The position numbers were made by a program, and so were the translations under genes. A stretch of 64,000 nt of DNA from Rhodomicrobium lacus (lineage in GTDB: Bacteria; Pseudomonadota; Alphaproteobacteria; Rhizobiales; Rhodomicrobiaceae): assembly GCF_003992725.1 (NCBI RefSeq), contig NZ_RZNF01000002.1, positions 558,001 to 622,000 on the forward strand, given 5' to 3'. Below, piece by piece: positions 1-64,000 of the stretch. Every line of letters starts with the position of its first letter. The stretch's first letter is position 1. The notes beneath the pieces were generated by a model, which was given only the letters and a program-made list of their open reading frames with translations, ran no database searches and was not told where the DNA came from.

Positions 1-606
1 ATCTACCACGAGCATTTCTCCTACTTCTCTTTCACCACCGTCCAGATCCTTGCCCTCAGGCACGGTCTCAAGGTCGTGGATGTCGAGAAACTGCCGACGC
101 ACGGCGGATCGCTCCGCGTTCACCTTGCGCGCAAGACATCGAAGCGCGTGGCCACGGAAGCGGTCGAGGCGCTTCAGTCGCACGAGACTTCGACGGGCTT
201 TTCGGACATCGGCTTCTATACCGGTTTCGGCGAGAAGGTGCGGCGGACGAAGCGCGGTATCCTGCGCTGCCTTAGCGATATCAAGGACGCAGGCGGCCGC
301 ATTTGCGGCTACGGCGCACCGGGGAAGGGCAACACGCTTCTCAACTACTGCGGTATCGGCACCGACTTCCTGGATTTCACCGTCGATCGCAATCCCTACA
401 AGCACGGCCGCTATACGCCCGGCATGCATATCCCGATCTTCCCCGTCGAGAAGATCGACGCGGTGAAGCCCGACTATGTCTTCATCCTCCCCTGGAACCT
501 CAAGGCGGAAATCATGCACCAGATGAGCCACATCGCAGACTGGGGCGGCAAATTTATCGTGCCCATTCCGAGCCCGCAAATCATCGATCCGAAGGACGTG
601 CATTGA
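1..606 (+). CDS. Sugar C-methyltransferase, C-terminal part (5' end outside window)
   Basis: The first 201 visible residues are the C-terminal portion of a SAM-dependent C-methyltransferase of the TylC3/NovU type, which methylates a 4-keto-deoxysugar bound to a nucleotide. The reading frame is open from base 1. It starts with YHEHFSYFS, the active-site motif of this family, and later has GYGAPGKGNTLLN near residue 103, typical of its C-terminal domain. The SAM-binding domain lies upstream of the window. The stop overlaps the start of the next gene by one base (TGATG), so the two are probably translationally coupled. Together with the RfbF-like enzyme it points to a C-methylated, NDP-activated deoxysugar. 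The exact substrate is inference. Confidence 0.9.
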   Translation: MYHEHFSYFSFTTVQILALRHGLKVVDVEKLPTHGGSLRVHLARKTSKRVATEAVEALQSHETSTGFSDIGFYTGFGEKVRRTKRGILRCLSDIKDAGGRICGYGAPGKGNTLLNYCGIGTDFLDFTVDRNPYKHGRYTPGMHIPIFPVEKIDAVKPDYVFILPWNLKAEIMHQMSHIADWGGKFIVPIPSPQIIDPKDVH

Positions 607-1427
607 TGAAAGTCGTTCTGTTCTGCGGCGGTCTTGGTACGCGCATTCGCGAATATTCGGAGAAAGTGCCGAAGCCGATGATTCCCGTCGGCTCTCAGCC
701 GATCATGATGCACATCATGCAGTATTACAGCCGTTACGGACACCGCGACTTCATTCTGTGCCTCGGCTACAAGGCGAATATCATCAAGGAATTCTTCCTG
801 AACTACAAACCGCAGCTCTTCACGGACTGCGTCGTGTCCAATCACGGTGAAAAGGTCGAATTTCTCGATGCCATGCCCGCCGACTGGTCGGTGTCGTTGA
901 TCGACACGGGCATCTGGCGGAACATCGGCGAGCGCCTGATGGAGGTGCGTGCCCATCTCATCCATGAAGAGATGTTCCTCGCCAATTACAGCGACGGTCT
1001 CTCCGATGTCGATCTCGACGACATGATCGAGAAGTTCAGGCAGAGTGGCAAGGTTGCCTGCTTCCTCGCGACCCGCCCTCCCCTCACCTATCATCTCGTC
1101 GATATGGACAGCGCCGGAACCGTGCGGGAATTTCGGTCATCGAACAGGTCCGAAATGTGGATCAACGGCGGATATTTCATCATGACGCCGAAGATCTTCG
1201 ACTATATGCAGCCGGGAGAGGAACTGGTGCTGGAGCCCTTCCAGCGGCTCATCGACGACGGGCAACTGATGGCCTACAGGTATGAAGGCTTCTGGCGCTC
1301 GATGGATACGCTGCGCGACCGCCAGACGCTGGAGGACATGGTCGAAAAGGGGCAGATGCCCTGGAGCGTCGAGCGCAAGGGACAGGGCAAGCTGTCGCAA
1401 TCGCTGTCGGAGGTTTCGCGTGCTTGA
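606..1427 (+). CDS. rfbF: RfbF-like sugar-1-phosphate nucleotidyltransferase (probably cytidylyltransferase)
   Basis: This 273-residue protein belongs to the glucose-1-phosphate cytidylyltransferase group, which makes CDP-glucose from CTP and glucose 1-phosphate. The N-terminus carries the nucleotide signature GGLGTR (residues 8-13) followed by KVPKPM. NYSDGLSDVDL corresponds to the metal-binding YGDGVSDV segment of RfbF, and GFWRSMDTLRD matches its C-terminal signature. The loop IWRNIGERL differs from the TGGR form of classical RfbF, so substrate or nucleotide preference may differ. The length is close to the family norm of about 257 residues. It sits between the C-methyltransferase and a PIG-L deacetylase with overlapping ends, so the three look like one sugar-nucleotide unit. 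Confidence 0.85.
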   Translation: MKVVLFCGGLGTRIREYSEKVPKPMIPVGSQPIMMHIMQYYSRYGHRDFILCLGYKANIIKEFFLNYKPQLFTDCVVSNHGEKVEFLDAMPADWSVSLIDTGIWRNIGERLMEVRAHLIHEEMFLANYSDGLSDVDLDDMIEKFRQSGKVACFLATRPPLTYHLVDMDSAGTVREFRSSNRSEMWINGGYFIMTPKIFDYMQPGEELVLEPFQRLIDDGQLMAYRYEGFWRSMDTLRDRQTLEDMVEKGQMPWSVERKGQGKLSQSLSEVSRA

Positions 1428-2073
1428 GCTTGCGCTTCGCAGGCAGCCGCTTCACATCCTCTGTCTCGGCGCACATTCCGACGATATCGAGATCGGCGTC
1501 GGCGGCACGCTTCTTCACTGGATCGCGACCGGGGCGGAACTGCATGTGCACTGGGCGATTCTGGCAGCGAACGGCGAGCGCGCCTTCGAGGCGAAAGCCT
1601 CCGCCGCGGACTTCCTGACCGGCGCGAAGAAGACTGCGATCGAGGTGCACGCGTTTCGCGACGGCTACTTCGGCTATGAGGGAGCCGCTCTGAAAGACTG
1701 GTTCGAGGGGCTGAAACGGCGCGTGTCGCCGGACATCGTCTTCACCCATGCTCGCGAGGATGCGCATCAGGATCATCGAGAGGTGTCGGCTCTCACCTGG
1801 AACAGCTTCCGCGATCACACCATCCTCGAATACGAAATCCCGAAGTGGGACGGCGACATGCGCCCGCTCAACATGTTCGTGCCGCTTCCGGCCGCGACGG
1901 TCGAGCGCAAGATCGAGCTTCTTGAGCGTCATTTCGGCTCTCAGCGCTCGAAGGACTGGTTCGACGCTGCGACTTTCCGTGGCCTCGCACGATTGCGGGG
2001 CATGGAGTGCCGCGCCGCGGAAGGGTTCGCTGAAGCCTTCACGGTTCGCAAGTCCATCCTCGCGCTCGCCTGA
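1420..2073 (+). CDS. PIG-L family deacetylase
   Basis: This 217-residue protein is a PIG-L/LmbE-type zinc amidohydrolase, a family that removes N-acetyl groups from amino sugars and related compounds. The metal motif is LGAHSDDIEIGVGG (residues 16-29), matching the family AHPDDxxxG pattern with Ser in place of Pro. The second motif, HAREDAHQDHREV, supplies the further zinc histidine. The start is taken at GTG 1420, which has GGAGG six bases upstream and overlaps the end of the preceding gene by eight bases. It probably deacetylates an intermediate of the adjacent sugar pathway. That substrate is inference. Confidence 0.87.
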   Translation: MLELALRRQPLHILCLGAHSDDIEIGVGGTLLHWIATGAELHVHWAILAANGERAFEAKASAADFLTGAKKTAIEVHAFRDGYFGYEGAALKDWFEGLKRRVSPDIVFTHAREDAHQDHREVSALTWNSFRDHTILEYEIPKWDGDMRPLNMFVPLPAATVERKIELLERHFGSQRSKDWFDAATFRGLARLRGMECRAAEGFAEAFTVRKSILALA

Positions 2074-2113
2074 GAGGCCGCGAAGGCTCGCGCTTCACGC
2101 GACGCTTCAGGCG
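2067..2113. terminator. Inverted repeat spanning two convergent stop codons
   Basis: Arms CGCCTGA (2067-2073) and TCAGGCG (2107-2113) are perfectly complementary. Each arm includes the stop codon of one of the two convergent genes that meet here. There is no T-run on either side, so a role in bidirectional termination or 3' end stability is only possible. Confidence 0.3.
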
Positions 2114-3189
2114 GCCGACTTGCGCTGCTCGTCGTCATGTTGCGCAAGGGCCATGGGCTCGACACGCTCAAGCCACGCTTCCCGCCACCAACTGTAAATC
2201 TCGCGCGGACAGAACATCCGCTGACCGCTGTATTTCGACTGGCAAACCACACCGTCGAGGATCACCGCGGGAGTCTTCAGCGAGCGCATCTCGCCGCAGG
2301 CTTCATCGACGAAGCGTTCGACGCGCGTCATGACACGGAAGACCTTGCCGCAATAAGGCACGAGTTCGGCGTCGAACATGAGGCCGCGGTGAGAGCCGTC
2401 CTTGCCAAGCGTCGCGAGAATGTCCTCGAAGCTCTTTACACGCACGAACTCGCCGGGCTTGAGGTCGAGAACGGCGTTCGAGGTTGCCGATTTCTTCTGA
2501 GGAAACAGATCGGGACGGCGAGGAAAAGGGACGCCTCCCCAGAGAAAGCGGGCCTTGTTGTACAGCCAGCGGGCGGGCGCGCCGATTTTTCGGCGATGCG
2601 CCCTCGTGCCGTAGGTATAGGCGAGAAAGGTCAGCCCTCGCAGAACCTGTGCGATGCTCCAGTTCCCCGATCGGTACGCATCCGCATATTGGCGCACATC
2701 CCACCACGCCATGGGCCGGGTGAATTCGAGCAGGCACGTCGCCTGGCAGCGATAGAGCTTGCGGCCATCGACTTCGCGGGAGGTTGCGGCGGAAACGTCG
2801 GCTTCGGTACAGCTGCGGGACGGAAATGGAACAGGCGCCGCAGGCGCATCGCCAGATGGGGTTACGGGCTTCAACCAGGCTGTACGCCAGAAAAGCAGGC
2901 AGGCCGCCTGGCACCCGTCAAACGCCTTCCCATCGCAGCGAATGGGCAGGTGCACGGTATCGTCGAGGTGAAGGCCGATATATTTACCGCTGACGGTATC
3001 ACAGGTTTTATACGCATTCTTGTAAACCGTGAACCTCTGGCCGCAATAATCGAACATCTGCGGCATGAAGGGCATGCCGTCCAGCGTGCCGCTCTTGTCC
3101 AAAGTCGCAAGTATCTCTGCCTTGCTCCTGACTTCGACTTGTTCGCCACCCTTGATCATTTTACCATCCACTTCATAATGTTTCGTCAT
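2107..3189 (-). CDS. Unrecognised cysteine-rich protein with an internal domain duplication
   Basis: I do not recognise this 360-residue protein. It contains two related units, about residues 16-109 and 247-343. Both start with a V-x-V-x-S segment and ILATL, go on to YCG followed by F-x-V (Cys49 and Cys280), and end in a tryptophan-rich stretch (FWRTAWLKPV and WWREAWLERV). CQAACL (Cys93, Cys97) recurs as CQATCL (Cys148, Cys152) in the middle. No signal peptide or membrane segment is evident. Its start lies inside the 3' end of the glycosyltransferase gene (17 bp overlap), so it is the last gene of a four-gene operon with two glycosyltransferases and a methyltransferase. A metal-binding or disulfide-bonded role in polysaccharide assembly is possible but unproven. 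Confidence 0.8.
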   Translation of the reverse strand: MTKHYEVDGKMIKGGEQVEVRSKAEILATLDKSGTLDGMPFMPQMFDYCGQRFTVYKNAYKTCDTVSGKYIGLHLDDTVHLPIRCDGKAFDGCQAACLLFWRTAWLKPVTPSGDAPAAPVPFPSRSCTEADVSAATSREVDGRKLYRCQATCLLEFTRPMAWWDVRQYADAYRSGNWSIAQVLRGLTFLAYTYGTRAHRRKIGAPARWLYNKARFLWGGVPFPRRPDLFPQKKSATSNAVLDLKPGEFVRVKSFEDILATLGKDGSHRGLMFDAELVPYCGKVFRVMTRVERFVDEACGEMRSLKTPAVILDGVVCQSKYSGQRMFCPREIYSWWREAWLERVEPMALAQHDDEQRKSAA

Positions 3190-4411
3190 TGCATATTTCA
3201 GAGATGTCTCTGTTATATCCGGAGATGTGCTCTTTCGGCGCGAAGCGCGCTACGAGGTCTCGCCGGTTTTGGAGAAGCCAGGCGCGGTATTCGCTCTGGT
3301 GCGCCGCGACGTGAACGATGCCGTTGCTGATGCTCGCGACGGATCGGGGGTCCACCGGAACCGCCGCGTCGATCCCGTCGACAAATCCATCCACGCCGCA
3401 TCCCTTCGAGTAGACGATCGGCACGCCGGCAAGCAGCGCCTCGATGAAGGACATGCCGAATGTCTCGTTTCGGCTGGGCAGAACGAAACCGGAATACCGG
3501 CCGAGGCGATTGAGAAGCTCGGAGTGTTCGAGGGGGCCGACGAGACGAACGCTCCGGCCGAGGTCAGCCTTGTCGATGAGGCTTTGAATGTGAGCCAGCC
3601 GCTCGGGATCGCCGCGCCCGACGAGATCGAGCGTCATATCAGGTTCAATCTCCAGCGCTCGCTTGAATGCGGGCAGCAGACGGTCCAGCCCCTTGCGTTT
3701 GTAGACATCGAAGCACAGCACGGAAATGAAGGCGTTCGGGCGGCTCGTCGCGTGTGGCTCGATGCCGTCGAGATGCACGAAATTGGGCAGGAGCCGCTGC
3801 TTTTCGGGACAAGGGCGAAATGCCTTTTGAAGCGCCGGACGATACCACGCCGACACGTAATAGAGGCGCGAACAGCGATCGACCACGCGCCGGTAAAGAA
3901 AACGGTAGTGCGGCTTGGCAGCGAGAACCTTGCTTTCAACCTCGCCGCGCACGGAACAGACGAGCGGCTTTTCTAGCCACAGGGAAAGCCAGTAGCCCGC
4001 GAGCCCTTCGAAAGTGAGCTTGTGCGCGTGGATGACGTCGAAATCATCGCTCCTCGTTTTCAGGATGTCCCGGATCTGCCGAGCGACAAGATACATCGAG
4101 GAGGCCAACTGCACGCCGAGCGGAAAGCCCCAATAGCGGATGGATACCACGCGTCTGTCGCCGCTGCCGCCTCCGGGTGTGACACGCGCCCGCCACGGCA
4201 GCGACGTCCGGTCGAGCGTGACGATGATGTGGTCCGCCTCTGGATTGGCGTCGATGAAGTTCTTTACGGCCAGCGTGTTAAGCGCCTTGTTGATGTTCGG
4301 ATAATCGCCCGTCAGGTGAAGAATGCATCGGCGTCGGTGAGGGGGCGCCGTTTCGGGGGTCGGCTCGGCATCGGCCCGGGAAAAATCCGGGCTTTCCTTC
4401 AGATCCATCAT
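3173..4411 (-). CDS. GT-B glycosyltransferase (GT4-type)
   Basis: A 412-residue glycosyltransferase that would transfer a sugar from a nucleotide donor to the lipid-linked repeat unit at the cytoplasmic face. The N-terminal Rossmann half has HLTGDYPNINKALNTLAVKN and the acceptor-side DVIHAHKLTFEGLAGYW. The C-terminal half has the GT4 donor-binding E-x7-E motif in ETFGMSFIEALLAGVP. The length fits the family. It overlaps the upstream WecG-like gene by four bases (start at 4411, or 4408 at the next Met) and the downstream cysteine-rich gene by 17 bases. Donor and linkage cannot be told from sequence. Confidence 0.88.
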   Translation of the reverse strand: MMDLKESPDFSRADAEPTPETAPPHRRRCILHLTGDYPNINKALNTLAVKNFIDANPEADHIIVTLDRTSLPWRARVTPGGGSGDRRVVSIRYWGFPLGVQLASSMYLVARQIRDILKTRSDDFDVIHAHKLTFEGLAGYWLSLWLEKPLVCSVRGEVESKVLAAKPHYRFLYRRVVDRCSRLYYVSAWYRPALQKAFRPCPEKQRLLPNFVHLDGIEPHATSRPNAFISVLCFDVYKRKGLDRLLPAFKRALEIEPDMTLDLVGRGDPERLAHIQSLIDKADLGRSVRLVGPLEHSELLNRLGRYSGFVLPSRNETFGMSFIEALLAGVPIVYSKGCGVDGFVDGIDAAVPVDPRSVASISNGIVHVAAHQSEYRAWLLQNRRDLVARFAPKEHISGYNRDISEICNDETL

Positions 4412-5175
4412 TCAGGCTCCGGTGACGTCGACGGGGGAGTCGATGCGCGCGCTCGTTCTAGGGCGACGCGGTGCAGAAATTGCCAGTTGCCGACGATGTA
4501 GCGGCGACCGAGGCGACGGGGATCGTGCGACAGACGGTAGAGCCATTCGACCCGGCTTGCCCGCACCCATCGGGGCGCGCGCGGCACCCGCCCCGAAACG
4601 AAGTCGAACAGCGCGCCCACCCCCATCAGGAGCGGAGCCGATGTTGCGTCGGCGTGCCGGTCGATCCAGAGTTCCTGCAGCGGGTTTCCCATGGCAACAA
4701 GGACGAGATCGGCCCTTGAGGCCCGAATGCCCGCGAGGATATGATCCGTCGCGCGAGCGTCCTGATAGCCGTGACAACAGCCGGCGACACCGTGGCGCGA
4801 GCCGGCGGCAACGAGCCTCTTCGCTGCCGCTTCGGCCACGCCCGGCGCACCGCCGAGAAAGAAGATGCGCAGGGCGTGGCGCGTGGCATTCAGGTAATGA
4901 GGCACGAAGTCCGTGCCGTTCAGGTTTTCCGGAAAGAATGAGCCGAATTTGATGCGGCTTGCGATGTCGACGCCAAGACCGTCGTTCAGCACGAGAAACC
5001 GCGAAAGGGCCTGGCGGAAATCCGGCCGCTCGGTCGCCAGATTGAGCGTGTGAGCGTTCGCGAAGGCGAGCTTGAGCTGTCGGCGATCGTCGAGAGCGCG
5101 GTCGATGCGAGCCACCGCCTCGTTGCGCGCACACACCGCGAAGTCTACCCCGAGCAGGGTGCGGCTCTCCCTCAT
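4408..5175 (-). CDS. WecG/TagA/CpsF family glycosyltransferase
   Basis: A 255-residue GT26-family enzyme. Relatives transfer N-acetylmannosaminuronate, N-acetylmannosamine or glucose to a polyprenyl-diphosphate-linked sugar. Family hallmarks are in order: FANAHTLNLA, NDGLGVDIASR (general acid-base region), NLNGTDFVP, FFLGGAPGV, VAMGNPLQELWIDRH and GALFDFVSGRVPRAPRWV. Length is normal for the family. The start overlaps the stop of the upstream methyltransferase by four bases (ATGA), giving a tightly coupled operon on the minus strand. Confidence 0.92.
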   Translation of the reverse strand: MRESRTLLGVDFAVCARNEAVARIDRALDDRRQLKLAFANAHTLNLATERPDFRQALSRFLVLNDGLGVDIASRIKFGSFFPENLNGTDFVPHYLNATRHALRIFFLGGAPGVAEAAAKRLVAAGSRHGVAGCCHGYQDARATDHILAGIRASRADLVLVAMGNPLQELWIDRHADATSAPLLMGVGALFDFVSGRVPRAPRWVRASRVEWLYRLSHDPRRLGRRYIVGNWQFLHRVALERARASTPPSTSPEPE

Positions 5176-6014
5176 GCCGGTCGCCGGAGCGCGGTTTTAA
5201 GGTGCTTGAGAAAAGGACCGGCGGGCGAAGCGGCAAGGCGTTTTTTCAGCCTGCCGAAAGTGCCATGTCGGCCTACGCCCATGATGCTGACGGGCGAACC
5301 GAACAACTCCGCGTCCTTGTCGTGATAAAAGCGAAACCGGTCGCGCAGGTTGGTGCGGTAAAACGCGTTGTAGCGCGGATCGCACAGAAGAATCTTGTTG
5401 GGCGCCACCGCGAACGGCTTGAGACGGCCGCCGCCGACGAAATACTGGACCGCGCCGACACAGACTTCGGGCCAGACTTCGTTGAAGAAGTCGTCGAGGA
5501 CAACCACTCCCTTGGGATCGAGCGAGGCCTCTGCGAGCCGCAGATCGTTCAGCGCGCATTCGACCGTGTGTCCCCCATCCACAGAGAAGACGGAAACCGG
5601 GCCGGCCACAGACAGGATCTCTTCGGGGGTGACTTCGAGCGATGATTTCTGAAGGATCGCGATCTTCGACGGGTCGCCGCCCCAGCGCTTGAGATTTCCG
5701 AGAAATCTGTCCCGGTCGCCACGACCGGACTTGTCGGTGTTCAGATGCTGGTCGCCGAATACATCGATGGCGACGCAATCCGCCCCGCTCGCGAGGTGTA
5801 ACAAGATCAACAGGCGTCCGTGATGCACGCCTATTTCAGCGCACGGCCCACAGAGCCCGCTTTCTCGCATAAGGAAGATGAGTTCCGTTATATATCGCGC
5901 GCTGAAGGGGTCGAGCCAACCTTCGACGCGTCTTTGGCCCACCCGCAGATAACGGTTGAGCTGAGGCGATCGACGTTGCATGGGCCGTGCATAAACGAAC
6001 GCCCCATTAACCAC
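5172..6014 (-). CDS. Class I SAM-dependent methyltransferase
   Basis: A 280-residue methyltransferase-fold protein. Motif I is AEIGVHHGRLLILL, motif II-like acidic residues lie in AIDVFGDQ, and the post-core VFSVDGGHTVECALNDL and VVVLDDFF match the Methyltransf_24-like group found in polysaccharide and O-antigen loci. A second Met at 5981 is an equally plausible start, because the first 11 residues look unstructured. It is the first gene of a minus-strand operon with two glycosyltransferases and the duplicated cysteine protein. It probably O-methylates a sugar of the repeat unit; the target is inference. Confidence 0.8.
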   Translation of the reverse strand: MVNGAFVYARPMQRRSPQLNRYLRVGQRRVEGWLDPFSARYITELIFLMRESGLCGPCAEIGVHHGRLLILLHLASGADCVAIDVFGDQHLNTDKSGRGDRDRFLGNLKRWGGDPSKIAILQKSSLEVTPEEILSVAGPVSVFSVDGGHTVECALNDLRLAEASLDPKGVVVLDDFFNEVWPEVCVGAVQYFVGGGRLKPFAVAPNKILLCDPRYNAFYRTNLRDRFRFYHDKDAELFGSPVSIMGVGRHGTFGRLKKRLAASPAGPFLKHLKTALRRPA

Positions 6015-6082
6015 CAGATTTTCGATAGCGAATACTTAACGGTGCCGAATGCCTGCTCACGCACCGAATTATCGGCATGCGG

Positions 6083-6346
6083 TTACAGCAAGAGGGACGC
6101 TACGAACACCCAGAAGACTATGCCAACCATCGCGCCCAAGCTCCAGGCCAGCCATGTCGCAAGCCAGCTTTGGCTGATATCCTCCTCGGCATGCGGATCG
6201 CTCTTCGAGCCGAAATGCTGATCGGCACCGGTCTCGACGCAAACCACACCGTTAGCATTCCGCCTCAAGGCTTCGTCTGGCCATTCCGGCGAAAACTTCG
6301 CCGCATCTCCTGCGATCAAGAGGCGCACATTCGCTGAATTCCGCAA
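6083..6346 (-). CDS. Small putative membrane protein
   Basis: An 87-residue ORF that I do not recognise. The first 60 residues are polar, and the last 28 form one strongly hydrophobic stretch (WLATWLAWSLGAMVGIVFWV then FVASLLL) that would be a C-terminal transmembrane helix. It lies upstream of the minus-strand methyltransferase operon and is divergent from the export gene. It could be a tail-anchored accessory protein. The evidence is the clean hydrophobic segment only; no homology is claimed, and a chance ORF is possible. Confidence 0.4.
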   Translation of the reverse strand: MRNSANVRLLIAGDAAKFSPEWPDEALRRNANGVVCVETGADQHFGSKSDPHAEEDISQSWLATWLAWSLGAMVGIVFWVFVASLLL

Positions 6347-6502
6347 TTTACGGCATCCCCAGACTCTGTCTAAGTTTAGAGCAGGCTAGTCCATTTGATC
6401 AAAAACGACAAAGAATATTATCCGATTTCCGTGACGTGGTTTCAAATTAGTGAGTTGACTATTTCACATCAGAACGATAGCAGTAAAATTTGGATACCGA
6501 CG

Positions 6503-6537
6503 TTAACCTTGCATTGGCCCTGCATAGATGAGGTTAA
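6503..6537 (+). promoter_or_regulatory. Inverted repeat in the leader of the export-protein gene
   Basis: Arms TTAACCT (6503-6509) and AGGTTAA (6531-6537) are complementary. Inside them, TGCA at 6510-6513 can pair with TGCA at 6521-6524. The element ends 32 bases before the ATG at 6570 and could be an operator or an mRNA hairpin. The surrounding 6347-6560 stretch is AT-rich and carries TTGACT at 6455, a possible -35 element without a clear -10. Confidence 0.4.
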
Positions 6538-6569
6538 TATATGCAAATTTTGACTTAAGGATGCGTAAA

Positions 6570-7865
6570 ATGCGTCAAGTGTTGGCTTTTTTATTCGCAA
6601 CTTTTGTCATCTTTCACTTCAAGGGACTGGATGCATTTGCGGCCGATGCGACGGCATCGCCAACGACGGGCCAGAGCCGGGAAGGCGGTTCCCGCGATGA
6701 ACTCGGGATTGGCGACAGGCTGAACATCAGCTTCTTTGGCAATGCCGACCTTTCCGGCGAAGTGAACATACAGTCGGACGGCACGATCACCCTGCCCGTC
6801 CTCGGCACCTTTCAATCGGCCGGAAAAACGGTCGGCGAACTGACGAGGGCAATCTCCGAGCGCTTTTCGCAGGATCCCGGCAAGGCAGCCGGCCATGTTG
6901 TGGTGAACGTTGTCGAATGGCGCCCCGTCTTCGTCACCGGGGACGTGACAAAAGCCGGCTCCTATCCTTTCACGCCCGGCATGACCGTGCTTCATGCCAT
7001 TTCTGTTGCGGGCGGCTTGTTTCGGCTCGGGAATTCCGATCCAGGCACATTCGTCAACGTCGCGCAGAACGTGTCGCGGATGCGGGAGATCCAGGAGCAG
7101 ACGAAATATCAGCTTGTCCGCCGTGCCTCGCTTCTCGCGGAAAAGGCCGGAGAGACGTCGATCAAGCCTCCGTCGGATGTTTTCGGCATTGTCGATGGGC
7201 AGACGGCGCGAAAGCTGGTGGAGGAAGAGACGCGCAGCCTGACGCTACGCCGGAAAGCGCTGCGAGACGAAATCGAGATGCGTCAGCGTCAAGTCGCTCT
7301 GACACGTCAGGAAATCAACGACTACACGGCGCAATTGAAGCGCATCGACGACGAACTGAAAGTCAAGAAAGCGCATCTCGGAGAATTGAACTCTCTTTTG
7401 GCCAAAGGAGTGGCGAAGCGTCCCGACATCCTGAGCGTGGAAAGCTATATCGCGACGCTCGAAAGCAACCGGCGTGAGCTTTTTGGGTCCATGTCGCGCG
7501 CGCAGCGGGACCTTGTGCAACTCGAGCAGACGGTTTCCGACTTGCCGTTGCGCAGGCAGATCCAGATCGATGAAGAACTGGCCGCCCTTGATGAAAGAAT
7601 CCAGTCGAATGTCGCGCTTCATGAAGCGGCTCGGCAGATCGTGGAGCAGTTCAAAGGCCCGGAAAACGAGTTGCATGATGTATCGACCGCACGGCCGGGG
7701 CGCCTTCTGCAGATCATGCGTAGAACCGAGGGCGGGCAGATATTTATCAGCGCCAATTATGAGAGCGTCGTAAGGCCCGGCGATGTGGTCGTCGTTGGAG
7801 GGCCGACGAAGCTTCCGACCGAGTTGGTCGCTGCGTGGCGCTCGGGCGACGCTCCACCACAATGA
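6570..7865 (+). CDS. Polysaccharide export outer-membrane protein (Wza/ExoF-like)
   Basis: A 431-residue OPX protein that would form the periplasmic and outer-membrane conduit for the polysaccharide. Residues 1-24 are a signal peptide (RQVLAFLFATFVIFHF with a cleavage site near AFA). The Poly_export domain follows (LGIGDRLNISFFGN, then DGTITLPVLGTF), then an SLBB-like segment (VFVTGDVTKAGSYPFTPGMT), a long coiled-coil at about 215-370, and a second SLBB-like end (RPGDVVVVGGP). The coiled-coil insert is like that of rhizobial ExoF. Start 6570 is chosen because AAGGA at 6557-6561 is eight bases upstream. The upstream ATG at 6528 lies inside an inverted repeat and would spoil the signal peptide. 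Confidence 0.88.
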   Translation: MRQVLAFLFATFVIFHFKGLDAFAADATASPTTGQSREGGSRDELGIGDRLNISFFGNADLSGEVNIQSDGTITLPVLGTFQSAGKTVGELTRAISERFSQDPGKAAGHVVVNVVEWRPVFVTGDVTKAGSYPFTPGMTVLHAISVAGGLFRLGNSDPGTFVNVAQNVSRMREIQEQTKYQLVRRASLLAEKAGETSIKPPSDVFGIVDGQTARKLVEEETRSLTLRRKALRDEIEMRQRQVALTRQEINDYTAQLKRIDDELKVKKAHLGELNSLLAKGVAKRPDILSVESYIATLESNRRELFGSMSRAQRDLVQLEQTVSDLPLRRQIQIDEELAALDERIQSNVALHEAARQIVEQFKGPENELHDVSTARPGRLLQIMRRTEGGQIFISANYESVVRPGDVVVVGGPTKLPTELVAAWRSGDAPPQ

Positions 7866-7935
7866 AGCCAGGCAATTAGAAATATCCGCAAATAATTCTC
7901 AAACATAATTGCGCGGCCGTTAATAATAACAAACA

Positions 7936-7949
7936 GTTATGATTATAAC
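7936..7949. promoter_or_regulatory. Short palindrome in AT-rich gap
   Basis: GTTAT (7936-7940) and ATAAC (7945-7949) form a perfect inverted repeat with a four-base spacer. It lies within the 151-base AT-rich gap between the export protein and the initiating transferase, about 70 bases before the latter. A regulator site is possible. Confidence 0.3.
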
Positions 7950-8016
7950 AGATCGCTTTTGCAAATCATTCCGCTAAAATGGTTGATCGAAAGTTACGGA
8001 TAAATTAAAGGCGGCA

Positions 8017-9498
8017 ATGAGGGGTATGTCCAGCAATTATCTCGATATTTCGGATATTACAGTCGATGGAAAGCGGCAAGAACAAGCTGTTACGCAAAGA
8101 ATGTTCTCCGATATCGCGATGGCATTCGACATCGCTCTGGTGGTGGCGGCAGCCTTTGTCATAAAATATTTATATATTTCTATTTATCTGGAAGCGGAGG
8201 CGCCTTCCTTTCACGCGAGTTGCATTTTTATCGTTGTCATCTCCCTCTATTTCGGGCTTCGTCGCCAGAATTATTATGAAGACATACTTCGGCCGGGCGT
8301 CTGGCGGGGCTATTTCAGCCTGTTCCTGATCGTTGCCTTCGCCTTTGGACTGTCTCTTTTCGTTCTCTTCGCCGTCAAGGAAAGTGCGCAGCTTTCGCGC
8401 GGCTGGTTCTCCAGCTGGCTGATTGCCACATATGCGATCCTGCTCGTGACCCGCGTGGGCTGGCGTTCGGCCTACATGCGCCTGCTCCAGAAGGGCTATC
8501 TGCGGACAGCCGTCATTATAGTCGGTTCAGGCGAACCGCTTCAAAATGCGGTCGCGAGACTCAGGAGAGAAGAACGCCTGGGGCCCGTCAGCATAGCGGG
8601 CGTCTACACACTCTGCCCGAGTATGGCGCCCGCCCGGGAGAGTTCGGCACCCGACCGCACTGCGCACCTCGACCGATGTCTTCAGCAAATCGTTACGCAA
8701 TGTCAAAACACGTTCGTCAGCGATGTGATCGTGGCTGTTCCGGCGTCGGAAAAAGACGTTCTCTGCAAGGCAGTCGAGCATCTGCGCCTGCTGCCGGTGA
8801 ACGTCAATATCGTCCCCGACTTCGGCGCGCTCGATCTTTCCATGGGGACGGTGCGCCATTATGGGCAATTCGGCGCCATTGGGGTACAGCGCATCCCGAT
8901 CTCGGAATGGGGCGTCTTCGTCAAGAAGATAGAGGATATCGTCATCGCGCTGATCGCGCTCTTACTATTCGCGCCCGCGATGGTTCTCATTGCCATTGCA
9001 ATCAAACTGGATTCGCCCGGTCCCGTAATTTTCCGCCAGCGTCGCCATGGGTTCAATAACAAGGTCATTCACGTGCTGAAATTCCGCACGATGACCGTGC
9101 TCGAAGACGGGAAGCAGGTTGTGCAGGCTTCGAAATCCGATGGCCGCGTGACGCGGGTCGGGCGTCTCCTTCGCCGTACGAGCCTCGACGAGTTGCCGCA
9201 GTTCCTGAATGTGCTCAAGGGCGACATGTCCGTCGTGGGGCCTAGACCTCATGCGCTGGCCCACAATGATTATTATTCCCGGCTTCTGGCGAATTATGCC
9301 ACGCGCCACCGCGTGAAGCCAGGCATCACCGGCTGGGCCCAGATCAACGGATTTCGCGGCGAAGTCCTGAAGCCGTCCCAGATGGAACATCGCGTGAGGC
9401 TCGATCTCGAATACATCGAGAACTGGGCGATCTGGCTCGACATCAAGATCATTCTCATGACGCCGGTCTACGGCTTCATCTCCCGCAAGGCCTATTGA
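8017..9498 (+). CDS. Undecaprenyl-phosphate sugar phosphotransferase (WcaJ-type)
   Basis: A 493-residue polyisoprenyl-phosphate hexose-1-phosphate transferase, the enzyme that starts repeat-unit assembly by placing sugar 1-phosphate on the lipid carrier. The N-terminal half has four predicted membrane helices (about 31-54, 62-78, 98-120 and 130-146), followed by a Rossmann-like soluble region. A fifth hydrophobic segment at about 307-333 leads into the catalytic domain, with [38 protein letters not shown] and [13 protein letters not shown]. This full length is typical of WcaJ/PssY proteins, not of short ExoY forms. The start at 8017 has AAAGG five bases upstream. Confidence 0.93.
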
Positions 9499-9523
9499 GT
9501 TTCGCGGGTTCGGAGGTTTTGTG

Positions 9524-10471
9524 ATGCGTACAATGGCAAAAATATCGATCGGTGTTCCGGTCTACAATGGGCTGCCCTATATCGGCCAGCTCATGGACAG
9601 CCTGTTAGGTCAGACGTTCGGCGACTTCGAAATCGTGATCTCGGACAACGCATCCAACGACGGCACCGAAGAGTTGCTTCGCGCCTATGCCGCCGCCGAC
9701 GCCCGCGTGAAATATTTCCGCAACGAGACGAATATCGGGCTGATCCCGAATTACAACCGGGTCTTCGAGCTTGCGAGCGCGCCCTTTTTCAAATGGTCCG
9801 CAGCCGACGATCTTTACGAGCCGGACTACCTCGCGGCCTGCTTTCCCGCAATCCGGGACGACGCGTCGGTGGCGGTCAGCCACAGCGAGACCGCTCTCGT
9901 CGACAAAGATGGGTGCGCTCTGCCCTACGACGCCGGTCTTCACGCCTGCTTCGATGACAAGAACGGCAGAACGTGGCTCCTCGATCGCGACGACTGCGCA
10001 TGCTCGGGGGAGCGCACCCGGCGCTTCCGCGCCGTGCTTGCGGGCCAGATCATGTGCGCGCCGATCTACGGGTTGATGCGCCGCGAAACGCTGCTCAAGA
10101 CGGTGCTCCACCAAAGCTTTTTCGGCTCCGACAAGCTGCTGCTCGCCGAACTCGCGCTGCACGGGCGCTACGCCATAGCTCCCGGCAAACTTTTCAGGAA
10201 GCGCATGCACACGGAAATGACGAGCATGATGGGCAAGACGTCGGTGCAATCGCGGATCGATCCATCGATCCGTTTGAAATCCGCCCAACTTGTGAAACTC
10301 GGCCACTACATTTCGATGCTGCGTAAAACGGACCTGAGCGCCGCGGAAAAGGCGCGGTGTTTCGCCTATCTCGCCCTCCATTCCGCGTCGTCGGCAATCC
10401 CCGAGACGTTCCGCTACCGTCCCGAACTCATGTTTGACAGCATTCCGTTCCTGCGCGCCGCCCGCGTGTAG
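9524..10471 (+). CDS. Family 2 glycosyltransferase
   Basis: A 315-residue GT-A glycosyltransferase. The N-terminus KISIGVPVYNGLPYI, the SDNASNDGTEELL segment and the FKWSAADDLYEPDYL region (DXD-like metal and donor site) are typical of GT2. The C-terminal third is more variable and probably binds the acceptor. ATG 9524 is chosen over GTG 9521 because GGAGG at 9512-9516 is seven bases upstream. It follows the initiating transferase by 25 bases on the same strand, so it may add an early sugar. Confidence 0.9.
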   Translation: MRTMAKISIGVPVYNGLPYIGQLMDSLLGQTFGDFEIVISDNASNDGTEELLRAYAAADARVKYFRNETNIGLIPNYNRVFELASAPFFKWSAADDLYEPDYLAACFPAIRDDASVAVSHSETALVDKDGCALPYDAGLHACFDDKNGRTWLLDRDDCACSGERTRRFRAVLAGQIMCAPIYGLMRRETLLKTVLHQSFFGSDKLLLAELALHGRYAIAPGKLFRKRMHTEMTSMMGKTSVQSRIDPSIRLKSAQLVKLGHYISMLRKTDLSAAEKARCFAYLALHSASSAIPETFRYRPELMFDSIPFLRAARV

Positions 10472-10486
10472 ATCGTTCGCGGATGA

Positions 10487-11812
10487 TCAGGCCGGGACGG
10501 GCGCGATCAGCTTGTGCCTTTCCAGGAGCCGTGCGGTGGCAAGGATCGTCGCGAAGGGGAGCTTCGCGCGCTCGGCGATGTCGAGCAGCGAATGCGCGCC
10601 GTCCGAAAGGTTCAGCATCCACAGCATGGCGAGGTTCTTTTCAGCGGCCTTCGGATCGCCGCCGAGCGCATCGTAGAGCCCGCGCCTGCCAAGCTGCGGC
10701 TCGCCCTTGGGGAACAGGTTGCGATAGAGCCGGTCGTTTTCGATCACGAAAAGTGCCTCGCGTACAAGCGCATGGCTCTCCGCGAGATGTTCGGGCGTGA
10801 TGAAATCCATCGTGTCGGCCGAAGTGTGATACTCAGGGAAACTCGCATATCGGCTCCGCTGGAACAGCCCGACCGGCAGATTGAAGCCCGGCGAGCAGAA
10901 CTGGCGCTCGTCATAGCCGTAAGGGACGAAATCCACGATCTCGGGCGCGGCGCTGTTGAGCCTCAGGACATGATCCATGGCGCGGTCGATGGCGGCATTG
11001 CCACGGCGGCTGCGCTTGTAATACGGACCGCCGCCGTCGCCGACGCAGGAGAGCACGAGCCCGTGGCGGATGCGCGAAACAGTCTCCTCGTTGCGGGCGA
11101 GCCATGTCAGCGCGCCGATGGTCCCCGGCGCGAACAGGAAGCGGTAGCTGTAGTGCCTTTTCTCACCCGTCAGCTGTTTCGCGAGGTAGGTGAGAAGCGC
11201 GAGGCCGGAACAATTGTCGTTCGCCATGCCGGGATGGCAGATGTGCGCGGAAAGCAGCACTTCCTCCGGCGTCTCGCCCGGCAGGTAAAACTCGCCATAA
11301 GTGAGGTGGCCCGGCGCGATATCGGCATCGATGACGGCGCGGTAAGGTCCGTCCGGCAGCGCTTCCAACTGCCGATGCGCCATGCAGAAGCCCCAGCACG
11401 GCGCGTAATAGGACGTGCGGTAGGGGATCAGGTCCGGCTGTTCAGGAAGCGTGAAAACGTGGCGTTTCAACGCGTCGAGCGGCATGACCTCGTCCACGGC
11501 GACGCTGTAGCTCATCACGTGCAGCGGGTTCGCGCGGAAATCGACGATCCGTTCACCGGCCGCGTTCTCGATATAGGCTGCGCGGATGGTCCATTCGTCC
11601 GGCACCGTCCAGTCGCACGCAGGCGAGCCGCTCTCCACCTCGATCACGTCGAGCGGAATGTTACGGCCGATACGGCGCAAGGTCTCCCTCACACCGTCTC
11701 CGGTAATGCTGCGGCAAAGCGGAAAAATCTCGGCGGCAATCGCGTGGATCGTTACGCCCGCATCGGCCTCGAGACCGGGGGGCACCGCCGCCGGTTTCGT
11801 CGCCTCGCCCAC
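10487..11812 (-). CDS. DUF4910-type peptidase-fold protein with winged-helix C-terminus
   Basis: A 441-residue protein of the DUF4910/DUF2172 group, which has an M28-like aminopeptidase fold and is often found in polysaccharide loci. The putative metal site is visible in SAHICHPGMANDNCSGLALL (His and Asp ligands), with a later SRYASFPEYHTSADTMDFI segment supplying a further His and Asp. The last 80 residues look like a winged helix (DIAERAKLPFATILATARLL). There is no signal peptide, so it should act in the cytoplasm. It lies three bases downstream of the epimerase gene on the same strand. Aminopeptidase action, or a non-peptidase role on an aminoacylated sugar, remains open. Confidence 0.8.
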   Translation of the reverse strand: MGEATKPAAVPPGLEADAGVTIHAIAAEIFPLCRSITGDGVRETLRRIGRNIPLDVIEVESGSPACDWTVPDEWTIRAAYIENAAGERIVDFRANPLHVMSYSVAVDEVMPLDALKRHVFTLPEQPDLIPYRTSYYAPCWGFCMAHRQLEALPDGPYRAVIDADIAPGHLTYGEFYLPGETPEEVLLSAHICHPGMANDNCSGLALLTYLAKQLTGEKRHYSYRFLFAPGTIGALTWLARNEETVSRIRHGLVLSCVGDGGGPYYKRSRRGNAAIDRAMDHVLRLNSAAPEIVDFVPYGYDERQFCSPGFNLPVGLFQRSRYASFPEYHTSADTMDFITPEHLAESHALVREALFVIENDRLYRNLFPKGEPQLGRRGLYDALGGDPKAAEKNLAMLWMLNLSDGAHSLLDIAERAKLPFATILATARLLERHKLIAPVPA

Positions 11813-11814
11813 GC

Positions 11815-12855
11815 TCAGGCCGCCGCCTTCGGCACGTGCCTCAAATCGGGCGCGAGGATGCCCGCCGCCAGCAGCGACTTGATGTGCCCGATGCGCTGAT
11901 AGCGCGGTCCTTCAAAATCGTCGAGCGTCAGGCCAGCCTCCCGATAGGAGTTGTAAAGTTCCTCCGCGCCCTTCCTTGCGTCCCATTCAGCCTTGAAGCC
12001 GAGTTCGCGTTCGATCTTGCCGAAATCCACGCGGTAGGAGCGCGTGTCGGGGCCCGCATCGGCCGCGTATTCGATCCGGCAGTCGGGCACGACCCCGGCT
12101 ACCACCTCGGCGAGATCGCGGATGCGGTAATTGTGTTCCGTGCTCCCGACATTGAACGCCTGATTGAAGACCACATCGCGCGGCGCTTCGAGCGCACGCA
12201 GGAAAGCCTGCGAAATGTCGCGGATATGAACCACCGGGCGCCACGGCGTACCGTCGGACTTCATGTAGATGACGCCCTTCGTCACCGCCCAGGCGACGAG
12301 ATTGTTCAGCACGATGTCGAAGCGCATGCGGGGCGACACGCCGTACGCCGTTGCAGGGCGAAGAAAAACGGGGCAAAAGCCGTCGTCCGCGAGGGCGCCG
12401 ATATCCCGCTCGGAGCGCACCTTGGATTGTCCGTAGGCCGTGACCGGATTGAGATCGCCGGTTTCGTCAATGAGCCCCTCGCCTGCGCGGCCATAGTTGC
12501 TGCACGAAGACGCCATGACAAAGCGGTGCACACCCGCCCTCTTCGCCAGCTCGGCGAGGCGCACGCTCGCCTTGTGATTGATCGCGTAGGTGATGTCGGG
12601 ATTGAGGTCGCTCAACGGATCGTTGGACAGCGCAGCGAGGTGAACGACGGCATCGAAGCCTTCGAGGTCTTCCACCTGAACGTCGCGCACATCCTTTCGC
12701 AGCTTTGGGAAGTCACCGATCCGACCGCCCGGCGCATAAGTGCACCGCTCGTAGAGATCGGCGTCGCAACCGGTAACGGCGTGGCCCGCGTCGGCGAGCA
12801 TGGGGGCCATGATGGTGCCGATATAGCCCAGATGCCCGGTCAAGAATATTTTCAT
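11815..12855 (-). CDS. NAD-dependent sugar-nucleotide epimerase/dehydratase
   Basis: A 346-residue extended short-chain dehydrogenase. The NAD motif is TGHLGYIGT (residues 6-14, GxxGxxG), the catalytic Ser/Tyr/Lys set is in MASSCSNYG and YGQSKVRSE, and [14 protein letters not shown] is a typical family segment. ATG 12855 starts the Rossmann fold and has GGAG at 12864-12867 eight bases upstream. A longer reading frame to 12957 adds residues that do not look coding. It probably epimerises or reduces the nucleotide sugar made in this locus. Confidence 0.9.
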
Positions 12856-12944
12856 CTTGCAAACTCCGTGATTGTTCGGTCTAGACAAAGACACAGAGCA
12901 TCGCAACGCGTACAAGCGCGAGGAAGCGGATGTATTGTGCGCGT

Positions 12945-12974
12945 GGTTAATCGTCAAATTTTATATCTTTAACC
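12945..12974. promoter_or_regulatory. Inverted repeat in divergent promoter region
   Basis: GGTTAA (12945-12950) and TTAACC (12969-12974) are complementary around an 18-base AT-rich spacer. They lie in the 197-base gap between the epimerase and the divergent glycosyltransferase. The half-site is the same as in the repeat upstream of the export gene (6503-6537), so one regulator could act at both. No confident -35/-10 pair is seen. Confidence 0.4.
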
Positions 12975-13052
12975 GAAACGAACAAAGGATGAGATCTTCG
13001 CGTCCGGGGATGCTAGCGTTCTGAAAAAATCTAGCCGCATATCAGAGAAGCC

Positions 13053-14219
13053 GTGTCACTCTCGCCCGATTTTGCTTGCGGGTTATCATCGCCGCCGCGC
13101 CGCATCGATGGATCCGACGCCCGCGCGATGCGCATCGTCGCCTGCCCCGGCCCCGCCGATCGCGCGGTCAATCCCTACACGTGGCTCATCCATGAGCCCA
13201 TGACGGGACAGGGCTGCGCTGTCACGGAATTCTCCTTCTATCGCGCGTGCCCCGCCGATGCCGACGTTCTTCACGTCCACTGGCCCGAACGCATATTCTG
13301 GGGCCGCGTATCGCGCGCCCATCCTTTCCTGTCGCGCCTCTACGCAAGGCGCATGCTGCAACAGATGGACCGGGTGAAAAGCCAAGGCGGCATCGTCGTC
13401 TGGACGGCGCACAACATCGCGCCGCACGAGCCGCTGGGGGAGCCCCGCGAGCGGATCTGGCAAAGTTACATGGCGGCGTTCTGCTCGAAGCTCGATCTCG
13501 TCATCAACCTGACCGCCGAAGCGGAGCGGCGCTGTCTCGACGCGTATCCGCAACTCGTCCCGGTCCACAGGATCGTCATCCCGCATCCGCACTATCGTGC
13601 CGCTTATCCTCCGCGCGTCGACACCGCCCGCGCTCGCGATGCGCTCGGCGTGGGGGCGTCGGATTTCATTCTCGCCGCCGTCGGCGCGATCCGGCCCGGC
13701 AAGGGCATTCTCGAACTGGCGCGAACTTTTCTTCGGATCGCGCGGGAAGACGAGAAACTCGTGATCGCCGGTGCTTGCGACGATGCCGCCTATCTCTCGG
13801 CGCTTGTCCGTCTCGCCAGCGGAAGCGCGGGGCGTCTGATCGTTCGCCCGCATCGCGTGTCGGACGATGAAATTGCTGTGATCTATTCCGCCGCCGATCT
13901 CGGCGCGTTCAACTTCAAGCACGTTCTCAACTCGGGCAGCGTGCTGCTGGCTCTGTCCCATGAAGTGCCGGTATGTGCGCCGGAACTCGGCTCGCTCAAG
14001 GCGCTTTCCGAACATCTCGGCCTGCGCTGGTTCGTGCCACTGCCGCAGCCGCTTTCGCCGGAGGGCTTGCGTAAGGCGCTTGATGTCGCGCGCGCGGAAC
14101 GCCCACCCCGGGGCACGTCCGCACCGCTCGACGCGTTCGATCCCGATGGCATTTCCGCCCGAACGCTCGCCGCCTACCGGGACTGTCTCGACCGTGTCGC
14201 GAGGGCGCTAAAGCCATGA
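13053..14219 (+). CDS. GT-B glycosyltransferase
   Basis: A 388-residue protein (GTG start at 13053) or 363 residues if the ATG at 13128 is used. The latter begins directly at the first beta strand (MRIVACPGP), but its ribosome site is weak. The acceptor half has DVLHVHWPE and VVWTAHNIAPHEP, common in GT4-like enzymes of exopolysaccharide loci. The donor half has AVGAIRPGKGILEL and a weak C-terminal motif (FNFKHVLNSGSVLLAL) without the classic E-x7-E. It overlaps the next gene by four bases (ATGA). The sugar it transfers is unknown. Confidence 0.8.
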   Translation: MSLSPDFACGLSSPPRRIDGSDARAMRIVACPGPADRAVNPYTWLIHEPMTGQGCAVTEFSFYRACPADADVLHVHWPERIFWGRVSRAHPFLSRLYARRMLQQMDRVKSQGGIVVWTAHNIAPHEPLGEPRERIWQSYMAAFCSKLDLVINLTAEAERRCLDAYPQLVPVHRIVIPHPHYRAAYPPRVDTARARDALGVGASDFILAAVGAIRPGKGILELARTFLRIAREDEKLVIAGACDDAAYLSALVRLASGSAGRLIVRPHRVSDDEIAVIYSAADLGAFNFKHVLNSGSVLLALSHEVPVCAPELGSLKALSEHLGLRWFVPLPQPLSPEGLRKALDVARAERPPRGTSAPLDAFDPDGISARTLAAYRDCLDRVARALKP

Positions 14220-15526
14220 GCGAAGCGACCGACCGCACGCCGACGCCGCTTGCGTGGCTCCCTGCCCTCCTCTGGCTCGTCATCCTGCTTCGGATTGCCG
14301 AAATGCTCCCGCCCGACATTTCGCCCGTCGATTTCACCGACTTGCAGACAGGTTCCTTCGCCGTCAGCACAGCGACCAGCGATCTCGCCAATCAGCTGGT
14401 CTGGCTGTCGATGGCGGGCCTCGTGACGCTCGTCATCCTGCTGCGCGGACCGGGGCGGCTCGTCCGGCTCCTGCCGACCCTCTGGCTGTTGCCGATCTTT
14501 CTCGCATTTTGCCTCCTCTCGCCGGCATGGGCCACGCATCCCGACATCTCGTTTCGTCGTACGCTCCTTCTTGTCATCGGCGTCTACTGCGCCGCAGGCG
14601 CTACCGCCTATTGCCGATCGGAAGACGAGGTGCTCCGGGTCGCGTATCTCGCTTTCGCCATCACCCTGATCGCCAATCTGGCAAGCCTCGCCTTCCCGTT
14701 TTCGTTCGACTACCGGGGCCTTTTTCGAGGGGTTTCCGGCGACAAGAACTTCCTCGGCGTGATCGCGGCGACGGGGCTTTTCATCGGCGCGATGTGGCGA
14801 ACCAGGCTGGAAGGAGCGCTCTCGCGCGCGGTAAACACGGTCTATCTCGCGGCGTGGGTAGCTCTGCTTCTGCTCTCGGGAAACAAGACGGCCCTGGCGC
14901 TCACCATCGCCGCGCCAACACTCGCGTGGCTCATCCTTCTTGCGGCGAGGGAGACGCGGCTGCAAATGCCCGTGATTTTGGCGCTCGGGGCGGCTCTCGT
15001 CACTTGCCTGCTTCTCGTCGTGACCGTGGTGCTCGACATGACGGTCGCCGACGCGCTCGGCATGGTGCTGGCGGACGCATCCTTCACCGGGCGCGATGAA
15101 ATCTGGGCGTTTTCGGTCGAACAGTGGCGGACACGATGGCTTTTAGGCTTCGGCTACGGTTCCTTCTGGGGCGTGGGGTTCGATGCGCCGAACCTTCAGG
15201 CGAGCCCGCCCTTCATTCACCTCTTGACCCAATCGCATAACGGATATCTCGACCTCGCCCTGACGGTCGGCGCGGTGGGGCTTGCGTTCATGATCGCATT
15301 CCTGTGGCAGGTCCTCGTTGCGGTCGACCGCCTGCGGGTCAGCGACCGGGCCTTCTTCCTGTTCGCCCTTTCGCTGCTGATCTTCCTGCTCATGCATAAC
15401 GTGACCGAATCGTCGCTCGCGCGCGGCCTCGCGATGCCGTGGATCATCACGGTCGCGCTGTGTTTCATGACGGCGCGACGCCTCGCTTCGCGTGATACGT
15501 CCTCCGGGCAAGCGTCTGCCGGTTAG
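14216..15526 (+). CDS. O-antigen ligase/polymerase-like membrane protein (Wzy candidate)
   Basis: A 436-residue polytopic membrane protein with roughly ten to twelve hydrophobic helices. It resembles the Wzy_C/O-antigen ligase family. A periplasmic loop near residues 275-345 contains the family-like FTGRDEIW and the later GFGYGSFWG and SHNGYLDLALTVG, where conserved Arg and His are expected. In a Wzx/Wzy locus this would be the repeat-unit polymerase, although ligase activity cannot be excluded. The start is coupled to the preceding glycosyltransferase, and its stop overlaps the convergent GH10 gene by four bases. Confidence 0.82.
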   Translation: MSEATDRTPTPLAWLPALLWLVILLRIAEMLPPDISPVDFTDLQTGSFAVSTATSDLANQLVWLSMAGLVTLVILLRGPGRLVRLLPTLWLLPIFLAFCLLSPAWATHPDISFRRTLLLVIGVYCAAGATAYCRSEDEVLRVAYLAFAITLIANLASLAFPFSFDYRGLFRGVSGDKNFLGVIAATGLFIGAMWRTRLEGALSRAVNTVYLAAWVALLLLSGNKTALALTIAAPTLAWLILLAARETRLQMPVILALGAALVTCLLLVVTVVLDMTVADALGMVLADASFTGRDEIWAFSVEQWRTRWLLGFGYGSFWGVGFDAPNLQASPPFIHLLTQSHNGYLDLALTVGAVGLAFMIAFLWQVLVAVDRLRVSDRAFFLFALSLLIFLLMHNVTESSLARGLAMPWIITVALCFMTARRLASRDTSSGQASAG

Positions 15527-16629
15527 CCGCCCGTACGTGGGGGCATCCGCCTCAGTTCGTCCGCCACTGCGTCGAAGGCTGCTTTCGGCCGCATGTTTCC
15601 ATCATAAAGCAGCGGACGCGGACGGCGCTGGCTCGACGGGTTCTCGTCCACCGACTGCGCGAAATACCAGCTTGGGCCGTCGCCGAGTTGCCAGAAGCTC
15701 AGGCTCTTTACAGCAGGGTTCGCGAGCGTGGTGCGGAGGAAGCGCCGATATGTTTCGGCGACGGCCCGATCGCGCGCCGCTACGTCGTCGGGAAAGCTCG
15801 CGTCGTTGACGTCCAGTTCCGTGATTTCGATGAAAAGCTTCCGGCGCGCGATCTCGTCGAGAAAGGCGCCGAAACCGTCCGGGTCGAACGGCTTGTCGGG
15901 CTGGAGATGGCCTTGCAGGCCGATCCCGTCCAGCGGCACACCCGCATCCTGAAGTCGGTCGATCACATGGATGAGGCGCCTGCGATAATCCCGGCCGAAG
16001 CGGTCGTCGCGCTCGGTGTGCGTCTCGTTGAGCACGAGCCTTGCGGCGGGAGCGACAGCGCGCGCGGTGCGGAAGGCAAGCGCGATATAATCGGCCCCGA
16101 GGCGCTGAACGAACGGTCCGTCGCGCAGCATGTAAGGCCCGAACGCGACGGCGCCGACCGGTTCGTTGATCACGTCCCACACCTCGATGCGGCCATGGTA
16201 ATGCGCCACGGTGCGCTCGATATGCTCTTCGAGGGTCGAACGCATCTCGGCCTCGGAGAGCGTCGAAAGCCACCCCGGCTGCCGGTCATTGTTCCAGATG
16301 AGGGTGTGGCCGCGCATTTCGAGACCGCCTCGCCCGGCGAAATCGGCGATGGCGTCGGCGCGGGTGAAATCGAACGTCTCGCGCGTCGGCCTGATGGCTG
16401 TCATCTTCAGTTCGTTTTCGGGGGTGATCCGCGCGACTTCGCACCTGAAAAGGCGCTCGTCGCCGGGGTTGAGTTCGGTCGTCGAAAATGCGGAGCCGAT
16501 CACGAGCCCCTTTTCCCCGCCAAGTTGCCTCAGCGCTGGATCGCCATCCTCGGCCCGCGCGCCGTCAAGCGCCGCAGTCAAGATCGCGAGCGACGTGCAG
16601 CCGAGGAATTCGCGGCGGGTGAAAGTCAT
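15523..16629 (-). CDS. GH10 glycosidase (endo-1,4-beta-xylanase-like) with Tat signal
   Basis: A 368-residue family 10 glycoside hydrolase. The N-terminus MTFTRREFLG plus a hydrophobic run is a twin-arginine signal, so the folded enzyme should reach the periplasm. Catalytic residues are visible: acid/base Glu156 in WDVINEPVG and nucleophile Glu271 in IEITELDVND. HTLIWNNDRQPGW and GIGLQGHLQP match GH10 subsites, with N-N replacing the usual W-H near the -1 site. The start at 16629 overlaps the flippase stop (ATGA). In this setting it may trim or depolymerise the exported polysaccharide; xylan as substrate is not implied. Confidence 0.9.
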   Translation of the reverse strand: MTFTRREFLGCTSLAILTAALDGARAEDGDPALRQLGGEKGLVIGSAFSTTELNPGDERLFRCEVARITPENELKMTAIRPTRETFDFTRADAIADFAGRGGLEMRGHTLIWNNDRQPGWLSTLSEAEMRSTLEEHIERTVAHYHGRIEVWDVINEPVGAVAFGPYMLRDGPFVQRLGADYIALAFRTARAVAPAARLVLNETHTERDDRFGRDYRRRLIHVIDRLQDAGVPLDGIGLQGHLQPDKPFDPDGFGAFLDEIARRKLFIEITELDVNDASFPDDVAARDRAVAETYRRFLRTTLANPAVKSLSFWQLGDGPSWYFAQSVDENPSSQRRPRPLLYDGNMRPKAAFDAVADELRRMPPRTGG

Positions 16630-17939
16630 GGTTCGGCTACGCCTCTTTCGAGCGGCGAAGGGGGCGCGCCCTTCGTCCGAAGCTCCGGCGCAGGCCCGAT
16701 TTTGGCGGCGAACCGGGGCTTGGTCTTGGGCAGAAGGCACAAAACCACGGCAAAGAACGCCAATTGTCCCCCGATGACAGCGAGAACCGAAGCACGGAAA
16801 TCGCCGAACAGCACCACTGCCGCCAGCACGACCGCGCAGACCAGCGCGCCCAGCGCCGCGCCGAAACTCAATTCCCTGAACCGCATGAGCGTCTGCACTT
16901 CGAGGCTGAAAATTCCCGTGCTCATGATGACTGCCGCCGCGATCCCCCACAGCACGACGATTGCGCCGAGGTCCGTGTAGCGCCCTCGAAAGAGGACATC
17001 GCTGATGAAGGGCCAGCCAAGCGCCAGCGCCGCACTGAAAGCGAGGAACAGCGCGCCAAGCACCGCGAAGCTTTGAAGCGTGAACGCGCGGGCGCGGGCG
17101 ACATCTCCCCTGGCCAGATGGTCGGCGAGAACAGCGCGCGCGAGCTTGCCCCAGGCGTGCGTCACGAGCTGAATCGGTCGGAACAGCAAGGCGGCGGCCT
17201 GTATCAGTGCGACGCTTCCCGCGCCGAAAGCCGCCGCAACCACGAAAACATATCCGCGCTGCTGAAACTCCGACGTGAGCACGCCCATCAGCGCCCAGAA
17301 GGAATGCTTGCGCCACACCGCCCGATAAAAGGCCACCGTCTCCCGGTCGGCGAGAATGCGATAATGCTGACGATGCATGCGGATCGCGAGGCCAGAAGCG
17401 ATGAGAAGGCCCGCCGCCAGGATCGCGAACAGGATCGGCAGGCCGAGCGGCGGCCCGAACGCATAGGCGGCAGCGAAGAGGCCGATACTGATGGCAAGCG
17501 ACACGCCGTCTAGGGCGAGGACGGCAAGGACATTCATGTCGGAGAAATGATGGCTGCGGGTGTATTCGCGCAGAAGTGTCGCGCCGACATAGGCTGCGGC
17601 CGAGGCCGCAAGCGCAAGGTCGCCGCCTGTGGCGAGGATCGAGGCGAACATCAGCAGCATCGCGCAGAACACGACGGCGACGTTCACCGTCCAGAACATC
17701 GAGAGAAGAGTGGACTCGTCGCTCTCGCTCGTCGCCTTGGGGCGAAGGATGGTGAATTGTGCATTGATCAGCGCATTCTGCACCGAGATGAGCGCAAGCG
17801 AGCCGGCGAACACCATCGAATAGATGCCGAAAACCTCGGGGTTGTCGCTCCAGATGCGGATGAGCGCGAAGGCGAGCGCGAAGTTGAAGGCACTGAGGGC
17901 AGCCTGGTCCAGGACGGAATAGAGGATCGATCTACGCAT
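16626..17939 (-). CDS. Polysaccharide flippase (Wzx/MOP-like)
   Basis: A 437-residue membrane protein with about twelve hydrophobic helices, starting RRSILYSVLDQAALSAFNFA. The layout is that of the MOP exporter superfamily, whose Wzx members flip lipid-linked repeat units across the inner membrane. ATG 17939 is chosen because it begins the first helix and overlaps the stop of the upstream chain-length gene by eight bases. A longer frame to 18149 runs antisense-like through that gene. Gene order (chain-length protein, flippase, glycosidase) supports the call more than any single motif. Confidence 0.82.
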   Translation of the reverse strand: MRRSILYSVLDQAALSAFNFALAFALIRIWSDNPEVFGIYSMVFAGSLALISVQNALINAQFTILRPKATSESDESTLLSMFWTVNVAVVFCAMLLMFASILATGGDLALAASAAAYVGATLLREYTRSHHFSDMNVLAVLALDGVSLAISIGLFAAAYAFGPPLGLPILFAILAAGLLIASGLAIRMHRQHYRILADRETVAFYRAVWRKHSFWALMGVLTSEFQQRGYVFVVAAAFGAGSVALIQAAALLFRPIQLVTHAWGKLARAVLADHLARGDVARARAFTLQSFAVLGALFLAFSAALALGWPFISDVLFRGRYTDLGAIVVLWGIAAAVIMSTGIFSLEVQTLMRFRELSFGAALGALVCAVVLAAVVLFGDFRASVLAVIGGQLAFFAVVLCLLPKTKPRFAAKIGPAPELRTKGAPPSPLERGVAEP

Positions 17940-19122
17940 CGCGCCCCGTAGGCCGCGCGTCGCGGATGCCGCCGTCGAATGCGGGACGAAGCGAGTGCAG
18001 GGTGACCCCCCTTGCACTTGCGACGAGCCTTGCCACCACGAGGAGCACACCAGCCACGAAACCGATGAAGGCGCCTGCAAGAAGAAGGAGCGCCTTAGGC
18101 GGCCAGGATGGCCATGCCGGTGGCAGCGCCTCCTGAACGACGCGGGCATAGGCGGCGCTGCGGCTTTCCTGCGCCTCGATCTCGCGCTGCCGTTTCAGGA
18201 GCAGCGCATAAAGCTCCTTCGCGGCCGTTGCCTCCCGCTCCATCTCCTGAAGCTGAAGTTCCTTTTCCCGCCGCTCGACAACTTCGCCACGCAGGGTGTC
18301 AAGCCCCCGCTCCAAAAGGGCAACCTTCGTTTTCGCAATCAAATAGGCATCCTGCGACTGGAGCGACACTGCGCTTTTCGACTGGTCGAGGTCGCGCTTG
18401 GCCTGCGCCTCGGCAAGTGCGGCTCTCGCAAGGCCGAGCTGGCCTATGTATTCGACGAGATTTCGCTCCTCGACGGTCTGCTCGCCGACGCTGACAAGTC
18501 CATTTACGGCCCTGTAGTCCTGCATCTGCTTTTCGAGCCTGATGACCTGGGGTTCGAGGTTCTTGATGCGGCCCTGCAGCCAGGCGTTGGCTTTTTGCGC
18601 GGCGCTCGTGTCGGCGGCGGCAGCCTCATCGATATAGGCTTTCACGATGACGTTGGCGGCGTTGGCAGCGTCGGCGGCGTTGCGAGCCGAGAAAGTGACG
18701 TCGAGAACGTAGGTCAGCCCCTTTCTCGCAACCGAGAGATTGGCGAGAAAGGCGCGAATTTCCTTGTCCGTGAAGGTTTCCCGCTTTGTCTCGCCCGGTG
18801 TCGACTTCTCCGACAGTTCGGCCAGCGCCCGGCGCGCCACACTGCCCGACGTGAGAAGTTCAACCTGCGTGTCGATTGCCGATGTGTCGAAGATGGCGCT
18901 TTTGACGAGTTCCTCGCTGGAAAGAATGTTCTGTTGTCGCGTGTCGATGAGAACCTTGGCTGTCGCCTTGTAGGCGGGGTTCGAGACCACGATGAGAAGC
19001 ACGGCGAGCGCGACGCCAAGCCCCGCGGCTGCGATAACCAGACGTGCATTGACGAAGAGCGCGTTCAGGATCTTTCTGAAATCGATCTCGCGATCTTCGG
19101 GATCGACGACGACATCATGCAT
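17932..19122 (-). CDS. Polysaccharide chain-length regulator (PCP/Wzz-like, no kinase domain)
   Basis: A 396-residue polysaccharide co-polymerase. TM1 is at about 27-48 (LVIAAAGLGVALAVLLIVV), a periplasmic domain follows with YKATAKVLIDTRQQNILSS and heptad-rich coiled-coil at about 190-320, and TM2 is at about 351-373 (ALLLLAGAFIGFVAGVLLVV). The tail after TM2 is short, and no Walker A or tyrosine cluster of a BY-kinase is present. ATG 19122 is chosen; a TTG at 19134 would add four residues. It is first in a minus-strand operon with flippase and GH10 genes. Confidence 0.87.
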   Translation of the reverse strand: MHDVVVDPEDREIDFRKILNALFVNARLVIAAAGLGVALAVLLIVVSNPAYKATAKVLIDTRQQNILSSEELVKSAIFDTSAIDTQVELLTSGSVARRALAELSEKSTPGETKRETFTDKEIRAFLANLSVARKGLTYVLDVTFSARNAADAANAANVIVKAYIDEAAAADTSAAQKANAWLQGRIKNLEPQVIRLEKQMQDYRAVNGLVSVGEQTVEERNLVEYIGQLGLARAALAEAQAKRDLDQSKSAVSLQSQDAYLIAKTKVALLERGLDTLRGEVVERREKELQLQEMEREATAAKELYALLLKRQREIEAQESRSAAYARVVQEALPPAWPSWPPKALLLLAGAFIGFVAGVLLVVARLVASARGVTLHSLRPAFDGGIRDARPTGRDA

Positions 19123-19562
19123 CGGGAAACTCAAGAAACAACCAGCCTTTTACAAAACATCTCTGATATCCGGTGTATTGACTTCCACTGGAAACCGCTT
19201 GCGTTCGGATCAATACGTCCAAGTTGCTCTTGATGCGCATAATCTTGCTTGCATGCCTACGGAGGGCGAGGCAAATACGCGCGTCATCGGACGTGTTGGC
19301 ACAAATTTCTAGTGACGGCAAGACAAACAAAGCCGGATCGACGCCTTAACCAAGTTCAAGAGAAACAGTCTCGTGCTATTGTCCAAACAGTGCATTCGCG
19401 TCTAATTCTTGGCGGAGCCATCCATATTGCGACGGAGAATGCGGGTGCTTAGGCTGCGGACTGCGCCGCCAGCAATCGCAATCTCTGCATTTTGAATCGA
19501 CATCGAAACAAATGGGGCTGCACCAAAGTCTCCGAATGCTGGCGCAGTTCTTGAGGCGGGAT
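19123..19562. other. Divergent intergenic region
   Basis: A 440-base gap between the minus-strand chain-length operon and the plus-strand aminotransferase. It must hold promoters for both, but I see no convincing -35/-10 pair, palindrome or RNA structure. No ORF here has coding character. Confidence 0.5.
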
Positions 19563-20912
19563 ATGTCACATCAGTCCTTTTCCAGATCGAAGACGCTTCA
19601 GGCGAGAGCCCATCGTCTCATTCCTGCGGGATGCCACACCTACGCCAAGGGCCTCGACCAATATCCCGTCCTCGCGCCGGGTTTCATCGAGCGCGGGCGT
19701 GGCCCCCACGTCTGGGATGTCGATGGCAACGAGTTCATCGAGTATGGGATGGGAAACCGCGCCGTCACGCTCGGGCATGCGTTTCCCGCCGTTGTGGATG
19801 CGGTCCAGAAAGAGGTTGCGAAAGGCTGCAACTTCACCCGGCCGAGCCCCATCGAAGTCGAGTGCGCCGAGCGGTTCCTGAGCCTGATCGGCGCCGAGAT
19901 GGTGAAGTTCTGCAAGGACGGCTCGGACGCCACCTCCGGCGCGATCAAACTTGCGAGGGCCCACACCGGACGCGACCATGTCGCCTATTGCTCGGATCAC
20001 CCGTTTTTCTCCGTCGACGACTGGTTCATCGGCACGACGGCGATGGGAGCCGGCGTGCCGCAGGCGACGAAAGACCTTACGCTGACGTTCAGGTATGACG
20101 ATCTCGACAGCGCTGCGGCGCTCTTCGACCGTTACCCCGGCAAGATCGCGGCAATCATCCTCGAACCCTCGCGCGGCGCCGATCCGAAGGACGGCTTCCT
20201 GCATCGGCTGAAGGAACTGTGCCATCGCAATGGCGCGCTTTTCGTCCTCGATGAAATGATCACCGGCTTCAGGTGGGCGAATGGCGGCGCGCAGGCGCTC
20301 TACGGTATCGAGCCCGATCTCAGCACATTCGGCAAGGCGCTCGGCAACGGCTTCTCCGTTTCCGCCTTGTGCGGCAAACGCGAGTTCATGCGGCTCGGCG
20401 GCTTTCAGCACCACGACAAGCCGCGCGTGTTCCTGCTCTCCACCACTCACGGCGGCGAAACCGGGCCTCTCGCCGCTGCTCTAGCAACCATCGAGACCTA
20501 CCAGGATCAACCGGTGATCGAAACGCTGCATAGGCTCGGCGCATCGTTGCGCGAGGGCTTCGAGCAGGCGATCCGCCGTCACGGCCTGCGGGACCACGTA
20601 TCCGTCCATGGCCGCGATTGCTGCCTTGTCTTCGCGACGCTCGACCGCGACCGGAAACCCTCTCAGGGATACCGGTCGCTTTTCCTGCAGGAGATGATCC
20701 GCGGCGGCGTCATCTGCCCCTCGCTCGCCGTCTGCTATTCGCATTCCGCGCACGACATCGAGCGGACCGTGGAAGCGGTGGATGCGTCGCTTGCCGTCTA
20801 TGCCCGCGCACTGGACGACGGCTTTGGAAAGCACCTTTGCGGGCGCCCTTCCCAGATCGTGCAGCGAAGCTTCAATCTGCCCGGCGCTTTCGATGAAGAT
20901 TTCGGCGCCTGA
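19563..20912 (+). CDS. Class III PLP aminotransferase, glutamate-1-semialdehyde aminomutase-like
   Basis: A 449-residue fold-type I aminotransferase resembling HemL. Pyridoxal-phosphate residues are visible: Asp230 in LFVLDEMITGFRW and Lys258 in STFGKALGNGF; the phosphate-binding region is CKDGSDATSGAIKLAR. Differences from HemL and its place beside polysaccharide genes suggest a sugar or small-acid aminotransferase, not tetrapyrrole synthesis. ATG 19563 is preferred because GAGG at 19553-19556 is six bases upstream and homology starts at ARAHRLIPAG. The frame also allows a start at 19512. The substrate is unknown. Confidence 0.85.
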   Translation: MSHQSFSRSKTLQARAHRLIPAGCHTYAKGLDQYPVLAPGFIERGRGPHVWDVDGNEFIEYGMGNRAVTLGHAFPAVVDAVQKEVAKGCNFTRPSPIEVECAERFLSLIGAEMVKFCKDGSDATSGAIKLARAHTGRDHVAYCSDHPFFSVDDWFIGTTAMGAGVPQATKDLTLTFRYDDLDSAAALFDRYPGKIAAIILEPSRGADPKDGFLHRLKELCHRNGALFVLDEMITGFRWANGGAQALYGIEPDLSTFGKALGNGFSVSALCGKREFMRLGGFQHHDKPRVFLLSTTHGGETGPLAAALATIETYQDQPVIETLHRLGASLREGFEQAIRRHGLRDHVSVHGRDCCLVFATLDRDRKPSQGYRSLFLQEMIRGGVICPSLAVCYSHSAHDIERTVEAVDASLAVYARALDDGFGKHLCGRPSQIVQRSFNLPGAFDEDFGA

Positions 20913-20915
20913 AAT

Positions 20916-20947
20916 GTGCCTCTCGTTTATGCGCCTCTCGTTTATTT
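20916..20947 (+). repeat. Short tandem repeat after the aminotransferase
   Basis: The 13-base word GCCTCTCGTTTAT occurs twice in tandem (16-base period) just after the aminotransferase stop. It is probably incidental, but it lies in the short gap before the ArsR-type gene. Confidence 0.4.
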
Positions 20948-21046
20948 GAACCGTTCTGGCAAACATCTGAAACCGGAGATGTTCGAAACCCCTTATCATT
21001 ATGTGAACGAGACAAGACGCAGAGTCAGCAATTACGGGGCGTGGAC

Positions 21047-21424
21047 ATGGGAAAACTCGACGGGACAGGCGAAGCAAGGGCAGACGATGTTGCGGCGGGA
21101 CACGGCCCTGTGCAGGCGGCCAACATGCTGCGCGCGCTCGCCAATCCGCACCGGCTCCAGATCCTTCGCCTTCTCGGTCAAGCTCCGCATACGGTCATGG
21201 ATCTTTGCCAGCGCCTGAGCTTGCGGCAAAGCCTGGCCTCGCAACATCTGGCGCGGCTCCGCCTCGACGGCATCGTCGCGGCCGAGCGGCACGGCCATCA
21301 CGTCATCTACTCTCTCCGTAACGCCAGAGCGCGCGCGATCCTCGACATTCTCGACGACGACCGCCCGGCGTCTTCGCGCACGAATGCGCACCGAAGGGCG
21401 GAGGCTTTCGACGCCCACGCCTGA
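21047..21424 (+). CDS. ArsR-family winged-helix transcriptional regulator
   Basis: A 125-residue regulator. MLRALANPHRLQILRLLGQ is the classic ArsR N-terminal helix, and TVMDLCQRLSLRQSLASQHL followed by LRLDGIVAAERHGHHVIYSL gives the winged helix-turn-helix. The usual CVC metal site of arsenic or cadmium sensors is not present, so it may sense something else or be redox-type. ATG 21047 is chosen; a GTG at 21041 is in frame. It sits 148 bases upstream of the Liv operon on the same strand and could regulate it, but no operator was identified. Confidence 0.88.
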   Translation: MGKLDGTGEARADDVAAGHGPVQAANMLRALANPHRLQILRLLGQAPHTVMDLCQRLSLRQSLASQHLARLRLDGIVAAERHGHHVIYSLRNARARAILDILDDDRPASSRTNAHRRAEAFDAHA

Positions 21425-21572
21425 CCCCGTCGGGTTTTGCGCCGCGTCGGTCCGAATCCAGCTTAACAATGCGCGGCCCACTGCCGGTAGTTGTTGTCGC
21501 AGCCCCCCGGATTAGACTACATCGTGGGCTCGTGCCGGTTTACATACCGGCCGCACCGAAGCGGAACTCTCG

Positions 21573-22490
21573 ATGGACTATTTCGCCCAACAACTCATCA
21601 ACGGTTTGACTCTCGGCTCGATCTACGGGCTCATCGCAATCGGCTATACGATGGTCTACGGCATCGTCGGCATGATCAACTTCGCGCATGGCGAAGTGTT
21701 TATGATCGGCGCGTTCGTCGCCCTGATCGCCATTCTCTCGCTTTTCGCGCTGGGCGTCACCGCCGTTCCGCTCGCGCTGCTTCTCGCACTCGTCATCGCC
21801 ATGGCGCTGACCGGCCTCTGGGGATGGGCCATCGAACGCCTTGCCTACCGCCCCTTGCGAAATTCCTTCCGCCTCGCGCCCCTCATCACCGCCATCGGTA
21901 TGTCGATCGCGCTTCAGACCTTCGTGGCGCTCGCGCAGGGCGCGCGCTCGAAGCCCCTGCCGCCCATCATCCGGGGCGGCTTCACCCTGTCCGAGGGCGA
22001 TGGCGGCTTCGCCGTGAGCCTTTCCTACATGCAGATCCTGATCGTCGTGACCACGGTGGTCGTGATGGCGGCCTTCTCGTACCTCATCAACAGCACATCC
22101 CTGGGCCGCGCGCAGCGCGCCTGCGAGCAGGACCGCAAGATGGCCGCGCTTTGCGGGGTGAATGTGGATCGCACGATCTCGCTCACCTTCGTGATCGGCG
22201 CCGCGCTGGCTGCCGTGGCGGGGCTCATGTTCCTTGCCTATTACGGCGTGATCGACTTCTTCGTGGGCTTTGTCGCGGGCATCAAGGCTTTCACGGCCGC
22301 TGTGCTCGGGGGCATCGGATCGTTGCCGGGCGCCATGCTGGGCGGCCTCCTCATCGGCCTCATCGAAGTGTTCTGGGCAGGCTATTTCACCGCGCAATAC
22401 AAGGATGTCGCGGCGTTCTCGATCCTCGCCATCGTGCTCATTTTCATGCCATCCGGCCTTCTCGGTCGCCCTGAAGTGGAGAAGGTCTAG
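21573..22490 (+). CDS. livH: Branched-chain amino-acid ABC transporter permease LivH
   Basis: A 305-residue inner-membrane permease with about eight hydrophobic helices. The N-terminus YFAQQLINGLTLGSIYGLIA and the following GYTMVYGIVGMINFAHGE are diagnostic of LivH, and CEQDRKMAALCGVN is the loop that contacts the ATPase. It pairs with LivM to form the channel for leucine, isoleucine and valine or related amides. It is the first gene of the transporter operon, with the next gene three bases downstream. Confidence 0.95.
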   Translation: MDYFAQQLINGLTLGSIYGLIAIGYTMVYGIVGMINFAHGEVFMIGAFVALIAILSLFALGVTAVPLALLLALVIAMALTGLWGWAIERLAYRPLRNSFRLAPLITAIGMSIALQTFVALAQGARSKPLPPIIRGGFTLSEGDGGFAVSLSYMQILIVVTTVVVMAAFSYLINSTSLGRAQRACEQDRKMAALCGVNVDRTISLTFVIGAALAAVAGLMFLAYYGVIDFFVGFVAGIKAFTAAVLGGIGSLPGAMLGGLLIGLIEVFWAGYFTAQYKDVAAFSILAIVLIFMPSGLLGRPEVEKV

Positions 22491-22493
22491 AAG

Positions 22494-24092
22494 ATGACGG
22501 ACACGCTTCAGCCTGAAACGTCGCCCGTCACCCGAACGCTTCCCAAGGGCTTTATCACCGCCGACGTTTTGAAGGACGCAGGGATCACATTCGTCATCGC
22601 GCTTCTGCTGTTCGGCTCCATCGTGGGCCTCAGAACCGAAACCGTGAACGGCGTGCTGATTCTCCTGCCACAATTCGGCAAGGCGCTCGCGCTTGCTACG
22701 GCCGTCGCCGTGGGGCGGCTCCTGCTGGACGTCTTCATCTGGCGCAGGATGAAAGACGGACGCACCTTTGCCTCGCTTGTCCCATCGGCCTTGCCGGTCC
22801 TGAAGATCGCGGGTGCGGTTGGCGTCACGTTCGGGCTCGCGCTTTACGGCATTCCCGGCTTCCGCACTTCGCTGGTGGCGGGGGCGGGATCTGGCCACCC
22901 GGCGCTTGGGGCTGTGACCGACCTCATCACTTTCGCATGCGAAAGCACGTTCCTCGTCGTTGCCGCCATGGCCATTGTGCGGGCGGCTCGCCTCCTTATC
23001 GGGCAGACGCCGGAAGAGGCGGTCGGACAGGGCATCCTGAGGCGCCTTACGGCCGATTTCGGGCGCGAGTTTCCCATTGCGCTGCTTCTGATCGCGCTCG
23101 CTCTTCCGATGCTGACGGTGGGGCCGTCGCAGCGCTACGCCATCGACACGGCGACGCAGATCCTCATTTACGTGATGCTTGGCTGGGGGCTGAACATCGT
23201 CGTCGGCCTCGCGGGGCTCCTCGACCTCGGCTATGTCGCTTTTTACGCGGTCGGCGCTTACACCTATGCGCTCATCTCCACGCAATTCGGCTGGTCGTTC
23301 TGGGTCTGCCTGCCGCTCGCGGGCTTCTTCGCGGCCTTGTGGGGCATCACGCTCGGCTTCCCGGTGCTGCGACTGCGCGGAGACTACCTCGCCATCGTGA
23401 CGATGGCCTTCGGCGAGATCATCCGCATCGTTCTTCTGAACTGGCAGAGCCTGACGGGCGGCCCGAACGGCATCAACAAGATCCCGAAGCTCACTTTCTT
23501 CGGCCTGCCCTTCGAGCGCACCGGCGAAAGCACCTTCGCGAACGTGTTCGGCCTGAAGTTCGACCCGCTCCACCGCATGGTGTTCCTCTATTACGTCATC
23601 CTCGCGCTCGCGCTCTTCACCAACTTCATAACCTTGCGCCTGCGTCGCCTGCCCATCGGCCGCGCCTGGGAAGCGCTGCGCGAGGACGAGATCGCCTGCC
23701 GGTCTGTCGGCATCAACACGGTCACGACCAAACTGACCGCGTTCGCCATCGGCGCAATGTTCGGCGGCTTCGCGGGCTCGTTCTTCGCCGCGCGGCAAGG
23801 CTTCATCAGCCCCGAGTCGTTCACCTTCATGGAATCGGCGCTGGTGCTCGCCATCGTGGTGCTGGGCGGCCTCGGCTCGCAACTCGGCGTCGTGATCGCG
23901 GCCGTGATCCTCATCGGCAGCGCGGAGCGCTTCCGCGACCTGGAGGACTACCGCATGCTCATTTTCGGGCTTTCCATGGTGCTCGTCATGATCTGGCGTC
24001 CGCGAGGGCTCATGTCCGGACGCACGCCCTCCGCCTTTCTCAACGCGAGGAAGAACATATCTGGCAGCTTCGTCAAGGAAGGGCGCGGCTGA
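22494..24092 (+). CDS. livM: Branched-chain amino-acid ABC transporter permease LivM (long form)
   Basis: A 532-residue permease. The family core starts near residue 195 ([20 protein letters not shown]) and contains [28 protein letters not shown], cut here into recognisable LivM segments, and the ATPase-contact loop [17 protein letters not shown]. The first 190 residues are an extension with several extra hydrophobic helices not needed for LivM function in E. coli. The gene overlaps livG by one base (TGATG). Confidence 0.93.
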
Positions 24093-25018
24093 TGGCAGAC
24101 GGCGCAAGCGACGCAATCCGCGACGACCTCCTGCGTGTGGAGAACCTCACCATGCGCTTCGGCGGGCTTCTCGCCGTAGACAAGCTGTCCTTCACCGCGC
24201 GGCGCGGCGACATCACCGCCATCATCGGCCCGAACGGGGCGGGCAAGACGACCTTCTTCAACTGCATTACCGGCTTCTACAAGCCGACGGAGGGGCGCAT
24301 CGCGCTTGCCCATGGTTCGGAAGCCGCGTTCGAGGCGCTGCCAGCGGCGACGTTCCGGGGCAAGCAATGGTTGAAGGCGGACGGCGCCGGGGCGGTGTTC
24401 CTTCTCGAACGCATGCCGGGCTTCGAAATCGCGCGGCTCGCCCGCGTGGCGCGCACATTCCAGAACATCCGGCTGTTTGCGGGCATGACGCTTCTCGAAA
24501 ACCTGCTCGTCGCGCAGCATACCGTGCTGAACGCGGCCTCCGGCTACACCATCGGGGGGCTGCTCGGGCTGTCGAGCTTCAGGCGCGCGGAAGCCGAAGC
24601 CATCGACAAGGCGGCGTACTGGCTCCGCGAAATCGGCCTCATCGACCGCGCCGACGACCCGGCGGGCGACCTTCCCTATGGCGCGCAACGGCGGCTTGAA
24701 ATCGCGCGGGCCATGTGCACCGATCCCGTGCTGCTCTGCCTTGACGAACCGGCCGCCGGGCTCAATCCGCGCGAAAGCCACGAGCTTAACGCGCTCCTCC
24801 TCAAGATCCGCGAGGAGCACGCGCTGTCCATCCTCCTCATCGAGCACGACATGGGCGTGGTCATGCAGATTTCCGACCGCATAGCCGTGCTCGACTACGG
24901 CAGGAAGATCGCCGAAGGCACCCCCGAGGAGATCCGCGCCGATCCGCGCGTGATCGCGGCCTATCTCGGCGTTCCCGACGATGAAGTGGCCGACATTGGC
25001 GTGGAGGTTGAACCATGA
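24092..25018 (+). CDS. livG: Branched-chain amino-acid ABC transporter ATPase LivG
   Basis: A 308-residue ABC ATPase. Walker A is GPNGAGKTT, the Q-loop is at ARTFQNIRLF, the signature motif is PYGAQRRLEIARA (LPYG form typical of LivG), Walker B is VLLCLDEPAAGLNP, and the switch His is in LIEHDMGV. Between Walker A and the Q-loop there is an insert of about 40 residues compared with short LivG proteins. The start at 24092 overlaps the livM stop; the frame is open further upstream but only as an antisense shadow of livM. Confidence 0.95.
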   Translation: MADGASDAIRDDLLRVENLTMRFGGLLAVDKLSFTARRGDITAIIGPNGAGKTTFFNCITGFYKPTEGRIALAHGSEAAFEALPAATFRGKQWLKADGAGAVFLLERMPGFEIARLARVARTFQNIRLFAGMTLLENLLVAQHTVLNAASGYTIGGLLGLSSFRRAEAEAIDKAAYWLREIGLIDRADDPAGDLPYGAQRRLEIARAMCTDPVLLCLDEPAAGLNPRESHELNALLLKIREEHALSILLIEHDMGVVMQISDRIAVLDYGRKIAEGTPEEIRADPRVIAAYLGVPDDEVADIGVEVEP

Positions 25019-25746
25019 AGCCGCTTCTCGCCGTGCGCGGCGTCGAAACCTATTACGGTGCGATCCGGGCGCTGAAGGGCGTCGACATCGACGTTTTCGA
25101 GGGCGAGATCGTGACGATGATCGGCTCGAACGGCGCGGGCAAGACCACGCTCATGAACACGATCTGCGGCGATCCGCGCGCGCGCTCCGGCCGCATCGTG
25201 TTCGACGGCCGCGACATCACGGCCATGCCGACGCATGAAATCATGCGGCTGTCGATCGCGCAGTCGCCGGAGGGCCGCCGCATCTTCCCGCGCATGACGG
25301 TTTACGAGAACCTGCTCATGGGTGCCCTGCTCGGCCCCAACGACGACGCCTCGATAAAGGGAGATCTCGCAACCGTCTTCAGCCTGTTTCCCGTCCTCGA
25401 ACGCAGGCAAGGGCAGCGAGGCGGTACGCTCTCGGGCGGCGAGCAGCAGATGCTCGCCATCGGCCGGGCGCTTATGGGGCGGCCAAAGCTTTTGCTTCTC
25501 GACGAACCGTCGCTCGGTCTCGCGCCGCTCATCGTCAAACAGATTTTTTCAGTGATCCGCGATCTGAACCGCAGGCAGGGTCTTACCGTCTTCCTCGTCG
25601 AGCAGAACGCTTTTCACGCGCTGAAGCTCGCCCATCGCGGTTATGTGATGGTCAACGGTCAGATTACGATGGCGGGGCCGGCGTCCGAGCTTCTCGCTCG
25701 CGACGACATCAAGGCGGCCTATCTCGAAGGAGGCGTTCATGCCTGA
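25015..25746 (+). CDS. livF: Branched-chain amino-acid ABC transporter ATPase LivF
   Basis: A 243-residue ABC ATPase, the partner of LivG. Walker A is GSNGAGKTT, the LivF-specific SPEGRRIFPRMTV lies at the Q-loop, the signature is LSGGEQQMLAIGRAL, and Walker B is LLLLDEPSLGLAP. The length is normal. Its start overlaps the livG stop by four bases (ATGA), which fits stoichiometric translation of the two subunits. Confidence 0.95.
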   Translation: MKPLLAVRGVETYYGAIRALKGVDIDVFEGEIVTMIGSNGAGKTTLMNTICGDPRARSGRIVFDGRDITAMPTHEIMRLSIAQSPEGRRIFPRMTVYENLLMGALLGPNDDASIKGDLATVFSLFPVLERRQGQRGGTLSGGEQQMLAIGRALMGRPKLLLLDEPSLGLAPLIVKQIFSVIRDLNRRQGLTVFLVEQNAFHALKLAHRGYVMVNGQITMAGPASELLARDDIKAAYLEGGVHA

Positions 25747-25788
25747 TGGATCGCCTTTTTCTCGCGGCAGACCTGTGGGGGATGCGCC

Positions 25789-26196
25789 ATGGGCGTGATC
25801 TGGGAAACCTCGTTCTGGGCCTTCCTGTTCGTCACCGTGTTTGCCGGAGGCGGCGCGGCCTACATGATCGGGCGAGCGGCGGCGCGCGGGTGGAACCCTA
25901 TCTGGCAGGCGGGCCTTCAGGTGATGCTGCTGACGGCGGCGGTGCGCTTTCTGCACTGGGGACTGTTTGCGGGTGCGACGCTTGAAAGCTGGCGCCAGTC
26001 TCAGGGCTCGCTACTATCGCTCCATTACTATCTCGTCGATGCAATCGTGCTGCTCGTTTTCGCGGCAATCGGGTTTTCCCGGCAACGCACAGTGCAAATG
26101 CTTCGGCAGTATGGCTGGCTCGCTGTGGAAACGAGCCCGCTGACGTGGCGGCCATTGCACGACGCCAAGAGCCCGCCGCAATCCCGTCGAGACTGA
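25789..26196 (+). CDS. Small membrane protein of the Liv operon (DUF6867-like)
   Basis: A 135-residue protein with three hydrophobic helices (FWAFLFVTVFAGGGAAYMIG, then one near 41-60 and one near 82-96). From memory it fits the DUF6867 family, which sits beside liv genes in Hyphomicrobiales. It lies between livF and the binding-protein gene on the same strand, so it is probably part of the transporter operon. Its role is not known. Confidence 0.75.
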   Translation: MGVIWETSFWAFLFVTVFAGGGAAYMIGRAAARGWNPIWQAGLQVMLLTAAVRFLHWGLFAGATLESWRQSQGSLLSLHYYLVDAIVLLVFAAIGFSRQRTVQMLRQYGWLAVETSPLTWRPLHDAKSPPQSRRD

Positions 26197-26248
26197 ACTT
26201 CCGCATTCCGCAGTCCATAAGATGAAAAGCACTTGGAGAGGACGATAT

Positions 26249-27352
26249 ATGCGCAAAATTCTGGCAGGTCTGGCCCTTCTCGGTCTTGGGGCCGCAGCCG
26301 CCCCGGCTTGGGCGGACGACATCTCCATCGCCATCGCAGGTCCGCTCACCGGCAAGGAAGCGACCTTCGGCGCCCAGTTCAAGGCGGGCGCGGAGGCAGC
26401 CGTCGCCGACATCAATGCAAAGGGCGGCGTGCTCGGCAAGCAGCTCAAGCTTCAGTTCGGCGACGACCAGTGCGACCCGAAGCAGGCGCGCGCGGTCGCC
26501 GAGCAACTGGCTTCCTCCGGGGTGGTCTTCGTCGCGGGGCACTTCTGTTCGAGTTCCTCGATCCCTGCTTCGAGCGTCTACAACGAACAGGGCGTCGTTC
26601 AGATCTCGCCCGGTTCCACCAACCCGAAGCTGACGGACGAGCGTCCGGGCGACTTCACCTATCGCATCTGCGGACGTGACGATCAGCAAGGCGGCGTCGC
26701 GGGTGCTTATCTCGCGAAGGAATTCGCCGACAAGAAGATTGCGATCCTGCACGACAAGACGGCTTACGGCCAGGGCCTCGCCGACGAGACCAAGAAGGCG
26801 CTGAACGCTGCGGGCAAGCAGGAAGTCTTCTACGAGGCGATCACGCCCGGCGAAAAGGACTACACGGCCATCGTCACCAAGCTGAAGCAGAACGGCATCG
26901 ATGTCGTCTATCTGGGCGGCTACCACACCGAAGCCGGTCTCATCATCCGCCAGGCGCGCGGGCAAAACCTGAAGACGATCCTCGTCGGCGGCGATGCGCT
27001 CGTCTCGACGGAACTCGGCTCGATCGCGGGCGACGATGTGGAAGGCACGCTCATGACCTTCTCCCCCGATCCGCGCAAGAACCCGGCCGCGAAAGAGGTC
27101 GTCGACGCGCTCGAAAAGAAGGGCGTCAACCCGGAAGGCTATGTCGTCTACACCTACGCCGCGGTCCAGACCTGGGCGCAGGCCGCCGAGAAAGCGGGTA
27201 CGACGGAAGGCGAGAAGGTCGTGGCCGCGCTGAAGGATCTGGAGTTCGACACCGCGCTCGGCAAGTTCAAGTTCGACGCGAAGGGCGATCCGAACCTTCC
27301 GTCCTATGTGTTCTATCGCTGGGGCAAGAAGGGCTACGAGCAGATCCAGTAA
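26249..27352 (+). CDS. livK: Branched-chain amino-acid ABC transporter substrate-binding protein
   Basis: A 367-residue periplasmic binding protein. Residues 1-23 are a Sec signal peptide (RKILAGLALLGLGAAAAPAW, cleavage after AWA). The mature part has the LivJ/LivK fold: ISIAIAGPLTGKEATFG, GAEAAVADINAKGGVLGKQL, ASGVVFVAGHFCSSSSI and YKKLKQNG-like helices, with Cys in the CDPKQA loop as in LivJ. ATG 26249 follows GGAGAGGA at 26235-26242, whereas ATG 26222 lies before this site. It is last in the operon and followed by a strong terminator. The ligand could be amino acids or short amides. Confidence 0.94.
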   Translation: MRKILAGLALLGLGAAAAPAWADDISIAIAGPLTGKEATFGAQFKAGAEAAVADINAKGGVLGKQLKLQFGDDQCDPKQARAVAEQLASSGVVFVAGHFCSSSSIPASSVYNEQGVVQISPGSTNPKLTDERPGDFTYRICGRDDQQGGVAGAYLAKEFADKKIAILHDKTAYGQGLADETKKALNAAGKQEVFYEAITPGEKDYTAIVTKLKQNGIDVVYLGGYHTEAGLIIRQARGQNLKTILVGGDALVSTELGSIAGDDVEGTLMTFSPDPRKNPAAKEVVDALEKKGVNPEGYVVYTYAAVQTWAQAAEKAGTTEGEKVVAALKDLEFDTALGKFKFDAKGDPNLPSYVFYRWGKKGYEQIQ

Positions 27353-27397
27353 ATTTCGAGCTTAGACAGTCGCGGTCGACGGCTGCCACGGCAATCG

Positions 27398-27430
27398 GGC
27401 GCTTCGCTTCGGCGAGGCGCCTTTTTTTTT
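27398..27430 (+). terminator. Rho-independent terminator with UUCG tetraloop
   Basis: A ten-base stem (27398-27407 with 27412-27421, one G-U pair) closes a TTCG loop in C(UUCG)G context and is followed by nine T residues (27422-27430). It ends the Liv operon 46 bases after the binding-protein stop. The rest of the 27353-27642 gap shows nothing else. Confidence 0.92.
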
Positions 27431-27642
27431 GGGGGGGCATTCGGCGCTCAGGACAGGAACAGCTCCAAGCCTTCCGCTCCACGTCGATATTTGGCGAAAG
27501 ACAGCTGGTGAGGCCCGAAAGTATCGGGCAGCAGCTTGTGTGAAAACACAGACGTGAAGAGCAACCGGTTCGCAGGCGCAATCCAACGTTTTTGCCTGCG
27601 TACCGGGGCGGTAACGCAGGCAATGGCGTCGAATAGCCTGAT

Positions 27643-30600
27643 CTAATTATAGCGGGGCTTGCCACCCTTCGACGGAGGCTTCGGCGGCACGCCCTTCCCC
27701 GCTGCGGCGTGCCGGAACTGTGCGGCGCCCGCGCCGGGTCTTTGCTGATGCTTCGCAGGCGGCGGCGTCGCGGGCTTTTTCGGCAGCGCGAGGCGCATCT
27801 CGTGAATGGCTTTGCCCTCGCCTGCCGCCACTCCCGATGCGCCTTCCGCCTCGCCCTTCGCGATGGCCGCAAGCTCGCGCACGAGCGCCCGCGCACCGCG
27901 CAGCCGTTCCACGCCGTCGTCCCACTCCTCCTTGTACACGAGCTTCTGATCGATCTGCAGTTTTACCTGCGCGCCGTGCTCGTACATGAACTTCACAAGA
28001 CCTTGCGGGTTCGCGAATTTCTTGTTGCGGAAGGTGATCACCGCGCCTTTCGGTCCGGCGTCGACCTGCGCGATGCCCGCCTTGCGGCAATAATTCTTGA
28101 TCTGAACCACGGTGAGGAGGTGCTTCACTTCATCGGGTGGCGGCCCGAAACGGTCTGCCAGCTCTGCCGCGAAATTTTCGAGGTCGGCGCTCTCATGCAA
28201 CCCCGAGAGCCGGCGATAAAGGCCGAGCCGCACCTGTAGATCGGGCACGTAGGCTTCCGGCAGCAACACGGGCAGACCGACATTGATCGTCGGCGACCAT
28301 TGTTCCTCTTCCTCGCGCTCCTCGCCGCCGTTGGCCTTGAGCGCTGCGACCGCCTCTTCCAGCATCGACTGATAAAGCTCGTAGCCGACTTCCTTTATGT
28401 GGCCGGACTGCTCCTCGCCGAGCAGGTTGCCCGCGCCGCGAAGGTCGAGGTCGTGGCTCGCCAGCGTGAAACCGGCGCCGAGGCTGTCGAGCGAGTGCAG
28501 CACCTTGAGCCGCTTTTCGGCCTGTGGCGTGATCTTGCCGTTCGGCGGGATGGTGAACATGGCATAGGCGCGCGTCTTCGAGCGGCCGACACGCCCGCGA
28601 AGCTGATAGAGCGCGGCGAGGCCGAACATGTCCGCGCGATGCACGATCAGCGTGTTCGCGTTCGGAATATCGAGGCCCGATTCCACGATGGTCGTGGACA
28701 GCAGCACGTCGAATTCCCTGTCGTAGAAGGCCGACATGATGTCTTCGAGCTGGGTCGGCGCCATCTGACCGTGCGCCTGGCGGAAGCGGATTTCCGGCAC
28801 GTGTTCGCGCAGGAACGCCGCCACATCGTCGAGATCGGAAATGCGCGGCACCACATAGAAGCACTGGCCGCCACGATAACGCTCGCGAAGCAGCGCCTCG
28901 CGCAGCGTGACGGGATCGAACGGCGTGATGAAGGTGCGCACAGCGAGGCGATCCACCGGCGGCGTCGCGATCACCGACATTTCGCGCACGCCCGTCAGCG
29001 CGAGTTGCAGCGTGCGCGGGATCGGCGTCGCCGTGAGCGTCAGCACGTGCACCTCCTCGCGCAGGTTCTTCAGCCGTTCCTTGTGCGCCACGCCGAAATG
29101 CTGCTCCTCGTCGACGATGAGGAGGCCCAGATCCTTGAAGGCTATGGATTTGGCGAGGAGCGCATGCGTGCCGACCACGATATCGATCTGCCCGGCCTTC
29201 AGCCCTTCTCTCGTCAGCGCCATCTCCTTCGGCGTCACGAGCCTCGAAGCCTGCGCGATCTTGACGGGGAAGCCCTGGAAGCGATTGACGAAGGTCTGGT
29301 AATGCTGGCGCGCGAGCAGCGTCGTCGGCACGACGACCGCCACCTGCTTGCCCTCCATCACCGCGATGAAGGCCGCGCGGAGCGCGACTTCGGTCTTGCC
29401 GAAGCCGACATCGCCGCACACGAGGCGATCCATCGGGCGGCCCTTTGCGAGATCGTCCGCCACCGCTTCGATGCTGGCGAGCTGATCGTCGGTCTCCTCG
29501 TAAGGGAAGCGGGTGACGAATTCATTATAGGCGCCGTCCGAAACCTGAAGCACCGGCGCGGGCTTCATTTCGCGCAGAGCCGCGACCTTGATGAGTTCTT
29601 CCGCCATCTCGCGGATGCGCTTCTTGAGCCGCGCTTTCCGGCCCTGCCACGACGCGCCGCCGAGCTTGTCGAGTTGGCCGTCGCCCTCGTCCGAGCCGTA
29701 GCGCGTAAGCAGTTCCATATTCTCGATGGGCAGGAACAGCTTGTCGCCGCCCGCATATTCGAGTTCGACGCAATCGTGCGGGGCGCCTGCCGCGTCGATG
29801 GTCTTCAGCCCGATGAACCGCCCTATGCCGTGATCGGCATGCACCATGAGGTCGCCCGGCGTGAGGCTCGACGCCTCGACGAGCACATCGCTCGCCTTCT
29901 TCGCCTTGCGGCGACGGATGAGGCGGTCGCCTAGGATATCCTGTTCGGCGATGATCGCGAGGTCGGGCGTCTCGTAGCCCGACTCGAGGCCGAGCAGCGC
30001 GAAGCTGACCGCGCTCTTCTCGGCCTTCCGCACCTCCGCGATGTTCGCAACCTTTTCGATACGCGAGACGTGCGACGAGAGCATGTTGCCGAGGCGTTCG
30101 CGCGCGCCGTTCGTCCAGCAGGCGACGACCGCGCGCTTGCCGAGGCTCTGCATCGTGCGGATATGCTCGGCGACGGCCGGAATGAGCTTGTCGGAGCTTT
30201 CAGCGCGTTCGAGCGCGAAGCTGCGCCCCTGCTTGCCCCTGAAGTCGATCTGCACGACCGCCCTGGCGTCCGGCTGCGGGAAGGGTTCGAAGCGGCGCAC
30301 CTTGTGCTCGCCAAGCTTCGCTGTCCATTCCTCCGATGTGAGGTAGAGCGCGTCGGGCTTGAGCGGCTTGTAGGGCGGCGCGCCGAAGGAGCGCTGTTCG
30401 AGCCCCTCGCGGCGTGCTTCATAATGATCGGCGATGGTTTCGAGGCGGCGCAGCGCCGCCTCGTCCGCCAGATGATCGAGCGTTGCGACCGCGTTCGGCA
30501 GGTAATCGAACAGCGTGTCCATGCCGTCGTAAAACAGCGGCAGCCAGTGCTCGACGCCGGGGTAACGCGTCCCCGCAGACACCGCCTCGTAAAGCGCGTC

Positions 30601-31392
30601 GTCGCCCTTGCTCGGCCCGAACAGCTCGACGTACCGCTGACGAAATTGCTTGACGGCGGCGTCGCCCGACGGGATTTCGCTGATCGGAAGCAGCGTGACG
30701 CCATCGCGCGTGGCCTGCGTGCGTTGCGTGACGGGATCGAAGGTGCGGATCGTTTCCAGCGTATCGCCGAAGAAGTCGAGGCGCGCGGGCCGCGCATGCC
30801 CCGGCACGTAGAGATCGAGGATACCGCCGCGCACGGCGTATTCACCGGGCTCCATCACGGTGCCGGTGCGCATGAAGCCCGATCCTTCGAGCCGCGCGAC
30901 CACCTGTTCCATGGAGATGCGGCCGCCAGCGGTGAGCCGCGCCGCCGACTTTTTCATCGCGGCGAGCGGCGGCACGCGCTGAAGAGCGGCATTCACCGTT
31001 GTCAGCACGATGATCGCGGGCTTGCCGCCCTTCGCATGGGCGAGCCTTGCGAGCGTAGCGATGCGTCGGGCTTCGATGTCGCTGTCGGGCGAAACGCGGT
31101 CGTAAGGCACGCAGTCCCACGCCGGAAACGAGAGGACGTCCGCGCCGGGGGCAAAGAATTCGAGCTGGCTCTTGAGCGCGGCAAGACGGTGGTCGTCGCG
31201 CGCGATGTGCAGCACCACTTGCTGGTACGCCGTGTCGGTGGGGAGGCGCCGCGCTATGGCCGCGATCAGAAACGCGTCGTGGCCCTCGGGCACGCCGGAG
31301 GCGAGGATAGCGCCGTCTCCGCCCGCAAGCCTGTCGAGCGCGGTGGGCTTTCCCGCCGCCTTCTTGTCCAATGTTTCGGTTTCGCCTGCCAT
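27643..31392 (-). CDS. mfd: Transcription-repair coupling factor Mfd
   Basis: A 1249-residue protein that displaces RNA polymerase stalled at DNA lesions and recruits UvrA. The N-terminal UvrB-like region includes FPAWDCVPYDRVSPDSDIEA. The RNA-polymerase-interacting domain is near residues 520-590 (PGDLMVHADHGIGRFIGLKT). The translocase core is RecG-like: GDVGFGKTEVALRAAF near residue 660, DEEQHFGVAHKERLK, TATPIPRTLQLALTGVR and QLRGRVGRS. The C-terminal TRCF domain follows, then a Pro/Ala/Lys-rich tail of about 50 residues. Length is slightly above the usual 1150. Stop is TAG. Confidence 0.97.
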   Translation of the reverse strand: MAGETETLDKKAAGKPTALDRLAGGDGAILASGVPEGHDAFLIAAIARRLPTDTAYQQVVLHIARDDHRLAALKSQLEFFAPGADVLSFPAWDCVPYDRVSPDSDIEARRIATLARLAHAKGGKPAIIVLTTVNAALQRVPPLAAMKKSAARLTAGGRISMEQVVARLEGSGFMRTGTVMEPGEYAVRGGILDLYVPGHARPARLDFFGDTLETIRTFDPVTQRTQATRDGVTLLPISEIPSGDAAVKQFRQRYVELFGPSKGDDALYEAVSAGTRYPGVEHWLPLFYDGMDTLFDYLPNAVATLDHLADEAALRRLETIADHYEARREGLEQRSFGAPPYKPLKPDALYLTSEEWTAKLGEHKVRRFEPFPQPDARAVVQIDFRGKQGRSFALERAESSDKLIPAVAEHIRTMQSLGKRAVVACWTNGARERLGNMLSSHVSRIEKVANIAEVRKAEKSAVSFALLGLESGYETPDLAIIAEQDILGDRLIRRRKAKKASDVLVEASSLTPGDLMVHADHGIGRFIGLKTIDAAGAPHDCVELEYAGGDKLFLPIENMELLTRYGSDEGDGQLDKLGGASWQGRKARLKKRIREMAEELIKVAALREMKPAPVLQVSDGAYNEFVTRFPYEETDDQLASIEAVADDLAKGRPMDRLVCGDVGFGKTEVALRAAFIAVMEGKQVAVVVPTTLLARQHYQTFVNRFQGFPVKIAQASRLVTPKEMALTREGLKAGQIDIVVGTHALLAKSIAFKDLGLLIVDEEQHFGVAHKERLKNLREEVHVLTLTATPIPRTLQLALTGVREMSVIATPPVDRLAVRTFITPFDPVTLREALLRERYRGGQCFYVVPRISDLDDVAAFLREHVPEIRFRQAHGQMAPTQLEDIMSAFYDREFDVLLSTTIVESGLDIPNANTLIVHRADMFGLAALYQLRGRVGRSKTRAYAMFTIPPNGKITPQAEKRLKVLHSLDSLGAGFTLASHDLDLRGAGNLLGEEQSGHIKEVGYELYQSMLEEAVAALKANGGEEREEEEQWSPTINVGLPVLLPEAYVPDLQVRLGLYRRLSGLHESADLENFAAELADRFGPPPDEVKHLLTVVQIKNYCRKAGIAQVDAGPKGAVITFRNKKFANPQGLVKFMYEHGAQVKLQIDQKLVYKEEWDDGVERLRGARALVRELAAIAKGEAEGASGVAAGEGKAIHEMRLALPKKPATPPPAKHQQRPGAGAAQFRHAAAGKGVPPKPPSKGGKPRYN

Positions 31393-31535
31393 GTCGGGGT
31401 GCGGCCTCGGGCCGCCGCGTTGGAGCTGTTGAGCGTTATCGCTTTCGCGTAAATCGAGTGAGCGGCGCTGCTTGTCGAGCAGGATCCTTATCGAAGAACC
31501 GCCGTGCGCTTTTGCGGATCAGGCTCGAAGCATCA

Positions 31536-31787
31536 TCATAGTCTGTAGAAGCTGCGGATTTCGGACACGATGGCCGCGAGGTCGCCCGGCGCTTCGCCCT
31601 TCCTGATCCAGAGGTCGACATCCGGGTCTTGCGCCGCGAGCACCGTTTCGAAGGACGTAAGCTGCGTCTCGTCCATGACGGGCACGCGCGCCTCGGCATA
31701 GCGCCCGAGAATGAGATCCAGTTCCTTCGTGCCGCGATGAAGCGCACGGTACACCGCGCGCTTGCGCCTCAGCTCAAGCCCGTCCAT
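31536..31787 (-). CDS. sdhE: FAD assembly factor SdhE (DUF339/Sdh5 family)
   Basis: An 83-residue protein that promotes covalent FAD attachment to succinate dehydrogenase. RRKRAVYRALHRGTKELDLI carries the RGxxE motif (here RGTKELD) that is the family signature, followed by LTSFETVLAAQDPDVDLWI. ATG 31787 is chosen because it begins at the family N-terminus and has AAAGG eight bases upstream. It lies 143 bases upstream of mfd on the same strand and is divergent from recG, an arrangement common in Hyphomicrobiales. Confidence 0.93.
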   Translation of the reverse strand: MDGLELRRKRAVYRALHRGTKELDLILGRYAEARVPVMDETQLTSFETVLAAQDPDVDLWIRKGEAPGDLAAIVSEIRSFYRL

Positions 31788-31964
31788 CAAAAAAACCTTT
31801 AGAACGCGAATGTTGGCGCACTTGGCACCGTGCCCGCAATATAGTCGCGAAGCTCCTGCATTCATACCCCCGGCTTTCGCACTTTCCGCCTTATCCCCGT
31901 CACGCCGGTGCAAAAATTGCGCGGCGGATTGCGCGGGCCGCGCGCCGTGCTCAAACTCGCCACC

Positions 31965-34184
31965 ATGAGCGAATCGCAGTCGCAAATGCCGTTGTTTGAA
32001 GCGCCGGTTCCTTGGCAGGGTGCATCAACGCCCACATTTCTTGAACGCATGGTTGTCCCGGACAAAGAACGCCCCGCAACAGGAGCCGGCTTGAACGCGC
32101 TTCATGCGCCGCTGACGAGCCTCAAGGGGCTCGGCCCGCGCGGCGCGGAGCTTCTCACGAAGCTCCTCGCAAAGCCGCTGACGCCACCGCGCGTGATCGA
32201 TCTCCTCTGGCATCTGCCGACGGGCACGCTCGACCGCAGGCTCACGCCATCGGTCAGCGAAGCGCTCTCCGGCAGCATCGTCACGCTCGTGGTTACGCCG
32301 GTGAAGCTCAGCGCGCCGCCGCGTTCTGCCCCTCGCGCGCCGTTGCGCATCGTTTGCGAGGATGAAAGCGGAGCGCTCGACATCGTCTATTTCCACGGCG
32401 ACCGCGCGGGGATCAAACGGCTGTTGCCGGTCGGCGAACCGCGCCTCGTCTCGGGCCGCGTCGAGCGCCACGGCGCGCGCCTGCAAATGACGCACCCGGA
32501 TTATGTCCTCGCGCCGGAGGAGCGCCATCGCCTGCCCGCCATCGAGCCCGTCTACCCGCTGACGTTCGGCCTTACACAAAAATTTCTCTACCGCGTCATC
32601 GGCGAAGCGCTGGCGAAAGTGCCGGATTTCCCCGAATGGCACGATACGGCGCTCGTCGAAGCGGAAGGGTGGCCGACCTTCCGCGAGGCGCTCGTGACGT
32701 TGCACCGCCCCCGGAGTCATGCAGACCTCGCGCTATGGCACAAGGCGCGCGAGCGGCTCGCCCATGATGAAGTGTCGAGCGCTCAGCTCGCCATCGCGCT
32801 GGTGCGCCGAAGCCACCGCCAGCTTGCCGGACGCTCGTTTGTCGGCGACGGCAGCCTCGCCGCGAAGATGCGCGGCCAGTTGCCCTTTGCGCTGACGCGG
32901 TCGCAGGAAACCGCGCTCGCCGAAATCAAGGCGGACATGGCCTCGTCGCGGCGCATGCTGCGGCTCCTTCAAGGCGATGTCGGCGCGGGCAAGACGGTCG
33001 TCGCGGCGCTTGCCATGGCGAACGCGGTGGAAGCGGGCGCGCAGGTCGCGCTGATGGCGCCGACGGACGTTCTCGCCCGCCAGCACCTCGAAACGCTGAC
33101 GCCCTTGTGTGCGGCGGCCGGCATCCCGCTCGGCTATCTCTCGGGGCGAGAACAGGGCCGCGCGCGCGGGCGGCTTCTCGGCAAGCTCGCGAGCGGTGAA
33201 ATCCGCGCGATCTGCGGCACCCATGCGCTGTTTCAGCCCGATGTGGTATTCCGCGATTTCGGCCTCGCCATCGTGGACGAGCAGCACCGCTTCGGCGTGG
33301 CGCAACGCCTCGCCTTGCAGGAGAAGGCCCGCGCGGGCGACGCCGACATCCTTGTGATGACAGCGACGCCGATCCCGCGTACCCTGCAACTGTCGCTGCA
33401 TGGGGATCTCGACGTGTCGCAGATCACCGAAAAGCCCGCTGGCCGCAAGCCTGTCATCACCCGCACCGTGCCGCAGGAGCGACTGGATGATGTCATCGAG
33501 GGCCTTAATCGTGCGCTCGGCGAGGGCGCGCAGGTCTACTGGGTGTGCCCCGCCGTCGAAAGCGAGACCGCGCGCGACATGACCGCCGTGACCGAGCGCG
33601 CCGCCCATCTGCGCCAGGTCTTCGGCGAGCGCGTCGGCCTCGTGCATGGCAAGCTGTCAGGCGCCGAGAAGGACGCGGCGATTGCCGCTTTCGCCGCGCG
33701 CGAAACCTCGATCCTCGTCGCAACCACCGTGATCGAGGTTGGCGTGAACGTGCCGAACGCGACCGTGATGATCATCGAGAACGCGGAGATGTTCGGCCTC
33801 GCGCAACTCCACCAGCTTCGCGGGCGCGTGGGGCGGGGCGCGGCGCAGTCGTCCTGCATCCTGCTCTACAAGGGGCCGCTGTCCGAGACGGCGAAATCGC
33901 GCCTCGATATCCTGCGGCAGGTGGACGACGGCTTCGTCATCGCGGAGGAAGATTTGCGGCTTCGCGGCGGCGGCGAGGTACTGGGCGCGAAGCAGAGCGG
34001 CGATCCCGGCTTCCGTATCGCGGGCTGGCCCGACGCCGCGCCGCTGATCGAGCGCGCGGCGACCGCCGTTCGCTATCTCCTGGGCCGCGATCCGTTCCTG
34101 AAGTCAGAACAGGGGCTTGCCGCGCGCACCTGCCTCGCGCTGTTCGAGCGCGACGAGGCGATGCGGCTGTTGCAGGCGGGATAG
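31965..34184 (+). CDS. recG: ATP-dependent DNA helicase RecG
   Basis: A 739-residue helicase that remodels stalled replication forks and Holliday junctions. The wedge/OB domain is N-terminal (LTSLKGLGPRGAELL, then GSIVTLVVTPVKLS). The motor has Walker A GDVGAGKTVVAALAMA near residue 338, DEQH in VDEQHRFGV, TATPIPRTLQLSLHGDLDV, and the C-terminal VGLVHGKLSGAEKD and QLRGRVGRG. Compared with usual alphaproteobacterial RecG, about 45 extra residues precede LNALHAPLTSLKG, so an internal start is possible. ATG 31965 is the first Met with coding-like composition. Confidence 0.95.
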   Translation: MSESQSQMPLFEAPVPWQGASTPTFLERMVVPDKERPATGAGLNALHAPLTSLKGLGPRGAELLTKLLAKPLTPPRVIDLLWHLPTGTLDRRLTPSVSEALSGSIVTLVVTPVKLSAPPRSAPRAPLRIVCEDESGALDIVYFHGDRAGIKRLLPVGEPRLVSGRVERHGARLQMTHPDYVLAPEERHRLPAIEPVYPLTFGLTQKFLYRVIGEALAKVPDFPEWHDTALVEAEGWPTFREALVTLHRPRSHADLALWHKARERLAHDEVSSAQLAIALVRRSHRQLAGRSFVGDGSLAAKMRGQLPFALTRSQETALAEIKADMASSRRMLRLLQGDVGAGKTVVAALAMANAVEAGAQVALMAPTDVLARQHLETLTPLCAAAGIPLGYLSGREQGRARGRLLGKLASGEIRAICGTHALFQPDVVFRDFGLAIVDEQHRFGVAQRLALQEKARAGDADILVMTATPIPRTLQLSLHGDLDVSQITEKPAGRKPVITRTVPQERLDDVIEGLNRALGEGAQVYWVCPAVESETARDMTAVTERAAHLRQVFGERVGLVHGKLSGAEKDAAIAAFAARETSILVATTVIEVGVNVPNATVMIIENAEMFGLAQLHQLRGRVGRGAAQSSCILLYKGPLSETAKSRLDILRQVDDGFVIAEEDLRLRGGGEVLGAKQSGDPGFRIAGWPDAAPLIERAATAVRYLLGRDPFLKSEQGLAARTCLALFERDEAMRLLQAG

Positions 34185-34192
34185 AAAACATT

Positions 34193-34642
34193 ATGATTTT
34201 ATTTCGAGCCGCAATGTTATTTGCAAGCATCGTCGCATCGTTTATAGCGACGATAATAGGTATTTTTGTCTTAATATATATGTTTTGGAATGAGAACGTG
34301 GGATTTTTCGAGCCACATAAGCCGGGTTATTGTTATGGACGCGACGGTTTCTTAAGAAACTGGGAATTCTTGGACCAAGCAATATTGCATAATGCGCGCA
34401 AGCTTGACCCCAACCGTGTAATGGGTCAAAGCACCGATTTAACTTTGCGCTTTTTGGCCGAAAATAAAAACTGCTGCAAATTGTATTGCGCTGATGCGCA
34501 TCAAAAAGCAGAGATAAAATCGTTGGATGAAAAAAACAGCTGTGACGAGGTCCAAACACACATTTATTCGGGCGGATTGAAAATTTATATGGCTTTTGAT
34601 GCCTGCGGCTCTAAATTAGAGCTGTGGAGCATCAGGGAATAA
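34193..34642 (+). CDS. AT-rich orphan gene: small membrane-anchored cysteine-containing protein
   Basis: I do not recognise this 149-residue protein. Residues 8-32 form one hydrophobic helix (MLFASIVASFIATIIGIFVL region). The rest is soluble, with Cys in GYCYGRD, NCCKLYCADAH, NSCDEV and DACGSK, suggesting disulfides if it faces the periplasm. Codon use is very unlike the neighbours: AT-rich third positions (ATA, TTA, AAT, AAA) in an otherwise GC-rich region. It begins eight bases after the recG stop, and a double-hairpin repeat starts at the last base of its stop codon. All this suggests recent acquisition. Function is unknown. Confidence 0.7.
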   Translation: MILFRAAMLFASIVASFIATIIGIFVLIYMFWNENVGFFEPHKPGYCYGRDGFLRNWEFLDQAILHNARKLDPNRVMGQSTDLTLRFLAENKNCCKLYCADAHQKAEIKSLDEKNSCDEVQTHIYSGGLKIYMAFDACGSKLELWSIRE

Positions 34643-34677
34643 AGCACGGCCGCGCTTCACAAATCCTGCGGATTTTA
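34642..34677 (+). repeat. Double-hairpin repeat, copy 1
   Basis: This copy matches 35804-35838 at nearly every base. It has two palindromes: AAGC...GCTT, then AAATCC-TGC-GGATTT at 34661-34675. It starts at the stop codon of the AT-rich gene and could act as its 3' hairpin. It has the look of a small REP-like element. Confidence 0.7.
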
Positions 34678-34695
34678 TTGCGGAACGTCACATGG

Positions 34696-34830
34696 GTGCC
34701 CGTGAGCACGCCGGAGGAAATCGAGGCGCTCAAGGCCACGACGCTCTTTTCCATCCACGATTTCGTACCGAGATTGCTGTCCACGTGGCCTAGCGTCGCC
34801 GAGCGTCCCGCCCTTCGCTGGATCAGGTAG
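34696..34830 (+). pseudogene. Possible gene remnant
   Basis: A short stretch with GC-rich third positions translates as VPVSTPEEIEALKATTLFSI followed by about 25 more sensible residues and a TAG. No good start or ribosome site is present; GTG codons at 34696 and 34702 are the only options. I do not recognise it. It may be the 3' remnant of a gene disrupted near the repeat, or a chance ORF. Confidence 0.25.
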
Positions 34831-34920
34831 CGGCGCGTCTCATCGACCGAGGATGAGGGGCGGCGACGGCTGAGACGAGAGCCGCCGCATCGACGCCGCC
34901 GCCCCCATGTGGCAGCAACT

Positions 34921-35766
34921 TCATGCCAACGGCACGTAGATGTCGGTGATCAACTCGGCGGGTGGCGTTTTTTTCGGATCGTTGACGTAGTCCTCGAAGC
35001 ACGGCGCATCGCTCACGGGGCGCCCGAGACTGGGTAGACCCGTGCGGTAAAGCCAGCCATAGGCTTTGTGCAGGTCTGAATACGGGCCGACATGACGCAG
35101 CATCGCATAATCGCCGCCTTCGATGATCGCGGCTTCGAGCGGCGGCTCGACGCATTCAGGCGTGTCCACCCATATCGCCGCAAGCGAGCGAAGCTTCTCC
35201 GCCGGAACCACGTCCGGGTCGTCGTAATAAAGCGCAACGCTTCCCTTCATCCGCGCGAACAGGCCACGCGAACCGCCGAGTACGCCGAGTTGCGTGAACG
35301 TGGCGCCGATCTCCGGATACGGGCCGCGATGCGCGAGCCCGACGAGATGCATCAGCTTTATCGTCTTGATGGTGACTTCATACATGGCACTTGCCTTTTC
35401 AGACTGGGCAGTCGGATAGACGGTCTTGCCGCGCTCGCGATAGGCGGCGGGCGGCAGGCCGTAGGCCGCGCCGAAAGTGCGCGTAAACGACTGCAGGTTG
35501 GGGTAACCCGCTCGGGCAGCAATCGCCGACACGCTCTTTCGCGTTTCCACGAGTTCTGTGGCGGCGCGGTGAAGGCGCAGGCGGCGAATGGTCTGCGCCG
35601 CCGTCTCGCCGTGAACCGCGCGATAGATGCGATGCCAGTGATACGATGACAGGCAAGCAATCTCGCCCAGCTTTTCGAGGTCGAGGTCTTCGTCGAGATG
35701 GGCGTGGATGTGCTCCAGCACCCGAAGAAGCCGCGCCTCGTATTGCTGCCAGATGTTTTCCGTCAT
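34921..35766 (-). CDS. AraC-family regulator with GyrI-like ligand domain
   Basis: A 281-residue protein. Residues 1-112 hold two helix-turn-helices of the AraC type (LEKLGEIACLSSYHWHRIYR and VSAIAARAGYPNLQSFTRTF). Residues about 125-281 are a GyrI/SOUL-like effector domain (MHLVGLAHRGPYPEIGATF, DYAMLRHVGPYSDLHKAYGW, ITDIYVPLA) that binds small hydrophobic or cationic molecules in relatives such as Rob and BmrR. It stands alone on the minus strand between two copies of the repeat. Targets are unknown. Confidence 0.92.
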   Translation of the reverse strand: MTENIWQQYEARLLRVLEHIHAHLDEDLDLEKLGEIACLSSYHWHRIYRAVHGETAAQTIRRLRLHRAATELVETRKSVSAIAARAGYPNLQSFTRTFGAAYGLPPAAYRERGKTVYPTAQSEKASAMYEVTIKTIKLMHLVGLAHRGPYPEIGATFTQLGVLGGSRGLFARMKGSVALYYDDPDVVPAEKLRSLAAIWVDTPECVEPPLEAAIIEGGDYAMLRHVGPYSDLHKAYGWLYRTGLPSLGRPVSDAPCFEDYVNDPKKTPPAELITDIYVPLA

Positions 35767-35803
35767 CGCACCGCCGCGTTCGCCGTGAGCAGGTGATGTG
35801 TTG

Positions 35804-35838
35804 AAGCACGGCGGCGCTTCACAAATCCTGCGGATTTA
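35804..35838 (+). repeat. Double-hairpin repeat, copy 2
   Basis: This is the second copy of the 35-base element, in the same orientation, 1162 bases from the first. Palindromes are GAAGC...GCTTC (35803-35820) and AAATCC-TGC-GGATTT (35823-35837). It lies between the AraC gene start and the 3' end of pheS, so on the minus strand it may also serve as a pheS 3' hairpin. Confidence 0.7.
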
Positions 35839-35855
35839 TCGCGAACGCCCGCGCC

Positions 35856-36959
35856 TCAACTCGACAGGCCGCCCGCGAGCGAGGGCGTGGCGAGCGGCGA
35901 GAAGCCGTAATGCTTCAGCCAGCGCAGATCGCCGGAGAAGAACGCGCGCAGATCCGGCATGCCGTATTTCAGCATTGCGATGCGGTCGATGCCCATGCCG
36001 AAGGCGAAGCCCTGCCACTCGTCCGGGTCGATGCCGCAGGAGCGCAGCACATTCGGATGCACCATGCCGCAGCCGAGGATTTCGAGCCAGTCGCTGCCCT
36101 GCCCGATCTTGAGTTCCGGCCCCGAGCGGTCGCACTGGATATCCACTTCGGCAGACGGCTCCGTGAACGGGAAGTGCGACATGCGAAAGCGCATGTTCAC
36201 GTCCGGCACCTCGAAGAACGCCTTGCAGAATTCTTCGAGCACCCATTTCAGATGCCCCATATGCGTGGCGCGGTCGATGACGAGGCCCTCGACCTGATGG
36301 AACATCGGCGTATGCGTCTGGTCCGAATCCATGCGGTAGACGCGGCCCGGCGCGATGATGCGAATGGGCGGCTTCTCTTTCATCATGGTGCGCACCTGCA
36401 CGGGCGAGGTGTGTGTGCGCAGCAGGAGGCGTTCGCCCTGCTCGTTCGGATTGAAGAAGAACGTGTCGTGCGCCTCCCGGGCCGGATGACCCACGGGGAA
36501 GTTCAGCCGCGTGAAATTGTTGTCGTCAGTCTCGATGTCGGGGCCTTCCGCGACCGAAAAGCCCATGTCGGCGAAGATCACCATCAGCTCTTCCCAGACG
36601 CGGGAAATGGGATGGATGCGGCCTTCGGCGGCAGGGTTGGCGCGCACGGGCAGCGTCACGTCCACGCGGTCGGTCGCGAGCTTTTCGGCAAGCGCTGCGG
36701 CTTCGAGTTCGGCCTTGCGCGCATCAAGCGCGGCGGCGACCGCGTCCTTCACCACATTGACCGCCTGCCCGAAGCTCTTGCGTTCCTCCGGCGGCAGCGT
36801 CCCGAGCTTCTTCATAAGCTCCGAGATTTCGCCCTTCTTGCCGAGCGCCGAAACGCGGATGGCATCGAGCGCGGCGAGGTCGCCCGCATTCCCCACGGCC
36901 TCGACCAGCCGGTTCGACAGGGCGTCAAGATCGGGTGCGGAATCCGCAAGCGTTTCCAT
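35856..36959 (-). CDS. pheS: Phenylalanyl-tRNA synthetase alpha subunit
   Basis: A 367-residue subunit that carries the aminoacylation active site of the (alpha-beta)2 enzyme. The N-terminal coiled-coil arm comes first, then class II motifs: [19 protein letters not shown], the motif-2 region [15 protein letters not shown] with [21 protein letters not shown], and motif 3 as [21 protein letters not shown] 36959 begins the family N-terminus; the longer frame to 37109 crosses a terminator hairpin. pheT is not in the window: an AraC gene follows instead of the usual pheT, which is unusual. Confidence 0.96.
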
Positions 36960-37094
36960 GGGGTCTTTCTCGTTCGGGAAGGAATGGCGATGTGCGATTG
37001 GCGTGCCACTTTTGGCCGGAGGGGTCAAGACCGCTGAAGACGGCGTGCACGAAGCCATCGGGTTTCGGCGACCTTTTGAACATCGCCAAGCGAT

Positions 37095-37131
37095 AAAAAA
37101 ACCCGCCATGCACCCTGGGGCGCATCGCGGG
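37095..37131 (-). terminator. Terminator between the rplT operon and pheS
   Basis: On the minus strand an imperfect 14-base stem (37118-37131 with 37102-37115, two mismatches, tight CAGG-type loop) is followed by seven T residues (complement of 37095-37101). It lies 135 bases before the pheS start, so it either ends the ribosomal operon or attenuates read-through into pheS. No Phe-rich leader peptide is seen. Confidence 0.75.
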
Positions 37132-37172
37132 CTGTTCCTTGAACGGACAGGGTTCGAGTTGCAGGCGGAGCT

Positions 37173-37361
37173 CTAGTTGAGCAACGCGGGAGAGGGCTCT
37201 TTCTTGCCCTCCTTCTCCGAAATCAGCTTCAGAACATAAGTGATCTCGTCGCGCGCATCCCGCGTCGCGCGGGCGTCTTCCTTCGGAATTTCGTCGGCGA
37301 TCCGAAGAAGGATGTTCGCCAGCGCGAGCAACTCGGGCACTGTCAGTTCGTCAAGCCTCAT
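37173..37361 (-). CDS. 62-residue protein translationally coupled to rplT
   Basis: I do not recognise this small protein. It is acidic to neutral and probably all-helical: [20 protein letters not shown] is an amphipathic start and [20 protein letters not shown] a second helix. Its ATG overlaps the rplT stop (ATGA at 37358-37361), a strong sign of translation. It ends 42 bases before the terminator. It occupies the position between L20 and pheS where no gene is usual. A role linked to ribosomes or translation is guesswork. Confidence 0.7.
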
Positions 37362-37732
37362 GCAGACCTGAGTTCCGCGGGCAGAGCCTCGCGCGCCTTG
37401 CCGACGAGCGCCGCGAAGCCCGCCGGATCGGTGATGGCGAGGTCGGACAGAACCTTGCGGTCGATCTCGATTCCCGCCTTGTTGAGGCCGTCGATGAAGC
37501 GGCCATAGGTCAGGCCGTGTTCGCGCGTGGCGGCGTTGATGCGCTGGATCCACAGCGAGCGGAAATTGCGCTTCTTCGTCCGGCGATCGCGATAAGCATA
37601 TTGCAGGCTTTTTTCGACCGCCTGCTTCGCGATGCGGATGGTGTTCTTGCGGCGGCCGTAAAAGCCCTTCGCCTGCTCAAGAACCTTCTTATGACGGGCG
37701 TGTGCGGCTACACCGCGTTTCACACGTGACAT
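37358..37732 (-). CDS. rplT: 50S ribosomal protein L20
   Basis: A 124-residue primary-binding protein of the large subunit. [40 protein letters not shown] and [20 protein letters not shown] are the L20 signatures; the C-terminal domain ends [12 protein letters not shown]. It follows rpmI by 42 bases. In other bacteria L20 represses its own operon by binding the mRNA, so the leader structure upstream of rpmI is relevant. Confidence 0.98.
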
Positions 37733-37774
37733 TGTTCGTCGTCTCCAAGCTCAATCGTTGCGTCGTTTCGGTGA

Positions 37775-37978
37775 TCAGTCAAGCCCGTAGGGGGCGAACT
37801 TCTTCACATGGTTCGCATCGCCCGGTTCGAGGACGACGCTGCCGCGCGCATTGCGAATGAACTTCGGAGTCCGCTTGATCATGCCGTGACGCTTTCCCGC
37901 CTGCGAGGCGAGAACCTTCCCGGTTCCGGTGATCTTGAAGCGTTTTTTCACGCCGCTCTTGGTCTTCATCTTGGGCAT
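37775..37978 (-). CDS. rpmI: 50S ribosomal protein L35
   Basis: A 67-residue basic protein of the large subunit. It begins [20 protein letters not shown] and contains [17 protein letters not shown], both family hallmarks. ATG 37978 gives the normal length; a longer frame to 38065 runs through the leader. It is the first gene of the rpmI-rplT operon. infC is not upstream, unlike in many bacteria. Confidence 0.97.
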
Positions 37979-38065
37979 TTTGCTTCCTTTCTTATTGGAT
38001 CTCTCGCACGAAACAGCTTTTGCGGCTGAAGAAGCCGCCAGCGCGTCTCGCATTTGGAGAAGCAC

Positions 38066-38107
38066 GAAAAAGCCGCCACGGCATGCCCTGAAATGCGCCG
38101 GGCGGCT
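38066..38107 (-). promoter_or_regulatory. Terminator-like hairpin in the rpmI leader (possible L20 attenuator)
   Basis: On the minus strand AGCCGCC (complement of 38101-38107) pairs with GGCGGCT (complement of 38071-38077), with an inner CGGC-CAT/ATG-CCG extension, and is followed by about five T residues. It lies about 90 bases before rpmI. No upstream minus-strand gene needs a terminator here, since the next gene is divergent, so premature termination control of rpmI-rplT is the likely use. The remaining 38108-38487 stretch shows no gene. Confidence 0.6.
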
Positions 38108-38487
38108 CGGTTCGGGCAGAATATGCTGAGGTTCTCAAAGACGCAACTGTTTCAGCGATGGGTTTCATTGGCAAAACGGCTTCCGCATCACCGGCTTTGA
38201 AGTCGGCTATGACGCGAGACGGTACACAGGCGCGATCCGCCGCCACGGCGCCGTCTTTCCCGGCGGATTGCGGCCGGCGGCTCAAGCAGCAGACTCTCGC
38301 TTGTTTCTGTGCAAATCGGGCCGCGCGCCCGCTCCCTCTGTGGATTAGCCTCTGTGCATCCGCTGTCGCGCTGCCGAATCGCGCTAGGCAGGTTAGACAC
38401 GGCTATGCCCTAATCTAGTGGTTACGTGTGCGTTCGGGTGCGTTAGCGCATGTGTTGATAGGTGACGGAACGGGCGATTGCTTTTCC

Positions 38488-39594
38488 ATGGGGCTTGGCT
38501 GCATCAGATTGTTTGTCGTTAGTCTCGTCTTGTCCTTCGGTTTTTCCGCTGGGCTTTGCGGGGGATCCATCGTCGCCTTTGCGCAGAGCGGCGACAGCCG
38601 AGGGGTCGATCTTCTCAGCCGCGCGACGAGATCCTTCGACGCAGGCGCCTATTCGGACGCATCCTCCCTTATCGATGCAGCCTTCCGTGCCGGTCTCAGC
38701 GGGGAACTTGCGGCGCGCGCGATTTTGCTCCGCGCCCGTATCAACGAGCGAAGCGGTTCCTACGCCCGCGCGCTTCAGGATTATTCCAACGCGCTCTGGA
38801 TGGAGAGCCTTCCGGCCGCCGACCGCAAGACGGCAAACGAAGGCAAGGAGCGCGTGATGGCTGCGATGGGTTTGAGCCCGCAGCAGCAACAGGCATCTGC
38901 CGCGCCGCAAGCGAGCCAACCGGCTCAGGGACGCTCCAGGCACGCGAACAATCCGGCCGCAATTCAGGCGCCGGCTTCCCAGCCCGATCCCCAATCTTCC
39001 CCTCCGCAGGCACAGTCTTCGTCGGGCGGCGGCATCGGCGGGTTCTTCGACAGCATTTTTGGCGGATCGTCGGGAGGCCAGCAGGCCGCTCAGGCGCAGC
39101 AGCCGCAACAACAAGGCTGGCAAGCGCAAGCCTCCGCGTCGCAGCAACAGCAAGCGCAACAGCAAGCCGCGGCCTCCGCGGTCGTCGTCAGCCCCGCGCC
39201 GACACGCCGCGCCGCGCCGATCCGCGTCGATCCTTCGCTTCAGGCCGACGCACCCGCCAAGCCCGCCCGCGTTGCGAAAGCGACGCCTCCCGCGAAGGTT
39301 TCCACCCCTCCGGTGACGCCTGTCTCGACGGCCACATCGGCGTCGTCCGTGGCATCGCCAGCCGACGGTTTCCTCATCGTCTTCGGCTCCGCTCCCAGTC
39401 AGCAGGCCGGGCAGGCAACCGCCCGCCAGATCAAGGCGCAACTTTCCGACATCCTCGTGAATCGCGATCTCGATGTGGAGTCCGGCGCAGGCGGCTATCG
39501 CATTCAGGCAGGGCCGTACAAGGCGAAGGCGGCGGCGACGGCGCTTTGCGGAGCCATCAGGCAACGCAATATTCCCTGCACGGTCACGCCGTAA
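38488..39594 (+). CDS. Secreted SPOR-domain protein with Gln/Ala/Pro-rich linker
   Basis: A 368-residue envelope protein. A signal peptide covers about residues 1-33 (LFVVSLVLSFGFSAGL, cleavage near AFA). Residues 35-130 look like TPR helices (SRATRSFDAGAYSDASSLID, ARALQDYSNALW). A low-complexity Gln/Ala/Ser/Pro linker follows. The C-terminal 75 residues are a SPOR domain (LIVFGSAPSQQAGQ...CTVTP), which binds denuded septal peptidoglycan. The frame is open to GTG 38428, but ATG 38488 begins the signal peptide. It is divergent from the rpmI operon. It is probably linked to cell division or envelope growth. Confidence 0.82.
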   Translation: MGLGCIRLFVVSLVLSFGFSAGLCGGSIVAFAQSGDSRGVDLLSRATRSFDAGAYSDASSLIDAAFRAGLSGELAARAILLRARINERSGSYARALQDYSNALWMESLPAADRKTANEGKERVMAAMGLSPQQQQASAAPQASQPAQGRSRHANNPAAIQAPASQPDPQSSPPQAQSSSGGGIGGFFDSIFGGSSGGQQAAQAQQPQQQGWQAQASASQQQQAQQQAAASAVVVSPAPTRRAAPIRVDPSLQADAPAKPARVAKATPPAKVSTPPVTPVSTATSASSVASPADGFLIVFGSAPSQQAGQATARQIKAQLSDILVNRDLDVESGAGGYRIQAGPYKAKAAATALCGAIRQRNIPCTVTP

Positions 39595-39756
39595 ATTCAC
39601 GGAAGGCGGCGCTCAAGGTCGCTTCGCACCGAAGCCGCGCGGGCCCGCCGATTGGTTCGTTCGATCACGAAACCTTGGCGTCGCCCGGCCCTTCGCCGAC
39701 GCGCCTTATACCCCACATAAAGCGCCTACCCCTTTCACAGCGAAGGAGCGAACGGC

Positions 39757-40776
39757 GTGCGCAATCTCATCACCGACGTCGAGGGGCTGCGGGTCGGCAA
39801 CGCCGAACATACACGCATCGCGAGCGGCACGACCGTCATTCTGGCCGACGCGCCCGTCGTTGCGGCTGCAACCGTGATGGGCGGCGGCCCCGGCACGCGC
39901 GAGCGCGACGCCATCGGCCTCGAAGGCACGGTCGGCGCGGCGGACGCCATCGTGCTCTCCGGCGGCAGCGCCTTCGGCCTCGATGCGGCGAGCGGCGTGC
40001 AGACATGGCTCCGCGAAAACGGACGCGGCTTTCAGGTTGGCCCGGTGCGGGTGCCCATCGTTCCGCAGGCGATCCTGTTCGATCTCATCAACGGCGGCAA
40101 CAAGGACTGGGGCCGCGAGGCGCCCTATCGTGAACTTGGTTTCAAGGCCGCCGAGGCGGCAGGCGGAGACTTTGCGCTCGGCTCGGCCGGTGCCGGATAC
40201 GGGGCGACGGTCGCGCGGGGGGCAGGTCTTTCAATGCGCGGCGGCCTCGGCAGCGCGTCCGAGCGCCTGACGTTCGGCGGCGAAGCGGTCGTCGTCGGCG
40301 CGCTCGCGGCGGTGAACGCGGCTGGCGCGGTGACGGTCGCGGACACGGCGCATTTCTGGGCCGCACCCTATGAGCACGGCGCGGAATTCGGTGGACTTGG
40401 CCTGCCTCATCCGATCCCGCCGGAAGCCGCGCGGCCCGTGCTGAAATACGGGGCGCTCGCCGGCGCAAACACGACACTCTGTGTCGTCGCGACGGACGCG
40501 CCGCTGACGCAAACACAGGCGAAACGCGTGGCAACGATGGCGGCGGCGGGCATGGCGCGCGCGATCCATCCGGTTTTCTCGCCGCTCGACGGCGACATCG
40601 TCTTCGCGCTCGCCACGGCGCGGGCGGTGCTTTCGGACCGGGACACCGCGCTGCCCTATATCGGCGCGGCCGCCGCGAACTGCCTCGCCCGCGCAATCGC
40701 ACGCGGCGTCCATGCGGCGTCCTCATCCCTGCCGGACGGCACGCAGAGCTATCGCAACCTTTTCGCAAGCGCATGA
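39757..40776 (+). CDS. P1 family (S58/DmpA-NylC) N-terminal nucleophile peptidase
   Basis: A 339-residue protein with GTG start. The family fold is shown by LITDVEGLRVGNAEH, GGGPGTRERDAI, VLSGGSAFGLDAASGV and GSAGAGYGATVARG. Relatives are self-cleaving aminopeptidases or amide hydrolases. The likely autocleavage point is Asn238-Thr239 in GANTTLCVVATDAPL, as in NylC, so the precursor would split into two subunits of about 238 and 101 residues. There is no signal peptide. It stands between the SPOR gene and murI; substrate is unknown. Confidence 0.88.
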   Translation: MRNLITDVEGLRVGNAEHTRIASGTTVILADAPVVAAATVMGGGPGTRERDAIGLEGTVGAADAIVLSGGSAFGLDAASGVQTWLRENGRGFQVGPVRVPIVPQAILFDLINGGNKDWGREAPYRELGFKAAEAAGGDFALGSAGAGYGATVARGAGLSMRGGLGSASERLTFGGEAVVVGALAAVNAAGAVTVADTAHFWAAPYEHGAEFGGLGLPHPIPPEAARPVLKYGALAGANTTLCVVATDAPLTQTQAKRVATMAAAGMARAIHPVFSPLDGDIVFALATARAVLSDRDTALPYIGAAAANCLARAIARGVHAASSSLPDGTQSYRNLFASA

Positions 40777-40859
40777 ATGCAGTATGACTTGCGCGGCGTC
40801 TCGCGCGCCGGGCCATGCGGCCTCCCTGCGCGAAACAGCCGAAAGGCGATGGCGACACC

Positions 40860-41708
40860 ATGAGCGACAGCAAACGCGCCGCGAGGCTCCTGTTCCTCGA
40901 TTCGGGCCTCGGAGGTCTTACCGTGCTGAAGGCGGCGCGCGCCGCGATCCCCGAAGCGGAAGTGCTTTTCATCGCCGACGACGCCGCCTTTCCCTATGGC
41001 CCGAAGCCGGAAGGCGAACTCGTGGACCGGCTTCTCCAGCTCGTCGGTAATGCGCTGACGGCGTTCCAACCGGATTGCGTCGTTCTCGCCTGCAACACGG
41101 CTTCGACGGTCGCGCTTTCGGCGCTGCGGGCCGCCTTCTCCGTGCCCTTCGTCGGCACGGTGCCCGCGATCAAGCCTGCGGCGGCCATCACGCGCAGCGG
41201 CCTCGTTTCGGTGCTCGCCACGCCCGGCACGGTCGCGCGCGAATACACCCATACCCTGATCGACAAATATGCGTCGGGCGCGCGCGTGACGCTTGTCGGC
41301 ACGCCGAACCTCGCGGAGCTTGCGGAAAGCTACGCCAGCGGCGAGCCGGTTTCCGACGCCGCCATCGCGCACGAAATCGCGCCGTGCTTCGTGGAGGAAG
41401 GGCATGCGCGCACCGATGTGGTGGTGCTGGGCTGCACGCATTATCCGCTGTTGCTCGAACGCCTCGACGCGCTTTCGCCCTGGCCTGTAACCTGGCTCGA
41501 CCCTGCCCCCGCAATCGCGCGCCGCATTGCGAACGTACTCTCGGAGCGCGGCCATATCGTCGGTGTGGGCGCGAAACGGGGTTCCGGCACTATCGCGTTC
41601 ACCTCCGGGCGCACGCCATTGCCATCGCTGCTTGCGCTTTTGCAGGCTCATCAGCTAAGCATCGCTGCAAAGATCGATGCAAAAGACGGCGCAGCCGCCG
41701 CAGCCTGA
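40860..41708 (+). CDS. murI: Glutamate racemase
   Basis: A 282-residue cofactor-independent racemase that supplies D-glutamate for peptidoglycan. The two catalytic cysteines are in LACNTAST and LGCTHYPLL, the Asp is in LDSGLGGLTVL, and the Glu/His set is near VPFVGTVPAIKPA. The C-terminal end is Ala-rich and short of other features. ATG 40860 lies just after GAAAGG-type sequence and at the family N-terminus; a longer frame to 40815 exists. purB follows after ten bases, so the two are likely cotranscribed. Confidence 0.95.
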   Translation: MSDSKRAARLLFLDSGLGGLTVLKAARAAIPEAEVLFIADDAAFPYGPKPEGELVDRLLQLVGNALTAFQPDCVVLACNTASTVALSALRAAFSVPFVGTVPAIKPAAAITRSGLVSVLATPGTVAREYTHTLIDKYASGARVTLVGTPNLAELAESYASGEPVSDAAIAHEIAPCFVEEGHARTDVVVLGCTHYPLLLERLDALSPWPVTWLDPAPAIARRIANVLSERGHIVGVGAKRGSGTIAFTSGRTPLPSLLALLQAHQLSIAAKIDAKDGAAAAA

Positions 41709-41718
41709 GAGTTTTTCC

Positions 41719-43014
41719 ATGATCCCGCGCTATTCCCGCCCGCAGATGGCAAACATCTGGTCCGACCAGTCACGTTATGAAATCTGGCTCGAAATCGAGA
41801 CGCTCGCCGCCGAGGCCATGGAGCAGCTCGGCACGATCCCGGCGGGCACGTCCAAGGTTTTGCGCGAGAAGGGCGCGTTCGACATCCAGCGCATCGACGA
41901 GATCGAGCGCGAGGTGAAGCACGACGTCATCGCGTTTTTGACGAGCGTCAGCGAGCATGCTGGCCCTGAGGCGCGCTTCATGCATCAGGGCATGACCTCG
42001 TCCGACGTGCTCGACACCTGCCTCGCCGTGCAGCTGACCCGCGCGGCCGACATCCTGCTCGCCGACATCGACGCGGTCCTCGCCGCACTCAAGCGCCGCG
42101 CGCTCGAACATAAATACACCGTTACGGTTGGCCGCAGCCACGGCATCCACGCGGAGCCGACAACGTTCGGGCTCAAGTTGGCGCTGGGCTATGCGGAGTT
42201 CACCCGCGCGAGGGAGCGCCTGCTGCGTGCAAAAGAAGATGTCGGCACGGCGGCCATCTCCGGCGCGGTCGGCACCTTCGCGCATCTCGATCCGCGCGTT
42301 GAAGCCTATGTCGCCGAAAAGCTCGGCCTCAAGCCGGAGCCGGTCTCGACGCAGGTCATCCCTCGCGACCGTCATGCCATGTTCTTCGCAACGCTCGGCG
42401 TGATCGCGTCCTCCGTCGAACGGCTCGCGACCGAGATCCGGCATCTGCAGCGCACCGAAGTCGGCGAGGCCGAGGAGTTCTTCTCCGAAGGCCAGAAGGG
42501 CTCGTCGGCGATGCCGCACAAGCGCAATCCGGTGCTGACGGAAAACCTTACCGGCCTGGCGCGCCTCGTGCGCGGCTATGCGGTCCCCGCGATGGAAAAC
42601 GTAGCGCTCTGGCATGAACGCGACATCTCCCATTCCTCGGTCGAGCGCCTGATCGGCCCGGACGCGACCGTGACGCTCGATTTCGCTCTGGCGCGCCTTG
42701 CGGGCGTGATCGACAAGCTCGTGGTTTATCCCGGGAAGATGAAGGCGAACCTCGAACGCGGCGGCGGCCTCGTGCATTCGCAGCAAGTGCTGCTCGCCCT
42801 CACGCAGGCTGGCGTCAGCCGCGAGAACGCCTATCGTCTCGTGCAACGGAACGCCATGCGGGCCTTTCGTGGCGAGGGCGAGTTCCTCGCGTTTCTCAAG
42901 GCCGATGCTGACGTGACGGCGGCGCTTTCGCCCGAAAAGATCGAGGCGCTGTTCGATCCCCAGCACCACATGCGAAACGTCGATGTCATCTTCGCGCGGG
43001 TTTTCGGCGAGTAG
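41719..43014 (+). CDS. purB: Adenylosuccinate lyase
   Basis: A 431-residue fumarase-superfamily enzyme that acts twice in purine synthesis (SAICAR to AICAR and adenylosuccinate to AMP). It starts [20 protein letters not shown], the bacterial short-form signature. [12 protein letters not shown] and [14 protein letters not shown] give the general-acid His region, and [19 protein letters not shown] is the signature loop with the catalytic Ser. The family-like [13 protein letters not shown] helix is present as [17 protein letters not shown]. Length is normal. Confidence 0.97.
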
Positions 43015-43939
43015 CGCCGCGCCGCTCGCATCAGCATCATAAGCACGCAAGGACAGGCCCGATCGGCGCAGTCCATGCGTGCAGGAGCCAGCCGTCGCGC
43101 CTTCAAAGGAGGGTGCGCTTGCGCCCCGCTGGCCGTGAGGCCGCATGGCGCCTCATGTCCCTGCTGTGCCGTCGATGAGATGCAGACAGGCTGATCGACA
43201 AGGAAAACGGCAGCGTTTGCGCCACGACGCTTTCGCGCAGCAAATCTTCCGACAGTTCCTGCACGGCTTTTTCATCCCCGCCTATTTAACAACAGGCTGA
43301 TCGGAACGCGAACCGCAGTTGGTTCTGGGATCTGGATAAAGTTTTGCCGCATCCGGTGAGCGGGATTACGAGCGGCGACCGCCGCGGAAGCCGTCTGCGG
43401 TCGGAAGATCTCCCTTCGCCCTGTGCCCGACGCAGGTGTTCACCCTGCGGACTTTCTGCCTTCCCTGCGCATATCCGAGGCAAACAAGGAACCGCCCGCC
43501 GCGCTCCCGCAAGTGCTGGCAAAGTTCGACACACTGCAAAACCAGGATGAGCCGCGCATCACGTCGGGTCGGATCAGGTGAGGTGGCAGTGATGTTTTTC
43601 AGTCGGCTCTTCCCTCCTCCCCGGCAATCAGATCGGTAAACCGGTCTCTTGTTAAAGTTCGAAGCCGTTTCTGCCGAAACCTTGCAGCAGGCATTTGCTG
43701 GGTGTGACTGCTGCCCCGGAGTGCGAGCACCCGACTGCGGCCCGCATTTTGCCAACTCGCCGCTGCTCTCATTCTCTCCGCCTGCCGACTGATGACAGAG
43801 AATACTGCAGCGGACTGACCTCCCAGCCGCCGATCATGATTGCTCGGCATCAGGTTAAAATAAAAGCGACATTTGTACTGAATGAACTCGCACCCATATT
43901 TGTGCACTTTCTGAACGAAAGTAATCAGTCATTTCAGTA

Positions 43940-43951
43940 CTTCTTAAGAAG
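43940..43951. promoter_or_regulatory. 12-base perfect palindrome upstream of the chemotaxis operon
   Basis: CTTCTTAAGAAG is a perfect palindrome about 120 bases before the first gene of the operon. TACAAT at 43971-43976 could be a -10 element, but no matching -35 is seen. An operator role is possible. Confidence 0.35.
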
Positions 43952-44040
43952 AGCGCCCTAAATAATAGCATACAATCTACACGGCAACTGAGTTGCATCC
44001 GCTTCGGTCAAAAGCGGGGGGCATCGGTTCTTTTTTGCAA

Positions 44041-44056
44041 CCTCGCATCTGCGAGG
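44041..44056 (+). promoter_or_regulatory. Hairpin next to the STAS-gene ribosome site
   Basis: CCTCGC (44041-44046) and GCGAGG (44051-44056) form a perfect stem with an ATCT loop. It stops two bases before the ribosome site GGAGG (44058-44062). CCTC can alternatively pair with GAGG of that site, so the element could tune translation of the operon's first gene. Confidence 0.45.
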
Positions 44057-44070
44057 CGGAGGTTTTCCGT

Positions 44071-44397
44071 ATGTGCTCTGATGTAATCGACAAGACGAAA
44101 GCTGGAACGCTCGAACTCGAGGGCGATCTCGGGCCTCGCAATGCAAGCGGACTCCATGAAGCCCTGCTCGCGGCCCTTGGCGATGAGAACGAAGTCCTGG
44201 TGGATGCACGACGCGTCACATCGCTCGACGTCTCAATTCTCCAAGTCCTGATCGCAGCCCACGTGGCGGCCGAGAAACTCGGGCGCACCATTACGCTCCT
44301 GCGCACGCCTGAAGGTGCTGTCGAGACCACCTTCGCGAGGGCGGGCCTTGCCATCCCCGCAGGCTTTACCCCGCCTCAGACGGCTCTTTCACGATAG
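44071..44397 (+). CDS. STAS-domain protein
   Basis: A 108-residue STAS protein related to anti-sigma-factor antagonists and MlaB-type proteins. TLELEGDLGPRNASGLHEAL is the first strand-helix unit and VLVDARRVTSLDVSILQVLI the switch region; the usual DxSG(V/I) phosphorylation loop reads TSLDVSILQ, with Ser retained. The start at 44071 has GGAGG eight bases upstream. As the first gene of a che operon it resembles the STAS proteins that head some alternative chemosensory clusters. Its partner is unknown. Confidence 0.88.
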   Translation: MCSDVIDKTKAGTLELEGDLGPRNASGLHEALLAALGDENEVLVDARRVTSLDVSILQVLIAAHVAAEKLGRTITLLRTPEGAVETTFARAGLAIPAGFTPPQTALSR

Positions 44398-44414
44398 CGG
44401 AGAAAGGAAATCTC

Positions 44415-44783
44415 ATGTCGAAAACGATCCTTGCCATCGACGATTCGCCATCGGTCCTCCAGATGGTTTCCCTCACCTTGTCATCAGCCGGCTATCAGGT
44501 GATGGAGGCAGTCGATGGCGCAGACGGCTATGCGAAAGCCGTGGCCACGCCCATCGACGCGGTGATCACCGATCTCAACATGCCGCGCGTAAACGGGCTC
44601 GAATTCATCCGCAAATATCGAAGCCACCCATCCAGCGCCGGTGTGCCTGTCATCTTCCTCTCCACGGAATCGGACGCGGCATCGAAGAACGAGGCGAAGG
44701 CCGCCGGAGCCACAGGCTGGATCGTGAAGCCTTTCAAGCAGGACCAGCTCCTTGCCATTCTGAAAAAGGTGCTCGGCGCATGA
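44415..44783 (+). CDS. cheY: Response regulator CheY
   Basis: A 122-residue stand-alone receiver. The acid pocket is Asp9-Asp10, the phosphoacceptor Asp53 is in VITDLNMPRVNG, the switch residues are Ser83/Thr84 in FLSTES, and Lys105 is in IVKPFKQDQL. It is the output of the CheA kinase encoded next, with which it shares an ATGA overlap. It could act on the flagellar motor or, given the STAS gene, on another target. Confidence 0.95.
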   Translation: MSKTILAIDDSPSVLQMVSLTLSSAGYQVMEAVDGADGYAKAVATPIDAVITDLNMPRVNGLEFIRKYRSHPSSAGVPVIFLSTESDAASKNEAKAAGATGWIVKPFKQDQLLAILKKVLGA

Positions 44784-46783
44784 AAGCCTCCGACCCAACA
44801 GACACCTTCCGTCAGGAAGCCAGAGAACTCCTGGACGCACTCGAAGAGACACTGCTCGACCTCGAACAGCGGCCGGACGACAAGGCTCTCGTGGACCAGA
44901 GTTTCCGCGCCCTGCACACGCTGAAAGGCTCGGGCGCGATGTTCGGCTTCGACGAGATGGCCGAGTTCGTCCACGAATTCGAGACGGCCTTCGATCGGGT
45001 CCGCAAAGGCAGTGCGCCCATCAGTCCCGCGCTCGCCGCCATCGCGCTGGCAGCAAAGGACCACATCCATAGGCTCATCGTCGAGCCCGCCCTTCATGCC
45101 GACGATTCTGCCAGGCTCCTCAGCGAACTTCGCGAGGCAGCGAGCAAGGCGGAGAGTGACGCGGAAGAGGTTACAGAGGCTCTTTCCGAGCGGCCCCGCG
45201 GAGGTTGCCTTGTCCGCTTCCGGCTTCCGGCCGACGCGATCGCCTTCGGCACGAATCCATTGCTTCTTCTCGATGAGTTACGCGAGCTTGGCGCCTGCTC
45301 CGTGAAGGCGTTGGTCGATCAACTGCCCCCGCTCGAAGTCATGAACCCGCAAGCGTCCTATCTCGGCTGGGAAGTTACCTTCCCGAACGAGGTCGGAACA
45401 GACAAGATCGAGGACGTCTTTCTTTTCATCCGCGACGGAACCGACCTTTCGATCAAACCTATCGATCAGGGCGACGCGTTCACGGCACCCGAACCAGCCG
45501 AAGAGCAGGACAGCGAAACGCCTGCGGCCTCCAAGCCGGATGCGGATGAGCCTTCCCGTCGCGCGAGGGATATCGCACCGGCGGCCAACAAGGCCAGTTC
45601 ATCCGTAAGAGTTGCGGCTGAACGGCTCGACGAGTTGATGGACAGGGTTGGGGAACTGGTGATCGTCCAGTCGCGTCTCTCCCAGATCGCGGGCGCCAGC
45701 AACGATCTCAATCTCAAGGCCGTCGTGGAAGAACTCGGCAGGCTCTCTTCCGGGCTTCGCGACACCACCATGGGAATCAGGATGGTGCCGATCGGCACGG
45801 TCTTCTCGCGCTTTCGCCGTCTCGTTCACGACCTGTCGAATGATCTCGGCAAGGAGGTCGATTTCGTCACGACCGGCGGTGAAACCGAACTCGACAAGAC
45901 CATGATCGAGCGTCTGGCCGACCCGCTCGTGCATATCATTCGCAACGCTATCGATCATGGTCTGGAGAGCCCGGAGACAAGAGCCAGTGCCGGCAAGCCC
46001 GCCAGAGGACAGGTCCGCCTCGCCGCGATCCACACAGGCGCGGAAGTCGCGATCTCGATCATCGATGACGGCGCCGGTATCGACGCCGCGCGCATCCGCG
46101 TCAAAGCCGAAGAGGCCGGGCTTGTCTTGCCCGACCAGAAGATAAGCAACCACGAACTGTGCCAGCTCATCTTCCACCCCGGTTTTTCGACCGCGAGCGA
46201 AGTCACGTCCGTCTCGGGGCGCGGCGTCGGAATGGACGTCGTCAAGCGGGCGGTCGAGGGTCTGCGCGGCACGATAGATCTGACGACCACACCCGGACAA
46301 GGCACCGTCGTGACGCTCCGCCTGCCCCTGACCCTTGCGATCATCGAAAGCATGCTCGTACGGGTTGGCCGGGGACGCTACGCAATCCCGCTGTCGGCAG
46401 TGGAAGAATGCGTCGAATTGCCAAGCACAACCGAACTGGGCGGAAACGGGAAGAACTTCCTCAACATACGGGGACGGATCGTGCCTTTCCTGCGGTTGCG
46501 GGAGCTGTTCAAGGTCAATGCGCCGCCGGACCTCCATCAGAAGGTCGTCATCGTCTCGGCGGGCGAGTCCCGGGTCGGCTTCGTCGTCGACCAGATCATC
46601 GGCAACAGCCAGACGGTGATCAAGTCCATGTCGAAACTTCATTCCGACATCGAGACCTTCTCCGGTGCAACTATCCTCGGAGACGGCACGGTCGCGCTGA
46701 TACTGGACATCAGTTCCCTCGTCGCCTTCGGCCAGGCGTTTGAAAGACAGTGGAGAGGCGAAGGCCTGGGGAGGGTTGCATGA
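44780..46783 (+). CDS. cheA: Chemotaxis histidine kinase CheA
   Basis: A 667-residue kinase. The P1 domain has the phosphorylated His46 in SFRALHTLKGSGAMFGF. A P2-like domain spans about 145-235. An acidic linker and dimerisation region follow to about 340. The ATP-binding domain shows HIIRNAIDHGLE (N box near 385), DDGAGID and GRGVGMDVVK. The CheW-like regulatory domain fills 515-650. ATG 44780 is coupled to cheY; the frame is open further back only as a cheY shadow. All catalytic motifs look intact. Confidence 0.96.
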   Translation: MKASDPTDTFRQEARELLDALEETLLDLEQRPDDKALVDQSFRALHTLKGSGAMFGFDEMAEFVHEFETAFDRVRKGSAPISPALAAIALAAKDHIHRLIVEPALHADDSARLLSELREAASKAESDAEEVTEALSERPRGGCLVRFRLPADAIAFGTNPLLLLDELRELGACSVKALVDQLPPLEVMNPQASYLGWEVTFPNEVGTDKIEDVFLFIRDGTDLSIKPIDQGDAFTAPEPAEEQDSETPAASKPDADEPSRRARDIAPAANKASSSVRVAAERLDELMDRVGELVIVQSRLSQIAGASNDLNLKAVVEELGRLSSGLRDTTMGIRMVPIGTVFSRFRRLVHDLSNDLGKEVDFVTTGGETELDKTMIERLADPLVHIIRNAIDHGLESPETRASAGKPARGQVRLAAIHTGAEVAISIIDDGAGIDAARIRVKAEEAGLVLPDQKISNHELCQLIFHPGFSTASEVTSVSGRGVGMDVVKRAVEGLRGTIDLTTTPGQGTVVTLRLPLTLAIIESMLVRVGRGRYAIPLSAVEECVELPSTTELGGNGKNFLNIRGRIVPFLRLRELFKVNAPPDLHQKVVIVSAGESRVGFVVDQIIGNSQTVIKSMSKLHSDIETFSGATILGDGTVALILDISSLVAFGQAFERQWRGEGLGRVA

Positions 46784-47289
46784 GCCACGCGTTCGAGAAG
46801 GCGGGCGTGCCTGCGAGCATGAAGGCACTCACCATCGGACTGCAGGGCGAGGTCTTCGCGCTTCCCGCAGAATCCGTGAGAGAAATCCTCGACATGGTGC
46901 CCATTACCGAGGTGCCCAATGCCAGGGCCTTCGTCGGCGGGGTGCTCAATGTGCGGGGCAAGGTCGTGCCTCTCGCCGATCTCAGGGTGATGTTCGGCAT
47001 GGAGCGGACGCCGCCCGATACCAACACACGCATCGTGGTCATCGAGGTCGATCTGGAGGGTGAGCCGACGCTGGTCGGCATCCTCGCCGACAAGGTGCAC
47101 GACGTTACTGAAATCGCGGGCGCTTCCGTCGAAGAGGCGCCAGCGGTGGGCATGCGCTGGCGAGCGGAATTCATTCGCGGCATCGGCAAGCGCGGCGCGG
47201 ACTTCATCATCATTCCCGACATGGCAAGGATCTTTGGGCCGAAGGAGGATCGCGAGACGTCCTCCGCTACGGATGAAAGGAAACTCTAG
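46780..47289 (+). CDS. cheW: Chemotaxis coupling protein CheW (first copy)
   Basis: A 169-residue CheW. MKALTIGLQGEVFALPAESV and REILDMVPITEVPNARAFVG, then GGVLNVRGKVVPLADLRVMF, are the two SH3-like halves. VVVIEVDLEG and LADKVHDVTEI complete the fold. The start overlaps the cheA stop (ATGA). It links CheA to the chemoreceptors that follow. A 20-residue C-terminal tail (GPKEDRETSS) is not usual. Confidence 0.95.
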   Translation: MSHAFEKAGVPASMKALTIGLQGEVFALPAESVREILDMVPITEVPNARAFVGGVLNVRGKVVPLADLRVMFGMERTPPDTNTRIVVIEVDLEGEPTLVGILADKVHDVTEIAGASVEEAPAVGMRWRAEFIRGIGKRGADFIIIPDMARIFGPKEDRETSSATDERKL

Positions 47290-49014
47290 ATGCAGCTCTC
47301 TCTCAAAGCGAAACTGGCACTCGCCTTCGGTGCACTGCTGCTGCTCGTAAGCGGCCTCGGCGGCATCGCGACCTTGCAGATGAACAAGATGGAGGCCCAG
47401 ACGATCGTTATCACGAACAAGTGGTTACCGAGCGTTGATGCCGTCCACGGCATCAATTCCGGACTGGGACGATATCGCGCCGCCGAATTCAGGCTTGTGA
47501 TGGCGAATACGCCAGAAGAAAGGCGTTTTTCGGAAGAACGTCTGGACGAATTCAGTCAGCGTTTCAAGAAGCACCAGGAAAGATATCAGGCGCTTATCTC
47601 GGCGCCAGAGGAGAAGGAACTCTATGAGACCTTTCTCGCCAAACTCGGTAACTACATGGGTCTCTCACGCCAACTGATAACTCTGGTAAGAGAGAACCAG
47701 ACGGAAGTGGCCGAGCAAAAACTCAACGAGAACCGCGCAGCATTTGAGGATACGTCCTCGACCCTCAATCGACTGGTTTCGCTCGCCGTGTCCGGCGCAG
47801 ATGCCGCGAGCAAGGAAGCCGACGCCGTCTTCGCCCAGTCCCAGACGATCATCTTCAGCGTCATAGGCGTTGCACTTCTCATCGGCATCGGCACGGCGGT
47901 TTTTCTTATCCGCGACATCTTCCGCACACTCGGAGGCGAGCCGACCTATGCGCGAGACGTGATCAAGGAAATCGCCGACGGCAATCTCAACGTCAAGGTG
48001 GCAACCCGCGACGGCGACGCCCACAGCCTGCTGGCGGCAGCGCGAGATATGGTTGCGAAGCTCAAGAGCGTCATTTCAGAGGTCACGACGTCTGCCCGCA
48101 ATGTCGGTGCCGGCAGCCAGGAACTGTCGGCGACGGCCGAGGAGCTGAGTCAGGGTGCCACCGAGCAGGCGTCTTCGACCGAAGAAGCGTCCTCCTCGGT
48201 GGAGCAGATGGCGTCAAATATCAGGCAGAACGCCGACAACGCCGCTCAGACCGAGAAGATTGCTCGCCAGTCGGCCGCCGATGCCAAGACGAGCGGCGAA
48301 GCGGTGGGCAAGGCCGTCCAGGCCATGGAAACCATCGCCGAAAAGATCCTGATCGTCCAGGAGATCGCCCGGCAGACCGACCTCCTCGCTCTCAACGCGG
48401 CGGTCGAGGCGGCGCGGGCGGGCGAGCATGGCCGCGGGTTTGCGGTCGTCGCTTCCGAGGTTCGCAAGCTCGCCGAGCGGAGCCAGGCCGCGGCGCAGGA
48501 AATCTCCGGCCTCTCCGGCGACACGGTCAAGGCCGCCCAGCAGGCCGGCGAGATGCTGGGGCGCCTCGTGCCCGACATCCAGCGCACCGCCGAACTCGTG
48601 TCCGAAATCTCGAACGCGACCCGTGAACAGAATGCGGGCGCGGCGCAGATCAACATCGCGATCCAGCAACTCGACAAGGTGACCCAGCAGAATACCGCCG
48701 CTTCTGAGGAAATGGCATCGACATCGGAGGAACTGGCAAGCCAGGCGGAGCAGCTTCAGCAGGCCGTCAGCTACTTCCAGATCGATGAGGCAGGCTTCGC
48801 GAGCGTTGAGCGCAACCGGCAGCCCGCGAAGATAACGGGGCGCCTCAGCGTCGCGCAAATGCAGGACGCGCTGCGCCACGCCGCTCCCTCGATCGCGGCG
48901 AGCCACAACCCAGCCAGGAAGCCGAAGCCTGCGGCCCAGAACGGCTTCGCCCTCAACATGGATGAGCTTGGCGACGATCTCGACAGGCACTTCGTGCGCA
49001 ATGGAGCGGCGTAA
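47290..49014 (+). CDS. Methyl-accepting chemotaxis protein 1
   Basis: A 574-residue receptor. TM1 is at about 10-30 ([19 protein letters not shown]), a four-helix-bundle type periplasmic domain covers 31-190, and TM2 is at about 191-215 ([20 protein letters not shown]). One HAMP domain follows ([20 protein letters not shown]). The cytoplasmic hairpin tip is the canonical [20 protein letters not shown] with [18 protein letters not shown]. The signalling part is almost identical to that of the next two receptors, while the periplasmic part is unrelated. The C-terminus ([13 protein letters not shown]) has no CheR-binding pentapeptide. It starts right at the cheW stop. Confidence 0.95.
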
Positions 49015-49032
49015 GCCTCTTCCACTCATCAC

Positions 49033-49056
49033 CCCGGCCGTTCCGGCGGCCGGGGT
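49033..49056 (+). repeat. Intergenic GC-rich hairpin, copy 1
   Basis: CCCCGGCCG (49033-49041) and CGGCCGGGG (49048-49056) form a perfect nine-base stem with a TTCCGG loop, 19 bases after the receptor 1 stop. No T-run follows. The same hairpin recurs after receptors 2 and 3, so it is part of the duplicated unit. Confidence 0.75.
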
Positions 49057-49229
49057 CCCCTTATCGAAAACAGCGAGGACGATGGCAAGAAAAACCGAAC
49101 GTTACAAGGGGGCGCCCTTTGCTCGATTTCGCACGAATACAGAGCGGATGAAGCCCCCCTGGCATCTGATGATCAACACTACCAAAGACCGCCCTTAAGT
49201 CAGGCGGCTGCACCAGACGGAACAGTATC

Positions 49230-51047
49230 ATGCGCTTTACTATAAAGCTAAAACTTGCATTAGCTTTCGGAACCATCATCGCCTTGGTTCTGGGGCTCTC
49301 CCTTTACGCCATATCGAGCTTGAACTCGCTGAATTCGGCCATCACCGACGTCCTAAAAGGCCCGGTGAAACGGCTTGAGCTCTCCTATCAAGTCAATCTC
49401 CACATCTCCGATAGCATCAGGGCTCAGAAAAATGCGCTTTTGACGCAGGACAGCCGGGAGGCCGCCGACTTTGCGAGAAAAGCGGTCAGCAGTCTCCAGG
49501 ATGCCGAACGCGGTTGGAAAGACGGTCTCGCCAGGGCTACGGAAGCGGGACGCCCTTACTGGACCAGCTTGTCCAATCTCGGCGAAAAGCTGACCCAGGC
49601 GACGCAGAACTTTTCCGCTGCACTGAATTCGGGCGACAAGGCAACCGCGACCGACATTTCAAACGGCGAGATCCGGACGATCTATGCCGAGGTGAGCAAG
49701 GCAATCGAGACGCTCATTGAAAGACAGCAAAACCAGTTGGAACAGGCCGATCATGACACCGACGTTCTTTATGCCGATACGTTAAAACTTCTGATGATTG
49801 CCGTCGCAGCGGTATTGCTCATCGCTGTGGCCGCCGGCCTGTGGATTTCGCTCGGCATCAACAACGGCCTGCGCAAGGTCAAGACCGCGGCGGATGCGGT
49901 CGCTATCGGCGACCTCAACCACACTGTCGAAATCAGAACGAACGACGAGATCAAGGATCTGGTCGAGACCTTCAACGCCATGACCGGCAACCTGCGCGCG
50001 ACTGCAGCGGTTGCCGATCGCATCGCCAACGGCGACCTCACCGTCTCGCACAAGCCGCTGTCGGACAAGGACACGCTCGGTCTCGCTCTCGCCAGCATGG
50101 TCGAGCGCCTGCGCGGCGTCATCTCGGAGGTCACGACGTCCGCCCGCAATGTCAGCGCCGGGAGCCAGGAACTGTCCGCGACAGCCGAGGAACTGAGCCA
50201 GGGTTCAACGGAGCAGGCATCTTCGACCGAAGAAGCGTCCTCATCAGTGGAGGAGATGGCGTCGAATATCAAACAGAACGCCGACAACGCCGCTCAGACC
50301 GAGAAAATGGCGCGCCAGTCGGCAACCGATGCCAAGACGAGCGGCGAAGCGGTGGGCAAGGCCGTGCAGGCCATGGAAACCATCGCCGAAAAGATCCTGA
50401 TCGTTCAGGAGATCGCCCGGCAGACCGACCTTCTCGCGCTCAACGCGGCGGTCGAAGCGGCGCGGGCGGGCGAGCATGGCCGCGGGTTTGCGGTCGTCGC
50501 CTCCGAGGTTCGCAAGCTCGCCGAGCGAAGCCAAGCCGCGGCGCAGGAAATCTCCGGCCTCTCCGGCGACACGGTCAAGGCCGCCCAGCAGGCCGGCGAG
50601 ATGCTGGGGCGCCTCGTGCCCGACATCCAGCGCACCGCCGAACTGGTGTTCGAAATCTCGAACGCCACCCGTGAACAGAATGCGGGCGCGGCGCAGATCA
50701 ACATCGCGATCCAGCAGCTCGACAAGGTGACCCAGCAGAACACCGCCGCGGCCGAGGAAATGGCATCGACATCGGAGGAACTGGCAGGCCAGGCCGAGCA
50801 GCTTCAGCAGGCCGTCGCCTACTTCCGGATCGATGAGGCAGGCTCGGCGAGGGTCGAGCGCAACCGGCAGCCCGCGAAGATAACGGGGCGCCTCAGCGTC
50901 GCGCAAATGCAGGACGCGCTGCGCCACGCCGCTCCCTCGATCGCGCCCAGAAGCCCGAAGCCCTCGGCCCAGAACGGCTTCGCCCTCAACATGGATGAGC
51001 TTGGCGACGATCTCGACAAGCAGTTCGTGCGCAACGGAGCGGCATGA
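49230..51047 (+). CDS. Methyl-accepting chemotaxis protein 2
   Basis: A 605-residue receptor. TM1 is at about 8-30 ([20 protein letters not shown]), a periplasmic helical bundle follows, and TM2 is at about 190-213 ([19 protein letters not shown]). Two HAMP-like units come next: [20 protein letters not shown] and [20 protein letters not shown]. The signalling tip [20 protein letters not shown] is unchanged from receptor 1. It is a close paralogue of receptor 3 along its whole length, and the upstream 130 bases are also shared, which shows a tandem duplication. Confidence 0.95.
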
Positions 51048-51075
51048 GCTTCCTTCGGCAGAGCTTGCTACCCCT

Positions 51076-51097
51076 CCCGGCCGCTCCGGCGGCCGGG
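51076..51097 (+). repeat. Intergenic GC-rich hairpin, copy 2
   Basis: CCCGGCCG (51076-51083) and CGGCCGGG (51090-51097) form an eight-base stem with a CTCCGG loop, 28 bases after the receptor 2 stop. It is equivalent to the hairpins after receptors 1 and 3. Confidence 0.75.
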
Positions 51098-51273
51098 GCC
51101 CCTTACCAGAAAACAGCGAGGACGACGGCAAGAAAAACTGAACGTTACAAGGGGGCGCTCTTTACTTGATCACGGACGCATACAGAACGGATGCCCCTCC
51201 CCCCGGGCATCTCCCGATCAACACCACCAAGAGCGCCCATAGTGGCGGGCGCCAACCAGACGGAACAAGTGTT

Positions 51274-53205
51274 ATGCGCTTCACCATAAAGCTAAAACTT
51301 GCATTGGCTTTCGGAACCATCATCGCCTTGGTCCTGGGGCTCTCCCTTTACGCCATATCGAGCTTGAACTCGCTGAATTCGGCCATCACCGATGTCATAA
51401 AAGGCCCGGTAAAGCGGCTTGAGCTCTCCTATCAAGTCAATCTCCACATCCTTGAGAGTATCAGGACTCAGAAAAACGCGCTTCTGGCGCAAGACAGCCG
51501 GGAGATCGAAGATTTCTCGCGAAAAACGGTCCGCAGTCTTCAGGATGCCGAACGCGTTTGGAAAGACGGTCTCGCCAAGGCTCCGGAAGCGGGACGCCCT
51601 TACTGGATCAGCGTCTCCAATCTCGGCGAGAAGCTCACTCAGGCGACGCAGAACTTTTCCGCAGCACTGAATTCGGGCAACAAGGCAACCGCAACGGACA
51701 TTTCAAACGGCGATATCCGGACTATCTATGCCGAGGTGAGCAAGGCGGTCGAGACGCTCATTGATATTCAGCAAAAACTGTTGGAACAAGCCGATCATGA
51801 CACCGACGTTCTTTATGCCGATACGTTAAAGCTTCTGATGATTGCCGTCGCAGCAGTATTGCTTATCGCTGTGGCCGCCGGCCTGTGGATTTCGCTCGGC
51901 ATCAACAACGGCCTGCGCAAGGTCAAGGCCGCGGCGGATGCGGTCGCTATCGGCGACCTCAACCACACTGTCGAAGTCAGAACGGACGACGAGATCAAGG
52001 ATCTGGTCGAGACCTTTAACACGATGACCCGCAACCTGCGCGCGACTGCCGCGGTCGCCGATCGCATCGCCAACGGCGACCTTTCCAGCGACGTCAAACC
52101 GCTTTCGGACAAGGACACGCTCGGTATCGCCATGCAGGGCATGACCGCCAATCTTCGCCAGACCGCGCATGTTGCAGACAAGATCGCCAGCGGCGACCTC
52201 ACCGTCTCGCACAAACCGCTGTCAGACAAGGACACGCTCGGTCTCGCCCTCGCCAGCATGGTCGAGCGCCTGCGCGGCGTCATCTCGGAGGTCACGACGT
52301 CCGCCCGCAATGTCAGCGCCGGGAGCCAGGAACTGTCGGCGACGGCCGAGGAACTGAGCCAGGGCTCAACGGAGCAGGCATCCTCGACCGAAGAAGCGTC
52401 CTCCTCGGTGGAGGAGATGGCGTCGAATATCAGGCAGAACGCCGACAACGCCGCTCAGACCGAGAAAATGGCGCGCCAGTCGGCCATCGATGCCAAGACG
52501 AGCGGCGAAGCGGTGGACAAGGCCGTCCAGGCCATGGAAACCATCGCCGAAAAGATCCTGATCGTGCAGGAGATCGCCCGGCAGACCGACCTCCTCGCGC
52601 TCAACGCGGCGGTCGAAGCGGCTCGGGCGGGCGAGCATGGCCGCGGGTTTGCGGTCGTCGCCTCCGAGGTTCGCAAGCTCGCCGAGCGAAGCCAAGCCGC
52701 GGCGCAGGAAATCTCCGGCCTCTCCGGCGACACGGTCAAGGCCGCCCAGCAGGCCGGCGAGATGCTGGGGCGCCTCGTGCCCGACATCCAGCGCACCGCC
52801 GAACTGGTGTTCGAAATCTCGAACGCCACCCGTGAACAGAATGCGGGCGCGGCGCAGATCAACATCGCGATCCAGCAGCTCGACAAGGTGACCCAGCAGA
52901 ACACCGCCGCGGCCGAGGAAATGGCATCGACTTCGGAGGAACTGGCAGGCCAGGCCGAGCAGCTTCAGCGGGCCGTCAGCTACTTCCGGATCGATGAGGC
53001 AGGCTTCGCGAACGTTGAGCGGCAGCCCGCGAAGGCGACGGGGCGCCTCAGCGTCGCGCAAATGCAGGACGCGCTGCGCCACGCCAGCCCCTCGATTGCG
53101 TCCAGAAGCCCAAAGCCTTCGGCCCAGACTGGCTTCACTCTCAACATGAACGAGCAGCTCGGCGACGATCTCGACAAGCAGTTCGTACGCAACGGAGCGG
53201 CATGA
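51274..53205 (+). CDS. Methyl-accepting chemotaxis protein 3 (extra HAMP unit)
   Basis: A 643-residue receptor that starts [20 protein letters not shown], identical to receptor 2; the longer frame back to 51166 is duplicated spacer. Layout is TM1, periplasmic bundle, TM2, HAMP chain, signalling hairpin. Compared with receptor 2 it has one added 39-residue HAMP unit at 52054-52170 ([20 protein letters not shown] and on), giving three units in series. The periplasmic domain shows scattered substitutions relative to receptor 2 (for example [20 protein letters not shown]). The signalling tip is unchanged. Confidence 0.95.
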
Positions 53206-53224
53206 GCCTTTTCCACTCACATCA

Positions 53225-53248
53225 CCCCGGCCGTTCCGGCGGCCGGGG
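53225..53248 (+). repeat. Intergenic GC-rich hairpin, copy 3
   Basis: CCCCGGCCG (53225-53233) and CGGCCGGGG (53240-53248) form the same nine-base stem as copy 1, 20 bases after the receptor 3 stop and 30 bases before the second cheW. Confidence 0.75.
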
Positions 53249-53277
53249 GCCCCTTATCGAAAAACTGCGAGGACAGG

Positions 53278-53742
53278 ATGACCGACCAAACACAATATGT
53301 GACGCTTGGCGTCGCCGACGGTCTTTTCGCCGTGCCCGTCGAGAGCGTTCAGCAAATTCTTGAAATCCAGCCTGTCGCGGCGATGCCGAACGCACCGGCC
53401 GATTTTATCGGCCTGATCGATGTTCGCGGCCAGAATGTGCCGGTGATCGATCTGCGAACCAAACTGGCGCTGCCGGCTTCGGCAGACACGCAAAACACCC
53501 GGATCGTCGTTCTCGACGTCTCGGTCGAGGGAGCCACGCGCCGATTCGGTCTGAAAACAGACCGCGTCTTCGAGGTGACCGGCCTCGATCAAGGCGCGCT
53601 CGAACCTCCGCCGGATCTTGGAGCGAGATGGCGCGCTGACTGCGTGGCGGGTGTGGGACGACGCGCCGGAGCGTTCGTCACCGTCCTCGATCTCGACCGG
53701 CTGTTTCTGGCCGACGTCCTCGCGTCGGACTCGTTGGCCTGA
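53278..53742 (+). CDS. cheW: CheW-like coupling protein (second copy)
   Basis: A 154-residue CheW. YVTLGVADGLFAVPVESVQQ, ILEIQPVAAMPNAPADFIGL and IDVRGQNVPVIDLRTKLALP are the family strands, and IVVLDVSVEG begins the second half. It differs clearly from the first CheW (no C-terminal tail). GAGGACAG lies just upstream of the start. Two couplers in one operon may serve different receptors or set array stoichiometry. Confidence 0.94.
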   Translation: MTDQTQYVTLGVADGLFAVPVESVQQILEIQPVAAMPNAPADFIGLIDVRGQNVPVIDLRTKLALPASADTQNTRIVVLDVSVEGATRRFGLKTDRVFEVTGLDQGALEPPPDLGARWRADCVAGVGRRAGAFVTVLDLDRLFLADVLASDSLA

Positions 53743-53803
53743 GGCGCGCGCAGCAGGTGCAACTCGCCTTGATTGACCCGACCCGTATTTGTGGAGTTTT
53801 AGC

Positions 53804-54685
53804 ATGACCGTTGCCCAGCTTGCCGAAGCCCGGCGCGAGAGGATGCCCGATTTCGATCAGCTCGGAGACCGTGACTTCGCGCGCATAGCGACACTGGTCA
53901 GCCGGCAGACCGGAATCCGATTGCCGCCATCGAAAAGAACGATGATCGAAACGCGACTGCGCAAGCGCATGCGCGCCTGCGCCAAGCCGACCTTCGATGC
54001 CTATTGTGCCTACTTGTTCGACAAAGGCGTCGAGGGGACCGAGTTAACGCATCTGATCGATGTGGTGACGACAAACAAGACGGATTTTTTCCGCGAGCCT
54101 GATCATTTCAGCTTCCTTGCCGATCGAGCCGTACCGGATCTGGTTGCCCGCCGCGCCGGCGAGAGAACGCCGCATCTGAAACTCTGGAGCGCGGCAAGTT
54201 CAAACGGCGCCGAGGCCTACACCATGGCCATGATCCTCGCCGATATGGCAGGCGCCAATCTCCGCTTCCAATTCTCGATACTCGGCACCGACGTCTCGAC
54301 GAGGATGCTGGCTGCCGCGAGGCGCGCGGTTTATCCGGCTGGTTTCGTGTCTCCTGTCCCGGAGGCGATGCAGCGACGCTATTTCATGCGTTCGCGCGAT
54401 CCCGAAGCCAATGAGGTGCGCGTGATCCCGGAACTGAGGAACCATGTGCAGTTCTCAGCCATCAACCTGATGGACGAAACCTATCGATACGAGCGCGATT
54501 TCGACGCCATCTTCCTTCGTAATGTGCTGATCTATTTCGAGAAGGACACACAGGTCGCCGTAACCCGCAGATTGATCAGCCATTTGAGACCGAACGGCTA
54601 TCTTTTTCTCGGCCATTCCGAGACGTGGGTCGGCGCCAGTCTGACCGCACGGCAGGTCGCACCATCCATCTTTCAGGTTTTGTGA
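53804..54685 (+). CDS. cheR: Chemoreceptor methyltransferase CheR
   Basis: A 293-residue SAM-dependent enzyme that methylates receptor glutamates. The N-terminal helical domain has [20 protein letters not shown], then [20 protein letters not shown]. The SAM motif reads [16 protein letters not shown], where relatives have CSTGEEPYS, so the first Glu of the motif is Ala here. [16 protein letters not shown] and [15 protein letters not shown] are standard. ATG 53804 has GGAG at 53793-53796 seven bases upstream. Activity is likely, but the motif change deserves notice. Confidence 0.94.
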
Positions 54686-54693
54686 GGCGACCG

Positions 54694-55818
54694 ATGCAGA
54701 ATTCAACAAGACGTTCAGGCGAAAAATTCCGGGTTCTCATCGTGGACGACTCGGCGTCTGTCCGCCAGGCCCTGTCGGACATTCTTTCCAGCGACCCCGA
54801 ACTCGAGGTGATGGCCACGGCCTCGGATCCCTATGTCGCCGCGGAGCGCATCCGTCGGGAGATACCTGACGTCATTTTCCTCGACATCGAGATGCCGCGC
54901 ATGGATGGCCTGACCTTCCTGCGCAAGATCATGGCGCAGCGCCCGCTGCCGGTGGTGATCTGTTCGAGTCTGACCGAGGAGGGGTCGAGCACGCTCATGG
55001 AAGCGATGGAGGCGGGGGCCGTCGACGTCGTTACAAAGCCGCGGATCGGTTCGGTCGAGTTTCTCCAGCACTCGCGAATGCGGATCTGCGATACTGCCAA
55101 GGCAGCCGCGCATGCGAGGCTGAAGCCGCGGGCGACTCAGCCGCTCCGCGTGGAGGCTAAGTTCACGGCCGACGCCATTATTCCCCAGGGTTGGGCAAGA
55201 ACGCGCGCGGATCATTACAGTGCGAGCGATATGATTGTCTGCATCGGCGCGTCGACCGGTGGGACGGAAGCTCTCCGTGATATCCTTCGCGCGCTGCCTG
55301 CGGAATGTCCTCCGATCGTCATCGTTCAGCATATGCCGGAAAAATTCACCGCCGCCTTCGCGCGCCGCCTCGATGGAATCTGCGCCGTGTCGGTCAAGGA
55401 GGCCCAAAGCGGAGATGCGGCAATCCCCGGCCGTGTGCTGATCGCGCCGGGCAATCGCCACATGCTTCTTCAGCGCGCGGGCTCCCGCGTCAGCGTGACC
55501 ATCAAGGACGGTCCTGCGGTGTGCCGGCATCGGCCTTCGGTGGACGTACTCTTCCGATCGGCTGCGCAAAGCCTCGGGCCGCAGGCTCTCGGCATGTTGT
55601 TGACGGGGATGGGCGACGACGGAGCGCAAGGTCTTCTTGAGATGCGCGAGGCGGGTTCTTTCACGATCGCCCAGGACGAGGAAAGCAGCATCGTTTTCGG
55701 TATGCCAAGAGAAGCGATCCGCCGGGGAGCGGCCGTAAAGGTTCTGCCTCTGTCGCGCATGGCGCAGGTGATCATGCAAACGCGCAACCATACAGTCGAT
55801 GCGGTGAAGGCGTCATGA
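54694..55818 (+). CDS. cheB: Chemoreceptor methylesterase/deamidase CheB
   Basis: A 374-residue response regulator-esterase. The receiver has Asp18-Asp19 and phosphoacceptor Asp64 in [16 protein letters not shown]. The catalytic domain has Ser in [12 protein letters not shown], His in [14 protein letters not shown] and Asp in [16 protein letters not shown]. It reverses CheR methylation when phosphorylated by CheA. GAGG at 54684-54687 is six bases before ATG 54694. Its stop overlaps the next start (ATGA). Confidence 0.96.
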
Positions 55819-57548
55819 CGGCTCTTGATGTGATGGCTGTCGAGAAGCCGAGAATGTCCTTCGTGCAGGAAGTCTGCGATCCTTCGGAGATCATCGCGGA
55901 AATAGCCGAGCCTCGGAAGGCAATCGAGCGGACGTTCCTCGAAATGGGCGAACGCCTGATAGGCGGCGTGAAGTTGCTACGGACCGTTTCCGCTGCCCAT
56001 CAGGCCATGGTTGCGGAGTTTCAGGGCCGTGATTTCCTGACTGTTGCCGAGTGCGTGCATGCGCTTCGCGATGAAGTCGCTGAAATCGTCTCAGATCTGG
56101 CAGCCGACGATACCGAAATCGGACAGATCGCCCAGACGATCCGGAAGCTGAAGGATCCTCTCGACGATCTCGCCAACGCCATCAGAATGCTGGATCTCAT
56201 CGCGATCAATGCCCGGGTGGTGGCGGCAGGCGTCGAAGCGGGCCACGAAGATCTCGCTGCCTTCGTGGCAGATATGACGGAGATCGGACGCAAGGCACGC
56301 GAAACGGTCCGTTCGATCCTGAGCATCCACGCCCGCGTCAGCGAAACCGTAGCCAGAGCGACGCAGATTCACCTCGCCTCCAATCGCGAACATGCGAAGA
56401 TCATGGCGACGATTTCGGAACAGCTGAAGGCCAATCTCGCAACCATCGAGCTTCAGCAAGGCCGCGCCGCGTCCTACGCTCAGCGATCCGGCGAACTGAC
56501 ATCGGCGATCAGCATGAGGATCGGCGATGCTATTGCCGCCATGCAGATCGGTGACAGCACCCGTCAGCGGCTTGAGCATGTCGAAGAAATCCTGAGCGCG
56601 ATCCTGGACCGCGGCGGGCCTGGGGATGACGATACCGAGGCGATGCTTTTTCGTCTTGCGGCGTTGCAGCTTGCATCGACCCATGAGGACTTTGCCACCG
56701 AGGTTGTGGCCCTGCTCTCCGCGCTCGACGGTACTCGCCGCGACGCTCAGGCGGTGCTTGAGGAAGGGAGCGAACGGGCAGACGAGATCCTCGCGGACAG
56801 CGGCCACGCCCTGACCGCTCTGGCGAAAAATCTCCAATCCATCGTCCCCCTTCTTCAGAAGGACGCGGACATGCGTCGCACCGTCCGCGAGCTTGGCGAG
56901 GAGACGGCTGATGCGATGCGGGAGATTCTCGGACAGATGGACGCCATCGAAGCGACCGACCACGTGGTCCAGCTTCTGCGTCTCAACATGGCAATCCTCT
57001 GCGCGAGGCTTGGAGAAAGCGCGCGTGGAATGCGCGTGATAGCGGGTGAACTGGGAGCCGTCGCCCGGAGCGCAAAGGGCGCCGCGGCCGGCATGCGTCA
57101 GATCCTGACCGACCTGAAAGACGCCGTCGAGGCCGCGCGAGGGGAAGCCCAGCGATCGGGGGGTCGTGAGGTGAATGGCGATCCCATGAACGCGGCGAGG
57201 CTGCTGGAGACGGTTATGGGTCGCATCAAACAGGAAGCGGCGACGCTGAAGCAGGCTGGGCCGAAGACCATTTGTATTCTCGACGAAGCGGCGGACCGGG
57301 TTCGGGATTGCGCTGACGATCAGCAGGATTGGCCGGATGTCATCTCGGCACTCGATGCCGCAGCGGGAGATCGGGATTTCGCGTCATTGACAGTCGATAG
57401 GGAGCCGCTGGCCGAGATCCGCTCCCGGTACACCATGCAGAAAGAGCGGATCATACACGATCAGGCTTGTGGGGAAGCCGGTGTGCCGTCCGATTGCACG
57501 GATGTGCAGGAAGAAGCCGAAGCAGACCTTGAGAGCCTGCTGTTTTAA
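55815..57548 (+). CDS. Soluble helical chemotaxis protein with two degenerate receptor-tip segments and a CheZ-like DxxxQ motif
   Basis: A 577-residue protein, predicted almost entirely helical, with no signal peptide or membrane helix. Residues 121-162 ([20 protein letters not shown] and on) and 381-427 ([20 protein letters not shown] and on) both resemble the receptor tip [20 protein letters not shown] with its following strand, but with key residues changed. Between them [20 protein letters not shown] (Asp247, Gln251) recalls the D-x-x-x-Q active motif of CheZ. The acidic C-terminus DLESLLF could be a peptide docking tail. The start is coupled to cheB (ATGA). It may dock on CheA/CheW arrays or act on CheY-P. 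This is inference from motif reading. Confidence 0.75.
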
Positions 57549-57795
57549 AAGGGAGAATGTAGAAGACGCCTGAATAGGCACCTATTGCGAAACGAAATTG
57601 CCAGTGCGGAGGCGCCGCGGCCTGCTCCGTGAGCGAGTACGCAATCGCCCCCATTGCGGAAGCGGCGGCAGCCAGCCGCCGCCCGCATCCAGCGGGTAAC
57701 AATCGATCCATGCGAGCGGCTTCCGTCGGCGTCTTAAGGAACGCGCAGGAGGTCAATTGCGGGTTCGGGGTGTGGTGCCGGTGAGGCTCGACCCG

Positions 57796-59202
57796 TCAGG
57801 TTCCGCAGAAAGTTTGATGAACGACCTGATCGGGCCGAGGCGCCGCCGCGTAGCGGGCGAATTCGGGGAAATCCTCGTAAGGCTTCGCAAGAACCGCAAG
57901 CAGGGTTTCGAAGGGGGCAAAATTGCCCTTGTCCTGCGCCGCGTCGATGACCTCCTCGACCAGGTGATTGCGCGGAATGAACGCGGGGTTCGCCGAACGC
58001 ATGACGGCGCGGCGTTCGGCCGGTTCGGTTGCTTCGCGCGCAAGCCGTTCGCGCCAGCGCACCGCCCATTCATCGAAAACAGTCGGATCGGCAAACTGAA
58101 GACGCGCGGTCTCGTGTGCCGGGACGCCCGACGCCGTCTCGCACAGGCCGCGAAAGGTGAGCGTGAAATCCGCGCCGTTCGCCGCCATGCGCTTCAGCAG
58201 ATCGTCCGCGAGCGAAATGTCCCCGGGTTCGGGGCGCAGAAGCCCGAGCTTGCGCCGTATCCCGTCGATATAGGCCGCATCGAAGCGGGCCGCGAAGATG
58301 GTGAGCGCCTCTTGCGCGCTCTCAATGGCGGTGGCCTTGTCTTCGGCTATCAGGGGCAGCAGCGTTTCGGCGAGACGCGCCAGATTCCATTGGGCGACGC
58401 GCGGCTGGTTCCCGTAAGCGTAGCGGCCGCCATGGTCGATGGAGCTGAAGACGGTATCCGGGTGATAAGCGTCCATGAAGGCGCACGGCCCGTAGTCGAT
58501 GGTCTCGCCCGCAATCGACACATTATCTGTGTTCATCACGCCGTGTATGAAGCCGATCAGCATCCACTTTGCGATGAGTTCTGCCTGCCGTACGCAGACG
58601 AGACCGAGAAGCGCGAGATAGGGGTTTTCCGCACCCGCTGCATTCGGATAGTGCCGCGCGATCACATAGTCGGCAAGGCGACGGGTCGCCTCCACGTCGC
58701 CGCGTGCGGCGAAAAACTGGAATGTGCCGACGCGGACGTGGCTTGAGGCGACGCGGGTCAGCACAGCGCCAGGTAACGGCCTGACCCGCGCCACGGTTTC
58801 GCCGGTCGTGACGGCGGCAAGCGAACGTGTCGTGGGAATGCCCAGCGCCGCCATCGCTTCGCTGACGATGTATTCGCGAAGAACCGGCCCGAGCGTCGCG
58901 CGCCCGTCTCCGCCTCGCGAAAACGGCGTGCGGCCGGAGCCTTTCAGCTGGATATCGCGGCGAACGCCGTCACGGTCGATAACCTCCCCAAGCAGGAGGG
59001 CACGGCCATCGCCGAGTTGCGGAACGAACATGCCGAACTGATGACCGGCATACGCCATGGCGAGCGGTTCGCACCGTTGCGGCACGCGGTTTCCTGAAAG
59101 CGCCGCCACGCCATCGGTTGTGGAAAGCGCGGCTGGATCGAGACCAAGTTGCCGCGCAAGGTCTTCGTTCAACCGAACAAGACGAGGGGCGGCCACGCGC
59201 AC
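57796..59202 (-). CDS. selO: Protein adenylyltransferase SelO (YdiU), N-terminus possibly missing
   Basis: A 468-residue pseudokinase-fold enzyme that AMPylates proteins in redox homeostasis. [71 protein letters not shown] and the C-terminal QTFCGT are family signatures, including the Asn and Asp metal ligands. SelO homology continues upstream of the GTG at 59202 ([18 protein letters not shown] in frame), but no ATG, GTG or TTG lies between it and an in-frame TGA at about 59305. Either a rare start codon is used or the 5' end is mutated. Confidence 0.9.
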
Positions 59203-59269
59203 CGGCGGAAGCTTGGCGTAGAAGCGCGCAGGCAGGCGCGCATAGCTGTTATCGCACGGGAAAAAATCT

Positions 59270-59395
59270 CTATGTTCGGTCTCGATCTGGGGGCGCTCCC
59301 GAAAATTTCACGACAGATAGGATAAGCAAAAATCCAAGTGCCGCAATCAGGATCAAGACCAGCTGGCTATTTGAAATTCCGAGGATTCGCCGCAT
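59270..59395 (-). CDS. 41-residue single-pass membrane protein (putative)
   Basis: A short [13 protein letters not shown], then a 20-residue hydrophobic helix ([20 protein letters not shown]), then a short polar tail. A ribosome site GGAAGG lies nine bases upstream of ATG 59395. It ends just before the selO homology begins, on the same strand. It is too short for homology calls by eye. Small hydrophobic ORFs can arise by chance, but the start site is good. Confidence 0.4.
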
Positions 59396-59585
59396 GTCCT
59401 CGGACCTTCCGATCCGGGCCCCAATCGCAAGCCCGTTGCTTTACAATCTCGGGCGGACAACTCCGAACATCTCGCCCATGACGGCGTCGATTACGCCGCG
59501 CTCATTTTCCAGCCCTCCACATGCGGACCGTCGAACAGACCGCCGCCGCAGCGTCGAACAACAATGATCCGGGCGCGCGCGTCCC

Positions 59586-61406
59586 CTACTCCACCGTCAC
59601 CGACTTCGCGAGGTTGCGCGGCTGGTCGACGTCCGTCCCCATCGCCACCGCCGTGTGATAGGCGAGAAGCTGGATCGGCACGGCGTAGAGGATCGGGTTG
59701 ACGAGGCTGTGCGCCGCGGGAAGCACGAAATTCGCCTGCGCCTTGACGGACGCCTGCGCTTCGGGCGCGTCTGAAAACACGACGAGCTTGCCGCCCCGCG
59801 CCGCCACCTCCTGAAGATTCGACACGGTTTTTTCAAACAGCGCATCCTTCGGCGCAATCGCGATCACGGGGACCGTCTCGTCGATCAGCGCGATGGGGCC
59901 GTGCTTCAGTTCACCCGCCGCGAAGCCTTCAGCGTGGAGGTAGGAGATTTCCTTCAGCTTCAGCGCACCTTCGAGAGCCAGCGGATAGTTCGATCCGCGA
60001 CCGAGATAGAGCACGAGCGGCGCCTTCGCGAGGGTTTGGGCCAGCATGTCGAATTCGTCCTCGCGCTTCAGGACATCCGCCATGAGGCGCGGCACCTGCA
60101 CGAGCGCGGTCACAAGCTCCGCCTCGTCACTTGCGGAAAGCACGCCGCGCTTGCGCCCGGCGGCGATCGCCATGCAGGCCAGCACCGAAAGCTGGCATGT
60201 GAACGCCTTGGTCGAGGCCACGCCGATTTCCGGGCCGGCAAGCGTCTGCAGCACGGCGTCCGATTCGCGCGCGATGGACGATTCCGGCACGTTCACCACC
60301 GAGGCGATGAGCTGGCCGTTGTCGCGGCAATAGCGAAGGCTTGCGAGCGTGTCCGCCGTTTCGCCGGACTGGGAGACGAACACCGCAAGGCCGTCCTTCG
60401 GCAACGGTGCCTCGCGATAACGGAATTCCGACGCGATATCGACATCCACCGGCAGCTTGGCGTAGCGCTCGAACCAGTATTTCGCTGTGAGCGCGGCATA
60501 GAAGGCCGTTCCGCATGCGGTGATTGTCAGTTTCGACAGCTTGTCGAAAGGCAGTCCGCCGCCGGGGAGTTCGATGGAATTGCGGTCGAAGCGCACATAA
60601 TGCGCGAGCGTACGGCTGATCACTTCCGGTTGCTCGTGGATCTCCTTCGCCATGAAATGGCGATGGTTGCCCTTGTCGATGAGCAGCGCCGAAACCGCCG
60701 TGCGCACGATGTGACGCTTCACCTCCGCGCCGCTTTCGTCATAGATCGCCGCGCCGCCGTGGCTGAGCACCGCCCAGTCGCCCTCGTCGAGGAAGGTCAC
60801 GCGGTCGGTGAAGGGCGCGAGCGCCATGGCGTCGGAGCCGAGGAACATTTCGCCCTTGCCGTAGCCGACGGCAAGCGGACTGCCGCGCCGTGCCCCGATC
60901 ATGAGATCGTCGCGCCCGGAAAACAGGATCGCCAGCGCGAAGGCGCCGGTCAGGCGGGCCAGCGATTCGCGAACGGCCGCCACCGGGTCCGCCCCGCGCT
61001 GAAGCTCGCGATTGATGAGATGGGCTACGACTTCGCTGTCGGTCTGGCTTTCAAAGGTCTCGCCTTCCCTCTCAAGCTCCTCGCGAAGCTCGCGGAAATT
61101 CTCGATGATGCCATTGTGAACGATGGCGACACCGCCCGCCATATGCGGATGCGCGTTCCTTTCGACCGGCGCGCCATGTGTCGCCCAGCGCGTATGGCCG
61201 ATGCCGGCCGTGCCATAGAGCGGTTCCTCGCCAAGCTTCCGGTCGAGCGCGGCGAGCTTGCCCTCGGCGCGCCGCCTGGTGAGGACGCCGCCTTCGAGAG
61301 TAGCGACGCCCGCGGAATCGTAGCCGCGATATTCAAGCCGGCGCAGCGCATCGACAAGACGCGGCGCTGCCGGTTCTTTTCCGAGAATACCGATGATTCC
61401 GCACAT
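59586..61406 (-). CDS. glmS: Glutamine-fructose-6-phosphate aminotransferase (isomerising)
   Basis: A 606-residue enzyme that makes glucosamine 6-phosphate, the first step to UDP-GlcNAc. The N-terminal nucleophile is Cys2 in MCGIIGILGKE, with HTRWATHG and the NGIIENFRELREEL loop for the glutaminase. Two SIS domains follow (TACGTAFYAALTAKYWFERY, VSQSGETADTLASL, LYLGRGSNYPLALEGALKLK), ending DQPRNLAKSVTVE. ATG 61406 is fixed by Cys2; AAAGG is eight bases upstream. No glmS ribozyme is evident in the short leader. Confidence 0.97.
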   Translation of the reverse strand: MCGIIGILGKEPAAPRLVDALRRLEYRGYDSAGVATLEGGVLTRRRAEGKLAALDRKLGEEPLYGTAGIGHTRWATHGAPVERNAHPHMAGGVAIVHNGIIENFRELREELEREGETFESQTDSEVVAHLINRELQRGADPVAAVRESLARLTGAFALAILFSGRDDLMIGARRGSPLAVGYGKGEMFLGSDAMALAPFTDRVTFLDEGDWAVLSHGGAAIYDESGAEVKRHIVRTAVSALLIDKGNHRHFMAKEIHEQPEVISRTLAHYVRFDRNSIELPGGGLPFDKLSKLTITACGTAFYAALTAKYWFERYAKLPVDVDIASEFRYREAPLPKDGLAVFVSQSGETADTLASLRYCRDNGQLIASVVNVPESSIARESDAVLQTLAGPEIGVASTKAFTCQLSVLACMAIAAGRKRGVLSASDEAELVTALVQVPRLMADVLKREDEFDMLAQTLAKAPLVLYLGRGSNYPLALEGALKLKEISYLHAEGFAAGELKHGPIALIDETVPVIAIAPKDALFEKTVSNLQEVAARGGKLVVFSDAPEAQASVKAQANFVLPAAHSLVNPILYAVPIQLLAYHTAVAMGTDVDQPRNLAKSVTVE

Positions 61407-61544
61407 GGATTTGGCCTTTCCGAAGGTCGGACGACGATGAACGCCCGGGATGGTAGCTGCGCCGCGCGAACGCACAAATTCAAACAATACTACAGACTGT
61501 TTCAGGCAAGTTTAAGTTGCGCTTCGGAAAGGTTCGCGCAAGCG

Positions 61545-62774
61545 TCACCCATTCGGGCCGCTTCCCCATGACGGAAACGGATCCCGAAGTGTCGCCCATG
61601 ATTTGGGACTGAACACGGGCTTTTCGGGATCGCCCACAAGGCAGCGTTCCAGCATCGCCTCGATGCGCCCGCGATTCATGGCACCGAGCGCGCCGATGAA
61701 AACCAGCTCCTGCCGCCGGTCGCCGAAGACCGGATCCCAGCGCGACTTGACCTTCGCAAGCGTTTCCTCGTCCTGCGCCAGATGCGCCTCCGGCACGGCG
61801 GCCCACCAATAGCCCATGCCCCCCGTTGCGGCGATGGCACCCGCCAGGCTGAACTCACCCACCCAATCGGGGCGCGTCGCGAGCCAGAAATGCCCCTTCG
61901 CGCGGACGACGCCCGGCAGCGGCGTCTGGATGAATTCCTGGAATTTGGCGGGGTCGAGGGGCCTTCGCGCGCGCCACACGAAGCTCGTGATGCCGTATTC
62001 CACATCCTCCGGCGTATGCTCCGCGAAGCCGTACAGTTCCTTATACCAGAGCGGGTGCTGATGCGCCCTGTCGAAATCGAACAGCCCCGTGTCGAAGATC
62101 CGGGCGGGATCGACGCGGGCGAAATCCGTCTCGATGACGCGCGCGTCGGGATTGAGGCTGCGGATGATCTTGCGTGCGGCGTCGAGTTGCTCGGGCGTTG
62201 CGTCGGATATCTTGTTGAGGATCACCACATCGGCGAATTCGATCTGCTCGACGAGAAGATTGACGAGCGTGCGATTATCCTCCTCACCCGCGACTTCCCC
62301 ACGGTCGCGCAGGAAGTCGGTGCTGGAGTAGTCCTTGAGCAGATGCGCCGCGTCGACCACTGTCACCATGGTGTCGAGCCGCGCGATGTCGGACAGGCTC
62401 AAGCCTTCCTCGTCACGAAATTCGAACGTGGCGGCAACGGGCAGCGGCTCGGAAACGCCGGTCGATTCGATGAGCAGATAGTCGAAGCGGCCCTCCGAGG
62501 CGAGGCGGGCGACTTCCTTCAGAAGGTCTTCGCGCAAGGTACAGCAGATGCAGCCGTTCGACATTTCGACAAGGGTTTCCTCCATGCGGGACAGGTTCGC
62601 GCCCCCTGCCCTGACGAGGTCGGCGTCGATGTTCACCTCGGACATGTCGTTGACGATCACCGCCACGCGGCGCCCCTCGCGGTTGTTCAGAACGTGGTTC
62701 AGGAGCGTCGTCTTGCCCGCGCCGAGGAAGCCCGAAAGGACGGTTACGGGCAGGCGCGTGTCTCTCTGCGTCAT
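61545..62774 (-). CDS. CobW/COG0523 family GTPase (zinc-metallochaperone type)
   Basis: A 409-residue G3E GTPase. Walker A is [12 protein letters not shown], the conserved CxCC metal site is [12 protein letters not shown], the switch region is [14 protein letters not shown], and NKISD is the base-recognition motif. The CobW C-terminal domain follows ([16 protein letters not shown]). The sequence resembles the ZigA/YciC group that delivers zinc under starvation. A Zur-like palindrome overlaps the leader, supporting zinc control. ATG 62774 is chosen; the upstream frame crosses that palindrome. Confidence 0.93.
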
Positions 62775-62795
62775 GGGAAGAAAGCTCTCCGGTGG

Positions 62796-62822
62796 ATGAT
62801 ACGTAATGTTATACTGTATCAT
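62796..62822. promoter_or_regulatory. Zur-like operator
   Basis: ATGATAC (62796-62802) and GTATCAT (62816-62822) are perfect inverted arms around an AT-rich centre that contains AATGTTATACTG. This resembles Zur boxes with a TGTTATA core. It lies 22 bases upstream of the COG0523 gene start, where repressor binding would block transcription. Confidence 0.65.
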
Positions 62823-62896
62823 TGACCGCCTGTTCAAGGCAGCCGTGCGGATCGCGTGAACGAGCCGCGAATGCGAAGGGCTGTACGGAGAGGCTT

Positions 62897-62914
62897 GGCG
62901 GCTGGAATGCCGCC
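62897..62914 (-). terminator. Hairpin after glmU
   Basis: GGCGGC (62897-62902) and GCCGCC (62909-62914) form a perfect six-base stem with a six-base loop, seven bases after the glmU stop in the direction of transcription. No T-run follows, so termination strength is doubtful. Confidence 0.3.
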
Positions 62915-62920
62915 GGTCGC

Positions 62921-64000
62921 CTACTTCGTGGAGGCTGCTTTCTCGGCGTCGGCGCGCGCGCGCTTGCGCTTCGCCCATTCGTCCTTGTGAACTTGCGGCG
63001 CCCGCGTCAGCGCCAGCGCGTGCGGCGGGACATCCTCGGAAATGACGCTGCCCGAGCCGATATAGGCGCCGTCGCCGATGGTTACCGGCGCGACGAGCGA
63101 GCTGTTTGAGCCGATGAAGGCGCCCGCGCCGATATCGGTCTTGTACTTTTTATAGCCGTCGTAATTGCAGGTGATGGTGCCCGCGCCGATGTTGGTCTTC
63201 GCACCGACATGCGCATCGCCGATGTAGCTCAGGTGATTCACCTTCGCGCCCTCGCCGACATGCGACGCCTTCAGTTCCACGAAATTGCCCACATGCACCC
63301 CGGCCTCAAGCACCGTGCCGGGACGGAACCGCGCGAATGGGCCGATGGTGGAACCGCGTCCGACACGCGCGCCTTCGAGATGCGAGAAGCCCCGGATCGT
63401 GACGCCGTCCTCGATCACGACGCCCCCGGCAAAGATCACGTTCGGTTCGATCACGACATCCTGTCCGATGACGGTGTCGTGCGAGAAGGTCACCGTCTCG
63501 GGCGCGATCAGCGTTGCGCCGCCCGCCATCGCCGCCGCTCGCGCCCGCCGCTGGAAGATGGCCTCGGCCTCGGCAAGCTGGGCGCGCGTGTTCACCCCGC
63601 GAACCTCGTCCTCGTCGATGATCTCGAAGGCCACGCGAAGCCCCCGCGCGCGGGCGATTTCGACCGCGTCGGTGAGGTAGAATTCGCGCTGCGCATTGTC
63701 GTTGCCGATGCGGTCGAGCAGCGAAAGGATCAGGTCGCCGCGAAAGGCAAGGATGCCCGCATTGCACAGCGTGATGGCACGCTCCTCCTCGGTCGCATCC
63801 TTGTGTTCGCGGATGGCGAGAAGCGCGCCCGACGCGTCGGTTATCAGCCTGCCATATCCCTGCGGATCGCGGGCCTCGAACCCCATGACGGCCATGTCGG
63901 CCCCGTTCGCGACGGCGCCCGAAAGGCGCGCGAGGCTATCGGGCGTGACGAGAGGCGTGTCGCCGCAAAGCACCACCACGGGAAGGTTCGAGGTTTCGAG
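62921..64000 (-). CDS. glmU: Bifunctional GlmU, C-terminal part (5' end outside window)
   Basis: About 360 residues are visible, out of roughly 450 expected. The frame is open to the window end. The uridylyltransferase half shows [16 protein letters not shown] and the [13 protein letters not shown] segment. The left-handed beta-helix acetyltransferase half shows repeated hexapeptides, [53 protein letters not shown] (catalytic His lies just before) and [12 protein letters not shown]. It completes UDP-GlcNAc synthesis begun by glmS nearby. A Lys/Ala-rich tail ends the protein. Confidence 0.96.

Follow-up and report, generated by a model that had tools for sequence, protein, structure and literature searches.

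A tandem receptor-tip protein with a CheZ-like motif at the end of an alphaproteobacterial che operon

For many bacteria, the removal of CheY-P in chemosensory systems that lack CheZ, CheC and CheX is an open question. The che operon in a 64,000-nucleotide stretch of Rhodomicrobium lacus DNA (the window) ends in a gene for whose product the original prediction offered a receptor mimic docking on CheA/CheW, a phosphatase, or both.

The last gene of the che operon

The final gene of the che run is a 577-aa ORF on the forward strand (55815..57548), with its ATG at 55815 and its stop codon ending at 57548, as originally placed. Its proposed coupling to cheB is borne out by a start codon that overlaps the TGA stop of cheB as ATGA. 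A terminator scan found no terminator-like site behind the ORF, and the promoter/terminator scan of the locus was uninformative. A single-sequence search returned one match in its own genome. The protein was described as soluble, in agreement with a top 19-residue Kyte-Doolittle mean of 1.48; among 39 family members, six exceed 1.6, with a maximum of 1.89.

The operon genes ahead of it lie on the same strand. The operon is headed by a STAS-domain ORF (43993..44397; PF13466, E=7e-16) and cheY (44415..44783; PF00072, E=2e-25), the product of which is the likely substrate of the 577-aa protein. Aligned to E. coli CheY, it keeps the equivalents of D12, D13, D57 and K109, with T87 replaced by S. 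The ATG of cheA (44780..46783) overlaps the cheY stop; in the domain profile search its product matched only Hpt, H-kinase_dim, HATPase_c and CheW, and not the P2 (CheY-binding) domain. These are followed by a first cheW (46750..47289; PF01584), three chemoreceptor genes (47290..49014, with PF00015 and PF12729; 49230..51047 and 51166..53205, ORFs with a near-identical signalling region by eye), a second cheW (53278..53742; PF01584), cheR (53789..54685; PF01739 and PF03705) and cheB (54625..55818; PF01339 and PF00072). By gene content, this set of cheY, cheA, cheR, cheB, two cheW and its own receptors fits the F8 class of chemosensory operons, which combines the same genes (PMC8429497).

The operon was noted to contain no recognised CheY-P phosphatase, and this extends to the whole genome, where CheZ, CheC and CheX profiles gave no match at E up to 1e-3, CheT-like proteins being outside the reach of such a search. 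Neither CheC nor CheX was matched in any of the 49 carriers of the family gene (this genome and 48 others), and 24 of these carriers show no CheZ match. The other 25 do have one; presence of the gene thus does not imply absence of CheZ, and mutual exclusion of the two was discarded as unsupported.

Reading of the flanks of 37 family members disclosed a che gene in 33, with the family gene immediately following cheB in 24 and next to the operon's cheY end in seven. Four relatives carry the annotations 'hypothetical protein' (two), 'chemotaxis protein' and 'type VII secretion target'. The preference for cheB, which also has a receiver domain, would suit a target different from CheY, such as the operon's own CheB-P or a regulator unconnected with the che pathway, and che systems of this kind may have non-motility outputs according to the accessible parts of PMC7617929 and PMC13390405. 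The placements at the cheY end speak against such a target, which we consider the least probable of the readings weighed here.

Two degenerate receptor tips in tandem

Two segments had been aligned by eye with the chemoreceptor signalling tip, and profile comparison confirms both. Tip 2 (residues 381-427; 56955..57095, forward strand) matches receptor tips in register in profile-profile comparison (P=1.9e-10, score 75.5; reversed controls 20.3 and 20.6), with N391 conserved in 61 of 62 relatives (the other row being a gap) and G400 in 60. Tip 1 (residues 121-162; 56175..56300, forward strand), compared as residues 101-162, is weaker and also in register (score 34.7; maximum of 60 block-shuffled controls 27.1; reversed controls 16.7 and 19.2), and it aligns to the intact tip of the anchored group described below. 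The Pfam MCP signal profile PF00015 reaches residues 365-455 of the 577-aa protein with E=4e-4 and 20.7 bits, below its 34.6-bit cut-off; the receptor similarity is clear by profile-profile comparison. Aligned to each other, the two halves of the family matched over 184 columns with a score of 49.6 (shuffles, maximum 31.7; reversed controls, 31.0 and 34.8). On sequence grounds, the tips of the family derive from receptor tips and the two halves represent a tandem duplication.

The tips have also lost key residues, as the original prediction held. In Tsr numbering, the positions of N381 and G390 are kept in all 39 family members examined, whereas the E385 position carries E in none of them (R or K in 35) and the R388 position carries R in 18. 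We take E385 and R388 to be trimer/CheA contact residues. Because they are not kept, a role in docking on CheA/CheW is weakened. The family could still consist of non-catalytic receptor mimics whose tips bind CheA/CheW, thereby dampening or organising the receptor array, with D-x-x-x-Q serving a structural role: tip 2 is clearly of receptor-tip descent, its N391 and G400 are near-invariant, functional single-chain receptors have been engineered, and soluble receptor-like single chains whose role is not known are mentioned as natural proteins (accessible part of PMC4692393). Besides the lost contacts, the strict conservation of two blocks far from the tips, the D247 block and Y-T-M-x-x-E-R-x-x-H, each conserved at least as strictly as the tips, argues against this reading and makes it unlikely.

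Predicted structures were of too poor quality to serve as evidence and were set aside. A full-length model (2 sequences; pLDDT 44.9, pTM 0.28) and a model of residues 20-275 (pLDDT 53.3, pTM 0.39) were both all-helical, and in both, at low confidence (pLDDT 45 and 53), the helix is broken either at D247 or immediately ahead of it; the helical setting of D247 and Q251 is the only observation of the original prediction that stays tentative. Breaks at 140-144 in both models and at 398-402 in the full-length model would fit two hairpins, and at such pLDDT they carry little weight.

The D247/Q251 motif and its relation to CheZ

Between the tips lies the predicted phosphatase site, Q-x-G-D247-x-T-R-Q251-R-x-E-H (residues 244-255; 56544..56579, forward strand). 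The D-x-x-x-Q pair first noted in this single protein proved identical in all 62 relatives (41 clusters at 80% identity, 25 at 50%), as are Q244 and H255, with G246 and R252 in 61 and R250 in 60; the D247 block is one of the two most conserved in the protein. Nine named records of 16-20% identity, retrieved once the motif was already defined, keep both D and Q (9/9). Between the 577-aa gene and that of R. udaipurense, dN is 0.13 and dS 0.63.

Three further segments on the forward strand are conserved. The N-terminal block I-E-x-x-F41-x-x-x-G45-x-x-L48 (residues 37-48; 55923..55958; E38 60/62, F41, G45 and L48 61/62) would, from its distance to tip 1, come to lie at the height of the D247 block. 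In the second copy, the place matching D247/Q251 lacks D and Q, and toward the end of this copy stands Y-T-M-x-x-E-R-x-x-H (residues 539-548; 57429..57458), with T540, E544 and R545 in 61 of 62 relatives (the other row a gap in an incomplete sequence) and H548 in 60. The last nine residues, E-A-D-L-E-S-L-L-F (57519..57545), acidic then hydrophobic, resemble CheZ C-terminal ends on comparison; a hydrophobic pair falls within the final three residues of 60 of the 62, mostly behind acidic residues. Motif and C-terminal end might bind CheY-P without hydrolysing it, thereby buffering or localising CheY. Both the CheZ-like end and the loss of D and Q from the second copy would suit such a sink; invariance of both residues of CheZ catalysis (62/62) is more than binding alone seems to require, and we regard a mere sink as very unlikely.

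A CheZ-motif matrix applied to the family average scored +4.7 exactly at the D247 motif, with the next window at -7.9, and its best windows on seven other che protein alignments ranged from -1.5 to -6.2. Scanning of single sequences was abandoned, as 41 of 1,406 other ORFs score at least as high as the family median and receptors score about equal; since a single-sequence score of this size is not rare, family averages alone were used.

In direct comparison with CheZ, PF04344 did not match the 577-aa protein at E up to 10, NCBIfam held no CheZ match to it, its Pfam matches included no CheC/CheX/FliY profile, and CheZ was absent among the best 25 of 39 families listed for 31 members of the tandem-tip family. 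The best alignment of the whole family to CheZ (score 30.2, P=0.004) fell on residues 399-457, off the motif; the motif alignment ranked second (21.4), and the N-terminal half scored 20.9 (shuffles, maximum 22.0). This direct match was not significant and was dropped as stand-alone evidence. CheZ has A-x-x-F-Q directly before the catalytic D (PMC7750401), whereas the 577-aa protein reads A-M-Q-I-G-D up to D247, with I-G in place of F-Q.

The connection runs through a group of proteins from another class of the same phylum, of ~400 aa, with a membrane anchor, an intact receptor tip and then LQF[QED]D-x-x-x-Q. It comprises 26 of 30 loci fetched (L127-L156), the query's own included; L125 holds the same gene as L127. 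The tip Asn and motif Asp are separated by 115 residues in 25 of the 26, and by the same distance in 23 of 37 members of the tandem-tip family, the 577-aa protein included. The anchored group aligns to the N-terminal half of the family with tip and motif both in register (residues 22-266: score 112.1; shuffles, maximum 36.4; reversed, 24.7) and to CheZ with a score of 47.9 (maximum of 50 shuffles 28.8; reversed, 21.5). The Pfam CheZ model itself gave weak matches in 3 of 25 members (best E=1.7e-4, below cut-off). A PDB profile search with the group returned receptors and generic coiled coils, with no CheZ among the best 60 of 103 matches listed, and a plasmid search with the anchored-group protein gave no match. 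The Y-T-M-x-x-E-R-x-x-H block is exact in one member (L125), the others mainly keeping its last H (22/26).

The motif could instead be a conserved C-terminal segment of receptors, Q-x-D-x-V-T-Q-Q, carried along and unrelated to CheZ. This segment also reads D-x-x-x-Q and occurs in 19 of 27 receptors tested, but it follows the tip Asn by 93 residues in 17 of these and by 100 in the other 2, not by 115, and the scores obtained with the post-tip profile of the anchored group are 20.8 for receptors, 41.8 for CheZ and 56.9 for the tandem-tip family. We judge such a carry-over highly improbable. Through the anchored group as intermediate, the tandem-tip family is similar to CheZ at the level of sequence profiles. 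The original prediction had named absence of profile similarity to either family as counting against it; what was found is clear similarity to receptors, with CheZ reached by this indirect route and neither by PF04344 nor by direct comparison.

Proposed function and relation to known systems

The worn-down tips together with the invariant CheZ-like motif suggest that the protein probably switches off CheY in a system without the usual enzyme. We favour, with a probability of roughly 0.7, a soluble single-chain receptor-rod pseudo-dimer acting as the CheZ-type CheY-P phosphatase of its operon. Of the options first offered, the protein appears to be both by ancestry, with phosphatase the best-supported function and mimicry the weaker part.

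In CheZ, a Gln positions a water in the CheY-P pocket and an Asp orients the CheY lysine. For the 577-aa protein, we infer catalysis, docking peptide and three-dimensional arrangement as follows. Two receptor-type hairpins in tandem would, to judge from the spacing, form a long helical rod that has its two turns at the same end. D247 and Q251, ~115 residues behind the first tip Asn, would form a CheZ-type active site in which, by analogy, Q251 enters the CheY-P pocket and positions a water to attack the acyl phosphate while D247 orients the active-site lysine of CheY. The second copy, having lost D/Q, ends in the Y-T-M block, and a variable linker leads from there to the acidic-hydrophobic C-terminal end, which would tether CheY as in CheZ. 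A precedent may be seen in S. meliloti CheT, an extra che-cluster protein that carries D-x-x-x-Q, lacks significant homology to known chemotaxis proteins and enhances dephosphorylation of one CheY (accessible part of PMC12654446). Data from B. diazoefficiens count against a CheY-P phosphatase, as far as operons compared by F8 class only can: its third (F8) operon is reported without cheY, and deletion of cheA there caused no chemotaxis defect (accessible part of PMC13390405).

The family is a concrete candidate CheY-P phosphatase for the alphaproteobacterial operon type matching F8 gene content, and annotations of its relatives such as 'hypothetical protein' or 'type VII secretion target' would need correcting if this is true. 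The anchored group, which presumably works as a dimer, suggests that receptor and phosphatase are in some cases combined in one part, and it may offer a clue to the origin of CheZ. A wider reading is possible and rather doubtful: receptor rods with a built-in CheZ-type site would constitute a protein type without a name, present in two or more classes of the phylum. The anchored, intact-tip form would hold the phosphatase at a set height within the receptor array, where receptor conformation could gate CheY-P removal directly besides CheA activity; the alphaproteobacterial form would be its soluble single-chain descendant with one live and one dead site, and, as a further step, CheZ itself may have arisen from a receptor hairpin of this kind. 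In titles and abstract openings, with subscription papers thinly covered, we found no description of the tandem-tip family or the anchored group. The natural single-chain receptor-like proteins of PMC4692393 may include the family; its accessible part cites them to two papers, among them Wuichet and Zhulin 2010, which may mention it.

With the MCP signalling domain (PF00015), the family shares the tip hairpin sequence with its Asn and Gly; it differs in being soluble, with two copies per chain and contact residues lost, and the 577-aa protein falls under the Pfam cut-off. Engineered single-chain Tsr and the natural soluble proteins likewise carry two receptor signalling units per chain, but the engineered forms are intact receptors, and the accessible part of PMC4692393 mentions no phosphatase motif. 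With CheZ, the family has in common D-x-x-x-Q and the D-x-T-x-Q-R order of alphaproteobacterial CheZ, and its acidic-hydrophobic end after a variable linker resembles that of CheZ, whereas it is longer (577 aa versus 214 in E. coli), is built on two receptor tips, and lacks both F-Q before D and a PF04344 match. Sinorhizobium meliloti CheT is likewise an extra alphaproteobacterial che-cluster protein with D-x-x-x-Q and no significant homology, likened here by its description, and with no receptor tips described in the accessible part of PMC12654446. The anchored group differs in its single copy per chain, membrane anchor, intact tip and mostly inexact Y-T-M block, but has the same order of parts and the 115-residue spacing.

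Gene, operon and tandem receptor tips of P0001

P0001 is encoded by an open reading frame at 55815–57548 on the forward strand (577 residues), the last gene in the run STAS, cheY, cheA, cheW, three receptor genes, cheW, cheR and cheB. Both operon features of the original prediction hold: the P0001 ATG overlaps the cheB TGA as ATGA, consistent with coupling, and no recognised CheY-P phosphatase was found, with CheZ, CheC and CheX all unmatched in this genome. CheY of the operon keeps the equivalents of D12, D13, D57 and K109, with S at T87 in the alignment; in CheA, the Hpt, dimer, ATPase and CheW models matched and no P2 domain did. The genome contains three cheA copies. At 47290–53205, the signalling regions and C-terminal tails of the three tandem receptor genes look almost identical by eye, pointing to a recent duplication or to gene conversion. 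The nearest named relative found, in R. udaipurense, is 77% identical (dN 0.13, dS 0.63). Within the P0001 genome, a single-sequence search gave one match and a family-profile search three; the one listed of these three is the P0001 gene, and the other two are presumably receptors.

Pfam MCPsignal matched residues 365–455 of P0001 under the cut-off (E = 4e-4), and phmmer retrieved the Thermotoga receptor 2ch7 (E = 8e-6, best stretch 327–441). The halves of the family were then compared as profiles from a 37-member alignment. The C-terminal half scored 75.5 against receptor tips (P = 1.9e-10; reversed profiles 20.3 and 20.6), the N-terminal half 34.7 against the same tip (60 block-shuffled controls ≤27.1; reversed 16.7 and 19.2), and the two halves 49.6 against each other over 184 columns (shuffles ≤31.7; reversed 31.0 and 34.8). 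Since both halves match receptor tips and each other above controls, the two predicted tips (tip 1, residues 121–162; tip 2, 381–427) are real and P0001 is, judged by its sequence, a tandem duplication. Tip 2 retains Asn and Gly (N391 and G400, 39/39), and its acidic contact residue is E in 0/39, in line with the anticipated loss of key tip residues.

Conserved blocks and genomic neighbours

Of the 397 genomes searched in the order, at least 49 carry a member among the matches listed (match spanning ≥415 query residues), each with at least one cheA copy (49/49). Outside the order, the matches listed in a class-wide search included full-length members in genomes G439 and G447 and a truncated one in G737; this search picked up many receptors too, through the profile's C-terminal half. 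The 49 carriers, four members outside the order and nine plasmid records form a set of 62 rows, which fall into 41 clusters at 80% identity and 25 at 50%, related rows not being independent. Q244, D247, Q251 and H255 are identical in all 62, including the plasmid records, which share 16–20% identity and were found after the motif (D247-x-x-x-Q251) had been defined. G246 and R252 are each kept in 61/62 and R250 in 60/62.

The other strict block, Y-T-M-x-x-E-R-x-x-H, lies near the C terminus, with T540, E544 and R545 kept in 61/62 rows, the remaining row being a truncated sequence. In P0001 it is encoded at 57429–57458 and is about as strict as the predicted catalytic motif. The C-terminal end of the family comprises a variable stretch and then a hydrophobic pair (60/62), mostly behind acidic residues, a putative CheY-docking peptide. 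The G737 member (L087) is 385 residues long and ends short of tip 2, with the N-terminal copy and motif present and H replacing G246; it may reflect a frameshift, a pseudogene or an assembly error.

The family gene directly follows cheB on the same strand in 24 of the 37 members with flanks read, and lies beside another operon che gene, or cheB in the other orientation, in nine. The stretch read held no che gene in four, all of family f11 (L045, L049, L051 and L024), one stretch being 1.5 kb. In four members from outside the order the gene comes after cheB, and a cheA or cheB gene is nearby in 7/9 plasmid records. Two Shinella plasmid relatives (one at L116, 8710–10434) carry the annotation 'type VII secretion target', apparently the wrong label for a protein that is long and helical. 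Across the carriers, CheC and CheX were each matched in 0/49 (E ≤ 1e-3); CheZ was matched in 25 and unmatched in 24.

By gene content, the P0001 operon fits the F8 class that PMC8429497 describes in R. leguminosarum, A. fabacearum and B. diazoefficiens. PMC13390405 draws B. diazoefficiens che operons with uncharacterised ORFs, and reports its third operon without cheY, CheA3 without P2 and no chemotaxis defect on CheA3 deletion. For R. leguminosarum che2, PMC7617929 reports no effect on free-living motility or competitive nodulation and a possible influence on bacteroid development.

A second group of receptor-tip proteins and its relation to CheZ

A phylum-wide search (299 genomes) gave one match outside the class, in G868: a 421-aa open frame between CheY and CheW matches, with, in order, a hydrophobic segment, an intact receptor tip, F-Q-F-Q-D-R-V-S-Q-R-L-S-H-I, Y-T-M-Q-D-E-R-E-L-H and a C-terminal D-I-T-F-F. 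Of 203 genomes of its class, possibly Gammaproteobacteria, 30 including G868 had matches at E ≤ 1e-15. The motif [LVMF]-Q-[FY]-[QED]-D-x-x-x-Q occurs at 26 of the 30 loci retrieved (L127–L156), and each of these 26 proteins ends in F; they constitute the second group, anchored proteins of about 400 aa in which an intact receptor tip is combined with LQF[QED]D-x-x-x-Q. The other four, longer receptors without the D-x-x-x-Q pattern, were dropped. A hydrophobic segment lies in the first 130 residues (25/25 tested), and the short flanks contain a CheY, CheA or CheB match in 20/26. Since Pfam MCPsignal matches all 25 proteins scanned, the group is probably annotated as ordinary receptors. The Pfam CheZ model reached 3/25 at E ≤ 0.1 (best E = 1.7e-4, 22.0 bits, cut-off 30.7).

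Compared with this family, the second group scored 112.1 for the N-terminal half (shuffles ≤36.4; reversed 24.7) and 128.2 for the C-terminal half (reversed 24.4); its score against a CheZ profile of one E. coli sequence and 26 from the order, many alike, was 47.9 (P = 5.7e-6; 50 shuffles ≤28.8; reversed 21.5). With tips removed, the scores were 56.9 (shuffles ≤32.8), 50.5 (≤22.1) and 41.8 (≤25.9), respectively. Both halves align tip on tip, the second-group motif falling on D247/Q251 in the N-terminal half and its end on the Y-T-M block in the C-terminal half. Within the second group, L125 alone has an exact copy of the block; in the others the final H is what is mostly kept (22/26). The motif Asp lies 115 residues behind the tip Asn in 25/26 of the second group and in 23/37 of this family (108–116 in the rest of this family); no D-x-x-x-Q pattern was found at the corresponding position of the second copy in P0001 (residues 506–510).

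Receptors have a conserved Q-x-D-x-V-T-Q-Q segment of their own, with the pattern found in 19/27; in these 19 its distance from the tip Asn is 93 or 100 residues rather than 115. The profile of the second-group sequence beyond the tip scored 56.9 with this family, 41.8 with CheZ and 20.8 with receptors.

Compared directly as profiles, this family and CheZ gave no significant match. The top-scoring alignment of the full family (30.2, P = 0.004) placed CheZ on residues 399–457, a second had the motif in register at 21.4, and the N-terminal half scored 20.9 (best of 60 shuffles 22.0). A matrix of five non-redundant CheZ motifs gave a family average of +4.7 at the D247 motif and -7.9 at the next window; best windows elsewhere were -1.5 (MCP), -6.0 (CheA), -5.4 (CheB), -6.2 (CheR), -4.0 and -5.0 (two CheW) and -5.4 (CheY).

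Predicted mechanism and comparison with known systems

Strict columns lie mostly at the tips or the opposite end, separated by variable shafts, as would be expected for a folded rod whose site is distal to the tip. With equal spacing, F41/G45 of the first helix would be about level with D247, ~100 residues from the turn. From sequence, P0001 is predicted to bind CheY and to have phosphatase activity. In HisKA_3 kinases the phosphorylated histidine directly precedes the D; here the preceding residue is G, not His, in 61/62 rows, which fits a phosphatase without kinase activity.

The D and Q of D-x-x-x-Q form the catalytic pair in CheZ, and phosphatase activity of the HisKA_3 kinase NarX requires them as well (PMC3510030). 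E. coli CheZ has D143 and Q147 and ends in D-D-L-L-D-S-L-G-F; alphaproteobacterial CheZ has F-Q-D-[LI]-T-G-Q-R and ends mostly in S-Q-D-D-I-D-[AS]-L-F plus one residue. For the single-chain receptor architecture, PMC4692393 describes functional engineered versions and mentions natural soluble receptor-like proteins whose role is unknown. CheT, a D-x-x-x-Q protein of an alphaproteobacterial che cluster, is described as acting on CheY-P and lacking homology to known chemotaxis proteins (PMC12654446); such clusters can thus encode a D-x-x-x-Q protein of this sort that acts on CheY-P.
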